NCBI GenBank assembly: GCA_004321915.1
Contig: SCQE01000036.1
Coordinates: 1 to 56,966, forward strand
DNA length: 56,966 nt
Reading direction: 5' to 3'
From: Nitrospirota bacterium
Lineage (GTDB): Bacteria > Nitrospirota > Thermodesulfovibrionia > Thermodesulfovibrionales > Dissulfurispiraceae
The notes under the pieces are model-generated. The model saw only the letters and a program-made list of their open reading frames with translations, searched no databases and was not told the DNA's origin. A program made the translations under genes and the position numbers. This document shows, piece after piece, positions 1 through 56,966 of the stretch; position 1 is the first letter of the stretch; each line of letters starts with the position of its first letter.

Positions 1-180
1 TCAGCGGCAGCAGAAAAATGCAGCGCCGCATAGAAGACCCAACAGCGGGGCAGATTGAAGTCCTAAAGGCATTTGGATACGAAATAAAGGACGGTTGGGT
101 CTTACAGATTTCAAAACGCTAAAACAGCCACTATCAAGCATTTGAGGCCTACTGTCGCTTATTATCGCCGAAAGTCCAGT
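1..180 (+). mobile_element. Right end of an insertion sequence (partial, runs off the window)
   Basis: The first ~120 bases encode the C-terminus of a plus-strand, transposase-like protein, and the following bases interrupt the 3' part of a minus-strand PIN toxin gene. PIN-like sequence can be followed from 384 down to about 190 and then stops, so the element edge is probably between 150 and 190. A run with the look of a terminal repeat lies near 150-175. The other end is outside the window, so neither the terminal inverted repeat nor a target duplication can be confirmed. Boundary and family are inferred. Confidence 0.35.
3..122 (+). CDS. Transposase-like protein, C-terminal 39 residues only
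   Basis: An open frame enters from the left edge and stops with TAA at 120-122. The peptide contains PTAGQIEVLKAFGYEIKDGW, a hydrophobic/aromatic tail of the kind that ends some IS-family transposases (IS1634-like is my best guess, from memory). No catalytic residue lies in this fragment. It is placed as coding because the composition is protein-like and because the adjacent PIN gene is truncated exactly here. It could be the end of another protein. Confidence 0.4.
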   Translation, partial: SGSRKMQRRIEDPTAGQIEVLKAFGYEIKDGWVLQISKR

Positions 181-384
181 CAAAGTGCCTGCAAATCTGA
201 TTGTCGCGCTATTGCCGATAGTTTTAAGAAGCAGGTTGTATGTTTCAATCAATACAAGGTCGGATGTGACGAGTTGTTATCGCTTATATACAAGCGAAGT
301 ATAAATTCCGGACGCTTCTTTTGAATATTGGTCGCTGCTGTTTGCAATCGCAATCCATGCGCCTGTGTCTATAAAGACTTTCAT
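180..384 (-). pseudogene. PIN-domain (VapC-like) toxin, broken by an in-frame stop and a 3' truncation
   Basis: The start ATG (384-382) overlaps the antitoxin stop in an ATGA arrangement typical of toxin-antitoxin operons. The N-terminus MKVFIDTGAWIAIANSSDQY carries the first PIN acidic residue (Asp6). Translation meets TAA at codon 36 (279-277). Reading through in the same frame gives VTSDLVLIETYNLLLKTIG, the expected next PIN segment, with the second acidic residue in IETYN. One nonsense codon therefore interrupts an otherwise intact N-terminal half. After about residue 65 the PIN-like sequence ends where the insertion sequence begins, removing the C-terminal acidic residues. The product should be inactive. 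Confidence 0.75.
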
Positions 385-620
385 CGCGCTCTTTGCAAAT
401 CTCCACGTTTTTTTCCATATAAATATTCGTCATGTTTTGCAGCACTGTCTTTTACGGAGCTTTTACCGACCCCTATAATGCTCAAAGCTGTTTTAGTTAT
501 ATCATCCGATTCGTTTTCTTTAAAAATATTCAGTTCAACTTTTTCGCGCTCGTGAAACCTGACCTTTTTAAGCGGCCTGAACACGCCGTTTTCGTATATA
601 GCCGTCACTGTTTTGGACAT
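381..620 (-). CDS. AF2212-like (DUF104) antitoxin
   Basis: This is a 79-residue protein beginning MSKTVTAIYENGVFRPL, the hallmark of AF2212-like antitoxins (PF01954): a short beta-strand followed by ENGVFRPLKKV. The family forms the antitoxin partner of PIN-domain RNases; the N-terminal half binds DNA or dimerises and the C-terminal half wraps the toxin. A strong Shine-Dalgarno sequence (AAGGAGG) sits just upstream of the start on the minus strand, and a -10-like TACAAT lies further upstream. Its stop codon overlaps the toxin start. The antitoxin is intact while its toxin is broken, so it is probably a relic. Confidence 0.8.
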   Translation of the reverse strand: MSKTVTAIYENGVFRPLKKVRFHEREKVELNIFKENESDDITKTALSIIGVGKSSVKDSAAKHDEYLYGKKRGDLQRAR

Positions 621-854
621 ACAAACCTCCTTCTAAAGAGATGTCTTAATTGTACCACAAAGAAAGTCTGAGAATTTATTTGTTATCTACTTAAGGTGCT
701 GAAGTTGGAATTGGAATACCACTGGAGATTAAACAGGCCATCATACACTAAATACCACTGTCCAGTTATTGGGGATTAAAACAGCTCTGATTTCTTTAAA
801 TAATCGACGGAATATGATATTCTTAACCGAAAATATAATGAGTGGGGCGGTAAT
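621..854. other. Intergenic, no gene recognised
   Basis: The left part holds the leader of the minus-strand antitoxin gene. The motif AATACCACTG occurs twice (near 714 and 750) and may be left over from a mobile element. The right end holds the ribosome-binding region (GGGGCGG) of the PAS/GGDEF gene. I see no convincing promoter or RNA. Confidence 0.4.
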
Positions 855-1790
855 ATGTCGGGATTGATTGAATTTTATCACCGGTTGTTCGATTCGGTCC
901 ATGAGGGCGTATACTTTATGGATAACAAAAAAAATATCATGCACTGGAACAAGAGCGCCGAGAGGATAACAGGCTACAGCGAAGCCGACATAATCGGCTC
1001 GCGATGCTCCGGAGGAATACTTACCCATCTCGATAAGAACGGCAACGATATTTGTACGACCGACTGTGTTTTCGACAAGGCCATCTGTAACTGCCGCGAA
1101 AATGTAGGGGATGTGTATATTCGTCATAAAGACGGACATCGCGTACCCGTGAGGATCCACATAACACCTGTAACAGACCCGCAGGGCAATATAGTCGGCG
1201 CTATCGAGGTTTTCAGGGAAAACGTATTCAGGAGCGTCGATGAAGAGTTGATCGCCGATCTTAAAAAGGCGGACCTGATAGACCCGCTCACAGGCCTTGC
1301 GAACCAGAAGTATGTTGAGATGAAGCTCAGGTCGGGTCTCGAACACAAACAAAAACATGACATACCGTTTGGAATAATACTCATATCCGTCGACGACCTT
1401 CGCGATATAGACGAGATATTCACCCATGACATAGAGCAGGAAGTTTTCAATATGGTCGCAAGGACGCTCGAAAGCAGTGTCAGGTCTTTCGATCTTGTCG
1501 GGCGTTGGGGCGAAGAGTATTTTCTCGCTGTTATAAGCCATGTCAATCAGGAACAGTTGGTGGCCATAGCCAACAAACTGCGCACGACAATCGAACGTTC
1601 GTTCGTGGATGTGCGCGAGCAATTTTTGCTCAAGGTGACATTGACCATGGGGGCCACGGTTTCTATGGCGGAAGACAGTGTGCAGACCATAACCGGCAGG
1701 GTCTTGTATATACTCGAGCGCGGGAAGAGTTACGGGCACAATCTGGTTTTTACCGACGAAGACCTTCACGAAACCGAAAGCAACAACTGA
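855..1790 (+). CDS. PAS domain protein with a degenerate GGDEF domain
   Basis: The protein has 311 residues. A PAS domain covers about residues 5-120 and contains a cysteine-rich insert (Cys51, 67, 71, 78, 80) of the type seen in PAS-GGDEF sensors of anaerobes. The GGDEF domain begins at DPLTGLAN (143-150) and runs to about 300. The catalytic signature, normally RWGGDEF or RWGGEEF, reads RWGEEYF (217-223): the second Gly is replaced and the Glu-Phe order is shifted. The first metal site is ISVDDL (Asp180). I expect weak or no diguanylate cyclase activity; it may instead bind nucleotide or act as a protein partner. It lies 25 bp upstream of the MASE1 kinase, so the two are probably cotranscribed. 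The start is ATG with GGGGCGG upstream. Confidence 0.8.
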   Translation: MSGLIEFYHRLFDSVHEGVYFMDNKKNIMHWNKSAERITGYSEADIIGSRCSGGILTHLDKNGNDICTTDCVFDKAICNCRENVGDVYIRHKDGHRVPVRIHITPVTDPQGNIVGAIEVFRENVFRSVDEELIADLKKADLIDPLTGLANQKYVEMKLRSGLEHKQKHDIPFGIILISVDDLRDIDEIFTHDIEQEVFNMVARTLESSVRSFDLVGRWGEEYFLAVISHVNQEQLVAIANKLRTTIERSFVDVREQFLLKVTLTMGATVSMAEDSVQTITGRVLYILERGKSYGHNLVFTDEDLHETESNN

Positions 1791-1815
1791 TGATTCCCCC
1801 CGCATCCTGACCGAG

Positions 1816-4806
1816 ATGGAAACAACAACGGTCAAGGACAGGCCCGAATATTTTTCGAGGACGGAGATATGCATAAGTCCGCGCCGGCTTTTGTCGATCG
1901 CGGTCGTCTATTTTTCAGTCGCGAAGCTCGGTCTGTTTTTTGTGGGTCAGGGTGTGGCCTTTATCTGGCCTGCGAGCGGCGTTGCGCTCGCCGTCTTGCT
2001 GCTCTGCCGCAGGCAGGACTGGGGAAAGATCATTGCGACGACCTTCCCGGTCAATGCCCTCGCAAACCTGACTTCGGGGAATTCTCTTGCCGTGAGCCTC
2101 GGTTTTGCCTTTGCCAATTCATTGGAGTCGTTTGTTGCCGCTTATGTCCTTACGGGATTTGCCGGCAGGCCGATAGACTTTTCGAAGCTTTCCGAAATAG
2201 CCGGTTTAGTTACGGTCGCTCTATTTGTGAACGGAGCAACCGCATTCGTAGGAGCGGCAGTCCCCTATTTCGGGACCGGATCATATTACTGGGACGTATG
2301 GCTGACTTGGTGGGTGGCCGACGGGCTCGGCATGTTGATAGTAACCCCGTTGGCAGTATCATGGGCAAGGGATTTTAAAATTTTAAGACAGCCGGACCCT
2401 TTGAAAGTAATCGAAGCGTGCTTTCTGGTAATATTTTTTGTGACCGTTTCATCTCTGGTTTTTAACTACAGGCCGCAAAGTTTCAGGCATTTCGAGCCTT
2501 ATATGATTTACCCGGTCCTTGTCTGGGCCGGGTATCGTTTCAGCATGCGCGGCATTTCTTTTTTGATGACGGCGCTTGCCGTAATAACGGTCTATGCCAC
2601 TATAAACGGAAAGGGTATGTTCGCCGTAGAATCCGATTCTATAAGCAACGCCTTTCTTCATGCGCAGCTGTTTTTGGCCATAACCGCGGGTGTCATCTAT
2701 ACGCTTACCTGTTCGTATGCCGAACTGAAGTCGCATGTGGACAGGGCCAGAATGTTGAATTCAATCCACGGCCTTGTGAATGTAACAGGAAAGATCGCTT
2801 CTTCTTTTTCTTCGGATATTACAAAACTCTATCAGGCGGTCTGCGATCATGCCGTCGAGAAGGGGTTATTCAAAAGGGTCTGGATAGGTTTGGCGGACCC
2901 CTACTCGCAGACGGTGGACATGGTTGCACAGGCCGGGGAGGGGGGCGGATACTCGTCGTTTGCCATGGTCCCGCTTACTATAGACAATAACGTATCTGCG
3001 ACCTTGAATTTTTACAGCGACGTAAAAGATTTTTTCGGAGACGAAGAAATGGTTTTGCTTAACTCTTTGGCCACCGAGCTTTCGCTGGCCGTCCAGAACC
3101 AAGAAAACATAAAACAGCGCAGACTTTTCGAAGAAGCGTTGCTGCGCGCGGAAAAACGCTATCGTTCGATAGTCGAGAATGCGTCCGAAGCTATATTTCA
3201 GGTCTCAAAGGAAGGGCGGTTCATCATAATCAACAGCGCAGGGGCGCGGATGTTGGGTTATTCATCGCCCGGAGATATAATCGCTTCGGTCACCAACATG
3301 AGGAGCCAGCTTTATGCGGACCCTGAACAGCGCGATGAATTATTGCGCAAATTGGACAGGAAGGGTTCTGTGGCGGGTTTTGAATGTCTTTTATACAGAC
3401 GCGACCGCACCCTGATCTGGTGCGAGATGAATGTGCGGGAAGTCAGCGACGAAGAGGGGGCGCAGCCTTATTACGAAGGGACTTTCAGGGACATTACCGA
3501 AAGGAAGAGGACCGAAAAGCTTGTAGAAAAACGACTCGAACTCATGGATTACTCATTGGACCATAACATTGCCGCGTTGCTGAGGAAGATGCTGGATGAG
3601 GTGGAAGAACTGACAGGGAGCAGCATAGGGTTTTATCACTTTGTGGATGAGGATGCCCGGACACTGACGCTGCAACAGTGGTCCAGCCTCACGGTGCATG
3701 AATTCTGCAAGGCTGAAGGTCGCGGGCTTCACTACGGGATAGACAAGGCGGGTGTCTGGGCCGATTGTATCAGAGAGCGGCGTCCTGTTATTCATAACGA
3801 TTATAAAGCGTTGTCTCATGCGAAGGGATTTCCTGAAGGACATGCTCCGGTCACGCGGGAACTGGTTGTGCCTATCTTGAGGAACGGAAAGATCATAGCC
3901 GTGCTCGGCGTGGGAAACAAGGCTTATGATTATACTATGCAGGATGTCGAGATGGTCATTCTTTTTGCCGACATCGCATGGGACATCGTAGAGCGCAAGC
4001 TGTTCGAGGAAGAGGCGCGGCGATCGCAGACAAAGTTGATCCACGCCAACAAGATGTCGTCGCTCGGCATTCTGGTTTCGAGCGTAGCTCATGAGGTCAA
4101 TAATCCGAATAATTTTATTATGTTCAACAGTTCGCTTATCGAATCCGCGTGGAAGGACATGGAAAAGATTCTCGACCGGAGGTTCCATGAAGAGGGTGCG
4201 TTTAATATTTCGGGGCTGCCCTACGAGGAGATGCGCGATGCCATGCCCAAACTTATTACGGGCATCAAGGACGGGTCGTACAGGATCAAGAACATGGTGG
4301 ACAGGCTTCGCGAGTTTTCGCGCCAAAGCGGCAAAACGCTCGACGACAGGGTGAATATTGCGGTTGCGGTCGAAAATACATCCGTTATTATTTCCAACCA
4401 GATAAGAAAATATACCGATTGTTTCAATATCGAGCTGGAGCAGGACCTGCCCGTTATCAAGGGCAGCATTCAGCAGATAGAGCAGGTGCTTATCAACCTT
4501 GTTCTTAATTCGCTGCATGCCCTGCCTGACAGGAAAGCCGCCATTACAGTGCGCGCGAAACCCTCTCCTGACCGGACGAGCGTTATAATCGAGGTTGAAG
4601 ACGAGGGGGCAGGCATCGGGCCTGATGTGCTCAAGCGTCTTACAGAGCCGTTTTTCAGCACAAAACTGGATGAGGGCGGGACAGGTCTGGGTTTGTCCAT
4701 ATCGGAAGCCATTGTCCACGACCATAAGGGCGAGCTGCGTTTTGAATCGGTTTTAGGAAAGGGCACCAAGGCATATATTACGCTGCCGGCCCTGCAGAAG
4801 GAGTGA
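1816..4806 (+). CDS. MASE1-GAF-PAS-GAF sensor histidine kinase
   Basis: The protein has 996 residues. An N-terminal MASE1 integral membrane sensor (about 22-305, roughly eight hydrophobic segments, with the motif FIWPASGVALAVLL) is followed by a GAF-like segment (~320-435), a PAS domain (~440-560, ending DITERKR), a second GAF domain (~580-740), a dimerisation domain with phospho-accepting His759 in SVAHEVNNPNNF, and a HATPase domain with N-box (INLVLNSLHAL), G1 (DEGAGI) and G2 (GTGLGLSIS). It should autophosphorylate and pass phosphate to the NtrC-type regulator that starts one base after its stop codon. The ligand is unknown. The ATG is weakly supported: no clear Shine-Dalgarno. Confidence 0.9.
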   Translation: METTTVKDRPEYFSRTEICISPRRLLSIAVVYFSVAKLGLFFVGQGVAFIWPASGVALAVLLLCRRQDWGKIIATTFPVNALANLTSGNSLAVSLGFAFANSLESFVAAYVLTGFAGRPIDFSKLSEIAGLVTVALFVNGATAFVGAAVPYFGTGSYYWDVWLTWWVADGLGMLIVTPLAVSWARDFKILRQPDPLKVIEACFLVIFFVTVSSLVFNYRPQSFRHFEPYMIYPVLVWAGYRFSMRGISFLMTALAVITVYATINGKGMFAVESDSISNAFLHAQLFLAITAGVIYTLTCSYAELKSHVDRARMLNSIHGLVNVTGKIASSFSSDITKLYQAVCDHAVEKGLFKRVWIGLADPYSQTVDMVAQAGEGGGYSSFAMVPLTIDNNVSATLNFYSDVKDFFGDEEMVLLNSLATELSLAVQNQENIKQRRLFEEALLRAEKRYRSIVENASEAIFQVSKEGRFIIINSAGARMLGYSSPGDIIASVTNMRSQLYADPEQRDELLRKLDRKGSVAGFECLLYRRDRTLIWCEMNVREVSDEEGAQPYYEGTFRDITERKRTEKLVEKRLELMDYSLDHNIAALLRKMLDEVEELTGSSIGFYHFVDEDARTLTLQQWSSLTVHEFCKAEGRGLHYGIDKAGVWADCIRERRPVIHNDYKALSHAKGFPEGHAPVTRELVVPILRNGKIIAVLGVGNKAYDYTMQDVEMVILFADIAWDIVERKLFEEEARRSQTKLIHANKMSSLGILVSSVAHEVNNPNNFIMFNSSLIESAWKDMEKILDRRFHEEGAFNISGLPYEEMRDAMPKLITGIKDGSYRIKNMVDRLREFSRQSGKTLDDRVNIAVAVENTSVIISNQIRKYTDCFNIELEQDLPVIKGSIQQIEQVLINLVLNSLHALPDRKAAITVRAKPSPDRTSVIIEVEDEGAGIGPDVLKRLTEPFFSTKLDEGGTGLGLSISEAIVHDHKGELRFESVLGKGTKAYITLPALQKE

Positions 4807-4807
4807 T

Positions 4808-6226
4808 ATGAACAGGCATCAGAATTCTACAAACCCGGTGCTGCTTATTGATGACGAACAACAGTCTCTTTTGGGCGCAAGCCTTATCCTGCGGTCGTCG
4901 GGTTTGGAGGATGTGGTGACATTCAGCGACAGCAGAATGGTCATGCCATTTTTGTCCGAAAATAAAGCTTCGGCGATTGTTCTGGACCTGTCTATGCCGT
5001 TCGTAACTGGCGCGGAGCTTCTTAAAATGCTTAGGGATGAGCACCCCGACATACCGGTAATCGTTATGACGGCCATGAATGAGCTTGAGACTGCGGTGGA
5101 CTGCATGAAATCAGGGGCCATGGACTATCTCGTCAAACCCGTGGACAAGGAAAGGTTCGTTACTGCGGTAAAAAATGCGCTCGAAATGAATACGCTCAGG
5201 AACGAGATGTTCTCGATCAAACAGCATCTCCTCGATAGGGGTGACGCCCTGCATGAAGCTTTTTCTAAAATGCAGACGACAAACAGGCGGATGCTCAATA
5301 TATTCAGCTATATCGAGGCGGTGGCTGTTTCGGAACAACCTTTGCTTATAACCGGCGAGACGGGCGTGGGCAAAGAGCTCGTGGCGCATCAAGCCCATGC
5401 CTTGAGCGGACGTTGCGGCGAATTCATCGCCGTCAATATTGCGGGGCTGGACGAGACCGCTTTTTCGGATACTCTGTTCGGCCATGTGAGAGGCGCTTTT
5501 ACCGGGGCCGAATCCGTGAGAGAGGGCATGATCGCAAAAGCCAAAAACGGCACGCTTTTTCTGGACGAGATAGGCGACCTTAAAGGACCGCTCCAGATAA
5601 AGCTTTTGAGGCTTCTGGAAGAAAGAAAATATTTTCCGCTCGGCTCCGACACCGGCAGCCGCTGTGAGGCGCGTATAATAGTCGCCACAAACCATGACCT
5701 GCAGGCTGATATGGCGTCCGGTAAATTTCGCAAGGACCTTTATTTCCGTCTCAGGTGCCATCATCTGCATATCCCGCCTTTGAGAGAGCGCAGGGAGGAT
5801 ATTCAACTGCTGCTGGACCGGTTCTTGGACGAGGCGTCTCAAGTTTTTTGCAAGAAGAGACCTCATCTTCCGGCCGAGTTGCTGCCTCTTTTGAATGCGT
5901 ATACTTTTCCGGGTAATGTGCGCGAATTCAAGACTATGGTATGGGATGCCGTAGCACGGCATACGCACGGCACACTTTCTTTAGAGTCGTTCAGGGAGCA
6001 TATGGGGTACGTTATGTCCGATGCGGAGGTTTTTAGTGCATCGGATTCTGCAGCGCGTTCATATTTTCAGGACCTTGAGGAGAGGCTTCCTACCCTCAAG
6101 GAGGCGGAGGAATTCCTTATTGCCGAAGGTCTTAAAAGGGCGGACGGAAATCAGGGCATTGCCGCAGCTATGTTAGGCATAACGCGTCAGGCATTGAACA
6201 AAAGACTCTATAGAAAAAAACAATAA
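4808..6226 (+). CDS. NtrC-family sigma-54-dependent response regulator
   Basis: The protein has 472 residues. The receiver domain has its acidic pocket at DD (15-16), phospho-acceptor Asp60 and Lys110 in VKPVD. The AAA+ domain carries Walker A GETGVGKE (183-190), the sigma-54 contact loop GAFTGA (229-234), Walker B LFLDEI and arginine-finger region KDLYFRL. A C-terminal Fis-type helix-turn-helix (about 440-470, AAAMLGITRQALNKRL) completes it. It should bind upstream sites and open sigma-54 promoters when phosphorylated by the adjacent kinase. A good -24/-12 promoter lies 414 bp downstream, in front of the chemotaxis operon, and is a plausible target (inferred). Confidence 0.92.
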   Translation: MNRHQNSTNPVLLIDDEQQSLLGASLILRSSGLEDVVTFSDSRMVMPFLSENKASAIVLDLSMPFVTGAELLKMLRDEHPDIPVIVMTAMNELETAVDCMKSGAMDYLVKPVDKERFVTAVKNALEMNTLRNEMFSIKQHLLDRGDALHEAFSKMQTTNRRMLNIFSYIEAVAVSEQPLLITGETGVGKELVAHQAHALSGRCGEFIAVNIAGLDETAFSDTLFGHVRGAFTGAESVREGMIAKAKNGTLFLDEIGDLKGPLQIKLLRLLEERKYFPLGSDTGSRCEARIIVATNHDLQADMASGKFRKDLYFRLRCHHLHIPPLRERREDIQLLLDRFLDEASQVFCKKRPHLPAELLPLLNAYTFPGNVREFKTMVWDAVARHTHGTLSLESFREHMGYVMSDAEVFSASDSAARSYFQDLEERLPTLKEAEEFLIAEGLKRADGNQGIAAAMLGITRQALNKRLYRKKQ

Positions 6227-6265
6227 ATTTTCACTTCACCCCCTTAGCAGGGCAAACGCACTATG

Positions 6266-6446
6266 TTCGTCAGGGGCAAATTTCCTCCGTTCAGAAGCTG
6301 CGTTTTGACGGTTCTAAATGCTCGCTCCGCTACAGCCGTGCAACTCGGCCTTCGGCCTCAGACACTCACGGCTGTTTAACGCTGCGCTTCGCAAAGAACC
6401 GTTTCCAAAACTCCGCTATTCACTCCGGAAACCTGTCCCTGACGAA
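6266..6446. repeat. 181-bp nested palindromic repeat, copy 1
   Basis: A 139-bp core (6288-6426) matches the core at 49950-50086 almost throughout. Within the core are nested inverted repeats: GTTTTG with CAAAAC, ACGGTTCT with AGAACCGT-like sequence, ACAGCCGTG with CACGGCTGT, and a central GGCC-TTC-GGCC hairpin. Outside the core, the arms TTCGTCAGGG and CCCTGACGAA pair with each other over about 20 bp, but these arms have no similarity to the arms of copy 2. The whole unit can fold into a long cruciform or RNA hairpin. It lies 40 bp after the sigma-54 regulator and could terminate transcription. Confidence 0.85.
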
Positions 6447-6639
6447 TAATTTGGAAAAATAGTGAGTTTGTCCTAACCCCCTAGGACAAGGACAAAAGTT
6501 GCACATTGACTGTATCATATTATTTTTCAATCGGATAGCTTGTAATAATTCTAAATCTCTTTAGGTTTGTAAAATTTCTTACCACCCCTGCCTTATGCCT
6601 GTCAATAGGTAACCTGTTGAATATTAAGCAACTTTATTC
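6447..6639. other. Intergenic, upstream region of the sigma-54 promoter
   Basis: There are about 190 bp between the palindromic repeat and the -24/-12 promoter. No open frame is convincing. This is where upstream activator (enhancer) sites for an NtrC-type regulator would be expected; I see no obvious perfect dyad that I would name as one. Confidence 0.4.
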
Positions 6640-6655
6640 TGGCACATATAATGCT
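6640..6655 (+). promoter_or_regulatory. Sigma-54 (-24/-12) promoter of the chemotaxis operon
   Basis: The sequence TGGCAC-ATATA-ATGCT matches the sigma-54 consensus TGGCAC-N5-TTGCW at all but one key position. GG (6641-6642) and GC (6653-6654) are separated by exactly 10 bases, the invariant spacing. Transcription should start near 6666, 42 bp before the first start codon of the operon. A sigma-54 activator is encoded directly upstream. Confidence 0.75.
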
Positions 6656-6707
6656 CTATAAGATGACTGATTGCTATGGAAATACCCGTTTTAAAGGACC
6701 GATATTA

Positions 6708-7106
6708 ATGGCAAAACATATTCTGGTAGTGGATGACGAGATGAGTTTCAGGTTTGCTTCGAGGCTCGCGTTCAGACAGGTGGGTTTCGATGTCAGCGAA
6801 GCTGTCGACGGTTACGAGGCCCTGAAACTTATTGTGAGCAGTCTGGACTCTGGAAATCCCTACGACATGCTTCTGCTCGATATCCAGATGCCTAATATGA
6901 CCGGCATCGAGCTTTATAACGCACTGAAAGAGCTTGGGATATCCATTCCGGTGATTTTCATATCGGGTTATGCGGACGGCGCGATGATCGAAGATATAGA
7001 AAAGAGGATCAACGGGAAATTGTTGCAAAAGCCGTTTGAGTCACAGCAGTTGGTGAGGCTTGCCGAAAGTTTACTAAATGAAAAGGGTGAGTGCAATGGA
7101 AACTGA
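6708..7106 (+). CDS. Single-domain response regulator (receiver)
   Basis: The protein has 132 residues and is a CheY-like receiver: acidic pair at 10-11, phospho-acceptor Asp58 in LLLDIQMP, the conserved Ser/Thr strand FISGY and Lys in LLQKPF. It has no output domain. I chose the ATG at 6708 because AAAGGA lies 10 bases upstream and homology begins at [10 protein letters not shown]; an in-frame start at 6651 would lie inside the sigma-54 promoter. It is the first gene after the -24/-12 promoter and overlaps the next gene by 11 bp, so it should act in this chemotaxis-type pathway as a phosphate target or sink for CheA. Confidence 0.85.
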
Positions 7107-8334
7107 GATGAAAAAACGCGGCATAGGGTTCAAAAGCATCGGCGGCATGTTAGCCCTGCAGTGTCTTGTTCTGCCTACGTTGTTCATAGACAGCACGCTT
7201 ATAAGGCTGTTGGCGGCGAGTATCGCTTTAGCGGCAGTGACCGGCGGAATGGTTTTGTTTTTTAGAAGCAAAATAAATGAAGCGGAAAAAAGGGTCTACG
7301 AAGAGGAGAACAGGGTGATATCCGATATGGAGAAGATCATCGCCCCTGCGGTGCGAAGCATGGAAGAGCGTGTGAAGATAATCCCTGTATTGAACACGCA
7401 GCTGAAGGAGGTAATAGAGCAGACCGAGGCCGCGGCGCTCGAAATAGGCAATGATTTTTCGGATATAGTCTCTCGGGCCAGAAATCAGGCCGAGCAGGCA
7501 TCCGCAGCTGTGAGCAGCTTTTCGGCGGAGGCCGGGAGCGGCGGCAATGTTATTGAACTCAGCAGGTATACGCTTACCGAGGTCACGGACAAGGTGCGTA
7601 ATATCGGCGAGATCACGCAGCAGACCCTTGCGGACATCGAAGTAATATTAAAGGAAACGTCGGCCATCAAAGGTATTGTCGACGAAATGGAATATATAAG
7701 CGACCAGACCAACCTTCTCGCCCTGAATGCGGCCATAGAGGCGGCCCGGGCAGGCGAATACGGACGCGGTTTTGCGGTTGTGGCAGATGAGGTCAGAAAA
7801 CTGTCACAGAAATCGGCGGCAGCGGCCGAGAAGATACGCAAACAGTTCACCAAGGTCGAGAGCGAGATAAAAAGCATATACGGGAAGACGGAGCGCAGCA
7901 CGGAAGAAACTAGCACTCTTTCGCATGAAGCCGAGAATGTCGTGAACCAAACCTTGAACAAGATCGACCTTGCTATGGGCTCTACGCGGGAGCAGCTGCA
8001 TAGCCTTATGGGAGAGACAGAATCCCTTGCGCGTGACATAGGCAGGATACTCGTATCTATGCAGTTTCAGGACATTACCCGGCAGCGTATAGAGCATGTC
8101 ATAGATCCTCTCGTCATTATCAAAAGCGAGATAGAGGACGCCTGCCGCAGCATAAATCAGATGGAGGAACTGGTGCATCAGTCAGCGGGCCACGATTCGC
8201 TTGCCGCAGCAATAGAAAAGATGTACACCATGGAGTCTGAACGAAAGGCCATGCAAAAGGCGCTTAATCTCAAGCAGGAAAATACAGGCAGCGGCAGCAA
8301 GGCCGCTGCCGAAGACAATATAACCTTATTTTAG
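7096..8334 (+). CDS. Methyl-accepting chemotaxis-type signal transducer without a periplasmic sensor domain
   Basis: The protein has 412 residues. Two hydrophobic segments close together at the N-terminus (about 15-31 and 37-56) leave almost no extracytoplasmic loop. The remainder is a coiled-coil signalling domain with the kinase-contact tip [18 protein letters not shown] (204-221) and the downstream motif [14 protein letters not shown] often found in transducers of this subgroup. It probably senses a membrane or cytoplasmic cue, or takes input from a partner. The start at 7096 is preferred over 7078 because GGGTGAG precedes it; it overlaps the receiver gene by 11 bp. Confidence 0.85.
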
Positions 8335-8355
8335 AAATCAAGCCGGAGGTGTGCT

Positions 8356-8721
8356 ATGGGGAAAAGTATTTTGATCGTTGACGACTCTGCATCCATGAGG
8401 CAGCTCGTTTCTTTTGCGTTGAAGGACGCGGGTTATGATGTGACAGCAGCCGTACACGGCAAGGATGCGCTCGAAAAACTGAACTCTGTCAAGGCCGAAA
8501 TGGTCATAACCGACCTGAACATGCCCGAAATGGACGGGATAGAGCTTATCAAGCAGATAAGGATGAAGCCCGGCTTCAAGTTTACGCCGGTGGTGATGCT
8601 TACAACGGAATCTCAGGACAGCAAAAAACAGGAGGGTAAGTCTGCGGGGGCAACAGGGTGGATAGTCAAGCCTTTCACCCCGGACCAGCTCCTCGGAGTG
8701 GTGCGGAAGTTCGTTAAATAA
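8356..8721 (+). CDS. cheY: Chemotaxis response regulator CheY
   Basis: The protein has 121 residues, the length of a standalone CheY. Phospho-acceptor Asp53 lies in VITDLNMPEMDG; the acidic pair is at 9-10, the Thr strand is MLTTES and the conserved Lys lies in WIVKPF. This form, MPEMDGIELIKQIR with TTESQDSKKQEGKSAGATGW, is typical of CheY proteins sitting next to cheA in non-enteric clusters. An AGGTG-type Shine-Dalgarno lies just upstream (near 8345-8352). It should receive phosphate from the CheA encoded two genes downstream and act on a flagellar motor, pilus or other output not seen here. Confidence 0.9.
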   Translation: MGKSILIVDDSASMRQLVSFALKDAGYDVTAAVHGKDALEKLNSVKAEMVITDLNMPEMDGIELIKQIRMKPGFKFTPVVMLTTESQDSKKQEGKSAGATGWIVKPFTPDQLLGVVRKFVK

Positions 8722-8739
8722 TAAATGAGGGTGAAAATT

Positions 8740-9099
8740 ATGGAATCTAAAATTGAAGAGAATAACGGAGAGAGAAGGGTTGTCCTGTCCGGCAGGGTCA
8801 ATATCGAGGACGCCCCGAAACTGAGGGACCTGCTGCTAGACTCATTGAAGAGTTCGGACAATGTTTCGGTCAATTTGAAAGACGCGGAAGATTTTGATCT
8901 CGCATGTCTGCAGGTGCTCTGCTCAGCCCATCATACCGCCGGCACAATGGGCAAGTCTTTTTCCATAGCAGACAGCTTTCCGGCAGCGTTGGAACAGACC
9001 GTAAACGAGTCGGGCCTGTTAAGGGACCACGGCTGCATGAACGATGTGACCCAGACCTGTATATGGGTTGAAAAGAAATGGAAGGAGCATAAGGCATGA
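8740..9099 (+). CDS. STAS-domain protein in the chemotaxis operon
   Basis: The protein has 119 residues with STAS-fold features: strand VVLSGRVNIEDAPKLRD, strand VSVNLKDAEDFDLACLQVL (the phosphorylatable Ser of anti-sigma antagonists is replaced by Asp/Leu here) and helix/strand FSIADSFPAALEQTV. It resembles SpoIIAA-like and toluene-tolerance-type STAS proteins. Start 8740 is preferred over 8725 because GAGGGTGA precedes it. Its stop overlaps the cheA start (ATGA), which suggests coupled translation and a stoichiometric role with CheA. Its function is not known. Confidence 0.75.
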   Translation: MESKIEENNGERRVVLSGRVNIEDAPKLRDLLLDSLKSSDNVSVNLKDAEDFDLACLQVLCSAHHTAGTMGKSFSIADSFPAALEQTVNESGLLRDHGCMNDVTQTCIWVEKKWKEHKA

Positions 9100-11186
9100 A
9101 CACCGACCAATGCAGGGAGACCTACAGAGAGGAGGCCTCGGAACTCCTTACCGAACTCGAAACCTCGCTGCTTGAACTCGAGGAATCGCCTGAAGACAAG
9201 GACCTGATAGGCCGCGTGTTCCGTGCCATGCACACCATAAAGGGTTCCGGAGCGATGTTCGGTTTCGATAATATAGCCAAGTTTACACATGAAGTCGAAA
9301 CGGTTTTCGATCAGGTGCGCAACGGTAAGCTGCCTGTAACAAAGAACCTTATCAACCTGACGCTCGATGCGCGCGACCAGATACGGGCCATGCTCGATGG
9401 GGGCAATGCCGCCGTTCCTGAAAAAGCGAGCGAGATCGTTGCAGGCCTGAAGGCATTACAGTCCGGGGGCGGGCCGGTCGCAAAACAGGAAATAAAGAGC
9501 GAGGCGAAGCAGGTCGATGTAATGAGCGGGCCGGTCACATATCGTATACGTTTCAAGCCCTCCTCAGACCTTTTTAAATCAGGGACGAACCCTATTAATC
9601 TTTTGAACGAGCTGAGGCAGCTTGGAGAGCATAAAATAGTGGCCCATACCACCTCCATACCGCTGCTCGGCGATCTGGACCCTGAATTGTGCTACACCTA
9701 CTGGGACATCATACTTACAACCGGAAGGGGCGAGAACGCGATAAAGGACGTGTTCATTTTTGTAGAGGACATGGCAGAAGTCAAGGTTGATGTGATCGAT
9801 GACGGCGGCAGTTTCGAAGAGGTCGAAAACAAAAAAATAGGGGAGATACTGTTAGAGAAGGGAGACCTTTCTTCAGGCGACCTGAAAAGAGTTTTAGGTT
9901 CGCAAAAGAGGGCGGGAGAACTGCTCATAGAGGCGGGCGTCGTAGACAGGGCCAAGGTGGAGGCAGCGCTTGTCGAACAGCAGCATCTGAAGGAAGTCCG
10001 TGATAAGCGTGAAAAAGCCGAGACCGCAACCAGCATCCGTGTTCCGTCCGAAAAACTGGACATGCTTGTCAATCTGGTCGGTGAACTGGTCACTGTGCAG
10101 GCACGGCTCAGCCAAACCGCCATAAGCCAGAATGAGTCTTCCCTGCTCTCTATTTCCGAAGAGGTCGAAAGGCTGACATGGGAACTGCGCGATCAGACCA
10201 TGAATATCCGTCTGCTGCCGATAGGCACCACCTTCAGCAAGTTCAAGCGGTTGGTGAGAGACCTTTCGAGAGACCTCGGCAAGGTGGTCGAGCTTACCAC
10301 GTCCGGCGCAGAGACAGAGCTGGACAAAACGGTCATCGAAAAACTTAACGACCCCTTGGTGCATCTCATAAGGAACAGCCTAGACCATGGTGTAGAGCTG
10401 CCCGAAGAACGTGAAAAAGATGGTAAGCCCCGCTCAGGCACCATACATCTTTCTGCTGCGCATTCCGGGGCCCAAGTGTTGATAGAGATAGCGGATGACG
10501 GCAAGGGGCTCGATCCCGAGGTGATCCGTAAAAAGGGAGTAGAGAAGGGCCTTATTTCCGCCGACGCAGAGCTTTCCGAGAAAGAGATATTTGCCTTGAT
10601 ACTTGCGCCCGGTTTTTCGACGGCAAAAACCGTTACGAGCGTGTCCGGCAGGGGCGTGGGCATGGATGTCGTAAAGCGGGCCATTGACGAGTTGAGGGGC
10701 ACTATAGAGATTACGAGTTGGAAAGGGCAGGGCACGACCATCTCGCTGAAATTACCTCTCACCTTGGCGATAATAGACGGTCTTCTGGTCAAGATAGGCG
10801 ACGGGTATTTCGTCCTTACGCTCTCGTCCGTTGAGGAATGCGTGGAATTGACCAAGAAGGATGTCGAATCGTCACACGGCAGGAATATAGCTAATGTGCG
10901 CGGCCAGATAATCCCATACATAAGATTGAGGGAAGAATTCAACATCACCGGCAAAAGGCCCGGGATCGAGCAGATAGTCATAACCGCAACGGATTCCGGA
11001 AGGGTGGGTTTTGTGGTCGACCAAGTGGTGGGCGAACACCAGACCGTAATAAAATCACTCGGCAGGTTTTACAAGAATGTCGAAGGTCTTTCGGGCGCTA
11101 CGATATTGGGAGACGGAACAGTAGCGCTTATTTTGGACGTGGCTAAATTATACGAGAAGGCCGAGATATCCGAAACAGCCTCATAA
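9096..11186 (+). CDS. cheA: Chemotaxis histidine kinase CheA
   Basis: The protein has 696 residues. The P1 Hpt domain carries phospho-His46 in RAMHTIKGSGAM. A P2-like region (~175-240) is followed by two tandem ~25-residue units, GEILLEKGDLSSGDL and GELLIEAGVVDRAKV (~245-300), which resemble the N-terminal repeats of GspE/MshE proteins. P3 dimerisation (~315-380), P4 ATPase (HLIRNSLDHGVE N-box; DDGKGL; SGRGVGMDVV) and the P5 CheW-like domain (~555-690, ending before residue 696) complete the enzyme. It should phosphorylate the CheY, CheB and receiver proteins of this operon under MCP and CheW control. Confidence 0.95.
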   Translation: MNTDQCRETYREEASELLTELETSLLELEESPEDKDLIGRVFRAMHTIKGSGAMFGFDNIAKFTHEVETVFDQVRNGKLPVTKNLINLTLDARDQIRAMLDGGNAAVPEKASEIVAGLKALQSGGGPVAKQEIKSEAKQVDVMSGPVTYRIRFKPSSDLFKSGTNPINLLNELRQLGEHKIVAHTTSIPLLGDLDPELCYTYWDIILTTGRGENAIKDVFIFVEDMAEVKVDVIDDGGSFEEVENKKIGEILLEKGDLSSGDLKRVLGSQKRAGELLIEAGVVDRAKVEAALVEQQHLKEVRDKREKAETATSIRVPSEKLDMLVNLVGELVTVQARLSQTAISQNESSLLSISEEVERLTWELRDQTMNIRLLPIGTTFSKFKRLVRDLSRDLGKVVELTTSGAETELDKTVIEKLNDPLVHLIRNSLDHGVELPEEREKDGKPRSGTIHLSAAHSGAQVLIEIADDGKGLDPEVIRKKGVEKGLISADAELSEKEIFALILAPGFSTAKTVTSVSGRGVGMDVVKRAIDELRGTIEITSWKGQGTTISLKLPLTLAIIDGLLVKIGDGYFVLTLSSVEECVELTKKDVESSHGRNIANVRGQIIPYIRLREEFNITGKRPGIEQIVITATDSGRVGFVVDQVVGEHQTVIKSLGRFYKNVEGLSGATILGDGTVALILDVAKLYEKAEISETAS

Positions 11187-11219
11187 AAACAGCTCTACAA
11201 AATAAAAGGAGGACGGACA

Positions 11220-11285
11220 TTGGAAAAACTGCATTATGTAATCTCATGTGTCAAGTTTAAAAAAATAATGGAGGGAAGACGATGA
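11220..11285 (+). CDS. Possible 21-residue leader ORF coupled to the downstream MCP
   Basis: A strong Shine-Dalgarno (AAAGGAGG, 11205-11212) precedes TTG at 11220 with suitable spacing. The frame runs 21 codons ([20 protein letters not shown]...) and its TGA overlaps the ATG of the next MCP gene (ATGA). The MCP has its own GGAGGGAAG site inside this frame. It may be translated and couple the two genes, or the first Shine-Dalgarno may be a leftover. I recognise no family. Confidence 0.3.
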
Positions 11286-12979
11286 TCAAGAACATGAAGA
11301 TCGGAAGCAAAATGGGAATAGGATTCGGGGTGTTACTTGCTCTGTTTTGCGTGGCTGTGGCTGTTTCTTATTCGTTTCTTAACGCAGCGGACAACAATGC
11401 AAAACAGGTACAAAAAGAATCACTGCCGTTTCTTATGCGTGCTTTTGAGATAGACGTCAATGTTACAAAGGTATCGGAGAGCCTTACGGACGCTGCCCTG
11501 ACCCATAATCTGGATGGAGTCAAGGAGGCTGATAAGGCCGCCGCTACGGTAAAACATGATCTCTCTCTCTTCAGGGATATGTTTAGATCGGAGCAAAATA
11601 CGAACGGGCTCAAAGAGGTAGAAGAGATGGAAAAGTCTTTCGATTCTTTTTTATCCGCAGGTAAAAAAATGGTAAATGTTTTTGTGTCCAAGGGACAAGC
11701 AGAAGGCAATAAGATCATGTCCGAATTCGACAAGGACAGGGAGCGGCTGTTGGGAGAGGTCGAAAAATTTCAGAAAGAACAGGAAGCCGAGGCAAATACA
11801 GCTACTGCCGGGGTCGAAAAAGCTATCGTCAAGGTCAAAACCGTATTGGTCTCATTAGGCATAACAGCGCTTATCATAGGCGTTTTTGTGGCAATATTTA
11901 TAACGAGAAACATAACGAGACCCATTACAGAGGGCGTGTCTGTGGCCAACGCGTTGGCAGACGGCGATTTACGAGTAAGCATCGAAGTAAAGAGCGGGGA
12001 CGAGACTGGGCAGTTATTGGCGGCGATGAAGAACATGGTGGACAAGCTGAAGGGGATAGTAACGGACGTGAAATCAGCCTCCGATAATGTGGCCTCGGGG
12101 AGCCAGCAGTTGAGCGCCAGTTCGGAAGAGATGTCGCAGGGTGCGACCGAGCAGGCGGCAGCAGCGGAAGAGGCGTCCTCGAGCATGGAGCAGATGAGCT
12201 CCAATATAAAGCAGAATGCGGACAACGCGCAGCAGACCGAAAAGATAGCGTCCAAATCCGCCGTCGACGCGAGAGAGGGCGGCAAATCCGTAGCAGAGAC
12301 CGTAAAGGCGATGAAAGATATAGCAGGCAAGATATCCATAATCGAAGAGATAGCGAGGCAGACGAACCTGCTTGCCCTGAATGCCGCGATAGAGGCCGCG
12401 AGGGCGGGAGAGCACGGCAAGGGATTTGCAGTTGTTGCCTCTGAAGTCAGGAAGCTTGCAGAGAGAAGCCAGTCTGCGGCAGCGGAGATAAGCCATCTCT
12501 CGACCACCAGCGTACAGGTTGCGGAGAAGGCGGGAGAAATGCTCGGCAAGCTGGTGCCGGACATACAGCGTACGGCTGAACTGGTGCAGGAGATAAGCGC
12601 GGCATCGGCGGAGCAGAACACAGGGGCTGAGCAGATAAACAAGGCCATACAACAGCTGGATCAGGTGATACAGCAGAACGCATCAGCGTCTGAAGAGATG
12701 GCGTCGACAGCTGAAGAACTCTCTTCGCAGGCGGAGCAGTTACAGCACAGCATATCGTTCTTCAAGATCGACGATAACGGAAGCGGCAGAAGGGTCGCAT
12801 CTTCCGCGCCGAGACCTGCCGCAAAACATATGCAGATAGCGCACAAACCGGCAAAGACGGGGCAGACAGCGCCTAAGCCTGCTGCAGCTTCGAGAAGGGC
12901 AACGGACAGCGGGGTTGCGCTGGACCTCGGTGGAAGCGGCAGCACCGACAAACACGACGAAGAGTTCGAGAAATTCTGA
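11282..12979 (+). CDS. Methyl-accepting chemotaxis protein
   Basis: The protein has 565 residues. TM1 is about 11-31; a helical periplasmic domain follows (32-187, four-helix-bundle type, rich in Lys/Glu); TM2 is about 188-209; a HAMP domain (~210-265, [20 protein letters not shown]) leads into the signalling domain with tip motif [21 protein letters not shown] flexible Pro/Ala-rich tail (from ~495) carries no obvious CheR-binding pentapeptide at the very end, which reads EEFEKF. The ATG has GGAGGGAAG upstream. Located between cheA and cheW, it is probably the dedicated receptor of this cluster; the ligand is unknown. Confidence 0.92.
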
Positions 12980-12994
12980 TAAAGGGAGGCAACT

Positions 12995-13486
12995 ATGTCA
13001 GTATCTACGATAACAGAGACGACGCAGTACCTCACCTTTAAACTGGCCAGCGAGTTGTTTGCGCTTGACATAAGCAAGGTGCGCGAAGTATTGGATTTTA
13101 CCACGGTCACCAAAGTGCCGCAGACGCCCGATTTTATGCGGGGAGTGATAAACCTGAGGGGCAGTGTGGTGCCTGTGGTGGACATGAAGCTGAAATTCGG
13201 AATGAGCATGACCGAAAAGACGGTGAACACCTGCATCATAATTGTGGAAGTTACAATAGACAACGAGACGACCATTTTAGGGGCGTTGGCTGATTCGGTG
13301 CAGGAGGTTATAGACATCGAGGCCGAACAGATACAGCCTGCGCCTAAGATAGGGACAAGACTCAGGACAGACTTTATCAAGGGAATGGGCAAGCACAACG
13401 ATCAGTTCATCATGATCCTAGACATAAACAAGGTGTTCTCGGTCGATGAGCTTGCGACCCTTCAGGATTCCACAGGCCCGGCCTGA
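12995..13486 (+). CDS. cheW: Chemotaxis adaptor CheW
   Basis: The protein has 163 residues and a CheW fold throughout: QYLTFKLASELFALDISKVREV near the N-terminus, the RGVINLRGSVVPVVDMK block that marks the family, and a C-terminal FIKGMGKHNDQFIMILDI strand. It links MCP tips to the P5 domain of CheA. AAAGGGAGGC lies 10 bases upstream of the start. It sits directly between the MCP and cheR. Confidence 0.94.
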   Translation: MSVSTITETTQYLTFKLASELFALDISKVREVLDFTTVTKVPQTPDFMRGVINLRGSVVPVVDMKLKFGMSMTEKTVNTCIIIVEVTIDNETTILGALADSVQEVIDIEAEQIQPAPKIGTRLRTDFIKGMGKHNDQFIMILDINKVFSVDELATLQDSTGPA

Positions 13487-13508
13487 TATCTATCGGGTGG
13501 AAGTCGAT

Positions 13509-14386
13509 ATGAGAGATGCGCAGAAAGATATACGGGACGCGGCCCTAAGCTCGCGTCCCGCAGGCATGGACGATAAGGATTTTCATCGCCTGAGCTGTTT
13601 CATAGAAGAGGAATGCGGCATCAAGATGCCCCCCTCAAAGAAGGTGATGCTGGAATCACGCCTTCAAAAGAGGTTGCGCATGCACGGCATACAGACCTTC
13701 AAGGAATATTGCGATTTCCTGTTCAGTCCGGAAGGCACGCAGCAGGAAATGGTCCATATGATAGACGTTGTTACCACCAACAAGACCGATTTTTTCCGCG
13801 AGCCCGGACATTTCGAATACCTTGCCAATAAGGTGCTGCCCGAACTCTGCTCAGGGCGGGCTGCTATTGCTAGGACCTTTATGGTCTGGAGCGCGGGGTG
13901 TTCGACGGGTGAGGAGCCTTATACCCTTACCATGGTATTAAGCGAGTTCAAAGAGAAGAGCCCTGACTTTAAATTTATGATACTTGCGACCGACATTTCG
14001 ACCCGGGTGCTCGATGCCGCGCGTTACGGGGTCTATGATGAAGAGACTGTAGGGCCTGTGCCGTTCGAAATGAAGCGAAAATATTTATTGAGAAGCAAAG
14101 ACCGTTCTAAAGGGCTTGTCCGCATAATCCCGGAGCTGCGCTCCCTAGTAAGGTTCAGGAGACTGAACTTTATGGAGGGTGATTTCGGGATGAGAGAGCC
14201 GATGGATATCATATTTTGCAGGAATGTAATAATTTATTTTGACAGAAAAACGCAGGAGAACCTCATAAACCGTTTCTGTAAACATATGCGTCCGGGAGGT
14301 CATCTCTTTTTGGGACACTCCGAGACGATCAACGGGCTCAACGTGCCGCTCGTACAGGTCGCGCCCACGGTCTATCGAAGGCCCTG

Positions 14387-14387
<1 letters not shown>
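13509..14387 (+). CDS. cheR: Chemotaxis protein methyltransferase CheR
   Basis: The protein has 292 residues. An N-terminal helical domain (~18-90) precedes a Rossmann methyltransferase domain with SAM-binding WSAGCSTGEEPYTL, the segment ILATDISTRVLDAARYGVY, and IIFCRNVIIYFDRKTQ. It methylates glutamates of MCPs using S-adenosylmethionine. Start 13509 is chosen because GGGTGGA lies 7-8 bases upstream; a start at 13446 would overlap cheW by 41 bp and add residues unlike the family. The last base of its stop is the first base of cheD. Confidence 0.93.
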
Positions 14388-15984
<1,597 letters not shown>

Positions 15985-16253
15985 ACTTCAAATGTATTTG
16001 TTAATATCTGCAAGTCACATTGAGCCGTAGTGCATATTCTTGCATGCATTACCAATGCTGAACTGCAATATAATGCAGTGTCTCTTTTCCCGATCTCTTT
16101 AAAAACAACAAGTTCAAGATAGTAATCCTTCAGGCATATCTCTTGCAAACGTATAAGTCTGTTCAGGTCAAAGCCTGAAAAAATAATAAAAAGCAGGACG
16201 AGAGTTCTCTGTGGTTTATTTTTTTACAATACGATAAAACAGGAGGAATTCAT
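15985..16253. other. Intergenic region between the chemotaxis and methylcitrate operons
   Basis: No gene is seen. The region holds several TGCA-containing words, including a 6-bp-arm inverted repeat at 16062-16079 that encloses TATAAT, and a weak hairpin near 16163-16180 (TTCAGG/CCTGAA) followed by A-rich sequence. The prpB ribosome-binding site (AGGAGG) is at its right end. Confidence 0.45.
16062..16079 (+). promoter_or_regulatory. Possible operator over a -10 element for the methylcitrate operon
   Basis: ACTGCA-ATATAA-TGCAGT is a perfect inverted repeat that contains a consensus TATAAT (16069-16074). TGCAT occurs twice more just upstream. A matching -35 box is not clear, so the promoter would need activation or an extended contact. 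A dyad over the -10 would suit a repressor. No regulator gene is adjacent. Confidence 0.35.
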
Positions 16254-17132
16254 ATGAGTCAGGGGACCCGTTTCAGAGAGGCGGTCAAGAATGAAAAGCC
16301 GCTTCAGGTCGTAGGGGCGATCAACGCATATGCCGCGCGTCTCGCGGAGCGCACAGGTTTTAAGGCCCTTTATCTGTCGGGCGGCGGCGTTGCCGCAAGC
16401 TCGTTAGGGGTGCCGGATCTGGGCATAAGCGCTTTGGATGATGTGCTCACAGACCTGGACCGCATAACCGATGTGACGGAACTTCCGGTCCTTGTCGATA
16501 TCGATACGGGGTGGGGCGGGGCCTTCAACATAGCTCGCGCCATCAAAGCCATGATCAAGGCGGGCGCAGGGGCTGTGCATATCGAAGATCAGGTGCAGGC
16601 AAAGCGTTGCGGCCATCGTCCGGGCAAAGCGATAGTAAGCAAGGATGAGATGGTCGACAGGATCAAGGCTGCTGTTGACGCTATAACGGACCCCGAATTT
16701 GTGATAATGGCCCGGACCGATGCTTTGGCTGTCGAAGGGTTGCAGTCTGCCATAGACAGGGCCTGCGCATGCGTCGAGGCCGGAGCGGACATGATATTCC
16801 CGGAGGCGATGACGGATTTGTCGATGTACAAGCAGTTTGCGGCTGCGGTCAAGGTCCCTGTTCTCGCAAACATCACCGAGTTCGGCTCCACCCCGTTATA
16901 CACGGTCGAAGAATTGAGGGCTTCCGATGTATCTCTCGTGCTTTATCCTCTCTCAGCTTTTCGCGCTATGAGCAAGGCTGCGCTTGAGGTGTACGGAGCT
17001 ATCCGCAGGGACGGTTCGCAGAAGTGTGTGGTGGATATGATGCAGACGCGGTCCGAACTTTATGATTATCTCGATTATCATGCTTTTGAAAAAAAACTCG
17101 ATGAGATATTTTCTAAGGAGGAAAAGAAATGA
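16254..17132 (+). CDS. prpB: Methylisocitrate lyase PrpB
   Basis: The protein has 292 residues, the usual length. The catalytic loop KRCGH (117-121, Cys119) distinguishes the isocitrate-lyase/PEP-mutase superfamily member PrpB; the metal-binding region VDIDTGWG (81-88) and IEDQ (110-113) are present. It cleaves 2-methylisocitrate to pyruvate and succinate, the last step of the 2-methylcitrate cycle. A strong AGGAGG precedes the ATG. Its stop overlaps the prpC start. Confidence 0.93.
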
Positions 17133-18301
17133 GCAAAGAAGTCGAAATGATAAGCACGAAAGTAAAAAAATCCGTGGCCCTGTCAGGCGTGATAGCAGGA
17201 AACACGGCGGTCTGCACGGTCGGGCGCACAGGAAACGATCTGCATTACCGCGGCTACGATATAGTGGAACTCGCAACACATGCGACCTTTGAGGAGGTGG
17301 CGCACCTTCTTGTTCATGACGAACTGCCGTCGGCATCCGATCTGAAGGAATATATAAGAAAGCTGAAGGGCCTGAGGGGTATTCCGGTAAATCTCCGCCA
17401 GACGCTTGAACAGATACCTGCGTCCGCACATCCGATGGATGTTCTGAGGACAGCCTGTTCCATGTTGGGCTGCGTGCTGCCCGAAAAGGACGACAGGAAC
17501 ATTCAGGGCACGCGCGACATTATAGACCGGATAATAGCTTCGTTCGGTTCGGTGCTGATGTACTGGTGGCACTTCAGCCAGAGCGGAAAGAGGATAGAGG
17601 TTGAGACGGACGACGAGACAATAGCAGGCCATATACTGCATATGCTGCACGGCAGGAAACCCTCGCCTATACAGGAACGCGCGCTCGACCAGTCTCTGAT
17701 ACTTTATGCCGAGCACGAATTTGCGGCCTCCACCTTTGCGGCACGCGTTATTACCGGCACCCTGTCCGATGTTTATTCGTCCATAACCGGCGCGATAGGC
17801 ACTCTGCGCGGGCCGAAACACGGCGGCGCAAACGAAGCGGCGTATGAGATACAGAGACGCTATAAAACTCCTGACGAAGCTGAATCCGATATCAAGGCGA
17901 GGGTCGCGAATAAAGAGATAATCATAGGGTTCGGTCACCCGGTTTATACGGTAAGCGATCCCCGTAATCCGATAATAAAAGAGATCGCCAAGAACCTTTG
18001 CAGCGAAGGCGACAATATGAATCTTTTCGCGATAGCCGACCGTCTTGAGACGGTGATGAAACGCGAAAAGAACATGTTCCCGAACCTCGACTGGTACTCG
18101 GCTGTTTCGTACCATATGATGGGTGTGCCGACCGCTCTGTTCACGCCGCTGTTCGTTATTTCCCGCTCTGCGGGGTGGGGCGCGCACATTATCGAACAGA
18201 GAATGGACAATAAAATAATCAGGCCGTCCGCAAACTATATCGGCGAGGAAGACCGCAGGTTTGTGCCGCTGATAGACAGGAAGCGAGACGAAGGCGTATA
18301 G
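17129..18301 (+). CDS. prpC: 2-methylcitrate synthase (citrate synthase family)
   Basis: The protein has 390 residues, the short bacterial type II-like form. Citrate synthase landmarks are [13 protein letters not shown] with a catalytic His, the [13 protein letters not shown] block with the second His, and [14 protein letters not shown] with Arg and substrate contacts. The segment [13 protein letters not shown] is typical of methylcitrate and citrate synthases in prp operons. It condenses propionyl-CoA with oxaloacetate. Sequence alone cannot exclude acetyl-CoA use, but flanking by prpB and prpD makes the propionate role likely. Start ATG 17129 overlaps the prpB stop (ATGA). Confidence 0.9.
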
Positions 18302-18350
18302 GCAATATGCAGGGGGCAATGAAAATACAAATTATGAAAGAGGTGTATGC

Positions 18351-19802
18351 ATGAGTTCTCATATTTCAAATGTTCGTCCTGACCCTGATAAGGTCTTGGT
18401 CGATATAGCGGATTATGTTTGTGACTATGTGATTAATTCCGACGAGGCGTACGAGACTGCGCGGTTCTGTCTCATGGATACGTTGGGCTGCGGTCTTGAG
18501 GCCTTGGGGTATCCTGCCTGCACAAAGCTTTTGGGGCCTATAGTCCCGGGCACTATCGTGCCGAACGGCGCTAAGGTGCCCGGCACGCAGTTTCAACTCG
18601 ATCCTGTTCAAGCGGCCTTTAATCTGGGCGCGCTTGTGCGCTGGCTCGATTTCAACGACACATGGCTTGCAGCGGAATGGGGGCATCCGTCCGACAATCT
18701 CGGCGGCATTCTTGCGCTGGCCGATTATCTTTCACGCAAGGCCGTGGCTGAAGGCAGGAAACCGCTTACGATGAAGGCGGTGCTGGAGGCGATGATCAAA
18801 GCGCATGAGATACAGGGTGTGATAGCTCTCGAAAACGCCTTTAACAGGGTGGGGCTGGACCATGTGGTCTTGGTCAAGGTCGCCACTACGGCTGTTGCCG
18901 CAAGAATGCTCGGCTGCACTAAGGATGAGGTCATCGATGCCGTATCTCACGCGTGGGTCGACGGTCAGTCTCTCCGCACTTACCGTCATGCGCCTAACAC
19001 CGGATCCCGCAAATCGTGGGCTGCGGGTGATGCAACAGCGCGCGGAGTGAGGCTGGCGCTTATGGCGCAGAAAGGCGAGATGGGTATTCCGGGAGCGCTC
19101 ACAGCAAAAGGCTGGGGTTTTTACGACTCTTTGTTTAGGGGCAATGAGTTCAAGTTTCAGCGTTCTTACGGTTCTTATGTCATGGAGCATGTGCTTTTTA
19201 AGATATCGTTCCCTGCCGAATTTCATTCACAGACCTCGGTCGAATGCGCTATGACTATTCATGCGAAGCTGAAGGCGATGGGCAAGACCCCGGATGATAT
19301 AAAAAAGATATCTATCCGCACGCACGAGGCCGCAATACGGATAATCGATAAAAAAGGTCCGCTCAACAATCCTGCGGACAGGGACCACTGCATCCAATAT
19401 ATGGTCGCTGTCCCTATTATCTTCGGTCGCCTTACGGCGGCGGATTATGAGGACAGCGTTGCTTCCGACCCGCGTATAGATGCGTTGCGCGACAGGATAA
19501 CCTGTGTCGAAGACAAGCAGTTCACTAAGGATTACCACGATCCTGATAAGCGTTCCATAGCCAACGGTCTGACCGTAGAGCTGAACGATGGGACTGTGAT
19601 GGATGAGGTTGTCGTCGAATATCCTATAGGCCATCGCCGCCGCCGTGCCGAAGGCATGCCTGTCCTTGTCGAAAAGTTCAGGACTAACCTTGCGCGCCGC
19701 TTCCCCGTAAAACAGCAGAGGGCGATACTTGATGTCTGTTTGGACCGTAAGGCCCTTGACGGAATTCCTGTGAACGAGTTTGTAGATCTGTTCGTTATAT
19801 GA
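18351..19802 (+). CDS. prpD: 2-methylcitrate dehydratase PrpD
   Basis: The protein has 483 residues, matching the MmgE/PrpD family. Recognisable blocks are [58 protein letters not shown] and [12 protein letters not shown]. It dehydrates 2-methylcitrate to 2-methyl-cis-aconitate without an iron-sulfur cluster. GAGGTG lies upstream of the ATG. The stop overlaps the acnA start by 4 bp, so the pair is probably coupled: PrpD makes the intermediate that an aconitase-type enzyme rehydrates. Confidence 0.93.
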
Positions 19803-22513
19803 CGTCTAATCCTTTGAATACGCTTCAGTCTTTTAATGCAGGGGACGGAACGGAAGGCAAGTTCTATTCTCTGCCTGCGCTCGAAAAGGCGGGCACAGGT
19901 AAAATCTCGCGGCTTCCAGTTTCTGTCCGCATCGTTCTGGAATCGGCGCTGCGAAACTGTGATGGAATAAGTATAACCGAGGAGCATATAAAGAAAATTG
20001 CCTGCTGGGACCCTGCTGCCCCGCGCACCGAGGAAATACCTTTTGTGGTTTCCCGCATCGTGCTTCAGGATTTTACAGGCGTGCCTCTGCTGTGCGACCT
20101 TGCTGCTATGCGTGACGCTGCCGTAGCGATGGGCAAGGGGCCGGACATTATAGAACCGCTCGTGTCTGTAGATCTGGTCATCGACCATTCCGTGCAGATA
20201 GACCATTACGGCGAACCGGGCGCGCTTAAAAAAAATATGGAGATGGAGTTTGGCCGCAATGCAGAACGCTATCAGTTTTTGAAATGGGGAATGAACGCCT
20301 TTGATTCATTCAAAGTGGTGCCTCCGGGAATAGGCATCGTGCATCAGGTCAACCTTGAATACCTTGCGCGGGGGGTGCACCGGAAAGACGGTATCTATTA
20401 TCCCGACACACTAGTCGGGACTGACAGCCATACCACCATGATAAACGGTATAGGCGTGGTCGGCTGGGGTGTGGGCGGCATCGAGGCAGAGGCCGGGATG
20501 CTGGGACAGCCGCTCTATTTCCTTATGCCTGACGTGGTCGGTGTCTGTCTGACCGGAAGGCTGAACGAGGGTGTCACTGCTACGGATTTGGTGCTGACAG
20601 TGACCGAGCGTCTCCGTAAGGAAAAGGTTGTGGGCGCTTTTGTCGAGTTTTTCGGAGACGGCGCAGCCGCGTTGTCCGTAACCGACAGGGCAACGATAGC
20701 CAATATGGCCCCTGAATACGGGGCCACCATGGGGTTCTTTCCTGTGGATGCTGCTGTCACGGCCTTTCTCGAAGCAACAGGCCGTACTGAGAAAGAGGTC
20801 AGGGCCTTTTCTTCATACTTCAAGGCGCAGGGTATATATGGCATTCCGAAACCGGGAGATATAGATTATACGAGGGTCGTAGAGATAGATGTTTCGAAGG
20901 TAAAACGTTCGGTGGCAGGGCCTAAAAGGCCGCAGGACAGGATCGATCTGTCTTCACTTAAGGATTCTTTTACCTCGGTCCTCAAGACCCCTGCTAAGGA
21001 CGGCGGGTTCGGAAAGACGGCGCAGGATATTTCGGCCCGTTTTCAAACGGGGGACGGGCTTTCTGTCGGCACCGGAGATGTAATAATAGCCGCCATAACA
21101 TCCTGCACAAACACCTCGAACCCTTCGGTTTTATTGGCAGCCGGACTATTGGCCAAAAATGCCGTTGAAAAAGGCCTAAGTGTTGACAGGCGAATTAAGA
21201 CTTCGATCGCGCCCGGCTCGCGTGTTGTGTCCGAATATCTTAAACGGACAGGGTTATTGCCCTATCTCGAAAAATTAGGCTTTTATGTGTCTGCCTATGG
21301 CTGCACAACATGCATCGGCAATTCAGGCCCTTTGGTGAACGGCATAGAGGAAGCGATAATTGCGAATGATCTCGTATGCGCGGCAGTTCTTTCGGGGAAT
21401 AGAAACTTTGAGGCCAGAATACATCCTGATTTGAAGGCAAACTTTTTAATGGGCCCGCCGCTTGTTGTGGCTTTTGCTATTGCGGGGTCTGTATTAAAAG
21501 ACCTCGACAAAGAACCTTTGGGCATAGGCGCAGACGGGCAGCCTGTTTTTCTTAAAGATGTATGGCCGCACAGTTCCGAGATTAATGCATTGCTCCATCA
21601 ATCCGAGGACCCTGAGATGTTCAGGCGCCTTTATGGCGATTTAACGTCCGGTCATGATTTGTGGAACGGGGTGCAATCGGCAAACGGAAGCAGATATGAT
21701 TGGCCTGCATCGACCTATATTGCACAACCTCCGTTTTTTAAAGGGTTCCGCATGGAGGCGCCGGACATAAGCCCTATCAAAAACGCTAGGGCGCTCGGTA
21801 TTTTCGGTGATTCGATAACCACAGACCATATAAGCCCGGCAGGCGCCATTAAGGAAGACTCTCCTGCCGGCATTTATCTGAAGGGCTGCGGCGTGAGCAA
21901 GAGGGACTTTCAAAGCTACGGAACGCGGCGTGGCAACCATGATGTAATGGTGCGCGGGACCTTCGCCCATGTCCGTATAAAAAATCTGATGCTGCGTATG
22001 CGTGAAGACGGCAGCATCGCTGAGGGCGGGTTTACCCTGTTTCAGCCGTCAGGCGAACGTATGTCGATCTATGATGCGGCGATGAGGTATTCGGCAGCAG
22101 GCACTCCGACTCTGGTTTTCGGCGGCGAGGAGTACGGGACAGGCTCTTCGCGCGACTGGGCCGCAAAAGGCACGCGGCTTCTGGGCGTGAGGGCCGTTAT
22201 TGCGCGCAGTTTCGAGCGTATCCATCGGGCGAATCTTGTAGGCATGGGAATACTCCCCTTGCAGTTTGCCGGAAAAGATTCAGTCCAATCGCTCGGTATA
22301 ACCGGAGATGAGGAGTTCGATATTCCATTGACCTATGCAATCGTTCCGATGCAGGAGATACTCCTCGTTATCAAGCGAAAATCGGGTGAAAAGCGGGAGG
22401 TCGAATTGTTGTCACGGATAGATACCGCTGTAGAGGCGGAGTATTACAGGAATGGCGGTATTTTGCCCTATGTGCTCAGAGGCATAATAGCGGCGCAAAG
22501 GCCTACGGAATAG
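19799..22513 (+). CDS. acnA: Aconitate hydratase (AcnA family)
   Basis: The protein has 904 residues, full length for AcnA. The three [4Fe-4S] ligands are Cys436 ([11 protein letters not shown]), Cys502 and Cys505 ([10 protein letters not shown]). Active-site blocks [29 protein letters not shown] and [15 protein letters not shown] are intact. In this operon it most likely rehydrates 2-methyl-cis-aconitate to 2-methylisocitrate, and may also serve the TCA cycle. Starting at ATG 19799 it overlaps prpD. A small dyad (CCTGATG/CATCAGG) follows the stop. Confidence 0.92.
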
Positions 22514-22578
22514 CCTGATGCTGCATCAGGCCGTATGATATAATGGTTGAAGCTTTACATAGCAAGGAGGTCATAAAA

Positions 22579-23085
22579 ATGGCAAAGACGACCAAGAAAG
22601 CGGCGGTAAAAAAAACAAAGGCTGCCGCATCGAAACCGGTAAAGAAGACGGCGGCAAAGAAGGCAGCGATAGGATTTACGGTTAAAACAGGAAAAGAAAT
22701 TACGGCGACTTTCCCCGACAGCATGGGCTTGACGTCAAAGGTTGCGGCAGCCATCGCGGCAGAGAATGTAAACATACTGGCTGCTACCGGCTATTCGGCC
22801 AGCGAGATGCGCAGGATGGCAACTTTCACGTTGATAGTTGACGACCTTGTACGGGCGGAGAAGGCGCTCGAAAAGATAGGGGCCACCGACATACAGGAGT
22901 CGTCTATTGTGCTGGTAGAGACGCCTAACAAAGTGGGGTCTTTGAAGGTGATATCAAAACTGATTGCCGATGCAGGCATAAACATATATTATTTTTATTC
23001 TACGACCAGCTCGGGCAAGACAGCTACATGTGTTTTTAAAACCGCAGACGATAAGAAGACAATGAAGATCCTGCGCGAGGCATAA
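22579..23085 (+). CDS. Two-ACT-domain protein with a Lys/Ala-rich N-terminal tail
   Basis: The protein has 168 residues. Residues 1-33 are made almost only of Lys, Ala, Thr and Val (KKTKAAASKPVKKTAAKKAA), like a histone-H1/AlgP-type tail. Residues ~40-168 form two ACT-like units: TATFPDSMGLTSKVAAAIAA with IVDDLVRAEKAL, and VETPNKVGSLKVISKLIAD with NIYYFYSTTSSGKTA. ACT domains bind small ligands, usually amino acids. Start 22579 is chosen because of the perfect AAGGAGG at 22564-22570. Its place between acnA and prpE suggests a ligand-responsive role in propionate metabolism; the tail suggests nucleic-acid binding. Both are inferences. Confidence 0.8.
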   Translation: MAKTTKKAAVKKTKAAASKPVKKTAAKKAAIGFTVKTGKEITATFPDSMGLTSKVAAAIAAENVNILAATGYSASEMRRMATFTLIVDDLVRAEKALEKIGATDIQESSIVLVETPNKVGSLKVISKLIADAGINIYYFYSTTSSGKTATCVFKTADDKKTMKILREA

Positions 23086-23125
23086 AGATCAAGGCACTCA
23101 ATTCATAATATAGAGGAGGCGGCAA

Positions 23126-25024
23126 GTGGGAAGATACGATGAGGTTTTTCAAAGAAGCATCGATGATCCTGAGGGCTTCTGGGCGGAAGCTGCGGAAGGC
23201 ATTACGTGGTACAAGAAGTGGGAGAAGGTCCTGGATGATTCAAATCCTCCTTTTTACAGGTGGTTCAAGGGCGGGGAGCTTAACACCTGTTACAACGCGC
23301 TCGACAGGCATGTTGAGGGCGGAAGGGGAGATCAGGTCGCATTGATCTACGACAGCCCTGTAACAAAGACCATACAGAAGTTTACCTACCACGAACTTCT
23401 GGTCATGGTTTCTCGTTTTGCAGGGGTCTTGAAAAATCTCGGAGTAAAAAAAGGGGACACCGTAATTATTTATATGCCGATGGTCCCGCAGGCGGCTGTT
23501 GCGATGCTCGCATGCGCCCGCTTGGGGGCCGTTCATTCCGTGGTGTTCGGCGGGTTCGCTCCGCATGAGCTCGCGATAAGGATCGACGATGCAAAGCCGG
23601 ACGTAATAATTTCCGCTTCAGGGGCGTTGGAGGTAACAAAGCTTATAGAGTATAAACCCATGCTAGATAAGGCATTGGGCCTTGCCAACCATAAACCGTC
23701 CAAATGCGTAATACTCCAGCGGTCTTTTGTCAAAGCTCCGATGGTGCAAGGACGTGATTTCGACTGGGATGAGCTTGTACAGAACGCACAGCCTGCGGAA
23801 TGCGTGCCTGTTAAGGCCACGGACCCGCTTTATATCCTTTACACTTCAGGGACGACCGGAAAGCCTAAGGGTATAGTCAGGGACAACGGCGGACATGCGG
23901 TGGCTTTGAGATGGAGCATGCCGAATATTTACGACGTAAATCCGGGCGATGTTTACTGGTCCGCATCGGATGTGGGCTGGGTTGTCGGACATTCGTATAT
24001 CGTTTACGCTCCTCTGCTCACAGGCTGCACCACGGTGCTTTACGAGGGCAAGCCCATAATGACGCCCGATCCCGGCGCTTTCTGGAGGGTAATATCGCAG
24101 CACGGCGTCAAGACTATGTTTACGGCGCCCACCGCATTCAGGGCCATTAAAAAAGAGGACCCTAAAGGCGAGTATATCGCGAAATACGACCTGTCAAAGT
24201 TTAAATACCTTTTTCTTGCAGGAGAGAGGCTTGATCCCGACACTTACCACTGGGCGCACAATCTGCTTAAGAAGCCTGTTATAGACCATTGGTGGCAGAC
24301 CGAGACGGGCTGGCCTATTACGGCCAACTGTATGGGGGTAGAGCAGTTCGAGATAAAGCCGGGATCATCCACAAAACCTGTTCCGGGTTTTGATGTGAGG
24401 ATACTCGATACGAACGGAAAAGAGGTTGAAGCTAACAAAGAAGGTCTGGTAGCGGTAAGGCTTCCGCTTCCTCCGGGTACGCTGCCTACATTGTGGAATG
24501 CTGAAGACCGTTTCCTTGAATCGTACATGAAGCCGCTGCCCGGATATTATTTTACGGCGGACGGAGGCAACAGGGACCAAGACGGATATCTGTTTATAAT
24601 GGGGCGTGTCGACGATGTGATAAATGTGGCCGGGCACAGGCTTTCGACCGGAGAGATGGAGGAGATACTCGCTACGCATCCGGATGTCGCAGAGTGCGCC
24701 GTAATAGGCGCAGGCGACGAGTTGAAGGGACAGCTGCCTGTCGGATTCGTCGTTCTGAAAGCAGGCGCAAACAGAGAGCCTGCCGAGATCAAGACCGAGT
24801 TGATGCGCCTTATCAGAAATGAGATAGGCCCCCTTGCATGCTATAAGGAAACGGCTGTGGTTGCGCGGCTTCCGAAGACCCGGTCTGGAAAAATATTAAG
24901 GGGAACTATGCGCAAGATCGCGGACGGGCAGGAATACACCATGCCTTCGACTATCGACGATCCGGCAATATTGGGCGAGATAGAAAATGCGTTGAAGCAG
25001 ATAGGATACGCAAAGAAAGGCTGA
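23126..25024 (+). CDS. prpE: Propionyl-CoA synthetase (AMP-forming)
   Basis: The protein has 632 residues with a GTG start preceded by GAGGAGG. Adenylate-forming motifs are YTSGTTGKPKG (A3), WWQTETGWP (A5), GRVDDVINVAGHRLS (A8) and RSGKILRGTMRKI with the catalytic Lys (A10). The ending YTMPSTIDDPAILGEI resembles PrpE rather than acetyl-CoA synthetase. It activates propionate to propionyl-CoA, feeding PrpC. Last gene of the methylcitrate operon, followed by a strong terminator. Acetate may also be used. Confidence 0.9.
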   Translation: MGRYDEVFQRSIDDPEGFWAEAAEGITWYKKWEKVLDDSNPPFYRWFKGGELNTCYNALDRHVEGGRGDQVALIYDSPVTKTIQKFTYHELLVMVSRFAGVLKNLGVKKGDTVIIYMPMVPQAAVAMLACARLGAVHSVVFGGFAPHELAIRIDDAKPDVIISASGALEVTKLIEYKPMLDKALGLANHKPSKCVILQRSFVKAPMVQGRDFDWDELVQNAQPAECVPVKATDPLYILYTSGTTGKPKGIVRDNGGHAVALRWSMPNIYDVNPGDVYWSASDVGWVVGHSYIVYAPLLTGCTTVLYEGKPIMTPDPGAFWRVISQHGVKTMFTAPTAFRAIKKEDPKGEYIAKYDLSKFKYLFLAGERLDPDTYHWAHNLLKKPVIDHWWQTETGWPITANCMGVEQFEIKPGSSTKPVPGFDVRILDTNGKEVEANKEGLVAVRLPLPPGTLPTLWNAEDRFLESYMKPLPGYYFTADGGNRDQDGYLFIMGRVDDVINVAGHRLSTGEMEEILATHPDVAECAVIGAGDELKGQLPVGFVVLKAGANREPAEIKTELMRLIRNEIGPLACYKETAVVARLPKTRSGKILRGTMRKIADGQEYTMPSTIDDPAILGEIENALKQIGYAKKG

Positions 25025-25039
25025 TATTTTGTTTTTTTA

Positions 25040-25077
25040 AAGGAACAACAGAATTAAACTGTTGTTCCTTTTTTTTT
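25040..25077 (+). terminator. Rho-independent terminator of the methylcitrate operon
   Basis: A perfect 12-bp stem (AAGGAACAACAG / CTGTTGTTCCTT) with a 7-base loop is followed by a run of T. It starts 16 bp after the prpE stop. Confidence 0.93.
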
Positions 25078-25104
25078 GCTTTTGTTTTTTTTGGTATATA
25101 ATAT
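25076..25104 (+). promoter_or_regulatory. Probable sigma-70 promoter of the ompA-like gene
   Basis: TTGCTT at 25076-25081 is followed by TATAAT at 25097-25102 (15-bp spacer) or by the overlapping TAATAT at 25099-25104 (17-bp spacer). It lies between the terminator and the next gene, where a promoter is needed. Confidence 0.5.
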
Positions 25105-25150
25105 AAAGAAGCTGTGCGGGCCATATATAAATTCTAAACGGGAGGCTGTA

Positions 25151-26149
25151 ATGAAAAGGTTTTTAGCTGTTTTTGCATTAGCTCTGTTTCTCATGTTGCC
25201 TGTTTTGTCTTCTGCGGAAATAAGGGAGGGTTCTTTTGAGATCAACCCTTATGCAGGATACTATAAGCTTCACGACACGAACAGGGGAGGCTTAGGGCTG
25301 GGGTTGGGTTATAACGTGACCAAGAACTGGGGAGTCCAGCTTGCGACAGACTATGTAAAGTCCCGCGCCAATCTTTATCGCGGCGATGTGCTTTACCATT
25401 TTATGCCGGAAAAGGCGTTTAATCCGTTTATTATGGCCGGGGTCGGTTCTGCGCACAAGAAGCCTAATAACGGCACAACGTACAACAGGATAATGGAAGA
25501 GGTGGGCGTAGGATTCAAGTACTTCTTTAACGACTATGTCGGTTTAAGGGTGGATGCAAGGGGCATAATGGAGAAACATTCGGGCTTTGCAACAACAGCA
25601 GGCTTGGTGTTTGCTCTTGGAGGAAAGGTGTCCAAGCCCCAACAGGTGCAGAAGGCTGCCGAGCCCGTAACCGTCGTACAAAAGGCCGAACCAAAGCCCG
25701 AACCGAGACCTGAGCCCAAGCCCGGGCCGAGGCCCGCTCCCAGACAGGAGCCTATGGATTACGCTCAGAAACCTAAGTATGCTGCGCCTGTGAAGGTTGT
25801 GCTTGAAGACATACATTTTGATTTTGATAAGGCCACCTTGACCAAGGAGGCAAAGAAAATACTTGACGATAATGCGCGCAAGATCAAAGAGAACTCAGGA
25901 ATCGGGGTCCAGATCGAAGGCCATGCCTGCGCTCACGGAACAGAGGAGCACAACGCGGCCCTCAGCGAACGCAGGGCAAACGCCGTGAAAGAGTATCTGG
26001 TCAAATCAGGGATTGCTGCAGACAGGCTCAGCACGCTAAGTTACGGCGAGAAACGCCTTGCAATGCCCGAGGTCCCTACTCCGAAGAACAAGAACTCAAA
26101 AGAGGCAAAGGCCAACAGAAGGGTACATTTCGAAGTGATAGTAAAATAG
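25151..26149 (+). CDS. OmpA-family outer-membrane protein
   Basis: The protein has 332 residues. A signal peptide (1-22, cleavage after SSA) precedes an eight-strand-type beta-barrel (~24-165, with alternating hydrophobic strands such as NWGVQLATDYV and VGVGFKYFF). A Pro/Lys/Glu-rich linker (~180-215, repeats of PKPEPRPEP) joins to an OmpA peptidoglycan-binding domain (~225-332: DIHFDFDKATLTKEA, HNAALSERRANAVKEYLVK). It should anchor the outer membrane to peptidoglycan. Start 25151 has GGGAGG upstream and gives the signal peptide; longer in-frame starts do not. Monocistronic: terminators lie on both sides. Confidence 0.92.
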   Translation: MKRFLAVFALALFLMLPVLSSAEIREGSFEINPYAGYYKLHDTNRGGLGLGLGYNVTKNWGVQLATDYVKSRANLYRGDVLYHFMPEKAFNPFIMAGVGSAHKKPNNGTTYNRIMEEVGVGFKYFFNDYVGLRVDARGIMEKHSGFATTAGLVFALGGKVSKPQQVQKAAEPVTVVQKAEPKPEPRPEPKPGPRPAPRQEPMDYAQKPKYAAPVKVVLEDIHFDFDKATLTKEAKKILDDNARKIKENSGIGVQIEGHACAHGTEEHNAALSERRANAVKEYLVKSGIAADRLSTLSYGEKRLAMPEVPTPKNKNSKEAKANRRVHFEVIVK

Positions 26150-26160
26150 ATGTCCATTCA

Positions 26161-26198
26161 GACTGGCTGCCGTAAGGCGGCCAGTCTTTTTTTTTTTG
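26161..26198 (+). terminator. Rho-independent terminator after the OmpA-like gene
   Basis: A stem formed by GACTGGCTGCC and GGCGGCCAGTC with a short loop is followed by 10 T (26187-26197). It ends 4 bp before the next start codon. Confidence 0.85.
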
Positions 26199-26201
26199 AC
26201 T

Positions 26202-28013
26202 ATGAAAAGAAAAACATCTCCGCTATTCAGTCCGGAAATCAGGTCTTATCTCTTGATCGGGGGCCTTTTCTTTTTTACTCTGATCTTTGTTGTTTCTTGC
26301 ACGACTACCAAAGAACGGATTTCGAGGCCGTCTGTCGCAGTAAAACAGCTTCCCGATATAAAGCCTAGCGTACCCTCACTTGGGCCGCAAGCGCAGCCCG
26401 GGAAAACAGTGCAGTTTAAATGCAACGACGAGAGCTCTAAGATGTTCAATGCGAGCGGAGTTGACGCGACCCCATTTGCAAGGCTCGCTTTTTACGATTT
26501 TGACGGCGACGGGGTTGAAGATATGGTGGTCGGCGGCAAGGAAGGCGATCTGCTCTTATTTAAAAACATAGGGACACAAGAGAGAAGGGAATGGGCGCTC
26601 GTTAAAGGATATTTCTCAGGGATAAATGCCAACGCGTTCTCGTCTCCTGCAATTGGAGATATTGACAATGACGGAATGGCAGAAGTGGTTTTGGGTACAG
26701 GGGGTTTTTCTTCTGAATCGGGCAGGATCCATATTTACAAAAACAATGGAACAGCGTCTAAGCCGTTATGGGTGAAGTCGAATGCCGGAGAAATCAGCAT
26801 CGGGAATGATGCTGTTCCTGCTCTGGTTGATCTTAATAATGACGGACGACCCGATATTGTGGCCGGAAATTCGGAAGGGAGGCTGTTCGCATTTATAAAC
26901 GAAACCTCTAAGGCAAAGGTCCGGTTTAAAAAGGATAACGGGTATTTTAGGAACATAAATGCCGGCACATACGCCGCGCCTGCTGCGGTCGTTAGAGACG
27001 GTTCGGTTCTGGTCATAGTCGGGAACAGCATGGGCAAGGTCTATTCGCTCGAAAAGCCGGGCAGGACAAAGGCCTTTGGAGGAAGGAAACAGCTTGGAAT
27101 ATCTACAACCAGCTTTGCGGCTCCCGCCTTTATGGGAGGACGTAAAGGGACAAAGGACCTGATTCTTACAGACGGAATAGGAGAGTTCCATTATTTTAAA
27201 AACAGCGACGGGGACTACATAAATTGGGAACACGACAGCAATTTTCTTCAAGGCCGGGTTTTTGCAGGCCCTGCTCTTTCTCCTGCGGTGAACGATTTGA
27301 AGATCAGGTCTTGTATAGTGCTAGGCAATATAGCTGGAGACCTGTCGTTGTACGAGTACGACGGTTCGAGGAAGCTGGTGCCTTGGAACGAGAGGTCGGG
27401 ATATTTTAAGGGCATTAAGCTGCCGGGGTTCTCGAAGGGGCTGTTGACCGAATGGAGGGGTGTCACTGTTCTAATAACCGGACAACAGGACGGAATATTG
27501 AGGGCCTTCTATAATAGAGGCGGTGATGATTCCCCTGATTGGGTCGAAGAGAAAAACTTCTTCAGGAATATACCTAAAATAATGCATGCGGCCCCGGCCT
27601 TATTCGATATCGATGGAGATTCTGTCCAAGAGTTGATAGTAGGTGACAGCGAAGGACGGATACACGGCTTTAAGATTGCAGATCTATCCGATGCACTGCC
27701 CGAATGGAAGCCCCTGTATTCGATATTCGATAACGTTAGTGTGCAGAGGTTCGCAGCGCCCTCGGTCTATTCCGACGGCCAAGATGTTTTTTTGGTGGTG
27801 GGGCAGCAGGACGGAAGACTTCAGGTGTTCCGGTCAACGACGAATTCAGGCGTTTTGGCGCCGTTTAAAAGGCACGAGGCCCTTCCTGATATAAGGGTCC
27901 GTGAGCATAGTTCTCCATCCGTTAAATTCAGGAATGGGGCTGTTGAATTATCTGTCGGAGATTATAACGGGAACCTGAGGTATTACGTTTGCAGAAATGC
28001 AGAGGCCCGCTGA
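26202..28013 (+). CDS. FG-GAP/VCBS-repeat lipoprotein (predicted beta-propeller)
   Basis: The protein has 603 residues. The N-terminal hydrophobic segment LLIGGLFFFTLIFVVSC ends in a lipobox (VVSC, Cys33), so it is a predicted lipoprotein. The rest consists of FG-GAP-like repeats with calcium-type loops DFDGDGVEDMVVG, DIDNDGMAEVVLG, DLNNDGRPDIVAG and DIDGDSVQELIVG, alternating with a second motif (GYFSGINA, GYFRNINA, GYFKGIKL, FFRNIPKI). These suggest a secreted seven- or eight-bladed propeller. No clear Shine-Dalgarno precedes the ATG, which lies just after a terminator; the true start or expression route is uncertain. The ligand is unknown. Confidence 0.75.
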   Translation: MKRKTSPLFSPEIRSYLLIGGLFFFTLIFVVSCTTTKERISRPSVAVKQLPDIKPSVPSLGPQAQPGKTVQFKCNDESSKMFNASGVDATPFARLAFYDFDGDGVEDMVVGGKEGDLLLFKNIGTQERREWALVKGYFSGINANAFSSPAIGDIDNDGMAEVVLGTGGFSSESGRIHIYKNNGTASKPLWVKSNAGEISIGNDAVPALVDLNNDGRPDIVAGNSEGRLFAFINETSKAKVRFKKDNGYFRNINAGTYAAPAAVVRDGSVLVIVGNSMGKVYSLEKPGRTKAFGGRKQLGISTTSFAAPAFMGGRKGTKDLILTDGIGEFHYFKNSDGDYINWEHDSNFLQGRVFAGPALSPAVNDLKIRSCIVLGNIAGDLSLYEYDGSRKLVPWNERSGYFKGIKLPGFSKGLLTEWRGVTVLITGQQDGILRAFYNRGGDDSPDWVEEKNFFRNIPKIMHAAPALFDIDGDSVQELIVGDSEGRIHGFKIADLSDALPEWKPLYSIFDNVSVQRFAAPSVYSDGQDVFLVVGQQDGRLQVFRSTTNSGVLAPFKRHEALPDIRVREHSSPSVKFRNGAVELSVGDYNGNLRYYVCRNAEAR

Positions 28014-28016
28014 TCT

Positions 28017-28640
28017 TTGGACAATAAGAGCGTGATCAAGAAAATTACAGCCGTTATATTTCTTTCGTCTGTATTTCTCGCATGTATATTTTTAATTAAA
28101 AACCGCTTTGATGAACACCCAATCTTGTCCGGCAGAGATAAGATATCCAAGGACATACGCGAAATAGAGAAGAAAAGCCCGACGGACAAGCAAAAAGATG
28201 CATTGAACGCGAACATCGAACGTTTTATCTCGGATTTCATAGCATCGAATCATGGTTTGAACAAGCGGATAGAACTCGGCGAGGCGCTCTATGCCAATAA
28301 TTATTCCTCATATGCGAAGAGGGTGATAAGAGATGTGGTTGACGGTTCGCTTTCGAGATCCGAACAGATCGACATAGATGCCTTTGAGCTGCTGCGCCTG
28401 TTGCACCGGCAGGAAAACAATCTTGCCGAATACGATAATATCGTTGCTTCGCTCCCGGATGGATACCCTCAGAGGGACTTCATACTTAAAGAGGCTGTGC
28501 TGGCTTACTATAAAGAAGGTGACAGGGAAGGCGGCCATCGTTTTGTAGAGCGGATTTTTGAAACCGAAAAAAACAATGTATATCTGCGATATTACATTGA
28601 CGGGCTTGCGATCGGCGATAAGGATTTGCTACTGAAATAA
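28017..28640 (+). CDS. Membrane-anchored protein of unknown function
   Basis: The protein has 207 residues with a TTG start 3 bp after the FG-GAP lipoprotein stop; GTG at 28032 is an alternative. One membrane segment (about 9-27, AVIFLSSVFLACIFLI) is followed by a helical, charged domain with no motif I recognise. The helices (FELLRLLHRQENNLAEYDNIV, EAVLAYYKEGDREGGHRFVER) resemble TPR-like pairs. Tight spacing suggests it is cotranscribed with, and may partner, the lipoprotein. I do not recognise the family. Confidence 0.6.
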   Translation: MDNKSVIKKITAVIFLSSVFLACIFLIKNRFDEHPILSGRDKISKDIREIEKKSPTDKQKDALNANIERFISDFIASNHGLNKRIELGEALYANNYSSYAKRVIRDVVDGSLSRSEQIDIDAFELLRLLHRQENNLAEYDNIVASLPDGYPQRDFILKEAVLAYYKEGDREGGHRFVERIFETEKNNVYLRYYIDGLAIGDKDLLLK

Positions 28641-28766
28641 GGCTGCTGTTGGATTGTTGTAATTCGGTCCTGTTTTTTTATCTGGAATTTTTGGTCCTGA
28701 ATCATCCTTAACGTGATACAATTTTAAATGGTTTGATTAAACCGACCGAGGAGGTTGCCGGGTCAT

Positions 28767-30487
28767 ATGAAACTTTAAAACAGCTATCAAAGTCTTCACG
28801 GCATTTATTGTCGTTGTAGGTATTGCAGGCTTTTTTATAGCGCCGCCGATTATAAAGTCTCTGATAGTCGGCAAGGCGTCCGAACAACTCCACAGGCAGG
28901 TAAGCGTGCAGTCGGTTGCTGTTAACCCCTTTGCGCTTTCTCTTACGATAAAAGGCCTTAAAATAAATGAGCCCGACGGTCCCGGCGCGTTTGTTTCGTT
29001 CGACAGGCTTTATCTGAACCTTGAGTCGGTTTCGATACTTAAGAGGGGCCTTGTTCTGAGGGAAATCATTATAGAAAAGCCCTTTGTGAACATAGTGAGG
29101 AAAGATGCGCATTTGTACAATTTTTCGGACTTGATAAAAAAAGAGAAGAAAGAAGAAAAGCCGTCCGATTTCAAGTTTTCTATTAACAACATCAGGATTG
29201 TTGGAGGGAAGATAGATTTTACGGATACCCCAAAGAAGAAGGACCATTTTCGGACAATTCCAATGAAAAGCGTTTTCAAACGAGCATAGAGCCTATAGAT
29301 TTGACTGTTAAAAATTTCAGCAATGCCAAGGGCAAGAGCGCAGAACTCGAATTTTCGATGCAGACCGAGACTATGGAATCCGTAAAGGTTTCCGGGGCCT
29401 TTGGCTTGGACCCGCTTGTATCTGAGGGCATAGTCGAAGTCAAGAAACTTCAGCCTAAGAAATATGCCGCTTATTATGATAAAAAGCTCAATTCGGGCCG
29501 TATTTTTCGGACAAATTACGGATAGAAATAACCGACGGCGGAATTTCGTCTAAGGGTTCGGTCAGTCTGTCCAAAGACGGGCAGCAAAAGATCAAGGCCG
29601 TATTTAAAGGCGATGCTTCGATAAACAATTTTTCTTCGGTCGATGGAATAAATTCGGACGACTTTCTGAAATGGAAATCTTTGTATTTCGGCGGCATAGA
29701 GGTTGATACATCTCCTTTGAATATCAAGATCGACCAGATCGCCCTCTCTGATTTTTACTCAAGGCTGATAGTAAATGCCGACGGCAGCCTTAACGTGCAG
29801 GGCATTGTCGTAAAGCAATCCGACAATAAGAGTGCCGGGAACGACAATTCGTCTTTGGCGCCTGATAAACCGGCTGTTCCTGACAATGCCTCCGCAGCTG
29901 CGCCCAAGAAGATGGTCAGGATCAACTCGCTTTCACTTCAGGGCGGGACCGTAAACTTTTCCGACCGGCATATCAAGCCTAACTATTCGGCCAATCTGCT
30001 TGAGATTGGGGGCAGGGTTTCCGGATTGTCGTCGGACGAGAATACCCTCGCCGATATTGAACGGGACACAGAGGGTTTAAGGCAGAGTATCTTTCAACGC
30101 AAGCTTAAAGCAAAGAAACATAAGGAGCTTCTGAAAAAGGGTGCTGCTCCCTCGTCTGTGGATATGGTGAAGATCGAAAAAGAAGAGCATTTGAAATATC
30201 TTACGATGGCTTACAAAGAAGACAAATTCCCGAAGCCTAGAAATATGGTAGGCCTTTTGAAAGACCTCCCTGCGCCGGAGATGCAAAAACTGATGCTTAC
30301 GCATATAGTTGTAAAGGAGGACGACCTGCGTTTCCTTGCTGCGCAAAGGGCGCTCAAGGTCAAGGAGCATATTTCCAAGTCCAAACAGGTTGAACAGGAG
30401 AGGGTGTTTCTTGTTGAGCCTAAATCCCTTCAGCCCGAGAAAAAGGAAAAGCTTAAAGACAGTAGGGTGGACTTTAGGCTGAAGTAG
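28767..30487 (+). pseudogene. DUF748 (AsmA-like) protein gene, multiply disrupted
   Basis: The coding trace switches frame three times. ATG 28767 (with GAGGAGG upstream) is followed after two codons by a shift into frame FKTAIKVFTAFIVVVGIAG (membrane anchor). At the T-run 29247-29250 the frame slips from DTPKKKDHF to SDNSNEKRFQTSIEP; at the T-run 29503-29507 it slips again from LNSGRIF to SDKLRIEITDGG. The last part (to 30487) contains NFSDRHIKPNYSANLLEI, then DIERDTEGLRQSIFQRKLKA and the terminal SRVDFRLK. In DUF748 proteins as I remember them, several hundred residues lie between the last two blocks, so an in-frame deletion near 30055-30065 is likely. About 573 codons remain of an expected ~1000. 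Confidence 0.75.
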
Positions 30488-30782
30488 TATTTTTCGAGTT
30501 CTACAAACCTGTAACTCTATGCTGTCATAGCCGTGCTGTGCCAAAGTGGCAATCACCGTGTGCCACTTTGGCAATCTGCATTGCATTCAGCCAGACCCTT
30601 CAAAGCCGCTAGAATACCTATTGAACCTCTAGAAAGCTTTAAAATCAATACGTTAAATATTTTTAGTGCAGTAGGTATGAATCTTGTATATATAGTGTCT
30701 GTTTTTTTATACTGTGGGTGTGATTCGAGCATTCCAAATTGCAATAACGATATCTAGTGAAGTAACAGGGGAGGGTTTTTAT
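30488..30782. other. Intergenic, contains one strong dyad
   Basis: Nothing coding is seen. A perfect 13-bp inverted repeat lies at 30539-30573. The sequence further right is AT-rich (TTGTATATATAG near 30690) and could hold a promoter, but no -35/-10 pair is convincing. The right end carries GGGGAGGG, the Shine-Dalgarno of a small ORF. Confidence 0.4.
30539..30573. repeat. Perfect 13-bp inverted repeat
   Basis: TGCCAAAGTGGCA (30539-30551) and TGCCACTTTGGCA (30561-30573) flank a 9-base loop. No T-run follows, so it is not a canonical terminator; it may be an operator or a small insertion remnant. Confidence 0.8.
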
Positions 30783-30884
30783 ATGAACAAAAACGAAGCA
30801 CAAAAAAGAGCTGACCGTATCCGTGCTTTCAGGGCAGAGCTTATCGAGGAAAAAATCACTATATGGGAGGGAGCATGGGTTTAA
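30783..30884 (+). CDS. 33-residue ORF, possible N-terminal remnant
   Basis: ATG 30783 has an excellent GGGGAGGG site upstream. The peptide starts MNKNEAQKRADRIRAFRAEL, which looks like the beginning of DUF2157-type membrane proteins (from memory), and ends at 30884, overlapping the start of the transglutaminase gene. It is either a gene fragment fused to the next gene's leader or a translated coupling peptide. Confidence 0.45.
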   Translation: MNKNEAQKRADRIRAFRAELIEEKITIWEGAWV

Positions 30885-32758
30885 TTAGAACAGTATGGGT
30901 AATAGTCGCGGTTTTAATCGGGGTAGTGACATCTACGTCTCCGGTCTTGTTTGCCGCAGAGGGTGTCGAGACATGGGAAGAAAAACATAAGAGCGAACCT
31001 TATGTGATGCTGCTGAAGGATTATGTGATAAAGATAAACAAAGACTACAGCGTAACGGAAACATTTCACAAGAGGGCCAAAGTCCAGAATGAAGCCGGAA
31101 AATCCTTGGGCGAGATATCTATAAACTACGATAAAAGTCGTGAAGAGATAAGCAATGTTGAGGCATATACGATAACCGCTGAAGGCAAAAAACTCGGCTA
31201 CGAGAAGATACAGGACCTTAATTCCGCAGAAGGTTTTGCGATATATTCTGACGGCCGGAAAAAAGTCATAACAATGGCTAATGTTGTAGAGGGAAGCATT
31301 GTTGAATGGAAATCAACGAAGGTCATAAAAAAACCTGTGATTGAAAACCACTATTATGACCACTTCCATTTTACGAATAGCTATCCGACCAAGGAAATGA
31401 AATACAAAATTATAGCCCCTAAAGAATTGAAACTCTTCTTCAAGAAACAAAACACGGCAATAGACCCTAAGGTAGAGATTGTAGGAGAAGACGCTGTTTA
31501 TACTTGGGAAGCCAGAAACAGCGACAAAGTGGATGAAGAAGAGTTCATGCCTCGCGAGGAAGATGTTCACCAGATTGTCTGGATTTCCACTCTCACCGAC
31601 TGGAAACAGCTTTCGGACTGGATGTGGTCATTGTATATGAAACATCTGAAGGTGTCGCCCGAGATTAAAGACAAGGTAAAGGAACTTGCCGGCGGTAAAG
31701 ATACGGTTTTAGAAAAGGTCCAAGCCATTATAGAATATTTGCGGTCCGACTTCCGTTATGTCTCGATGAATATAGACCTGCATAACTATGAGCCTCATCC
31801 TGCAAAAGAAATATTCTCGAATAAGTACGGAGATTGCAAGGACCTTACCCTGCTTGCCATGACAATGCTGTCTGAGATAGGGGTAAAGGCATGGCCTGTT
31901 ATTTCATCAGGCAATGTCGAGCTTGAGCGCGAAAGACTTTCGCCAATGCCGTTTTATTTCGATCATGTTTTTTTATTTATAGAGATTCAAGGCAAACAAT
32001 ACTTCACTGATGTATTGTTGAAAGGCTACGGTCTTAACGAAGTCCCTGCATATCTTTCAGAGAACAAGGTGTTTGTGGTCAACGAACAGGGCGGTTTTTT
32101 TGCTGAACTTCCTTCATCCAAAACGGATGAACTGACTACAGCCATGGACCAGCGTACAATTATCCGCAACGATGGGACGGCTTTTATAGATATGAACCTT
32201 GTATTTTCGAAAGACGCATCTATCAGTATGCGCGAGCGCTTCAAAAAAATCTCTGCCGAAACTAAGGGGAAATTTTTTGAGGCCATGGAAACCGCACTTA
32301 TTGCTGGCGGAAAAATTCAGGCGCGCAATTGGGAGAATATCGATAAGTCAAGTGACAAGATTATTTTTAAAGCCAAGTTCGAGCATAAAAATTGGGTCCA
32401 ATATATGGATAGAATGATGATTTTCGGACTGCCGCAGATACAAAGGGGCACGATCTTTTCGGCATCTAAGAGAAAACACCCGTTTGTCTTTTTTTCGGGT
32501 GATGTATCAAAGAGCACCTATACATATACCTTCCCTTCGGATTATGAGGTGCGTGAACTGCCCAAGAAGATATCTCTGGAGACCCCCTTTTCGAGCTATT
32601 CTCGCGAGTATTCAATAAAGGGCAACGAGGTCATGGCGCAAGAAACATCGGCAATTAAGCGGAGCAAGATGCCCCCGGAAGAGTACCAGAATGTAAAAAA
32701 CTTTTATGATGAACTTGCAAGTATGACTAACGGAAAAGTAGTTATTCAGAAAAGGTGA
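30875..32758 (+). CDS. DUF3857 / transglutaminase-like exported protein
   Basis: The protein has 627 residues. A signal peptide (1-28, cleavage after LFA) leads to a DUF3857 domain (~45-225) and a transglutaminase core with Cys321 (KYGDCKD), His364 (FDHVFL) and Asp379 (FTDVLL) in the expected order. A C-terminal beta-rich region (~420-627) resembles the DUF2569/3858-type tails seen in these proteins. It probably acts on peptides or proteins in the periplasm, by hydrolysis or crosslinking. Start 30875 is chosen for the GGGAGGG before it; ATG 30863 is four codons upstream. Confidence 0.82.
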   Translation: MGLIRTVWVIVAVLIGVVTSTSPVLFAAEGVETWEEKHKSEPYVMLLKDYVIKINKDYSVTETFHKRAKVQNEAGKSLGEISINYDKSREEISNVEAYTITAEGKKLGYEKIQDLNSAEGFAIYSDGRKKVITMANVVEGSIVEWKSTKVIKKPVIENHYYDHFHFTNSYPTKEMKYKIIAPKELKLFFKKQNTAIDPKVEIVGEDAVYTWEARNSDKVDEEEFMPREEDVHQIVWISTLTDWKQLSDWMWSLYMKHLKVSPEIKDKVKELAGGKDTVLEKVQAIIEYLRSDFRYVSMNIDLHNYEPHPAKEIFSNKYGDCKDLTLLAMTMLSEIGVKAWPVISSGNVELERERLSPMPFYFDHVFLFIEIQGKQYFTDVLLKGYGLNEVPAYLSENKVFVVNEQGGFFAELPSSKTDELTTAMDQRTIIRNDGTAFIDMNLVFSKDASISMRERFKKISAETKGKFFEAMETALIAGGKIQARNWENIDKSSDKIIFKAKFEHKNWVQYMDRMMIFGLPQIQRGTIFSASKRKHPFVFFSGDVSKSTYTYTFPSDYEVRELPKKISLETPFSSYSREYSIKGNEVMAQETSAIKRSKMPPEEYQNVKNFYDELASMTNGKVVIQKR

Positions 32759-32852
32759 AGGCGTTATCTTTGATTTGCCCTCTTTTTATGGGGTGAAATG
32801 ACATGAGAGAACACATAGGCTTTCGTATGGAGCGACACAAGCGGCCTTCAGG

Positions 32853-33542
32853 CTATTCTACAAACCTGTAGCCAATGCCGGATACGGTTGATATGTATTC
32901 AGGCTCCGAGGGGTTGGTCTCTATTTTCTGCCTCAGGTGCTGGATATGCACATCGATGACGCGGCTCCATGAATAAAGGCTGCTGTTTTTCCAGAGCTCT
33001 TTTCTTATGGCCTCCCGGGTGATCACAGTGCCCCTGTTGTTCACAAAGTAAGAGAGCATGGAGAACTCTTTAGGAGTGAGTATGATTTCCCTGTTTTTGA
33101 CCGTTACCGTTCTTTTTTTGAAGTCTATGCTCATATCGCGTATGGTTATCTGCTCCATGTTTTCGGTGGTCTTGGTGCGTCGTAGGCATGCCTTGATTCT
33201 GGCTATGAGTTCGAGGGTCTCAAAGGGTTTGACCATATAATCGTCGGCCCCGCTTTCAAGTCCTATGACCTTGTCCGATATTTTATCTTTCGCAGTAAGC
33301 ATGATCACAGGCAGGGTGGGGTATTGTTCCCTTACCACCCTGCATATCTCTACGCCGTTGCCGTCCGGCAGCATTACGTCGAGTATGATAAGGTCCGGTT
33401 TTTGCCCGCTCAGCGCCTTCTTGCCTTCTTTCCACGAGTTTGCCGTAGTCACGGAATATCTGTGCATTTCCAGATTGGCCTTCAGCACCTTGAGTATGTC
33501 GAGGTCGTCGTCGATAATTAATACGTTCTTGATTGAGCTCAC
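32853..33542 (-). CDS. OmpR/PhoB-family response regulator
   Basis: The protein has 229 residues with a GTG start that overlaps the stop of the upstream kinase (GTGA). The receiver has acidic residues 11-13, Asp55 (LIILDVMLPDG), Thr in MLTAKD and Lys in YMVKPFE. A winged-helix DNA-binding domain (~135-229) ends SRVIDVHIQHLRQKIE and ISTVSGIGYRFVE. It is the output partner of the heme-motif kinase, controlling unknown promoters. Confidence 0.93.
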   Translation of the reverse strand: MSSIKNVLIIDDDLDILKVLKANLEMHRYSVTTANSWKEGKKALSGQKPDLIILDVMLPDGNGVEICRVVREQYPTLPVIMLTAKDKISDKVIGLESGADDYMVKPFETLELIARIKACLRRTKTTENMEQITIRDMSIDFKKRTVTVKNREIILTPKEFSMLSYFVNNRGTVITREAIRKELWKNSSLYSWSRVIDVHIQHLRQKIETNPSEPEYISTVSGIGYRFVE

Positions 33543-35236
33543 ATTCCCTCCTTGTCGGCTGCGGAAGTAAAGCTGCGCTGTTTGTATTCGGCGCTGCCTT
33601 GTTCAGGAATTTTGAAATAAAAACAACTGCCGCTTATCTTTTCGGTGTTGATTTTCACATCTATTATACCGTTGTGCGCATCGATTATGCTTTTGCAGAT
33701 CGAAAGCCCCAGACCTGCGCCTTCTTTGTTGCCCTCTTTGTAGAATTTTTCGAATATCCGTGTTTTTGACGACGGCTTGATTCCTATCCCTTCGTCGCAC
33801 ACCTCGGTAACTATATGACCGTCTTCGATATAAGCTTTCAGGGTTATCTCCGAACCTTCGGGGCTGAATTTGATGGCGTTCGATATCAGGTTGATCAATA
33901 CCTGCTTGATCCTGTCCTCATCCGCAATTGTCGGCAGCCTTTCGGGGATGAGGGCGCTGAAGAAAATGCCCTTTTCATCCGCATTGACCTGAAGGTAAGT
34001 GAGTGTTTCGGCTATCAGATGTGAAAGGTTCACCGGCACGAACCTCCAGTCGTAGGCGCCCAGTTCTATGCGTTCCAAGTCCAGCATTCCGTTGACCATC
34101 CTTATGAGTCTCTCGGCATTTTTCTTTATGACATCGAAAAACACGCACAGGTCTTCGATGGATTTTTTGTCGGGACTTTCATCGACGAATATAGTAAGTT
34201 TTGCCGAGATGTAGTCCATGGCCCCTTTTATGGATGTTAGCGGGGTCCTGAGCTCATGCGAGGCCCGGGCAATGAAATCTGATTTTTTGTCGTTGGCCTC
34301 CTGCAGAAGGTTGTTTGCCTTGTTGAGCCTTTTGTTCATCCGGGTCAGGTCGTAGGTCGCGGAGTTTATCCTTTCGTTGAGCGTACGGTGGTATTCGTTG
34401 ATCTTTGTGGTCATCTCGCCGAAGGCCCGGCATATGTCCTCGAACTCGTCGCCTGTTTTAAGATTGTTGTTGACATTGTAGCGGCCTTTTGAGAACTCGC
34501 TTATGGATTCTTTGAGGTTGCCGAGGGGTGAAAGTACGACTTTTTTCAGCATCAGATACAGTGCGGTCATAGTGGACAAGACCGTTATCACGCCTGCAAA
34601 GAACATATATTTTTTGTTGTCGTTTATCATTGCTACGGTTTTGCTCATAGGCAGAGTTATGCTGATCGCGCCCCTTACATCTCCTACTTTATACCCTTGT
34701 GTCCCGTGACATGTCAGGCAGGATTCTTTAACATAAAGGGGGGAGATGTAACGGAAATAGCTCGAACCTTCGATGATCTCTACGGTATTGAGTTCTTTTA
34801 TGTTCTCTTTTTCGAACCGCACAAGCGCATCTTTTTCAAAGGCGTCCGGCGCGTTTTCGGGATTGATCAGTTTAAGGCTTGTAATATGGAACCAGAAAAG
34901 TTCCCTGTCTTTTGTGTATAGGGCAAGGTCTTTTGTGACCATTGCGGGTGTTTTCTTTATGTATCGTTTGCCGCTCACGTCCGCAATTTCCGGATTTTTA
35001 ATGTACTGAGACGGCTTGGTCCAAGGCAGTTTCTCTACATATATGCCTCCGTGGTCTGCTATCCATTGTCTGGTGATCACTATCTGTTTGAATAAAACTC
35101 TGGCCTCATTCTCGAGTTGCCCTGCTATTATTTCCTGCTGGTGCATCTGTATGTGCGTAAACGAGATGCTGAGCGCTGTGGTGAGAATGAGGGAGCAGGT
35201 AAGTATGACTTTGAGGCTCAGCTTTGAGCTGACCAT
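33539..35236 (-). CDS. DUF3365 sensor histidine kinase with a c-type heme motif
   Basis: The protein has 565 residues. TM1 is ~8-28. The periplasmic DUF3365 (Tll0287-like) domain (~35-205) contains a single CXXCH site, ESCLTCHGTQG (Cys173, Cys176, His177), followed by GDVRGAISITLPMS. TM2 is ~210-231, then HAMP and a coiled coil, phospho-His327 (ARASHELRTPLTS) and a HATPase domain (INLISNAIKFSP; DEGIGI; GAGLGLSICKS). A covalently bound heme would allow sensing of redox state, NO, O2 or CO. The stop is adjacent to the following regulator, and the start abuts the upstream HD-GYP stop. Confidence 0.92.
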   Translation of the reverse strand: MVSSKLSLKVILTCSLILTTALSISFTHIQMHQQEIIAGQLENEARVLFKQIVITRQWIADHGGIYVEKLPWTKPSQYIKNPEIADVSGKRYIKKTPAMVTKDLALYTKDRELFWFHITSLKLINPENAPDAFEKDALVRFEKENIKELNTVEIIEGSSYFRYISPLYVKESCLTCHGTQGYKVGDVRGAISITLPMSKTVAMINDNKKYMFFAGVITVLSTMTALYLMLKKVVLSPLGNLKESISEFSKGRYNVNNNLKTGDEFEDICRAFGEMTTKINEYHRTLNERINSATYDLTRMNKRLNKANNLLQEANDKKSDFIARASHELRTPLTSIKGAMDYISAKLTIFVDESPDKKSIEDLCVFFDVIKKNAERLIRMVNGMLDLERIELGAYDWRFVPVNLSHLIAETLTYLQVNADEKGIFFSALIPERLPTIADEDRIKQVLINLISNAIKFSPEGSEITLKAYIEDGHIVTEVCDEGIGIKPSSKTRIFEKFYKEGNKEGAGLGLSICKSIIDAHNGIIDVKINTEKISGSCFYFKIPEQGSAEYKQRSFTSAADKEGM

Positions 35237-36982
35237 TCAGCAGTCTATCTGCGACGGCTTGATCTCTTTGTCCGCGTATTCCCTGTAGATCTTCTCATTG
35301 ATGAAGAAATCGAGAATGTCCGGATCGATGTGTCCGTCTTTTTTCATAAAACCCAGAATTTTTAATGCCTGAGATATGGGCATCGGTTTTTTGTAAGGCC
35401 TGTCGCTGGCAGTGAGGGCCTCGAAGATATCGGCTATCGCTATTATTCTGGACTGGTACGCAAGCTCTTCCGCCTTTTTGCCGAATGGGTATCCTGTGCC
35501 GTCAAGCTTTTCATGATGCTGGGCAGCGTATTCGGGCACACGCATCAATTTTTTAGGGAATGGCAGGCTCTTCAATATTTTTGAAGTTACGAGGGCGTGA
35601 TTTTCTATGATCGTTCTTTCCTCTTTAGTCAGGGTACCTTTGCGTATAGAAAGATTGTACAATTCGTCTTCCGAGAGGAAAGGCCTGGAACCTACTCCGT
35701 CATTCCAGTTTTTTTCTGATATGCTTTTCAGTTTTGCAACTTTAGCATCGTCCATGAACTCGGCCGGCTGATTGCATGCCAATACGAATTTTCTTTCCGC
35801 TTCGAGTTCGTTATATCGTTCGTCGAACTGTTTCTTTATTTCGGCAGCTTTGTCTTCGTTTAATTCGCATTCCTCAGAGACCAGCTTTTTGTAATATTCT
35901 ATCAGCGTATCCCTTTTCATGGCCTCATAGCGCATGGATACAAGCTCCGCCCTGTCCGATATCTTTTCGAGCTTAGTTGCTTTGTCCACAACATGTTCGG
36001 GGGTCGTCACTTTCCCTATATCATGCAGCCACGCTGCTGTGCTTAATTCTTTAAGTTCATCTTCATTTAGCTTGAAATCCTTGAACACGCCCTCTGCTTG
36101 ATCAGTCATCTTTTTAGCTATGATCATGGTAAGCTCCTGAACCCTTCGTATGTGTCCTGCGGTGTATGGAGACTTTTCGTCGATGGCCATAGCTATGGCC
36201 CTTATGAATGAGTCCAACAGGTGTTCCAGTTCGCGGTAAAGCCGGACGTTTGTTATGGCGACAGCGGCCTGCGAGGCGAGCGAAGCAATGAGCGCTACGT
36301 TCTCGCGCAGAAACGCTACGCTTTCTTTTGTTTGTGCGTCTATGGCGTTTATCAACTGAAGCACGCCGATAATCTCGTTTTCTTTGTTTCTCATCGGGAC
36401 CACGAGCATTGATTTCGAGCGGTACCCTGTGCCTGCGTCGAATTTTTTTGTGCCTGTGAAATCAAAGCCTTCGGCCTCATAAACGTCAGGTATATTGACT
36501 ATCTCTCCGGTGACCGCAGTGTAAGACGAAACATTCGAGCAGTTAGGCTGGCCGTCTTTCGTCAGCGGAACGGGCGGCCATGTTATAGGACCTGCGGTGC
36601 CTCCCATCCGTGTTTTCATGGTATCGTTCTGGACAATCGCAAATTCGAGGCATTGCCGCTCTTCGTTAAGTATATAAAGCGTTCCCGCGTCTGCAGTCGA
36701 AAAGGCGCGCGCTTCATCGACTATTCTTTCTAAAAGCCTCTGCAGGTTTTGTTCCGCAGAAAGGGCTATGCCGATTTCGTTCAGCTTCGTTATGTGGGTT
36801 ATCTGTTTGTCTGCGTAATCTTTTACCTTGCCGATTATCGAGTTCAGGGTGTCGGTGAGGGGATTGCCGGCAGGCGACGCTTCCAGACCGTGGGTTTTTG
36901 CATAATCGTCTATTTCAGCCGTTATGCCGTCGAGAAGCTTGTTCAGATTTTCATTGTCCGAGTGGTAATTGTTGAGTTTCAT
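35237..36982 (-). CDS. GAF-HD-GYP cyclic-di-GMP phosphodiesterase (second of pair)
   Basis: The protein has 581 residues. An N-terminal helical region (1-75) precedes a GAF domain (~80-245: RAFSTADAGTLYIL, TGYRSKSMLVVPMRN) and an HD-GYP domain with AWLHDIGKV and HHEKLDGTGYP, so the catalytic signature is intact. A 100-residue helical insert lies between the HD core and the GYP part (~395-475). It should degrade c-di-GMP. The ATG at 36982 starts 2 bp after the upstream gene's stop; a longer in-frame start at 37117 would sit inside that gene. No clear Shine-Dalgarno, so translation is probably coupled. Confidence 0.88.
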   Translation of the reverse strand: MKLNNYHSDNENLNKLLDGITAEIDDYAKTHGLEASPAGNPLTDTLNSIIGKVKDYADKQITHITKLNEIGIALSAEQNLQRLLERIVDEARAFSTADAGTLYILNEERQCLEFAIVQNDTMKTRMGGTAGPITWPPVPLTKDGQPNCSNVSSYTAVTGEIVNIPDVYEAEGFDFTGTKKFDAGTGYRSKSMLVVPMRNKENEIIGVLQLINAIDAQTKESVAFLRENVALIASLASQAAVAITNVRLYRELEHLLDSFIRAIAMAIDEKSPYTAGHIRRVQELTMIIAKKMTDQAEGVFKDFKLNEDELKELSTAAWLHDIGKVTTPEHVVDKATKLEKISDRAELVSMRYEAMKRDTLIEYYKKLVSEECELNEDKAAEIKKQFDERYNELEAERKFVLACNQPAEFMDDAKVAKLKSISEKNWNDGVGSRPFLSEDELYNLSIRKGTLTKEERTIIENHALVTSKILKSLPFPKKLMRVPEYAAQHHEKLDGTGYPFGKKAEELAYQSRIIAIADIFEALTASDRPYKKPMPISQALKILGFMKKDGHIDPDILDFFINEKIYREYADKEIKPSQIDC

Positions 36983-36984
36983 TT

Positions 36985-38223
36985 TTAGTGGTCGGGATAC
37001 CTTTCGGATATGTTTTTGATAATGTCGAGGACCGACAAAAACGCGTCGATCATCTCTGCGTCGAACTGTTTTCCACGCTCTTTGGTCAATGTTTCCAAGA
37101 CTTCGGATTCGTCCCATTTTTCTTTGTAAACACGCTTGGAACTCAGCGCGTCATAAACGTCCGCAACCGCTACGATCCTGCCGAACACAGGGATCTCTTC
37201 TTCTTTTTTTCCGCGGGGCTTGCCCGATTCGGTTTCGTATCCGGGGACCGTCGAACCTGTAAACGGGTTGATATGTCCCGGATACCCTTTGCCGTCCCAA
37301 CGTTCATGATGGTTCAGCGCCACTATGGAAGAGGACTCGTCGAATTCGGAATAGATGTCCGAGAACATTCTGGCCCCTAGAATGGTATGATTTTTCATTA
37401 TTTCGTACTCGTCCGGGTCTAAGCGGGCCGGTTTTTTCAGGATCGCGTCGGGGATGCCCACTTTACCTACGTCATGCAGCATGGCAGCCATTCTGAGTAT
37501 GTCCTTTCCCTGAGCAATCTCTTCCTGCCGAGTCCCCTTATCGATGGCCCATTTTTCGTATATCTCCAGAGAGTAGGAGGCGACCCTGTTCACATGGGCG
37601 CCGGTCTCTTTCGGGTCTCTAAGTTCAGCCATTTTTGCCATTCTGAGGATCATCGAGCGGGTCATGCGCGCCCTCTCGATGGCCATAGCGGCCAAGTTTG
37701 CAAAATGGACCATCATAGGTTCTTCGTCTTTGCGGAAATGTATGACGTTGCCTGAAGCGTCCTTGCAGTTGATCAACTGAAGCACACCTGCAATCTCGCC
37801 CCTGTTGGTTTTGAGCGGTATGGTCAGCATCGATTTTGTTCTGTATCCGGTCAGTTCGTCGAAACTGCGGTTAAATGAAAACGGGTAAACATCGCCCAGC
37901 GTGTATACATCCGGCAGGTTGAGCAGTTCTCCGGTGTGGGCCACATGGCCCGAAATAGAGTTGTTGTTTATCGGTATCGTGAATGTGGAGTAAATGAGTT
38001 TTTTGCCCTTGGCCAGTTTGCTTTGGAGTGTGTCGTTCTGTGTGTAACTGAATTTCAGCCTGTCCTCGTCCTTGATGTAGATAGAGCCTGCGTCTGCGTT
38101 TGCAAACTCACGCGCTTCGGACAGCACCCTTTCGAGCAGGACATCTATGTCCTTGACCCCTGCAAGTTCGATCCCGATGTTTATGATCCTTTTCAGTTTG
38201 TTTTCTTCGTCGATCAAGCGCAC
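36985..38223 (-). CDS. GAF-HD-GYP cyclic-di-GMP phosphodiesterase (first of pair)
   Basis: The protein has 412 residues. GAF domain ~10-185 (REFANADAGSIYIKDED, TGYRTKSMLTIPLKT) and HD-GYP domain ~205-400 with AAMLHDVGKVGIPD and HHERWDGKGYP, both catalytic signatures intact. It should hydrolyse c-di-GMP. It is the first gene of a four-gene minus-strand operon. The start could be GTG 38223 or TTG 38217; GGGAGG ends right at the GTG and is better spaced for the TTG. Confidence 0.9.
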   Translation of the reverse strand: MRLIDEENKLKRIINIGIELAGVKDIDVLLERVLSEAREFANADAGSIYIKDEDRLKFSYTQNDTLQSKLAKGKKLIYSTFTIPINNNSISGHVAHTGELLNLPDVYTLGDVYPFSFNRSFDELTGYRTKSMLTIPLKTNRGEIAGVLQLINCKDASGNVIHFRKDEEPMMVHFANLAAMAIERARMTRSMILRMAKMAELRDPKETGAHVNRVASYSLEIYEKWAIDKGTRQEEIAQGKDILRMAAMLHDVGKVGIPDAILKKPARLDPDEYEIMKNHTILGARMFSDIYSEFDESSSIVALNHHERWDGKGYPGHINPFTGSTVPGYETESGKPRGKKEEEIPVFGRIVAVADVYDALSSKRVYKEKWDESEVLETLTKERGKQFDAEMIDAFLSVLDIIKNISERYPDH

Positions 38224-38250
38224 CTCCCAAACTGCCGACTGAATGTATTT

Positions 38251-38279
38251 ATTCTATCCCAAACATTACATCTTTACAA
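38251..38279 (-). promoter_or_regulatory. Sigma-70-type promoter of the HD-GYP/heme-kinase operon
   Basis: On the minus strand TTGTAA (38279-38274) and TAGAAT (38256-38251) are separated by 17 bp. The -10 matches 5 of 6 and the -35 4 of 6. Transcription would start near 38244, about 20 bp before the first start codon. Confidence 0.55.
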
Positions 38280-38357
38280 GGAAACGAATGCAGTACGGTT
38301 CTTGCTTGCGTCTAATCCATGCGAAACGAGTTTTGCGCTTAATATGTTCTCGCAAGA

Positions 38358-40715
38358 TTACGGCAACTGAAACTCGCTGAGCGGGATTTTAAAAATAAAG
38401 GCAGCTCCGGAACCCGGAGCGCTTTCGACATATATCGTGCCTTTATGAGCTTCGATTATTTTTTTCACGATCGACAATCCGAGGCCAGTACTCTTTTCCC
38501 CTCCTGTCGGTCGTGCGCTCAGCTTTTGGAATTCACCGAACAGCTTGCCTTTGTCTTCCTCAGACAGACCCGGCCCTTCATCTTTTACGCTCACCATGGC
38601 CATGCCGTCTTCCCTTTTTAGTGAAATGTAAACGTTAGAACCGGGAGGTGAGAACTTCACGGCATTGCTTATCAGGTTGTCCACCACCTGCACCATGCGG
38701 TCATAGTCGAATATCGTATCCGGCAGGTCTTCAAGTGTTTCATGCAGCCTGATATCTTTCTTCTCCGCCACCATACGGTTTATTGTCAGTCTGTCTTCCA
38801 GCAGTTTTTTTACAGAACCGGACTTCAGCTTTAGATCTATCTTGCCGCTCTCAATGGCGGATATATCGAGAAGGTCGTTCAACAGGGTAAGCATCCCCTT
38901 GCTGGCATTGCTGATCGTTGTTGAAATATGTTTCTGTCTGTCTGTCAACGGCCCCGGCATTCCGCTCAGGAGCATATCGCTGAACCCCTTTATGGATGAG
39001 AGAGGATTTCTGAGATCATGGGCTGCGATGCCCAAAAACTTGTTTTTCAACTGGTTCAGTTCTTTTAGTTCTTTGTTCTTCTCTTCAATTACTTTTCTTG
39101 CTTCAACAATTATTGTGACATCCGAGAAAAGGAACAGAATATAGTTCTCATTGTTCAATAGAAGCGGAGAAGCATCCAGATTGAAATGTCCGGTAGGCGG
39201 TCCTAGGAAGGATACGGTTACTCTTTCTGCACCTTCCTTGCCAAAGCGTTTATCCATGACCGCTTCCGCGAAGTTTGCATTATCGCTCATAAACGGGGTC
39301 AGGCCGGCGATAACAGTTTGCAGCGAGTCGCTCGCAAGCGAATTTTCGGAAAAGATGCGCATTATATGTTCGTTGGCAAGCAGTTTGTTGCCGTCGGGTC
39401 CGAACAGGAAAACGCCATGCACATCGCTTAACAGAGCCCTGTCGGAGAGATCTTTTTCAAAACTCAGTTGATTGGCAAAACTGTTGAGCAACTGTATTTT
39501 TGCGCGCACCCCTTCGGTATTAAGAAGCCCGAGAAGGCCTGATACCTTCTGTTCGGATATGAAGGGGTCTTTCCACCGGAGGCGGGGAAGCATTGCTGCA
39601 TATGTCCTGTCCAGAAGGCGCAGCGCCTCATCGAATTTAGACAGGTAAGCAAGGAGCATCAACAAAATCGCAGCAGCATAGAATATTGCCGCCGGAAGCC
39701 ATAACCGTGCATATGCGAAAAGCAGATAATCGGCCAAGGTCGTAAGGAGCATAACGGAAGTCATCGCCAAAACGATTCCGCGCTCCGAAAGATTTAAAAA
39801 AAACATGAAGAGCAAAATAGAAAATAATATCAGTATTAAGCGTCGGATATGCACCGGTACTTCGACTATGGGGTTGTTGGACAGGAGCGTCTGCAGGCTG
39901 TTTGCATGAACCTCGATCCCTGATGCTGCACGCCTTGACTGGGAGAATGGGGTCAGCGCTTTGTCTCCTATTCCTGCTCCGGTTATGCCCACAAGGACGA
40001 TTTTGTCCGCGAAGTAAGAGGGTGGATATAAGCCTTCGACTATATCCGAAAACGAGATATGCTCGAAGGTCCCGGAGCCTCCGATATAGTTGATGCGCAT
40101 TAGGTCGGCCTGTTTTATGCCCTTGCCTTCATCTATGCCTGCTGCGGGATGTATGCGCTGTGGGGAGTTTCCTGTGCACAGCTCATAGGCAAGAGAGGAG
40201 AATGATGGAATAGCTTTTCCTTCAAAATAGAGTGTGTGGTAGATGGTCCTGACAATACCGTCAGAATCAGGCTCTACATGAACATGCCCTACCAGTGAAG
40301 AAGGCAGGGGCGGCACAGGGTAGTGCATCGTCAGCTCGGAATCGATATAGACAGGGAATATGACATTTTTCATTTTATTTGCTGCTGCTGCAAGACGTTT
40401 GTCGTGAGGAGAAGGTTCCGACATCACAATATCGAAAGAGACGACTTTTGCTCCTGAGACGCGTTCAAGAAGCGTTGCATAGTGGTTCCGGGGTATAGGC
40501 CAACTGCCCAGTTTGTTCAGGGTCTTTTCATCGATGCCTGCAATGATGATCCTTGAGTCTGCGGATTCCTGTCCCCTTAGACGAAAGAAAAAATCGTAGA
40601 AATAGTTATTTATTCCTTCGAAGAATCCGAGGAACTCAATAAAGAAGAGCCCCGCAAGACATAAGGCGACTAAAACAAGAGATGTCTTTGGAATCTTCAC
40701 AGTCTTGGCTTCCAT
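38358..40715 (-). CDS. CHASE2 sensor histidine kinase
   Basis: The protein has 785 residues. TM1 is ~12-31, followed by an extracytoplasmic CHASE2 domain (~45-290; IDEKTLNKLGSWPIPR, VVSFDIVMSEPS, KIVLVGITGAGIGDK) and three TM helices (~293-360). A PAS-like region (~425-540) precedes phospho-His566 (GIAAHDLRNPLSSIKG) and a HATPase domain (DNLISNAVKFSP; DEGPGLS; STGLGLSIVKK). Its ATG overlaps the stop of the LysM/FecR gene (ATGA). CHASE2 proteins often lie beside FecR-domain proteins, and the pair probably senses a cell-envelope signal. Confidence 0.92.
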   Translation of the reverse strand: MEAKTVKIPKTSLVLVALCLAGLFFIEFLGFFEGINNYFYDFFFRLRGQESADSRIIIAGIDEKTLNKLGSWPIPRNHYATLLERVSGAKVVSFDIVMSEPSPHDKRLAAAANKMKNVIFPVYIDSELTMHYPVPPLPSSLVGHVHVEPDSDGIVRTIYHTLYFEGKAIPSFSSLAYELCTGNSPQRIHPAAGIDEGKGIKQADLMRINYIGGSGTFEHISFSDIVEGLYPPSYFADKIVLVGITGAGIGDKALTPFSQSRRAASGIEVHANSLQTLLSNNPIVEVPVHIRRLILILFSILLFMFFLNLSERGIVLAMTSVMLLTTLADYLLFAYARLWLPAAIFYAAAILLMLLAYLSKFDEALRLLDRTYAAMLPRLRWKDPFISEQKVSGLLGLLNTEGVRAKIQLLNSFANQLSFEKDLSDRALLSDVHGVFLFGPDGNKLLANEHIMRIFSENSLASDSLQTVIAGLTPFMSDNANFAEAVMDKRFGKEGAERVTVSFLGPPTGHFNLDASPLLLNNENYILFLFSDVTIIVEARKVIEEKNKELKELNQLKNKFLGIAAHDLRNPLSSIKGFSDMLLSGMPGPLTDRQKHISTTISNASKGMLTLLNDLLDISAIESGKIDLKLKSGSVKKLLEDRLTINRMVAEKKDIRLHETLEDLPDTIFDYDRMVQVVDNLISNAVKFSPPGSNVYISLKREDGMAMVSVKDEGPGLSEEDKGKLFGEFQKLSARPTGGEKSTGLGLSIVKKIIEAHKGTIYVESAPGSGAAFIFKIPLSEFQLP

Positions 40716-42397
40716 CAGCCTGCATTATTGAGCAGATATATAACGCTTAACACAAGAAGGACCATTGCAAAAATGCTTATCCAGAAGAAGCGGGCTCGTG
40801 GAATTTCAAAGGTTTGCACAGAGCCGAAAGGACCTTCTATTCCTTTGTAGTCAATGCTGCTGGTGCGGATGTAGTAGGTGCCTGAGTCATCCGGTGTAGG
40901 AAAAGAGATTTCAGGTCTGCTAAGAACTTCGTCTTTCAGTATTTCCTTGAAATCGCTGTTTTGGGACATTTGAAAATGGTATTTATAATCCGGTCCGATC
41001 GACCTCCATGCTATTGTGATGTTTTTTTCAGATGTTTTTGGCGGTTCCATTTCCGGCGCAGGTGGCGGGGGAATAAGCTTGAATTGTATGACGCGGGACC
41101 AACCCCCTTGGTACCCGTCTTTTGCGATAGAGGCTACGCGGAACAGGTAGTCTCCGTACTCAAGCGCGCCGGTCTTGTAAATGGGGTCTTTTATAGCGGA
41201 ATTGTCCTCCACAAGGGAAACGAAGTCTTTGCTCTTGGCGATCTGTATGTGGTATTTGACCGCATCATTTACCATTAGCCACTTAAACTGGGCCACCTTG
41301 CCGATCACTTCCCTGTCATCCGGTTTGACCTCGATAGAAGGAGGGTAGGGTGTTGTGCGCACTTTGACAGGATAGGCCTTTGATGGCGGGCCTTCAATGC
41401 CTGAACGGTCTACGCTCTGTCCAACAATCATGTATCCGCCGTCAGACGCATTGTCCACCACAAACGGCTCCCCTGTCCTGATAACTTTTTCCGCAACAAC
41501 GTCTTTGCCTTCCGGGTCTCTGGCAAGTGCTACTCTCAGGGCTGCCGCCTCTTTAACGCTTTCAAAAGCAATGTTTATAGGGAATTCGTTGTAATATTCC
41601 TTAAGCCCGGACGGCACAGGCGATGGCAAGAGCTTTCTCGGTGGCTCTGGAGGAGCGCCTTTTTTTACTTGGGTGCCGAATCCCTGCTCCAGAGATATGC
41701 TTTTGTTCATGGCCTCTACCTCTATTTTGCTCTCTAAAACTTCCATTCGCGTAACTGCTTTTGCATCTGAGGAAACCCTGAACTCAGTGCCTCTTGCCGC
41801 AGCAACCGCAGAAGATGTCCGGATTACATCACGCGATTCGGTCCCTGTTGCGGCCTTGACCTTGTTGATCACCTGTCCGGCTGCAAGGTAAAAATTGTGC
41901 ACCCTGTATTTATCAGCCTTTGTTTGAGAGGATTGAATAGTAAGTATTGTGTTCGGTCTCAGAAATATGGAATTTTTGTCCGTAAATGTAATTTCAACCG
42001 AGCTCTGTCCGTTAGTCTCTATGGTGCTTCCCTGCTTTACCACATCGCCTTTGCGAAGCTTTTCCGATGCTCTCTTGTCGCTTTTTCGGATATTAGGTTC
42101 GCCGCTGACAAAAGTCGCTGTCCCGTCCATAGGTACGCCGCGCAGCAGTCTGACAGGTATTTTCAGCGTCATATTGGGATAAATGAGATGCGGGTTCTTG
42201 AGCTTGTTAAAATTAGCGACTTCGAGCCAGCTCTTCCAGTTTTCTACATATTTTTTAGTGATGTTCTCGAGGGTGTCGCCCTGTACTATTCTTAACTCTA
42301 TAGTAGGTTCATCAACAGCTGACGCCCATATAGGGACAATGCAAACGGACAGTATCAATACTGCAAAAAACAACGCAAAAGACGGTTTTGATTTCAT
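40715..42397 (-). CDS. LysM and FecR-domain envelope protein
   Basis: The protein has 560 residues. A signal peptide (1-26, ASA) is followed by a LysM domain (~33-82: RIVQGDTLENITKKY, PNMTLKIP) that should bind peptidoglycan, a FecR domain (~110-245: KGDVVKQGSTIETNGQSSVEI, VAAARGTEFRV), two or three fibronectin-like repeats (~345-525), and one C-terminal TM helix (~537-555). The FecR domain in this context lacks an anti-sigma region, so it is not a classical FecR. It is likely the periplasmic partner of the CHASE2 kinase. Confidence 0.87.
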   Translation of the reverse strand: MKSKPSFALFFAVLILSVCIVPIWASAVDEPTIELRIVQGDTLENITKKYVENWKSWLEVANFNKLKNPHLIYPNMTLKIPVRLLRGVPMDGTATFVSGEPNIRKSDKRASEKLRKGDVVKQGSTIETNGQSSVEITFTDKNSIFLRPNTILTIQSSQTKADKYRVHNFYLAAGQVINKVKAATGTESRDVIRTSSAVAAARGTEFRVSSDAKAVTRMEVLESKIEVEAMNKSISLEQGFGTQVKKGAPPEPPRKLLPSPVPSGLKEYYNEFPINIAFESVKEAAALRVALARDPEGKDVVAEKVIRTGEPFVVDNASDGGYMIVGQSVDRSGIEGPPSKAYPVKVRTTPYPPSIEVKPDDREVIGKVAQFKWLMVNDAVKYHIQIAKSKDFVSLVEDNSAIKDPIYKTGALEYGDYLFRVASIAKDGYQGGWSRVIQFKLIPPPPAPEMEPPKTSEKNITIAWRSIGPDYKYHFQMSQNSDFKEILKDEVLSRPEISFPTPDDSGTYYIRTSSIDYKGIEGPFGSVQTFEIPRARFFWISIFAMVLLVLSVIYLLNNAG

Positions 42398-42426
42398 AAG
42401 TACCCCCTCGTTCTTATGTATCAGGG

Positions 42427-42822
42427 TTATGCTTTTTTAGACCTGTATTGATCGAGAATTTTTGCGACCATGGGCAGAAAAATCTCATGTATGTTCTCAT
42501 TCTTCTTTATATAATCCTCCGCCCCTCTTGAGATTGCCTCGGAAGCGAGATAGACATCACCCTCGCCTGTGAGGAATATAAATGGGACCTTATCGTCCAG
42601 TTTCCGGACTTCACTGATCAATTCGAGACCGTTGAGTTCAGGCATATTCATGTCCGATACAATAAGGTCGATATTGCCGACAGAATTGAATTTATTGAGC
42701 GCTACCGCGCCGTTCTCTGCCGTATGGACTTCGTATCCGTCCATTTCTAGCAGCATAGACAGCATTTCTCTTATAGAATCATTATCATCTGCAACAAGCA
42801 CTTTCCCTTTTTGTCCACTCAT
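42427..42822 (-). CDS. Single-domain response regulator
   Basis: The protein has 131 residues. The receiver has acidic residues 12-13, Asp57 (LIVSDMNMPELNG), Thr in FLTGEG and a Lys in DYIKKNE where most receivers have KPF. No output domain. GGGAGG lies upstream of the ATG on the minus strand. It is the first gene of the FecR/CHASE2 operon and the likely phospho-acceptor of the CHASE2 kinase. Confidence 0.88.
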   Translation of the reverse strand: MSGQKGKVLVADDNDSIREMLSMLLEMDGYEVHTAENGAVALNKFNSVGNIDLIVSDMNMPELNGLELISEVRKLDDKVPFIFLTGEGDVYLASEAISRGAEDYIKKNENIHEIFLPMVAKILDQYRSKKA

Positions 42823-42840
42823 ATCACGCCTCCCTCATAG

Positions 42841-42991
42841 TTATTAACGGTCTCATAATAATGACGACTTCCGTCATTCCCGCAGCGGATTGAGCGGGAT
42901 CGAGAAGTCTTTGTATCTTTTACCGGATGCCCGATAAAAAACTTCGGACATGACAAAATAAATGTGCAGGCTATAAGGAGACTGTTAATAA
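42841..42991. repeat. 151-bp segment bounded by a 14-bp inverted repeat
   Basis: TTATTAACGGTCTC (42841-42854) and the reverse complement of GAGACTGTTAATAA (42978-42991) match at 13 of 14 positions. The interval contains a REP-like palindrome. The termini would suit a small non-autonomous transposon (MITE). I cannot find a second copy in the window. Confidence 0.5.
42872..42954. repeat. REP-like palindromic repeat (CGTCATTCCCG family)
   Basis: It begins CGTCATTCCCGC and ends ATGAC, with internal inverted pieces (CCCGCAGCGG..GCGGGAT and ATGCCCGATAAA..TTCGGACAT). The same style of repeat occurs at 56882-56956. Such repeats are common between genes in several anaerobic Gram-negative phyla. Confidence 0.65.
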
Positions 42992-43122
42992 TACGCACTC
43001 CCTTTAACTGTTGTGAGCTTATGTTTAAGAAAAAGGGCATAGCAGTCACATCAATTTTAAGCAGAGACTCCTTTTATGTCAAGATTTTAAAATGCGGGGT
43101 TGTGGTATGATAAAAACCGATT
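42992..43122. other. Intergenic, upstream of the DedA gene
   Basis: No gene is seen. The right end holds a TGG-TATGAT extended -10 element (43103-43111) only 11 bases from the DedA start codon. Confidence 0.4.
43103..43111 (+). promoter_or_regulatory. Extended -10 promoter giving a nearly leaderless DedA transcript
   Basis: TGG followed by TATGAT forms an extended -10. The expected start site is near 43118, only about 5 bases before ATG 43123, and no Shine-Dalgarno is present. The -35 position is poor. Confidence 0.35.
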
Positions 43123-43767
43123 ATGGATTTAATCAAAGCTTTTATAGATATACTGCTGCATCTCGACAAGCATCTCGACATGATCATAAGAAGCTATGGC
43201 GTCTGGACCTATGCGATACTTTTTCTGATCATATTCTGCGAGACGGGGCTTGTTGTTGCGCCGCTGCTCCCGGGGGACTCGCTGCTTTTTGCTGCGGGGA
43301 CCTTTGCGGCCCTCGGTTCTCTCGATCCTGTTTTGCTTTCGATTTTGCTGATAATAGCGGCTATAGCCGGAGATACGCTCAATTACTGGATCGGATTTTA
43401 TCTGGGGCCTAAGGTTTTTCATTACGAGGACTCGCGGTTTTTCAGAAAGGAACATCTTGAGCGGACACACAGGTTCTACGAAAAACACGGCGGCAAGACC
43501 ATAATTATAGCCCGCTTTATGCCTATAATCAGGACGTTCGCGCCTTTTGTGGCCGGTATCGGCCGGATGTCGTACAGGAGGTTCATACTATACAATGTGG
43601 CGGGAGGGGTCTTCTGGATAGTTTTTTTTGTGGGCGGCGGATACTTTTTCGGCAATATTCCTTTTATAAAAAAGAATTTTACCGTTGCCATAATGGTGAT
43701 AATATTTCTATCGGTTCTTCCGGGCATAATCGAGTTTGTTAAGCATAGACGCCAGTCTAAGACATAG
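43123..43767 (+). CDS. DedA-family membrane protein
   Basis: The protein has 214 residues, typical for DedA/VTT proteins. Landmarks are FCETGLVVAPLLPGDSLLFAAG (reentrant loop, with the conserved acidic and Pro residues), GDTLNYWIGFYLGP, and RFMPIIRTFAPFVAGIGRMSYRRF with the conserved arginines. Four to five TM segments. The family contributes to membrane homeostasis and undecaprenyl-phosphate or phospholipid flipping. It stands alone between a divergent operon and greA. Confidence 0.92.
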   Translation: MDLIKAFIDILLHLDKHLDMIIRSYGVWTYAILFLIIFCETGLVVAPLLPGDSLLFAAGTFAALGSLDPVLLSILLIIAAIAGDTLNYWIGFYLGPKVFHYEDSRFFRKEHLERTHRFYEKHGGKTIIIARFMPIIRTFAPFVAGIGRMSYRRFILYNVAGGVFWIVFFVGGGYFFGNIPFIKKNFTVAIMVIIFLSVLPGIIEFVKHRRQSKT

Positions 43768-43871
43768 AACCCGGTTCCGGATCTTTGTTACGGCCTTTGA
43801 AAAAATATGTCGAAAGTGGTAATGTATTTTTTAAATGCATTAACTGATTTTTAAGGAAGGGAATACAGGCG

Positions 43872-44345
43872 ATGGTCCGCGTACCGATGACTCCGGAAGG
43901 TTTCAAGAAGCTGAAAGACGAGCTTGACAGGCTTATCAAGGTGGAGCGTCCCAAGAACATTCAGGACATAGCGGAGGCGAGGGCGCACGGCGACCTTTCC
44001 GAAAATGCCGAATACCATGCGGCCCGCGAAAGGCAGTCTTTTATAGCAGGTCGGATAGAGGAACTGCAGTCCAAAATTTCTATGGCGGATGTCATAGACA
44101 CTTCTAAGATCAACCAATCCAAGGTCGCGTTCGGCGCTAAGGTCACAGTGTATGATACCGGCGCTGACGAAGAGTTCGTTTTTATACTTGTCGGACCTGA
44201 CGAGGCCGATGTAAAGAGCGGTAAAATCTCGATAAGTTCTCCTGTCGGTAAGGCATTGATAGGCAAGGAAGTGGGCGACACGGCGGTTGTCAAGGCCCCG
44301 GCCAGAACTTTTGAATACGAGATAACAGAGATAACCTTTGCATAG
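43872..44345 (+). CDS. greA: Transcription elongation factor GreA
   Basis: The protein has 157 residues. The N-terminal coiled coil contains DIAEARAHGDLSENAEYHAA with the conserved acidic tip residues that act in the RNA polymerase secondary channel; the C-terminal FKBP-like domain contains SPVGKALIGKEVGD. It rescues backtracked polymerase by stimulating transcript cleavage. The start MVRVPMTPEGF agrees with the family; GGAAGGG lies upstream. The stop overlaps the pyrK start. Confidence 0.96.
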   Translation: MVRVPMTPEGFKKLKDELDRLIKVERPKNIQDIAEARAHGDLSENAEYHAARERQSFIAGRIEELQSKISMADVIDTSKINQSKVAFGAKVTVYDTGADEEFVFILVGPDEADVKSGKISISSPVGKALIGKEVGDTAVVKAPARTFEYEITEITFA

Positions 44346-45108
44346 ACATTTTAAAGCAAAGGTCGTAGACAATAATTTTGCAGCAGAAGCATTCAAGCTT
44401 ATAACCCTGTCTCCGGTTTCCGAAGCATTAGTCCCCTTGCCCGGCCAATTCTATATGCTCGAATCAGGCCGTTCTACCGACCCGCTTCTCAAAAGACCGT
44501 TCAGTGTATTCAGGTTTAATGAAGGATCACTTCAGTTTCTTTACAGGATCAGGGGCAGGGGCACAACGAGCATTGCGGGATTTAATAAGGGAGATTTGAT
44601 AAATGTCGTTGGGCCTCTCGGCAAGGCTTATCCTGAACCTGACGGCCGGTTTATGGCTGTTACAGGAGGGGTAGGCATCGCTTCTCTTTATTCTCTGCTC
44701 GAAAGGAACCGCGGCAATTCGGTCTTGTTTTACGGCGCAAGAAATGCAGCTGAGCTTTTATATCGCGAAGAGGCCGAAAAACTTTCTGCAAAGGCTTTTT
44801 TTACTACCGATGACGGATCCGCGGGAGAGCAGGGTCTTGTTACGGACAAGCTGTCGGAATTCATAAAGAACGAAGGCAAGTCAATGCCGGTTTATGCCTG
44901 CGGCCCGCACCCGATGCTGAGGAAGGTTGCGGCAATTGCAAAGCAGAACAATCTTAAATGTTATGTATCGCTTGAAGAGCATATGGCGTGCGGTATCGGC
45001 GCCTGTCTGGGATGTGTTGTAAAGGCAAAATCTTCTGTCGGCGATTATGGGTATAAGCGTGTCTGCAAAGAAGGCCCTGTTTTCGATGCCGATGAGGTGC
45101 TGTGGTGA
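44338..45108 (+). CDS. pyrK: Dihydroorotate dehydrogenase electron transfer subunit PyrK
   Basis: The protein has 256 residues with a TTG start inside the 3' end of greA. FAD-binding domain RPFSVFRF (~50-58), NAD/FAD region AVTGGVGIASLYSLLE, and C-terminal [2Fe-2S] site CGIGACLGCVVK with a further Cys in KRVCKEGP. PyrK passes electrons from the PyrD subunit to NAD+. It overlaps pyrD by 4 bp, giving the class 1B (PyrDK) enzyme of pyrimidine synthesis. Confidence 0.92.
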   Translation: MHRHFKAKVVDNNFAAEAFKLITLSPVSEALVPLPGQFYMLESGRSTDPLLKRPFSVFRFNEGSLQFLYRIRGRGTTSIAGFNKGDLINVVGPLGKAYPEPDGRFMAVTGGVGIASLYSLLERNRGNSVLFYGARNAAELLYREEAEKLSAKAFFTTDDGSAGEQGLVTDKLSEFIKNEGKSMPVYACGPHPMLRKVAAIAKQNNLKCYVSLEEHMACGIGACLGCVVKAKSSVGDYGYKRVCKEGPVFDADEVLW

Positions 45109-46022
45109 AGGCCCCGAATCTTGCGGTGGATATAGCCGGTTTGAAGCTTAAAAATCCTGTAATGACCGCTTCAGGCACCTTCGGTTACGGAGAGGAATAT
45201 TCGGACTATTTCGACCTGAATGCCCTAGGCGCAGTTGTCGTCAAAGGCTTGTCTGTCGGGCCAAGAACAGGCAATCCTACGCCGCGCATAGTCGAGACGC
45301 CTTCCGGAATGCTCAATGCCATCGGTCTGCAGAATATAGGGGTGAAGACGTTTATAGACGAGAAGCTGCCCTTTCTCAGAAGGTTTGATACGAAGGTCAT
45401 CGCAAACTTTTTCGGAGACAGCATCGAGGAATATGTCGAATGCGCAAGAATGTTAAGCGATGCCGAAGGTGTGCATGCCCTGGAGATGAATATTTCATGT
45501 CCCAATAAACAGGAGGGGTGGATAGTTTTCGGCACCGACCCGATGACTATGGACAAAGTCATCACCGCCGCACGAAAGGCCACGGGCCTTCCTTTGATAG
45601 TAAAGCTTTCGCCGAATGTTAAGGACATCGGACAGATGGCCAAGATTGCCGAGAGCGCCGGGGCTGATGCGGTCTCGGCAATAAACACCATAACGGGAAT
45701 GGTCATAGATGTAAGAAAACGGGCGCCTGTCCTTGCGAACAAGACAGGCGGTCTTTCGGGGCCCGCGATAAGACCTGTTGCCGTAAGGATGGTCTGGGAA
45801 GTTTGCAGGGCCGTAAAGATTCCTGTTGTCGGAATGGGCGGGATCATGAACGCCGAAGACGCTTTACAGTTTCTGATAGCAGGCGCGAAGGCAGTAGCTG
45901 TAGGCACAGCCAATTTTATAACTCCTTCGGCCGCTTGCGATGTAGTTGAGGGTCTGAAGTTGTTTCTTGAAACCGAAGGTGTTTCCGACATAAATGAAAT
46001 CATCGGAACGGTCCGCGCCTAG
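45105..46022 (+). CDS. pyrD: Dihydroorotate dehydrogenase, catalytic subunit PyrD (class 1B)
   Basis: The protein has 305 residues. FMN-barrel motifs are MTASGTFGYGEEY, MNISCPNKQEGW (the active-site Cys lies in this block), NTITGMVIDV, TGGLSGPAIRP and VGMGGI. It oxidises dihydroorotate to orotate and needs PyrK. GTG 45105 overlaps the pyrK stop (GTGA), with GAGGTG upstream; GTG 45102 is the alternative. It overlaps the next gene by 29 bp. Confidence 0.95.
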   Translation: MKAPNLAVDIAGLKLKNPVMTASGTFGYGEEYSDYFDLNALGAVVVKGLSVGPRTGNPTPRIVETPSGMLNAIGLQNIGVKTFIDEKLPFLRRFDTKVIANFFGDSIEEYVECARMLSDAEGVHALEMNISCPNKQEGWIVFGTDPMTMDKVITAARKATGLPLIVKLSPNVKDIGQMAKIAESAGADAVSAINTITGMVIDVRKRAPVLANKTGGLSGPAIRPVAVRMVWEVCRAVKIPVVGMGGIMNAEDALQFLIAGAKAVAVGTANFITPSAACDVVEGLKLFLETEGVSDINEIIGTVRA

Positions 46023-46800
46023 AATAATTACCCTGACCACCGATTTTGGCACCAAAGACTCTTTCGTTGCCGAGATGAAAGGGGTCATACTTTCCATAAA
46101 TCCTCAGGCCGTTATTGTTGATGTCACTCATGAAGTCAGGCCTCATGCCATAGATGAAGGCGCTTTTGTGCTGGCCTCCGCAGTAAGATATTTCCCTAAA
46201 GGCACCATACATATCGCGGTTGTCGATCCGGGCGTTGGCTCCTGCAGAAGGGGCATTTTAGTGAAGGCCGGTGATCATTTTTTTGTCGGACCAGATAATG
46301 GAATTTTTTCTCTGGTTTTATCGAAATCTGATGATTTCCGTGCTTTTCATATCACCAACGAAAAATTTGTTTTTGATCTTAAAAGCCCGACTTTTCAGGG
46401 GAGGGATGTTTTTGCGCCTGTAGCGGCCTGTTTTTCCAAGGGGTTGCCTTGCGAGGAGTTCGGCAAAGAGATTAGCGATCTGGTTTTGTTCGAAGCCCCT
46501 AAACCTGAAGTATCAGGGGACACGATTTCGGGCAGGGTGATCTTTATCGACCGTTTCGGCAATGTCATAACGAATATGACCCCTGAGTGTCTGGTCGGGT
46601 TTGAAGGCAGGGGGACGGTTACAGTAAATAACGTGTGCGCTGAAAAGGCCGAATGCTATGCGATGTCGGCGGAGGACAGGTTGTCGTTTTTATTTAACAG
46701 CTCGGGCAATCTTGAGCTGTTCGTAAAGTCGAAGAGCGCCGCCGATATGTACGGTATACGGCGCGGAGATCCGGTTGTTGTGCGGATTGACAAAGGTTAA
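45994..46800 (+). CDS. SAM hydrolase-like protein (DUF62, S-adenosyl-L-methionine hydroxide adenosyltransferase)
   Basis: The protein has 268 residues. Family motifs are TLTTDFGTKDSFVAEMKGVI, DVTHEVRPHAIDEGAFVL, VVDPGVGS and IDRFGNVITNM. Known members split S-adenosylmethionine to adenosine and methionine, with water as nucleophile; halogenases are relatives. The Asp/Arg/His site (D in TDFG, R in VRPH, H in THEV) is present, as in the hydroxide type. The start ATG lies 29 bp inside pyrD. Confidence 0.9.
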   Translation: MKSSERSAPRIITLTTDFGTKDSFVAEMKGVILSINPQAVIVDVTHEVRPHAIDEGAFVLASAVRYFPKGTIHIAVVDPGVGSCRRGILVKAGDHFFVGPDNGIFSLVLSKSDDFRAFHITNEKFVFDLKSPTFQGRDVFAPVAACFSKGLPCEEFGKEISDLVLFEAPKPEVSGDTISGRVIFIDRFGNVITNMTPECLVGFEGRGTVTVNNVCAEKAECYAMSAEDRLSFLFNSSGNLELFVKSKSAADMYGIRRGDPVVVRIDKG

Positions 46801-46825
46801 ACGGCTCTTTTATATTTAAAACTCC

Positions 46826-46915
46826 ATGGGGGAGGCGTAGGCCTGAGAGTTTTCCGGTAAGGAAGAGACCCCTTGTACCTGATGCGGATAATCCCGTCGT
46901 AGGAAATGGGTTGGT
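46826..46915 (+). ncRNA. TPP riboswitch (thi box)
   Basis: The segment contains the conserved CTGAGAG (pyrimidine-sensing helix), ACCTGATGCGGATAAT and the final CGTAGGAAA. The order and spacing match the TPP aptamer. It precedes thiS and is followed by a terminator hairpin, so TPP binding should stop transcription of thiSGEC. Confidence 0.95.
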
Positions 46916-46926
46916 GAAATCAATAC

Positions 46927-46963
46927 ATCCTCTATTCCGTATGGGATAGGGGATTTTGTTTTT
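46927..46963 (+). terminator. Riboswitch-controlled terminator upstream of thiS
   Basis: ATCCTCTATTCC (46927-46938) pairs with GGGATAGGGGAT (46943-46954) over 12 bp including G-T wobbles, with a 4-base loop, followed by TTTTGTTTTT. It sits between the TPP aptamer and the thiS Shine-Dalgarno. Confidence 0.85.
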
Positions 46964-46973
46964 GAGGTGTGTT

Positions 46974-47180
46974 ATGAAAATAAGAGTAAACGGCGAAGAT
47001 TACGAGACTTCGCAGCAGACCCTTTCAGGATTGCTGGAGGAAATGAAGGTGCGTTCCGGGAGGGTGGCAGTGGAGGTCAACCTTAAAGTGATAAAGAGGG
47101 CGGATACGGCCGATTATCCTATAAATGAAGGCGATGTCATAGAAGTTGTTAATTTTGTCGGAGGTGGTGATGGAAGATAA
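46974..47180 (+). CDS. thiS: Sulfur carrier protein ThiS, with residues after the GG motif
   Basis: The protein has 68 residues with a ubiquitin-like fold: [11 protein letters not shown], then [12 protein letters not shown] and [16 protein letters not shown]. ThiS normally ends in Gly-Gly, which ThiF adenylates and thiolates. Here three residues (DGR) follow because the frame runs on through the thiG Shine-Dalgarno and start. GAGGTG precedes ATG 46974. It would need processing, or its carboxy end is used differently. It overlaps thiG by 11 bp. Confidence 0.88.
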
Positions 47181-47940
47181 ATTGATAGTGGGCGGTATCG
47201 AGTTTAAATCGAGGCTTTGGGTCGGCACCGGAAAGTACAGGGATTTTGATGAAACAGCTAGGGCGGTAGAGGCCTCAGGCGCGGATGTGGTTACGGTCGC
47301 CGTTAGAAGAGTCAATATCACAGACCGGAAAACGGCCAATCTTCTCGATTACATCGATCCTAAAAAATACAAGATACTTCCCAACACCGCAGGATGCTAC
47401 AATGTCGAAGATGCTCTAAGGTATTCCAGATTGGCGAGAGAGGCCGGGGTATCGGACATGATAAAGCTGGAAGTCATAGGCGATGAGAAGACATTGTTTC
47501 CGGACACCATCGGTCTGCTTAAGGCGACCGAAGAGCTTGCAAAAGAGGGCTTTATCGTTTTTCCGTACACAAACGACGACCCTATTATGGCTAAGCGGCT
47601 CGAAAATGCAGGGGCCGCGGCTGTTATGCCTTTGGGCGCTCCGATAGGTTCAGGCTTGGGTATCAGGAATCCGTACAATATAAAAATCATTCTTGAGGCC
47701 GCTAAGGTCCCGGTGCTTGTGGATGCAGGTGTAGGCACCGCGTCCGATGCCACGATAGCCATGGAACTCGGCTGTGATGCAGTGCTCATAAATACTGCGA
47801 TTGCCGACGCAAAAGACCCTATAGCGATGGCAGAGGCGATGAAGCATGCGGTCATCGCAGGAAGGCTTTCATTCAAGGCAGGCAGAATGGGCAAGAAGCT
47901 TTACGCGACAGCGAGCAGCCCGTTCGACGGCATGCTGTAA
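47170..47940 (+). CDS. thiG: Thiazole synthase ThiG
   Basis: The protein has 256 residues, the usual length, with TIM-barrel motifs [29 protein letters not shown] (the Schiff-base Lys) and [12 protein letters not shown]. It builds the thiazole phosphate moiety of thiamine from DXP, dehydroglycine and ThiS-thiocarboxylate. Start 47170 is chosen over 47146 because GGAGGTG lies directly upstream. Confidence 0.95.
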
Positions 47941-48002
47941 GAATTGATGGACTCTTTGCTGCGTTATTTACACTAGAAACCTATCCTTATCTGATTATAT
48001 GA

Positions 48003-48641
48003 ATGAGTAACAATATAGTTGGTTTTAAGATATATCTGATTACGGACAGAAAACTTTTTATTGATGAAGAATTCTTTTTTGGTGCTGTAGAAAACGCTTT
48101 GAAAGCCGGAATCAAGGCTGTTCAGTTGAGAGAAAAGGACCTGCCGGTAAGGGAACTTCTTTATATGGCTTACAGGATGAGAGAAATGACGGTAAGGTAC
48201 GGAGCAAGACTGTTTGTTAACGAAAGGCTTGATGTTGCCGTTAGTGTCGATGCGGATGGCGTTCATTTAGGCAGTTCCGGGATACCTGTCAGCGCGGCCA
48301 GAAAAGCCGTTGGGGGAAAAATGATGATCGGAGTTTCTACTCATTCTGCAGATGAAGCCCTCGACGCGCAGAAACACGGGGCTGATTTTATTACGTTGGG
48401 CCCTATTTATCCAACGCCGTCTAAGCTGAAATATGGAAAGCCTTTAGGGATTCGGCTTTTTGAATCCGCTGCAGGAACTCTTTCGATTCCGGTCTTCGGG
48501 ATTGGTGGAATTAAGCAGGACAAGATTGCTGAAGTTATTAATGCCGGGGCCTCAGGCATTGCTTTGATAAGCGGCATATTGGGCGAAGCCGATGCAGGAG
48601 TTGCCGCAAAAAAATATATCGAAACAATAGGAGCTGCGTGA
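48003..48641 (+). CDS. thiE: Thiamine phosphate synthase ThiE
   Basis: The protein has 212 residues. Motifs are AVQLREKD (phosphate/HMP contacts), FVNERLDVAVSVDADGVHLG, GVSTHSADEAL and TLGPIYPTPSK. It couples HMP-diphosphate with thiazole phosphate. The ATG lacks a clear Shine-Dalgarno, and 62 bp separate it from thiG. The stop overlaps thiC by one base. Confidence 0.94.
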   Translation: MSNNIVGFKIYLITDRKLFIDEEFFFGAVENALKAGIKAVQLREKDLPVRELLYMAYRMREMTVRYGARLFVNERLDVAVSVDADGVHLGSSGIPVSAARKAVGGKMMIGVSTHSADEALDAQKHGADFITLGPIYPTPSKLKYGKPLGIRLFESAAGTLSIPVFGIGGIKQDKIAEVINAGASGIALISGILGEADAGVAAKKYIETIGAA

Positions 48642-49924
48642 TGACAAGGATAGAACAGGCAAGGAAGGGCATAATTACGGACGAGATGAAGGCTGTCGCA
48701 GTCGCCGAGGGAATATCGCCTGAGAAACTGGCCGCAGATATTGCCGAAGGCGTGTCTGTTATTTCGCGGAATAATCTGCATGACATTGTTCCGCTCGGTA
48801 TCGGCAGGGGAATGAGGACCAAGATAAATGCGAATATCGGGACATCAAAGGACAAAATTTCATACGAAGATGAAATGAAAAAACTGGAGGTCCTCGTAAA
48901 GTACGGGGCCGACGCTGTTATGGACCTATCAACCGGCGGAGCTATAAAAGAGCTCAGACAGGCGCTTATCAAAAAATCTCCGGTTTCTGTGGGCACCGTC
49001 CCGATTTACGAGGCTGTTGTCGGCGCTGCCGAAAAGCATAAACATATCGCCAAGATGACGGCCGATGACCTTTTTGATGTGATCGAGGGACATGCTAAGG
49101 ACGGTGTTGATTTTGTTACTGTACATTGCGGTGTGACGAGAAGGGCGATAGAAAGGCTTAGGGAAGACAGACGGATCTTGGATGTGGTGAGCAGGGGAGG
49201 GGCATTCCTCCTTGAGTGGATAATCTATAACGACAAAGAAAATCCGCTTTTCGAACAGTATGACAGGCTTCTCGATATGGCAAAGAAATACGATCTTACG
49301 TTGAGCTTAGGCGACGGCTTCAGGCCCGGCTGTCTTGCCGATGCCACTGACAGAAGCCAGCTTGAGGAACTGCTTACGCTCGGAGAGCTGAGGGACAGGG
49401 CGCTTGATGCCGGTGTTCAGACGATTATCGAGGGGCCCGGGCATGTGCCTCTTAATCAGGTGGAGCTTAATATAAAACTCCAAAAAGAGATATGCAAAGG
49501 CGCGCCCTTTTATGTGCTCGGCCCCCTTGTGACCGATATAGCTATGGGATACGACCACATTGCCACAGCCATTGGCGGGGCTATAGCAGGCGCGGCAGGC
49601 GCGGACTTTCTATGTTATGTGACGCCTGCCGAACATATAAGGCTGCCTAATATCGAAGATGTTAGAGAGGGCGTTATTGCTTCAAAGATCGCGGCCCATG
49701 CCGCCGATATTGCAAAGGGTCTGCCGTCAGCGATAGAGAAGGACAAAAAAATGGCGCGCTTCAGGAAGAACTTGGATTGGGAAGGGCAGGCGTCAATGAG
49801 CTTCGATCCCGACAGGGTAAGGGAATGGCGGGGCCAGACGCCGCCTAATGAAAAAGAGGTCTGCAGCATGTGCGGCGAGTTCTGCGCGATAAGGACTGTC
49901 GAGAGGGCGCTTAATAAAAAATAG
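48641..49924 (+). CDS. thiC: Phosphomethylpyrimidine synthase ThiC
   Basis: The protein has 427 residues, the short form without the N-terminal extension of enterobacterial ThiC. NANIGTS, VMDLSTGG, EGPGHVPLNQ and the C-terminal [4Fe-4S] site CSMCGEFC are intact. It is an unusual radical SAM enzyme that rearranges aminoimidazole ribotide to HMP-phosphate. GGAG upstream supports ATG 48641; GTG 48638 is an alternative. Last gene of the thi operon; a palindromic repeat begins 2 bp after its stop. No thiF, thiH or thiD is present here. Confidence 0.95.
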   Translation: MTRIEQARKGIITDEMKAVAVAEGISPEKLAADIAEGVSVISRNNLHDIVPLGIGRGMRTKINANIGTSKDKISYEDEMKKLEVLVKYGADAVMDLSTGGAIKELRQALIKKSPVSVGTVPIYEAVVGAAEKHKHIAKMTADDLFDVIEGHAKDGVDFVTVHCGVTRRAIERLREDRRILDVVSRGGAFLLEWIIYNDKENPLFEQYDRLLDMAKKYDLTLSLGDGFRPGCLADATDRSQLEELLTLGELRDRALDAGVQTIIEGPGHVPLNQVELNIKLQKEICKGAPFYVLGPLVTDIAMGYDHIATAIGGAIAGAAGADFLCYVTPAEHIRLPNIEDVREGVIASKIAAHAADIAKGLPSAIEKDKKMARFRKNLDWEGQASMSFDPDRVREWRGQTPPNEKEVCSMCGEFCAIRTVERALNKK

Positions 49925-49926
49925 GT

Positions 49927-50107
49927 TAAGGATAAGGCGGTATTTTTTTCGTTCAGGAGCTGCGTTTTGACGGTTCTAAATGCTCATTCCGCTACAGCCG
50001 TGCAACTCGGCCTACGGCCTCAGACACTCACGGCTGTTTAACGCTCATTTCGCAAAGAACCGTTACAAAACTCCGCTATTCACTCCCAAAACACCGCCTT
50101 ATCCTTA
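49927..50107. repeat. 181-bp nested palindromic repeat, copy 2
   Basis: The core (49950-50086) repeats copy 1 (6288-6426) with only scattered changes and two single-base indels. The outer arms TAAGGATAAGGCGGT and ACCGCCTTATCCTTA are perfect inverted repeats of 15 bp, extended by further T/A pairs, and are unrelated to copy 1's arms. The total length equals copy 1. It fills the gap between convergent thiC and the HD gene, whose stop codon lies in its last three bases; a bidirectional terminator function is likely. Confidence 0.88.
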
Positions 50108-50659
50108 CAACGGCTCTTTGAAGAAGACCAGCCATTCGTCGAACTGTTTTAATTTTTCATTGCCGTAACGGGCCATCTCTTCACGGATTCGAGGCACGGT
50201 TTTTTCGCTCGACAGGCTGTGTTCGTTTTTGGAATAAAACTTGTCCGCAAAGCATATTATCTTTTCTTCGAGCGTTACTGGCAGCATGTTCCTTTGTGGC
50301 AGAGGCAAATTGTTTTTTACAATATCATCCAAGCTGATGCCGACTCCGACATGCCGTTCGCAGACGGGGGCGTAATCTTCGAAGCCTTCTTTTTCGAGCA
50401 GTTCTCTTCCCAGATAGCCATGGGCAAGATATGGCTTATCACCGAAGCATCCGAGTCGCGGTTCATCGGTCAGGAATATTCCGATGTCGTGCAGCATCGA
50501 GGCGTTTTTTATGAATAAGATATCCGGTTTCATCTCGATAACCCTATCGGCAACCTGTAATGCTTTTTGTGTTACAAGTTCACTATGCTTTATCAGGAAG
50601 TGATATGCCTTTGAATCGGGCGGATAGTATTTTTCGATAATTTTTATTGGTCCCGGCAT
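50105..50659 (-). CDS. HD-domain phosphohydrolase
   Basis: The protein has 184 residues. Metal ligands: His in FLIKHSELV, HD in SMLHDIGIF, then HGYLG and CERHVGVG later, the pattern of HD-domain proteins (TIGR00295-like, from memory). Likely a nucleotide or phosphomonoester hydrolase in the cytoplasm. Its substrate is unknown. Convergent with thiC and divergent from the E1 operon. Confidence 0.82.
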   Translation of the reverse strand: MPGPIKIIEKYYPPDSKAYHFLIKHSELVTQKALQVADRVIEMKPDILFIKNASMLHDIGIFLTDEPRLGCFGDKPYLAHGYLGRELLEKEGFEDYAPVCERHVGVGISLDDIVKNNLPLPQRNMLPVTLEEKIICFADKFYSKNEHSLSSEKTVPRIREEMARYGNEKLKQFDEWLVFFKEPL

Positions 50660-50682
50660 GGTGTGAAAAGTACCATTTCTAT

Positions 50683-50712
50683 TTGACGCTTATTCATAAA
50701 GTTAATTATACT
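50683..50712 (+). promoter_or_regulatory. Sigma-70 promoter of the E1/GT9/radical SAM operon
   Basis: TTGACG (50683-50688) and TATACT (50707-50712) are separated by 18 bp. Expected start near 50719, leaving a leader of about 105 bases before the first ATG. Confidence 0.65.
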
Positions 50713-50744
50713 ATATAGTTACACGTTAAGTTATGTGTAAGCAA

Positions 50745-50804
50745 GGGGGCGGAGCAGTGCCCGGACGATATTGGATACGGGTAGAATCCAACCCCTCCGT
50801 TTTT
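50745..50804 (+). promoter_or_regulatory. Structured leader with terminator-like hairpin upstream of the E1 alpha gene
   Basis: CGGAG (50750-50754) pairs with CTCCG (50795-50799), and inside it TTGGAT (50771-50776) pairs with ATCCAA (50786-50791). Five T follow. GGGGG at 50745-50749 could instead pair with CCCC at 50792-50795, so two folds exclude each other. It could be an attenuator. I do not recognise it as any known riboswitch. Confidence 0.4.
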
Positions 50805-50823
50805 ATATACTACGCAAACCGAA

Positions 50824-51789
50824 ATGTCTTCCGAAATCCTTAAAAAAATTCTTTTTACTATGGTCCGGATAAGGCTTGTTCAGGAGAAGATAGCCGAGAA
50901 ATATCCTGAACAGAAGATGCGCTGCCCTGTCCATCTCTGCATCGGGCAGGAGGCCATCGGCGCAGGTGTTTGCACTGCAATGGATAAGGACGATTATCTT
51001 TTTTCTAACCACCGCTCGCATTGCCATTACCTTGCAAAAGGGGGCGATTTAAACGCTATGATCGCCGAAATTTACGGCAAGGCAACAGGTTGCGCAAAGG
51101 GCAAAGGCGGCTCGATGCACCTTGTGGATGTATCGGCTAACATATTGGGGGCGGTGCCTATAGTCGGGGGCGTAATACCTGTGGCGCTCGGTGCCGCATT
51201 CGGCACCAGTTTAAAAAAAGAGAATAAGGTCACGGTTGTATTTTTCGGTGACGGCGCATCCGAAGAGGGGGTTTTTTATGAAAGCCTTAATTTTGCCGCG
51301 CTCAAAAAACTCCCGATTGTTTTTGTCTGCGAGAATAATTTCTATTCGGTATATTCCCCTCTTTCTGTAAGGCAGCCATCCGGGCGCGACAATGTGGCCC
51401 TCGCAAGATCGTTCGGGATACACAGCAAGAAATCCGACGGCAATGATGCTGAGGGCGTTTACAATGCGGCAAAAGAAGCGATAGAAATTGCCCGGAGCGG
51501 CAATGGTCCCTCACTCCTTGAGTTTGACACATACCGCTATCGCGAGCATTGCGGTCCTGCCTATGACGACCATTTGGGTTACAGGGCTGAGTGCGAGATA
51601 AAAGAATGGACTGCTAAATGTCCTATAGAGATATTCAGAAATAAATTGCTAACGGACAATGCGGTCGGGCAGAACGAGATAGATTTTTTTGTTAAAGAGA
51701 CAGTATTAGAAATTGAAAAGGCATTTGAGTTTGCCGAAAACAGCCCGTTCCCTGACAGCGATGAACTCACAAAGGACGTATATGCCTGA
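50824..51789 (+). CDS. ThDP-dependent dehydrogenase E1 alpha subunit
   Basis: The protein has 321 residues. Thiamine diphosphate motif GDGASEEGVFYESLNFA...ENN is intact, with CIGQEAIGAG, SNHRSHCHYLAKGG and GKGGSMHL of the pyruvate/acetoin/branched-chain E1 alpha family. It forms a heterotetramer with the beta subunit encoded next (8-bp overlap). No E2 (lipoyl acyltransferase) or E3 gene follows, so it may transfer a two-carbon unit in a biosynthetic pathway rather than act in a catabolic complex. No clear Shine-Dalgarno at the ATG. Confidence 0.9.
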   Translation: MSSEILKKILFTMVRIRLVQEKIAEKYPEQKMRCPVHLCIGQEAIGAGVCTAMDKDDYLFSNHRSHCHYLAKGGDLNAMIAEIYGKATGCAKGKGGSMHLVDVSANILGAVPIVGGVIPVALGAAFGTSLKKENKVTVVFFGDGASEEGVFYESLNFAALKKLPIVFVCENNFYSVYSPLSVRQPSGRDNVALARSFGIHSKKSDGNDAEGVYNAAKEAIEIARSGNGPSLLEFDTYRYREHCGPAYDDHLGYRAECEIKEWTAKCPIEIFRNKLLTDNAVGQNEIDFFVKETVLEIEKAFEFAENSPFPDSDELTKDVYA

Positions 51790-52852
51790 TATTGAACGCC
51801 ATATAGATTTTGCCACTGCTGTTCTGGAGGCTACGGACCAGTGCATGTCTGACGATAAGTCCGTTTTCATTATCGGGCTGGGAGTGACCGACCCGAAAGG
51901 TATATTCAACACAACGATAGGCCTCGAAGCTAAATACGGAAGCGATCGGGTAATGGATATGCCTGTTTCGGAAAATGCTATGACAGGCGTGATGATAGGC
52001 GCGTCGCTTGTAGGCATGCGTCCGATATTAACGCATCAACGCATTGATTTCATGCTGTTGGCCCTCGATCAGGTGATAAACAATGCTGCCAAGTGGCGCT
52101 ATATGTTCGGCGGCCGACAGAAAGTGCCTATTGTTATCCGCGTGCTTGTGGGACGCGGCTGGGGACAGGGCGCCCAGCACGCGCAGAGCCTACAGTCTTT
52201 ATTCGCCCATATACCCGGATTGAAAGTCGTTATGCCGACTACGCCGTACGATGCGAAAGGATTGCTGATATCCGCGATCAGGGACGACAATCCCGTGATC
52301 TACATCGACCACAGATGGCTGCACAATATCACAGGTCCTGTGCCGGAAGAGCGTTTTGAAGTGCCGATAGGCAAGGCCCGGATAATGCGTGAAGGCAAAG
52401 ATTTGACCATTGTAGCGGCTTCATATATGTCGCTCGAAGCGCTTAGGGCGGCGGAGGTTCTCGAAAAATACGGTATAGATGCTGAAGTAGTAGACTTGCG
52501 TACTTTGAGACCCTTGGATGAAGACGCGATAGCTGGGTCGGTAAAGAAGACCGGCAGGCTTATAGCGATTGACGGTTCATGGAAGGCTTGCAGCATGACC
52601 TCGGAGATAGTAGCGATTGCAACAGAGCACGCTTTCGATAAATTAAAGGCCGCGCCTGTGCGCATCAATTATCCGGAAGCGCCTTCACCCACGACGCCAG
52701 CGCTTGCAAACTTATATTATCCGAAGGCCATCGATATAATTAACCCGGCATTCGGCATGTTAGGCAAACCCTCTAAATCAGAGGAAGAGGTGGGCATTGT
52801 TTACCGGAACCCTCTCGATGTACCGGACAGAACCTTCAAAGGACCTTTCTAA
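51782..52852 (+). CDS. ThDP-dependent dehydrogenase E1 beta subunit
   Basis: The protein has 356 residues. Typical beta-subunit blocks are MPVSENAMTGVMIGASLVGMRP, GAQHAQSLQSLFAHIPGLK (the conserved His), PTTPYDAKGLL and VVDLRTLRPLDED. Start 51782 (MPDIERHIDFA) is used because it lies at the alpha stop; a start at 51713 would overlap by 77 bp. The C-terminal domain is normal; the last 25 residues are an extension (KSEEEVGIVYRNPLDVPDRT). Confidence 0.9.
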   Translation: MPDIERHIDFATAVLEATDQCMSDDKSVFIIGLGVTDPKGIFNTTIGLEAKYGSDRVMDMPVSENAMTGVMIGASLVGMRPILTHQRIDFMLLALDQVINNAAKWRYMFGGRQKVPIVIRVLVGRGWGQGAQHAQSLQSLFAHIPGLKVVMPTTPYDAKGLLISAIRDDNPVIYIDHRWLHNITGPVPEERFEVPIGKARIMREGKDLTIVAASYMSLEALRAAEVLEKYGIDAEVVDLRTLRPLDEDAIAGSVKKTGRLIAIDGSWKACSMTSEIVAIATEHAFDKLKAAPVRINYPEAPSPTTPALANLYYPKAIDIINPAFGMLGKPSKSEEEVGIVYRNPLDVPDRTFKGPF

Positions 52853-52867
52853 TTCAGGAGATTTCTC

Positions 52868-53803
52868 ATGGCAAAAGTTCTGATTATCAAACTCGGTTAT
52901 TCCGAGACAATAGACGCTGAAGTAAGCCTCACCTCAAGCTTGGGAGACGTCTTAAGGACCACCGTTATATTGTCCCCGTTTGAAAAGGACCATGTGACAT
53001 GGCTTGTAGATGTAGCTGCGTACCCTCTTCTGGAAGGCAACCCCTACATAAACAGGATACTGATTTACGATATAACTTCCGTATTGCAGTTGCAGCGCGA
53101 GAAGTTCGACACTGTAATAAACTTTGAAAAAGTGCCGGGAGTTTGCGCGCTGGCCGATTCTGTTTCCGCATGGCGCAGGTATGGCTTCAGGTTCGATGAA
53201 ATAAAGGGCGAGGCAGAGGCCTACGACAACTGCGAGAGCATTTTTACCATGTGCAAAGATGCAGACCTGAAAAGGTCTCATAAGACAAGTTGGCAGGAAT
53301 CGTTGATGCAGGTAATAGGCGCGGAATGGCATGATCAGGAATACACACTTGGGTATAAGCCTAAGACCGTTGAAACTTATGACATAGGGCTTAACTGGGC
53401 TGTCGGCTCGAAATGGCCCAACAAGGGATGGCCCAAAGAAAACTGGGACAAACTCAAGTCCATGCTGGATGGGGAATACACTTATTCTGTACAGCAGGGA
53501 CTGGATAATCTGTACAGCTATATGGACTGGATAAACTCATGCAGAATGCTCGTGACAAATGACAGCTTGGGTTTGCACATAGCCCTTGCATTGAGGAAGA
53601 AGGTTGTGGTGCTTTACGGACCGACCAATCCTAACGAAACTTATTTTTACGGCAGGGGCGAAACATTGTATCCGTCCGTCGAATACAACTGTATTCCCTG
53701 CCTCTCGGCCCAGTGTATTCAGCCCAAGATGTGCATGGAATTCATCTCACCCGAAGATGTCAAGAAAAAAATAGATATTCTATTAAAGAAGGACAACCTA
53801 TGA
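52868..53803 (+). CDS. Glycosyltransferase family 9 (heptosyltransferase-like)
   Basis: The protein has 311 residues. GT9 features: N-terminal KVLIIKLG followed by SSLGDVLRTT, DTVINFEKVPG, the acceptor/donor region LVTNDSLGLHIALALRKKVVVLYGPTNP and the cysteine cluster YNCIPCLSAQCIQPKMC found in LPS heptosyltransferases. It probably adds a heptose-type or similar sugar to a cell-surface glycan. AGGAG precedes the ATG. It is shorter than WaaC/WaaF (~340). Stop overlaps the radical SAM start (ATGA). Confidence 0.87.
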   Translation: MAKVLIIKLGYSETIDAEVSLTSSLGDVLRTTVILSPFEKDHVTWLVDVAAYPLLEGNPYINRILIYDITSVLQLQREKFDTVINFEKVPGVCALADSVSAWRRYGFRFDEIKGEAEAYDNCESIFTMCKDADLKRSHKTSWQESLMQVIGAEWHDQEYTLGYKPKTVETYDIGLNWAVGSKWPNKGWPKENWDKLKSMLDGEYTYSVQQGLDNLYSYMDWINSCRMLVTNDSLGLHIALALRKKVVVLYGPTNPNETYFYGRGETLYPSVEYNCIPCLSAQCIQPKMCMEFISPEDVKKKIDILLKKDNL

Positions 53804-54648
53804 AACCCATCATAATTCCGGAATCGCATAACTATATCGCAGTTTTTCTTACATTGGCCTGCAACCTGCGCTGCAGTTACTGCATCAACAGGTTTGAAGC
53901 GGGCAACTTCAAGAAAGGGCATATATCAGGCGAAGAGTGGGTCAAAGGGCTTAACAGGATTGTATCGAGGCCCGACCTGCCTGTATCCCTTCAGGGCGGG
54001 GAGCCGAGCCTTCACCCGGATATCTTCTACATCCTGAACAATATCAAGCCTGAACTGAATATCGATCTGTTGACCAATTTGCAGTTCGACATAGACGCCT
54101 TTATGAGCAATGTCAGTCCTGACAGGATAAAACGTGATGCCCCTTACGCATCTATCCGTGTAAGCTACCATCCGGAAACCATGCAGCTGCAGCCCTTAGT
54201 CGATAAGGTCCTAAAAATGATGAAGGCTGGATACAGCATAGGTATATGGGGGGTCATGCATCCTAAACAGGAGGCGGAAATCCTCAGGGCACAGGAATAC
54301 TGCAAGTCTCTTGGAATTGATTTCAGGACCAAGGAATTCTTGGGCGAATATGAAGGTAAGCAGTACGGAACATATAGATACGAAGGCTCATGTGACAAAA
54401 AGGGCAGAAAAAATGTTATGTGTAAGACTACAGAACTTATCATAGGTCCGACAGGCGGTATTTACCGCTGCCACAGCGACTTGTACGAGGGCAGGCAGCC
54501 GATCGGCAATATCACCGACCCTGAATTTGAGATCGAAGACAAATTCAGGCCCTGCGCAGACTTCGGCCACTGCAATCCCTGCGACGTAAAATTGAAAACG
54601 AACCGCTTCCAGATATTCGGACACACGTCTGTAGAGGTGGAGTTTTGA
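53800..54648 (+). CDS. Radical SAM protein with C-terminal cysteine cluster
   Basis: The protein has 282 residues. The [4Fe-4S]-SAM motif is CNLRCSYC (Cys21, 25, 28), followed by SLQGGEPSLHPDIF (GGE motif) and IGPTGGIYRCHSDLYEGRQ with a C-terminal set of cysteines (RPCADFGHCNPCDVK), so a SPASM/twitch-type auxiliary cluster is likely. It may modify a sugar, nucleotide or peptide. Start 53800 fits the ATGA overlap with the GT9 gene. Substrate not known. Confidence 0.85.
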   Translation: MKPIIIPESHNYIAVFLTLACNLRCSYCINRFEAGNFKKGHISGEEWVKGLNRIVSRPDLPVSLQGGEPSLHPDIFYILNNIKPELNIDLLTNLQFDIDAFMSNVSPDRIKRDAPYASIRVSYHPETMQLQPLVDKVLKMMKAGYSIGIWGVMHPKQEAEILRAQEYCKSLGIDFRTKEFLGEYEGKQYGTYRYEGSCDKKGRKNVMCKTTELIIGPTGGIYRCHSDLYEGRQPIGNITDPEFEIEDKFRPCADFGHCNPCDVKLKTNRFQIFGHTSVEVEF

Positions 54649-55079
54649 TAAAGAATCTTTCTGATGCGAAGTTTCTGAAAATGACTTTGGAAGAAATTAA
54701 AAATAGAATTTCAGGCATATGTGAAGAATACAAAGACTATCTTGAGTTTGCGTATCTCTTCGGCTCTATGGCTAAGGGAGAAACAGCCCCGTCCAGCGAT
54801 GTTGATATTGCCCTTTATTTTAGGCGGTCAATAGGAAAAGATAGATTTTTTGATTTAGGGCTTGCCGTTCAGTCCGATATGTGCAGGGCGTTAAAAAGTG
54901 ATGTTGTTGATGTTGTTATACTGAATACCGTGGCCAATCTGATGCTGTTGGATGAAATTGTAAGACACGGCGTTATACTTTTCGATGGAAATGAGGAGCT
55001 GAGGGAAGAATTTGAAGTAAGTGCATTGCACAGAGCTATGGATTTCAAAGAACAAAGAAAATATCTTGTAGGTGTCTGA
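54645..55079 (+). CDS. MNT-type nucleotidyltransferase antitoxin, pair 1
   Basis: The protein has 144 residues. The minimal nucleotidyltransferase motif GS-X10-DXD is GSMAKGETAPSSDVDIAL, with a later Asp in KSDVVDVVILN. MntA-family antitoxins AMPylate the HEPN partner on its catalytic Tyr. TTG 54645 overlaps the radical SAM stop and has AGAGGTGG upstream; ATG 54681 is an alternative. The HEPN partner follows at once. Confidence 0.88.
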   Translation: MIKNLSDAKFLKMTLEEIKNRISGICEEYKDYLEFAYLFGSMAKGETAPSSDVDIALYFRRSIGKDRFFDLGLAVQSDMCRALKSDVVDVVILNTVANLMLLDEIVRHGVILFDGNEELREEFEVSALHRAMDFKEQRKYLVGV

Positions 55080-55487
55080 GTGGAACGTATTTATCAGAAG
55101 ATAGGGAGAATAAGAGAATATCTATTGTTTATAGACTCGATTAAAGTCGACTGTCTTGCTCGATTTGCAACGGATCCTATATACAGAGGCGCATTGTTGC
55201 ACTATCTTTATCTATTGTCGGATACCTGTTTATCTCTTGCAGAACTGGTAATTAAACAAAAAAAACTCAGAGTGCCTCAATCATATCACGAGGCGATAGA
55301 TATACTCGGTGAAAACGGGATATTGGAACCGTCATTTGCCTACAGTTTTGCAAAGATTGCAGGCTTCAGGAATTTCTTGGCACATGACTATGAAAAAATA
55401 GAGGCGGATTCAATTTGTAAAGATGTTCTGTCAAAGCTCGATGATGTGAAAAAGTTTGTTGATCAAATGGAAAAGATATATGACTAA
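55080..55487 (+). CDS. HEPN-domain toxin (HepT-like, DUF86), pair 1
   Basis: The protein has 135 residues, all-helical. The RX4HXY RNase motif is RNFLAHDY near residue 99-106. HepT toxins cleave RNA; the Tyr is the AMPylation site. GTG start right after the MNT stop. The final bases overlap the second MNT gene. Confidence 0.9.
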   Translation: MERIYQKIGRIREYLLFIDSIKVDCLARFATDPIYRGALLHYLYLLSDTCLSLAELVIKQKKLRVPQSYHEAIDILGENGILEPSFAYSFAKIAGFRNFLAHDYEKIEADSICKDVLSKLDDVKKFVDQMEKIYD

Positions 55488-55878
55488 AAGGGAAACAGAT
55501 AAATTGAGGCCATTTTTTGAGAGTTGTCCTGAGATTAAACTCGTGTATTTTTTTGGGTCTAGAGCTAAGCAGAGTCATGGAAAGTTAAGCGATTATGATT
55601 TTGCTATCTATCTCGAATCCAGGAATAGAGAGCGCATGTACGAAATTAAAATTGACACTATCGTTGCGCTAAGCAGGCTGCTGAAAAGCGATAAAATAGA
55701 TGTTGTTATTCTGAATTTGACCGTCAATTCGGATCTGAAATATCTGATTGTAAAAGAGGGCAGACTGATTTATGAAAAGGAGCCGTTTAAACTGCTCGTT
55801 GAACCAAAAATTTATAATGAGTATTTCGATTTCCATAAAATGATGGCTAAATATAATTTAACAAAGGCTTTGGCATGA
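55480..55878 (+). CDS. MNT-type nucleotidyltransferase antitoxin, pair 2
   Basis: The protein has 132 residues. GS-X10-DXD is GSRAKQSHGKLSDYDFAI, and the later Asp block KSDKIDVVILN matches pair 1. I chose ATG 55480 because GGAAAAG precedes it and it starts MTKRETDKLRPF; TTG 55456 is possible. Overlap with HEPN 1 is 8 bp; with HEPN 2 it is 4 bp (ATGA). Confidence 0.88.
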   Translation: MTKRETDKLRPFFESCPEIKLVYFFGSRAKQSHGKLSDYDFAIYLESRNRERMYEIKIDTIVALSRLLKSDKIDVVILNLTVNSDLKYLIVKEGRLIYEKEPFKLLVEPKIYNEYFDFHKMMAKYNLTKALA

Positions 55879-56297
55879 GCAGCATAAAAGTAATCGAGAA
55901 TAAAATAAGTTCTGTAAAAAAATATCTCAAGATAATCCTGCGATATAAAAAATATAAGAAAGAAGAATTAGAACGCAATATAGACATAAGGGGAGCTGTT
56001 GAACGTTACCTTTACCTTACAGTCCAATCGGCTATCGATTTGGCAGAGGCTGTTATAGCATATAAAGGTTTTCGTAAACCTAATACAATGAGCGAAGCGT
56101 TTGATATTCTGAACGAAGAGAGAATGATTTCATTAAAGCTTACGGACAAACTGGTTAAAATGGTGGGCTTTAGAAATATCATAACGCATGACTATGAAAA
56201 GATAGATTATCAGATTCTCTATAATGTGCTTCAAACAGGAAGATGCGATATCGAGAGTTTCCTTAAGAAGATTGAGGAAAAACTGGACCTGAAATGA
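55875..56297 (+). CDS. HEPN-domain toxin (HepT-like, DUF86), pair 2
   Basis: The protein has 140 residues, helical and Lys-rich at the N-terminus. The RX4HXY motif is RNIITHDY followed by EKID, like pair 1 (RNFLAHDY, EKIE). It is a paralogue of the first HEPN rather than a recent copy; the DNA differs throughout. Stop overlaps a further 33-codon frame (ATGA). Confidence 0.9.
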   Translation: MSSIKVIENKISSVKKYLKIILRYKKYKKEELERNIDIRGAVERYLYLTVQSAIDLAEAVIAYKGFRKPNTMSEAFDILNEERMISLKLTDKLVKMVGFRNIITHDYEKIDYQILYNVLQTGRCDIESFLKKIEEKLDLK

Positions 56298-56395
56298 AAA
56301 CAATTAATTTGCCGACACGAAAGCAATCCGTGAGAAAGAATATCAAGGCGTTCGCCGCTCTATCTCCCTCGCAGAAAATCCGCGCTTTCCTGTAA
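56294..56395 (+). CDS. 33-residue ORF after the MNT/HEPN pairs, probable gene remnant
   Basis: ATG overlaps the HEPN 2 stop (ATGA), as do the other joins in this operon. The basic peptide (MKTINLPTRKQSVRKNIKAF...) ends at TAA 56393-56395, before the terminator. It may be the truncated start of a lost gene. No family is recognised. Confidence 0.35.
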   Translation: MKTINLPTRKQSVRKNIKAFAALSPSQKIRAFL

Positions 56396-56425
56396 TTGAC
56401 TACTCTTTGAATAAACAGTTAAATT

Positions 56426-56456
56426 ACAGCGTTCATTTATGAACGCTGTTTTGTTT
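56426..56456 (+). terminator. Rho-independent terminator of the E1-to-HEPN operon
   Basis: A perfect 10-bp stem (ACAGCGTTCA / TGAACGCTGT) with loop TTTA, followed by TTTGTTT. Confidence 0.9.
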
Positions 56457-56507
56457 CCATGTAACCGACCAGCCGAAGGTTTATTCAATTCTTAAGTTTT
56501 TAATCTG

Positions 56508-56837
56508 ATGAAAGACATGCAGTTAGAAGCAAAGGCATTGATAGAGATAGGGCGAAATCCGTCCATATCGCAAAGGCACTTTGCCGCAAGCAGCGGCATA
56601 AGCTTAGGCAAGGCAAATTATGTGATAAGGGCATTGCTTAACAAGGGGTATATAAAACTCTGCAACTTCTCCGAATCTGAGGAAAAAAGGAAATACACAT
56701 ATTTGTTGACGCCTAAGGGCATAAAGCAGAAAGCAAAAATAAGCGGCGAGTTTTTAAAGGCCAAGATGCGGGAATACGACAGGCTTCAGCAGGAGATCAT
56801 GGAGCTTAAGAAAGAAGTGGAAGACCAAGAAGAATAA
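56508..56837 (+). CDS. MarR-family EPS-associated transcriptional regulator
   Basis: The protein has 109 residues. A winged helix (SISQRHFAASSGISLGKANYVIRALLNKGYIK) is followed by the wing (KRKYTYLLTPKGIKQKAKI) and a C-terminal coiled coil (MREYDRLQQEIMELKKEVED). This is the small regulator commonly found at the head of exopolysaccharide or surface-glycan loci (TIGR04176-type, from memory). It suggests that a polysaccharide cluster lies to the right of the window. Confidence 0.85.
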   Translation: MKDMQLEAKALIEIGRNPSISQRHFAASSGISLGKANYVIRALLNKGYIKLCNFSESEEKRKYTYLLTPKGIKQKAKISGEFLKAKMREYDRLQQEIMELKKEVEDQEE

Positions 56838-56881
56838 GTGAGGATTGTTACTAAGGAATACATTTACAATGCCACATGATT

Positions 56882-56956
56882 TGTCATTCCCGCGAAGGCG
56901 GGAATCCAGAAATATCTTGAAAATACTGGATCCCCGGGTCAAGCCCGAGGATGACA
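56882..56956. repeat. REP-like palindromic repeat (TGTCATTCCCG family)
   Basis: It starts TGTCATTCCCGC, contains the hairpin ATTCCCGC-GAA-GGCGGGAAT, then ATCCAG ... CTGGAT and CCCGGGTCAAGCCCGAGGAT, and ends ATGACA, so the ends are complementary. Same family as 42872-42954. Confidence 0.75.
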
Positions 56957-56966
56957 GATATGAGGC

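Follow-up and report, generated by a model that had tools for sequence, protein, structure and literature searches.

Integron attC sites are imperfect hairpins in which structure is conserved above stem sequence, with conserved R boxes at the base of the stem. Bacterial MITEs, including ERIC, Correia/NEMIS and RUP, have been reviewed (PMC2229807), as has YPAL (RU-2) of Yersinia, a 168 bp palindromic mobile element with target-site duplications (TSDs) of variable length whose targets span or adjoin a dyad symmetry (PMC2229807), and REP and BIME sequences are mobilized by RAYT (Y1) transposases (PMC3733652). Here, we analyze two hairpin elements carried by a stretch of 56,966 nucleotides from a Nitrospirota bacterium (contig SCQE01000036.1), the whole of which we call the window. 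Both are members of a widespread and apparently undescribed family of small mobile hairpin DNA in the Nitrospirota, and we consider it likely that this family consists of phylum-wide, non-coding, palindromic, MITE-like mobile elements whose arms are inserted along with the core, with one strand folding and pairing being kept during spread.

A sequence-only reading of the window had reported two 181-bp elements with a related core and with arms that differ between copies and pair within each copy. These elements are real: the two cores share 92% identity over 144 bp, and each element has its own self-pairing arms (Table 1). Complementarity between the inner arms of copy 1 is high, although we measure 17/20 nt (85%) where 18/20 had been claimed, and the near-perfect pairing of the copy 2 arms holds over 20 nt (19/20, 95%). 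The extent of 181 bp is too short for copy 1, in which an additional, outer pair of arms also pairs in the minus-strand fold; similar outer arms are present in the same genome in L002 and, on the left side only, in L020. Minus-strand folds of both copies are more stable than those of shuffled sequences (z of −6.8 for copy 1 and −8.7 for copy 2; 0/200 shuffles as good), and the predicted fold energy of copy 2 is −82.4 kcal/mol on the minus strand vs −68.6 kcal/mol on the plus strand. Going by the translations, copy 1 is flanked by a sigma-54-type response-regulator gene and a response-regulator gene, and copy 2 by a thiC-like gene and a convergent HD-domain-like ORF. An ordinary TPP riboswitch (RF00059; 46818–46922 of the window, plus strand) lies upstream of the thiamine genes preceding copy 2.

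Table 1. Coordinates of the two hairpin elements and their parts in the window
Feature	Position	Strand	Basis and remarks
Copy 1	6266–6446		Arms and core
Copy 1, outer left arm	6253–6264		Pairs with 6459–6470; minus-strand fold; outer arms shared with L002 and L020
Copy 1, inner left arm (basal helix P1)	6266–6285		17/20 complementary to 6427–6446
Copy 1, core	6289–6432	−	Minus is the folded strand; sequence comparison, fold and covariation
Copy 1, helix P2 side	6302–6307	−	GTTTTG, partner 6406–6411; sequence and fold
Copy 1, helix P3 side	6308–6315	−	ACGGTTCT, partner AGAACCGT at 6395–6402
Copy 1, helix P4 side	6332–6340	−	ACAGCCGTG, partner CACGGCTGT at 6367–6375; fold and covariation
Copy 1, apical hairpin P5	6347–6357	−	GGCC (6347–6350) with GGCC (6354–6357); fold and covariation
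Copy 1, inner right arm	6427–6446		Complementarity to 6266–6285
Copy 1, outer right arm	6459–6470		Minus-strand fold
Copy 2	49927–50107		Arms and core
Copy 2, left arm (P1)	49927–49946		19/20 complementary to 50088–50107
Copy 2, core	49951–50092	−	Minus is the folded strand; sequence comparison and folds
Copy 2, right arm	50088–50107		Provides the stop codon (50105–50107) of the convergent ORF 50105–50659

A genome-wide search with the core, as the sequence-only reading had advised, returned 22 matches in the window's own genome, including many full-length copies and several with truncations or internal deletions (L019, L021 and L022), with arms shared among some loci. Using a covariance model of the core, we found the family in 68 of 296 sampled Nitrospirota genomes and 41 of 135 genera. 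Copy number ranges from 0 to ~50 among related genomes, the upper end being genome G028 with 104 arm matches and ~50 copies. A single exact pattern scanned across a bacterial genome collection matched only in a Nitrospirae bin; the plasmid collection searched held no match to the element, nor did viral contigs scanned with one strict pattern. None of the curated covariance models of Rfam 15 overlapped the element, and the open-licence literature that we searched contained no description of this Nitrospirota hairpin family.

For recent copies, arms and core are one mobile unit and insert together. Copy L073 of genome G018 is missing from two genomes of the same genus, G026 and G006. The empty site in G026 reads ...CACATAAAACACTACAATAAAG and the filled site in G018 reads ...CACATAAAAC[TGTGATCCAGCG...GGATTGGG]TAAAACACTACAATAAAG, such that TAAAAC, a 6-bp target, is present once in G026 and duplicated in G018. 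Arms and core are absent together from the G026 site, which has no such hairpin; a weak, unrelated hairpin-capable sequence lies directly beside it. Further copies show duplications of 5–8 bp outside their arms (0/20,000 permutations as good in a permutation test on 15 alignable copies), and such duplications were found again in G028, where each copy was listed in both orientations. Terminal inverted repeats, CC(G/C)A(G/A)ATCCAGCGATAAGG, are present at both ends of copies in G018, G011 and G028. The arms had been described as specific to each copy, which holds between the two copies in the window but not across the family: in the window's genome, GCGATAGGGATAAATTCC arms are common to three loci (L008, L010 and L012) and another arm sequence to L001, L002 and L020, while in other genomes the arm sequence ATCCAGCGATAAGGAT recurs (with ≤2 mismatches, 104 matches in G028 alone) and borders copies at numerous loci of G018 and related genomes.

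These observations bear on the proposal that the core is a mobile unit inserting into the loops of existing hairpins, with arms that belong to the target. Arms that differ between copies and pair within each copy are what this proposal would produce, and it could also draw on the arm-only mini-hairpins L116–L118 and on the hairpins nested inside copies of G028 and G018. The mini-hairpins, however, bear the family's own arm sequence, which makes them simpler to read as deletion derivatives than as plain target hairpins. A plain hairpin should also remain where the core is missing, and the G026 site carries neither arms nor core; identical arms recur with the core at unrelated loci, and the helices of the core covary just as the arms do. 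Movement of core and arms together had been named in advance as the outcome that would count against the proposal, and it is what recent copies display. Because the presence or absence of their arms goes with that of the core and their TSDs lie outside the arms, insertion into hairpin loops is refuted for recent copies, and we give the proposal as a whole very little credence. The window's copies are older and lack a close empty site; the comparison for copy 2 was with more diverged loci, those of five more distant relatives that retain the thiC/HD neighborhood without the core or matching arms. Their insertion as one unit is a putative assignment made through family membership.

Several copies are modified forms of the hairpin. 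The mini-hairpins L116, L117 and L118 consist of arms alone (e.g., ATCCAGCGATAAGGAT plus a short loop) and are probably internal-deletion derivatives. Many copies in G028, among them L130–L135, have an additional apical hairpin (CCCCAAAAAGTC...GACTTTTTGGGG), and this modified version seems to have been amplified there. In G018, the stems of L076, L077 and L078 contain the same ~125 bp insert, which has inverted ends of its own (CAGGCAATGGTAT...ATACCATTGCCTGA) and forms a nested palindrome. Another palindromic repeat family (GTCATTGCGAG...GCAATCTC) adjoins several copies (flanks of L008, L012 and L021) and in L119 (196–323) lies within the element's arms, replacing the usual core.

The other explanation offered by the sequence-only reading, that the arms evolve under a pairing constraint, is borne out and extends to the whole element. 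Pairing between a copy's own arms averages 14.5 over 77 copies, vs 7.6 when arms are taken from different copies and 6.5 when they are shuffled. In an alignment of 51 copies, which are related and were fitted to the model structure in a way that favors pairing, two-sided change is seen in some copies for 34 of 35 core pairs, and 97.1% of core cells are paired vs 36–43% when partners are slid, with no shuffle reaching the observed values. Helix P3 provides an example: ACGGTTCT/AGAACCGT of copy 1 corresponds in other copies to ACAGCTCT/AGAGCTGT and AAAGTTCT/AGAACTTT. The internal loops stay unpaired across copies, and variability in the alignment is greatest at the base of the stem. The opposition of a conserved core to variable arms thus gives way across the wider family, since core helices covary too: from these alignments, the element is best described as one hairpin whose helices all drift while remaining paired, the basal helix fastest, and the arms would look copy-specific because this helix drifts fast yet stays paired. 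In the core, read on the minus strand, G-U is far commoner than A-C (69:10), which points to the minus strand as the folded one; in the basal helix P1 the ratio is 43:33 after removal of similar arms, an excess that is not significant. Motifs of the GAGCGA and GCGAAG type recur in the minus-strand internal loops (e.g., L144, 4045–4189); they could form tandem G-A pairs and may be the feature that is recognized.

The constraint apparently acts in the propagating lineage and not at each resident locus, a qualification that the earlier claim of constrained arms now needs. At orthologous residents (a small sample of five loci in six genome comparisons), changed core pairs comprise 1 doubly compensated, 8 in which a one-sided change preserved pairing and 15 broken, a pattern close to that expected for unconstrained single changes. 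Between random pairs of copies, which are more diverged than orthologs and not independent, the corresponding counts are 2557, 596 and 537, and this pattern departs from expectation. With resident pairs mostly broken and pairs between unrelated copies mostly compensated, it seems that selection maintains pairing in the lineage that propagates, with decay of resident copies. Some constraint in place is possible, given one orthologous locus at which divergence between genomes is lower in the element than in its flanks. A further site, flanked by argH and a lipoprotein gene in three Thermodesulfovibrio-like genomes, had seemed to hold eight compensated pairs in G193 vs the other two; it was dropped because a neighboring site has a tandem pair with differential loss, and the G193 copy may thus be non-orthologous. 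In this tandem pair (L146, 6555–6861, in G218), one copy resembles the single copy of G193 and the other that of G126, as under differential loss.

The same resident loci help in weighing two further explanations of the pairing. The folded strand could be a host-function RNA or a cis-acting hairpin maintained in place at each locus, a reading consistent with the G-U strand asymmetry, with the persistence of copies at orthologous loci in different species of the same genus and with the one resident locus that is less diverged than its flanks. It sits poorly with the broken pairs that predominate in resident orthologs and with a copy number that falls to zero in some related genomes; moreover, orientation to neighboring genes, as counted from crude ORF calls and with weak overall bias, is inconsistent (26 copies antisense to both neighbors, 11 sense to both, 22 divergent and 13 convergent), which disfavors a cis-acting RNA function, and we regard maintenance for the host as unlikely. 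Arm complementarity might instead be kept by templated repair of the palindrome, through template switching across the hairpin, and not by selection. At one fixed locus (L031/L087), two neighboring P1 pairs show two-sided changes, and P1 is both the fastest-changing helix and one whose G-U/A-C ratio is near symmetric after deduplication, as such repair would have it. Yet repair should correct residents, which mostly carry broken pairs; it is blind to strand, contrary to the skewed G-U/A-C ratio of the core, and the internal loops persist unpaired, so that we find this mechanism decidedly improbable.

Among the arm matches listed for seven genomes, mostly drafts, no autonomous copy (an arm pair flanking 0.6–5 kb) was found, and no transposase was traced to the element. 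An association with Y1/RAYT transposases was rejected from a comparison of draft genomes: G001, G014 and G023, all with many copies, have no match to the Y1 transposase family PF01797, and G016 has 13 PF01797 matches and zero element copies.

We propose an element of ~180–220 bp whose arms form the basal helix and whose insertion would leave a 5–8 bp target duplication outside the arms, as in recent copies of same-family genomes. The strand that is minus in the window is predicted, with support from covariation, to form a long hairpin in which internal loops separate about five helices. From the contrast between compensated pairs among copies and broken pairs among residents, we infer that helix sequence is nearly free, that pairing is maintained in whichever lineage keeps propagating, which would keep new copies foldable, and that copies decay after insertion. 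A requirement for the folded strand, as ssDNA or RNA, in the element's spread is the most likely cause, and the folded strand is probably needed in this way. More tentatively, and in our estimate on the doubtful side, the family could represent a phylum-wide class of hairpin elements in which folded ssDNA or RNA is the transposition substrate, recognized via its conserved internal loops and not its stem sequence, thereby combining attC-like or REP-like recognition with a short target duplication; recognition of the folded strand as substrate would lead to structure being selected in the propagating lineage only and decaying in residents. The striking idea of a hairpin-jumping element is thus replaced by a testable one, in which helix sequence is near free and folding is kept in the spreading lineage, though apparently not in residents. 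If this is confirmed, compensatory changes in the family would form a natural series with which to ask what enzyme reads the folded strand in transposition. It also carries a caution, as copy-specific complementary arms need not imply hairpin targeting.

The element resembles bacterial MITEs and has most of their defining features. Like them, it is ~100–200 bp, non-coding and multicopy, with long hairpin transcripts, terminal inverted repeats and TSDs (PMC2229807). It is short, recurs in its genomes (the 22 matches and ~50 copies given above) and has no conserved coding gene, being too short for a transposase, and the TAAAAC duplication at L073, empty in G026, together with the permutation test documents its TSDs and empty site. 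Unlike them, it lacks TA ends and a traced autonomous partner, and its stems covary widely between copies and across the phylum. With attC sites it shares an imperfect hairpin whose structure is kept more than its stem sequence, but its stem base is the most variable part, with no conserved R boxes, and its insertion leaves a TSD. Like REP/BIME, which are extragenic palindromes recognized as folded strands (PMC3733652), it is palindromic; REPs, however, measure 20–40 bp, whereas the Nitrospirota element measures 180–220 bp, has TSDs and abounds in genomes without a Y1 match. By analogy, and as compared from its description, YPAL of Yersinia is the closest described element: both are palindromic and mobile with TSDs of varying length, and YPAL inserts at or beside dyad symmetry, while the one clean insertion of the Nitrospirota element, a single site, lies beside a hairpin-capable sequence. 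What sets the Nitrospirota family apart is the extent of its stem covariation and the apparent confinement of this covariation to the propagating lineage.
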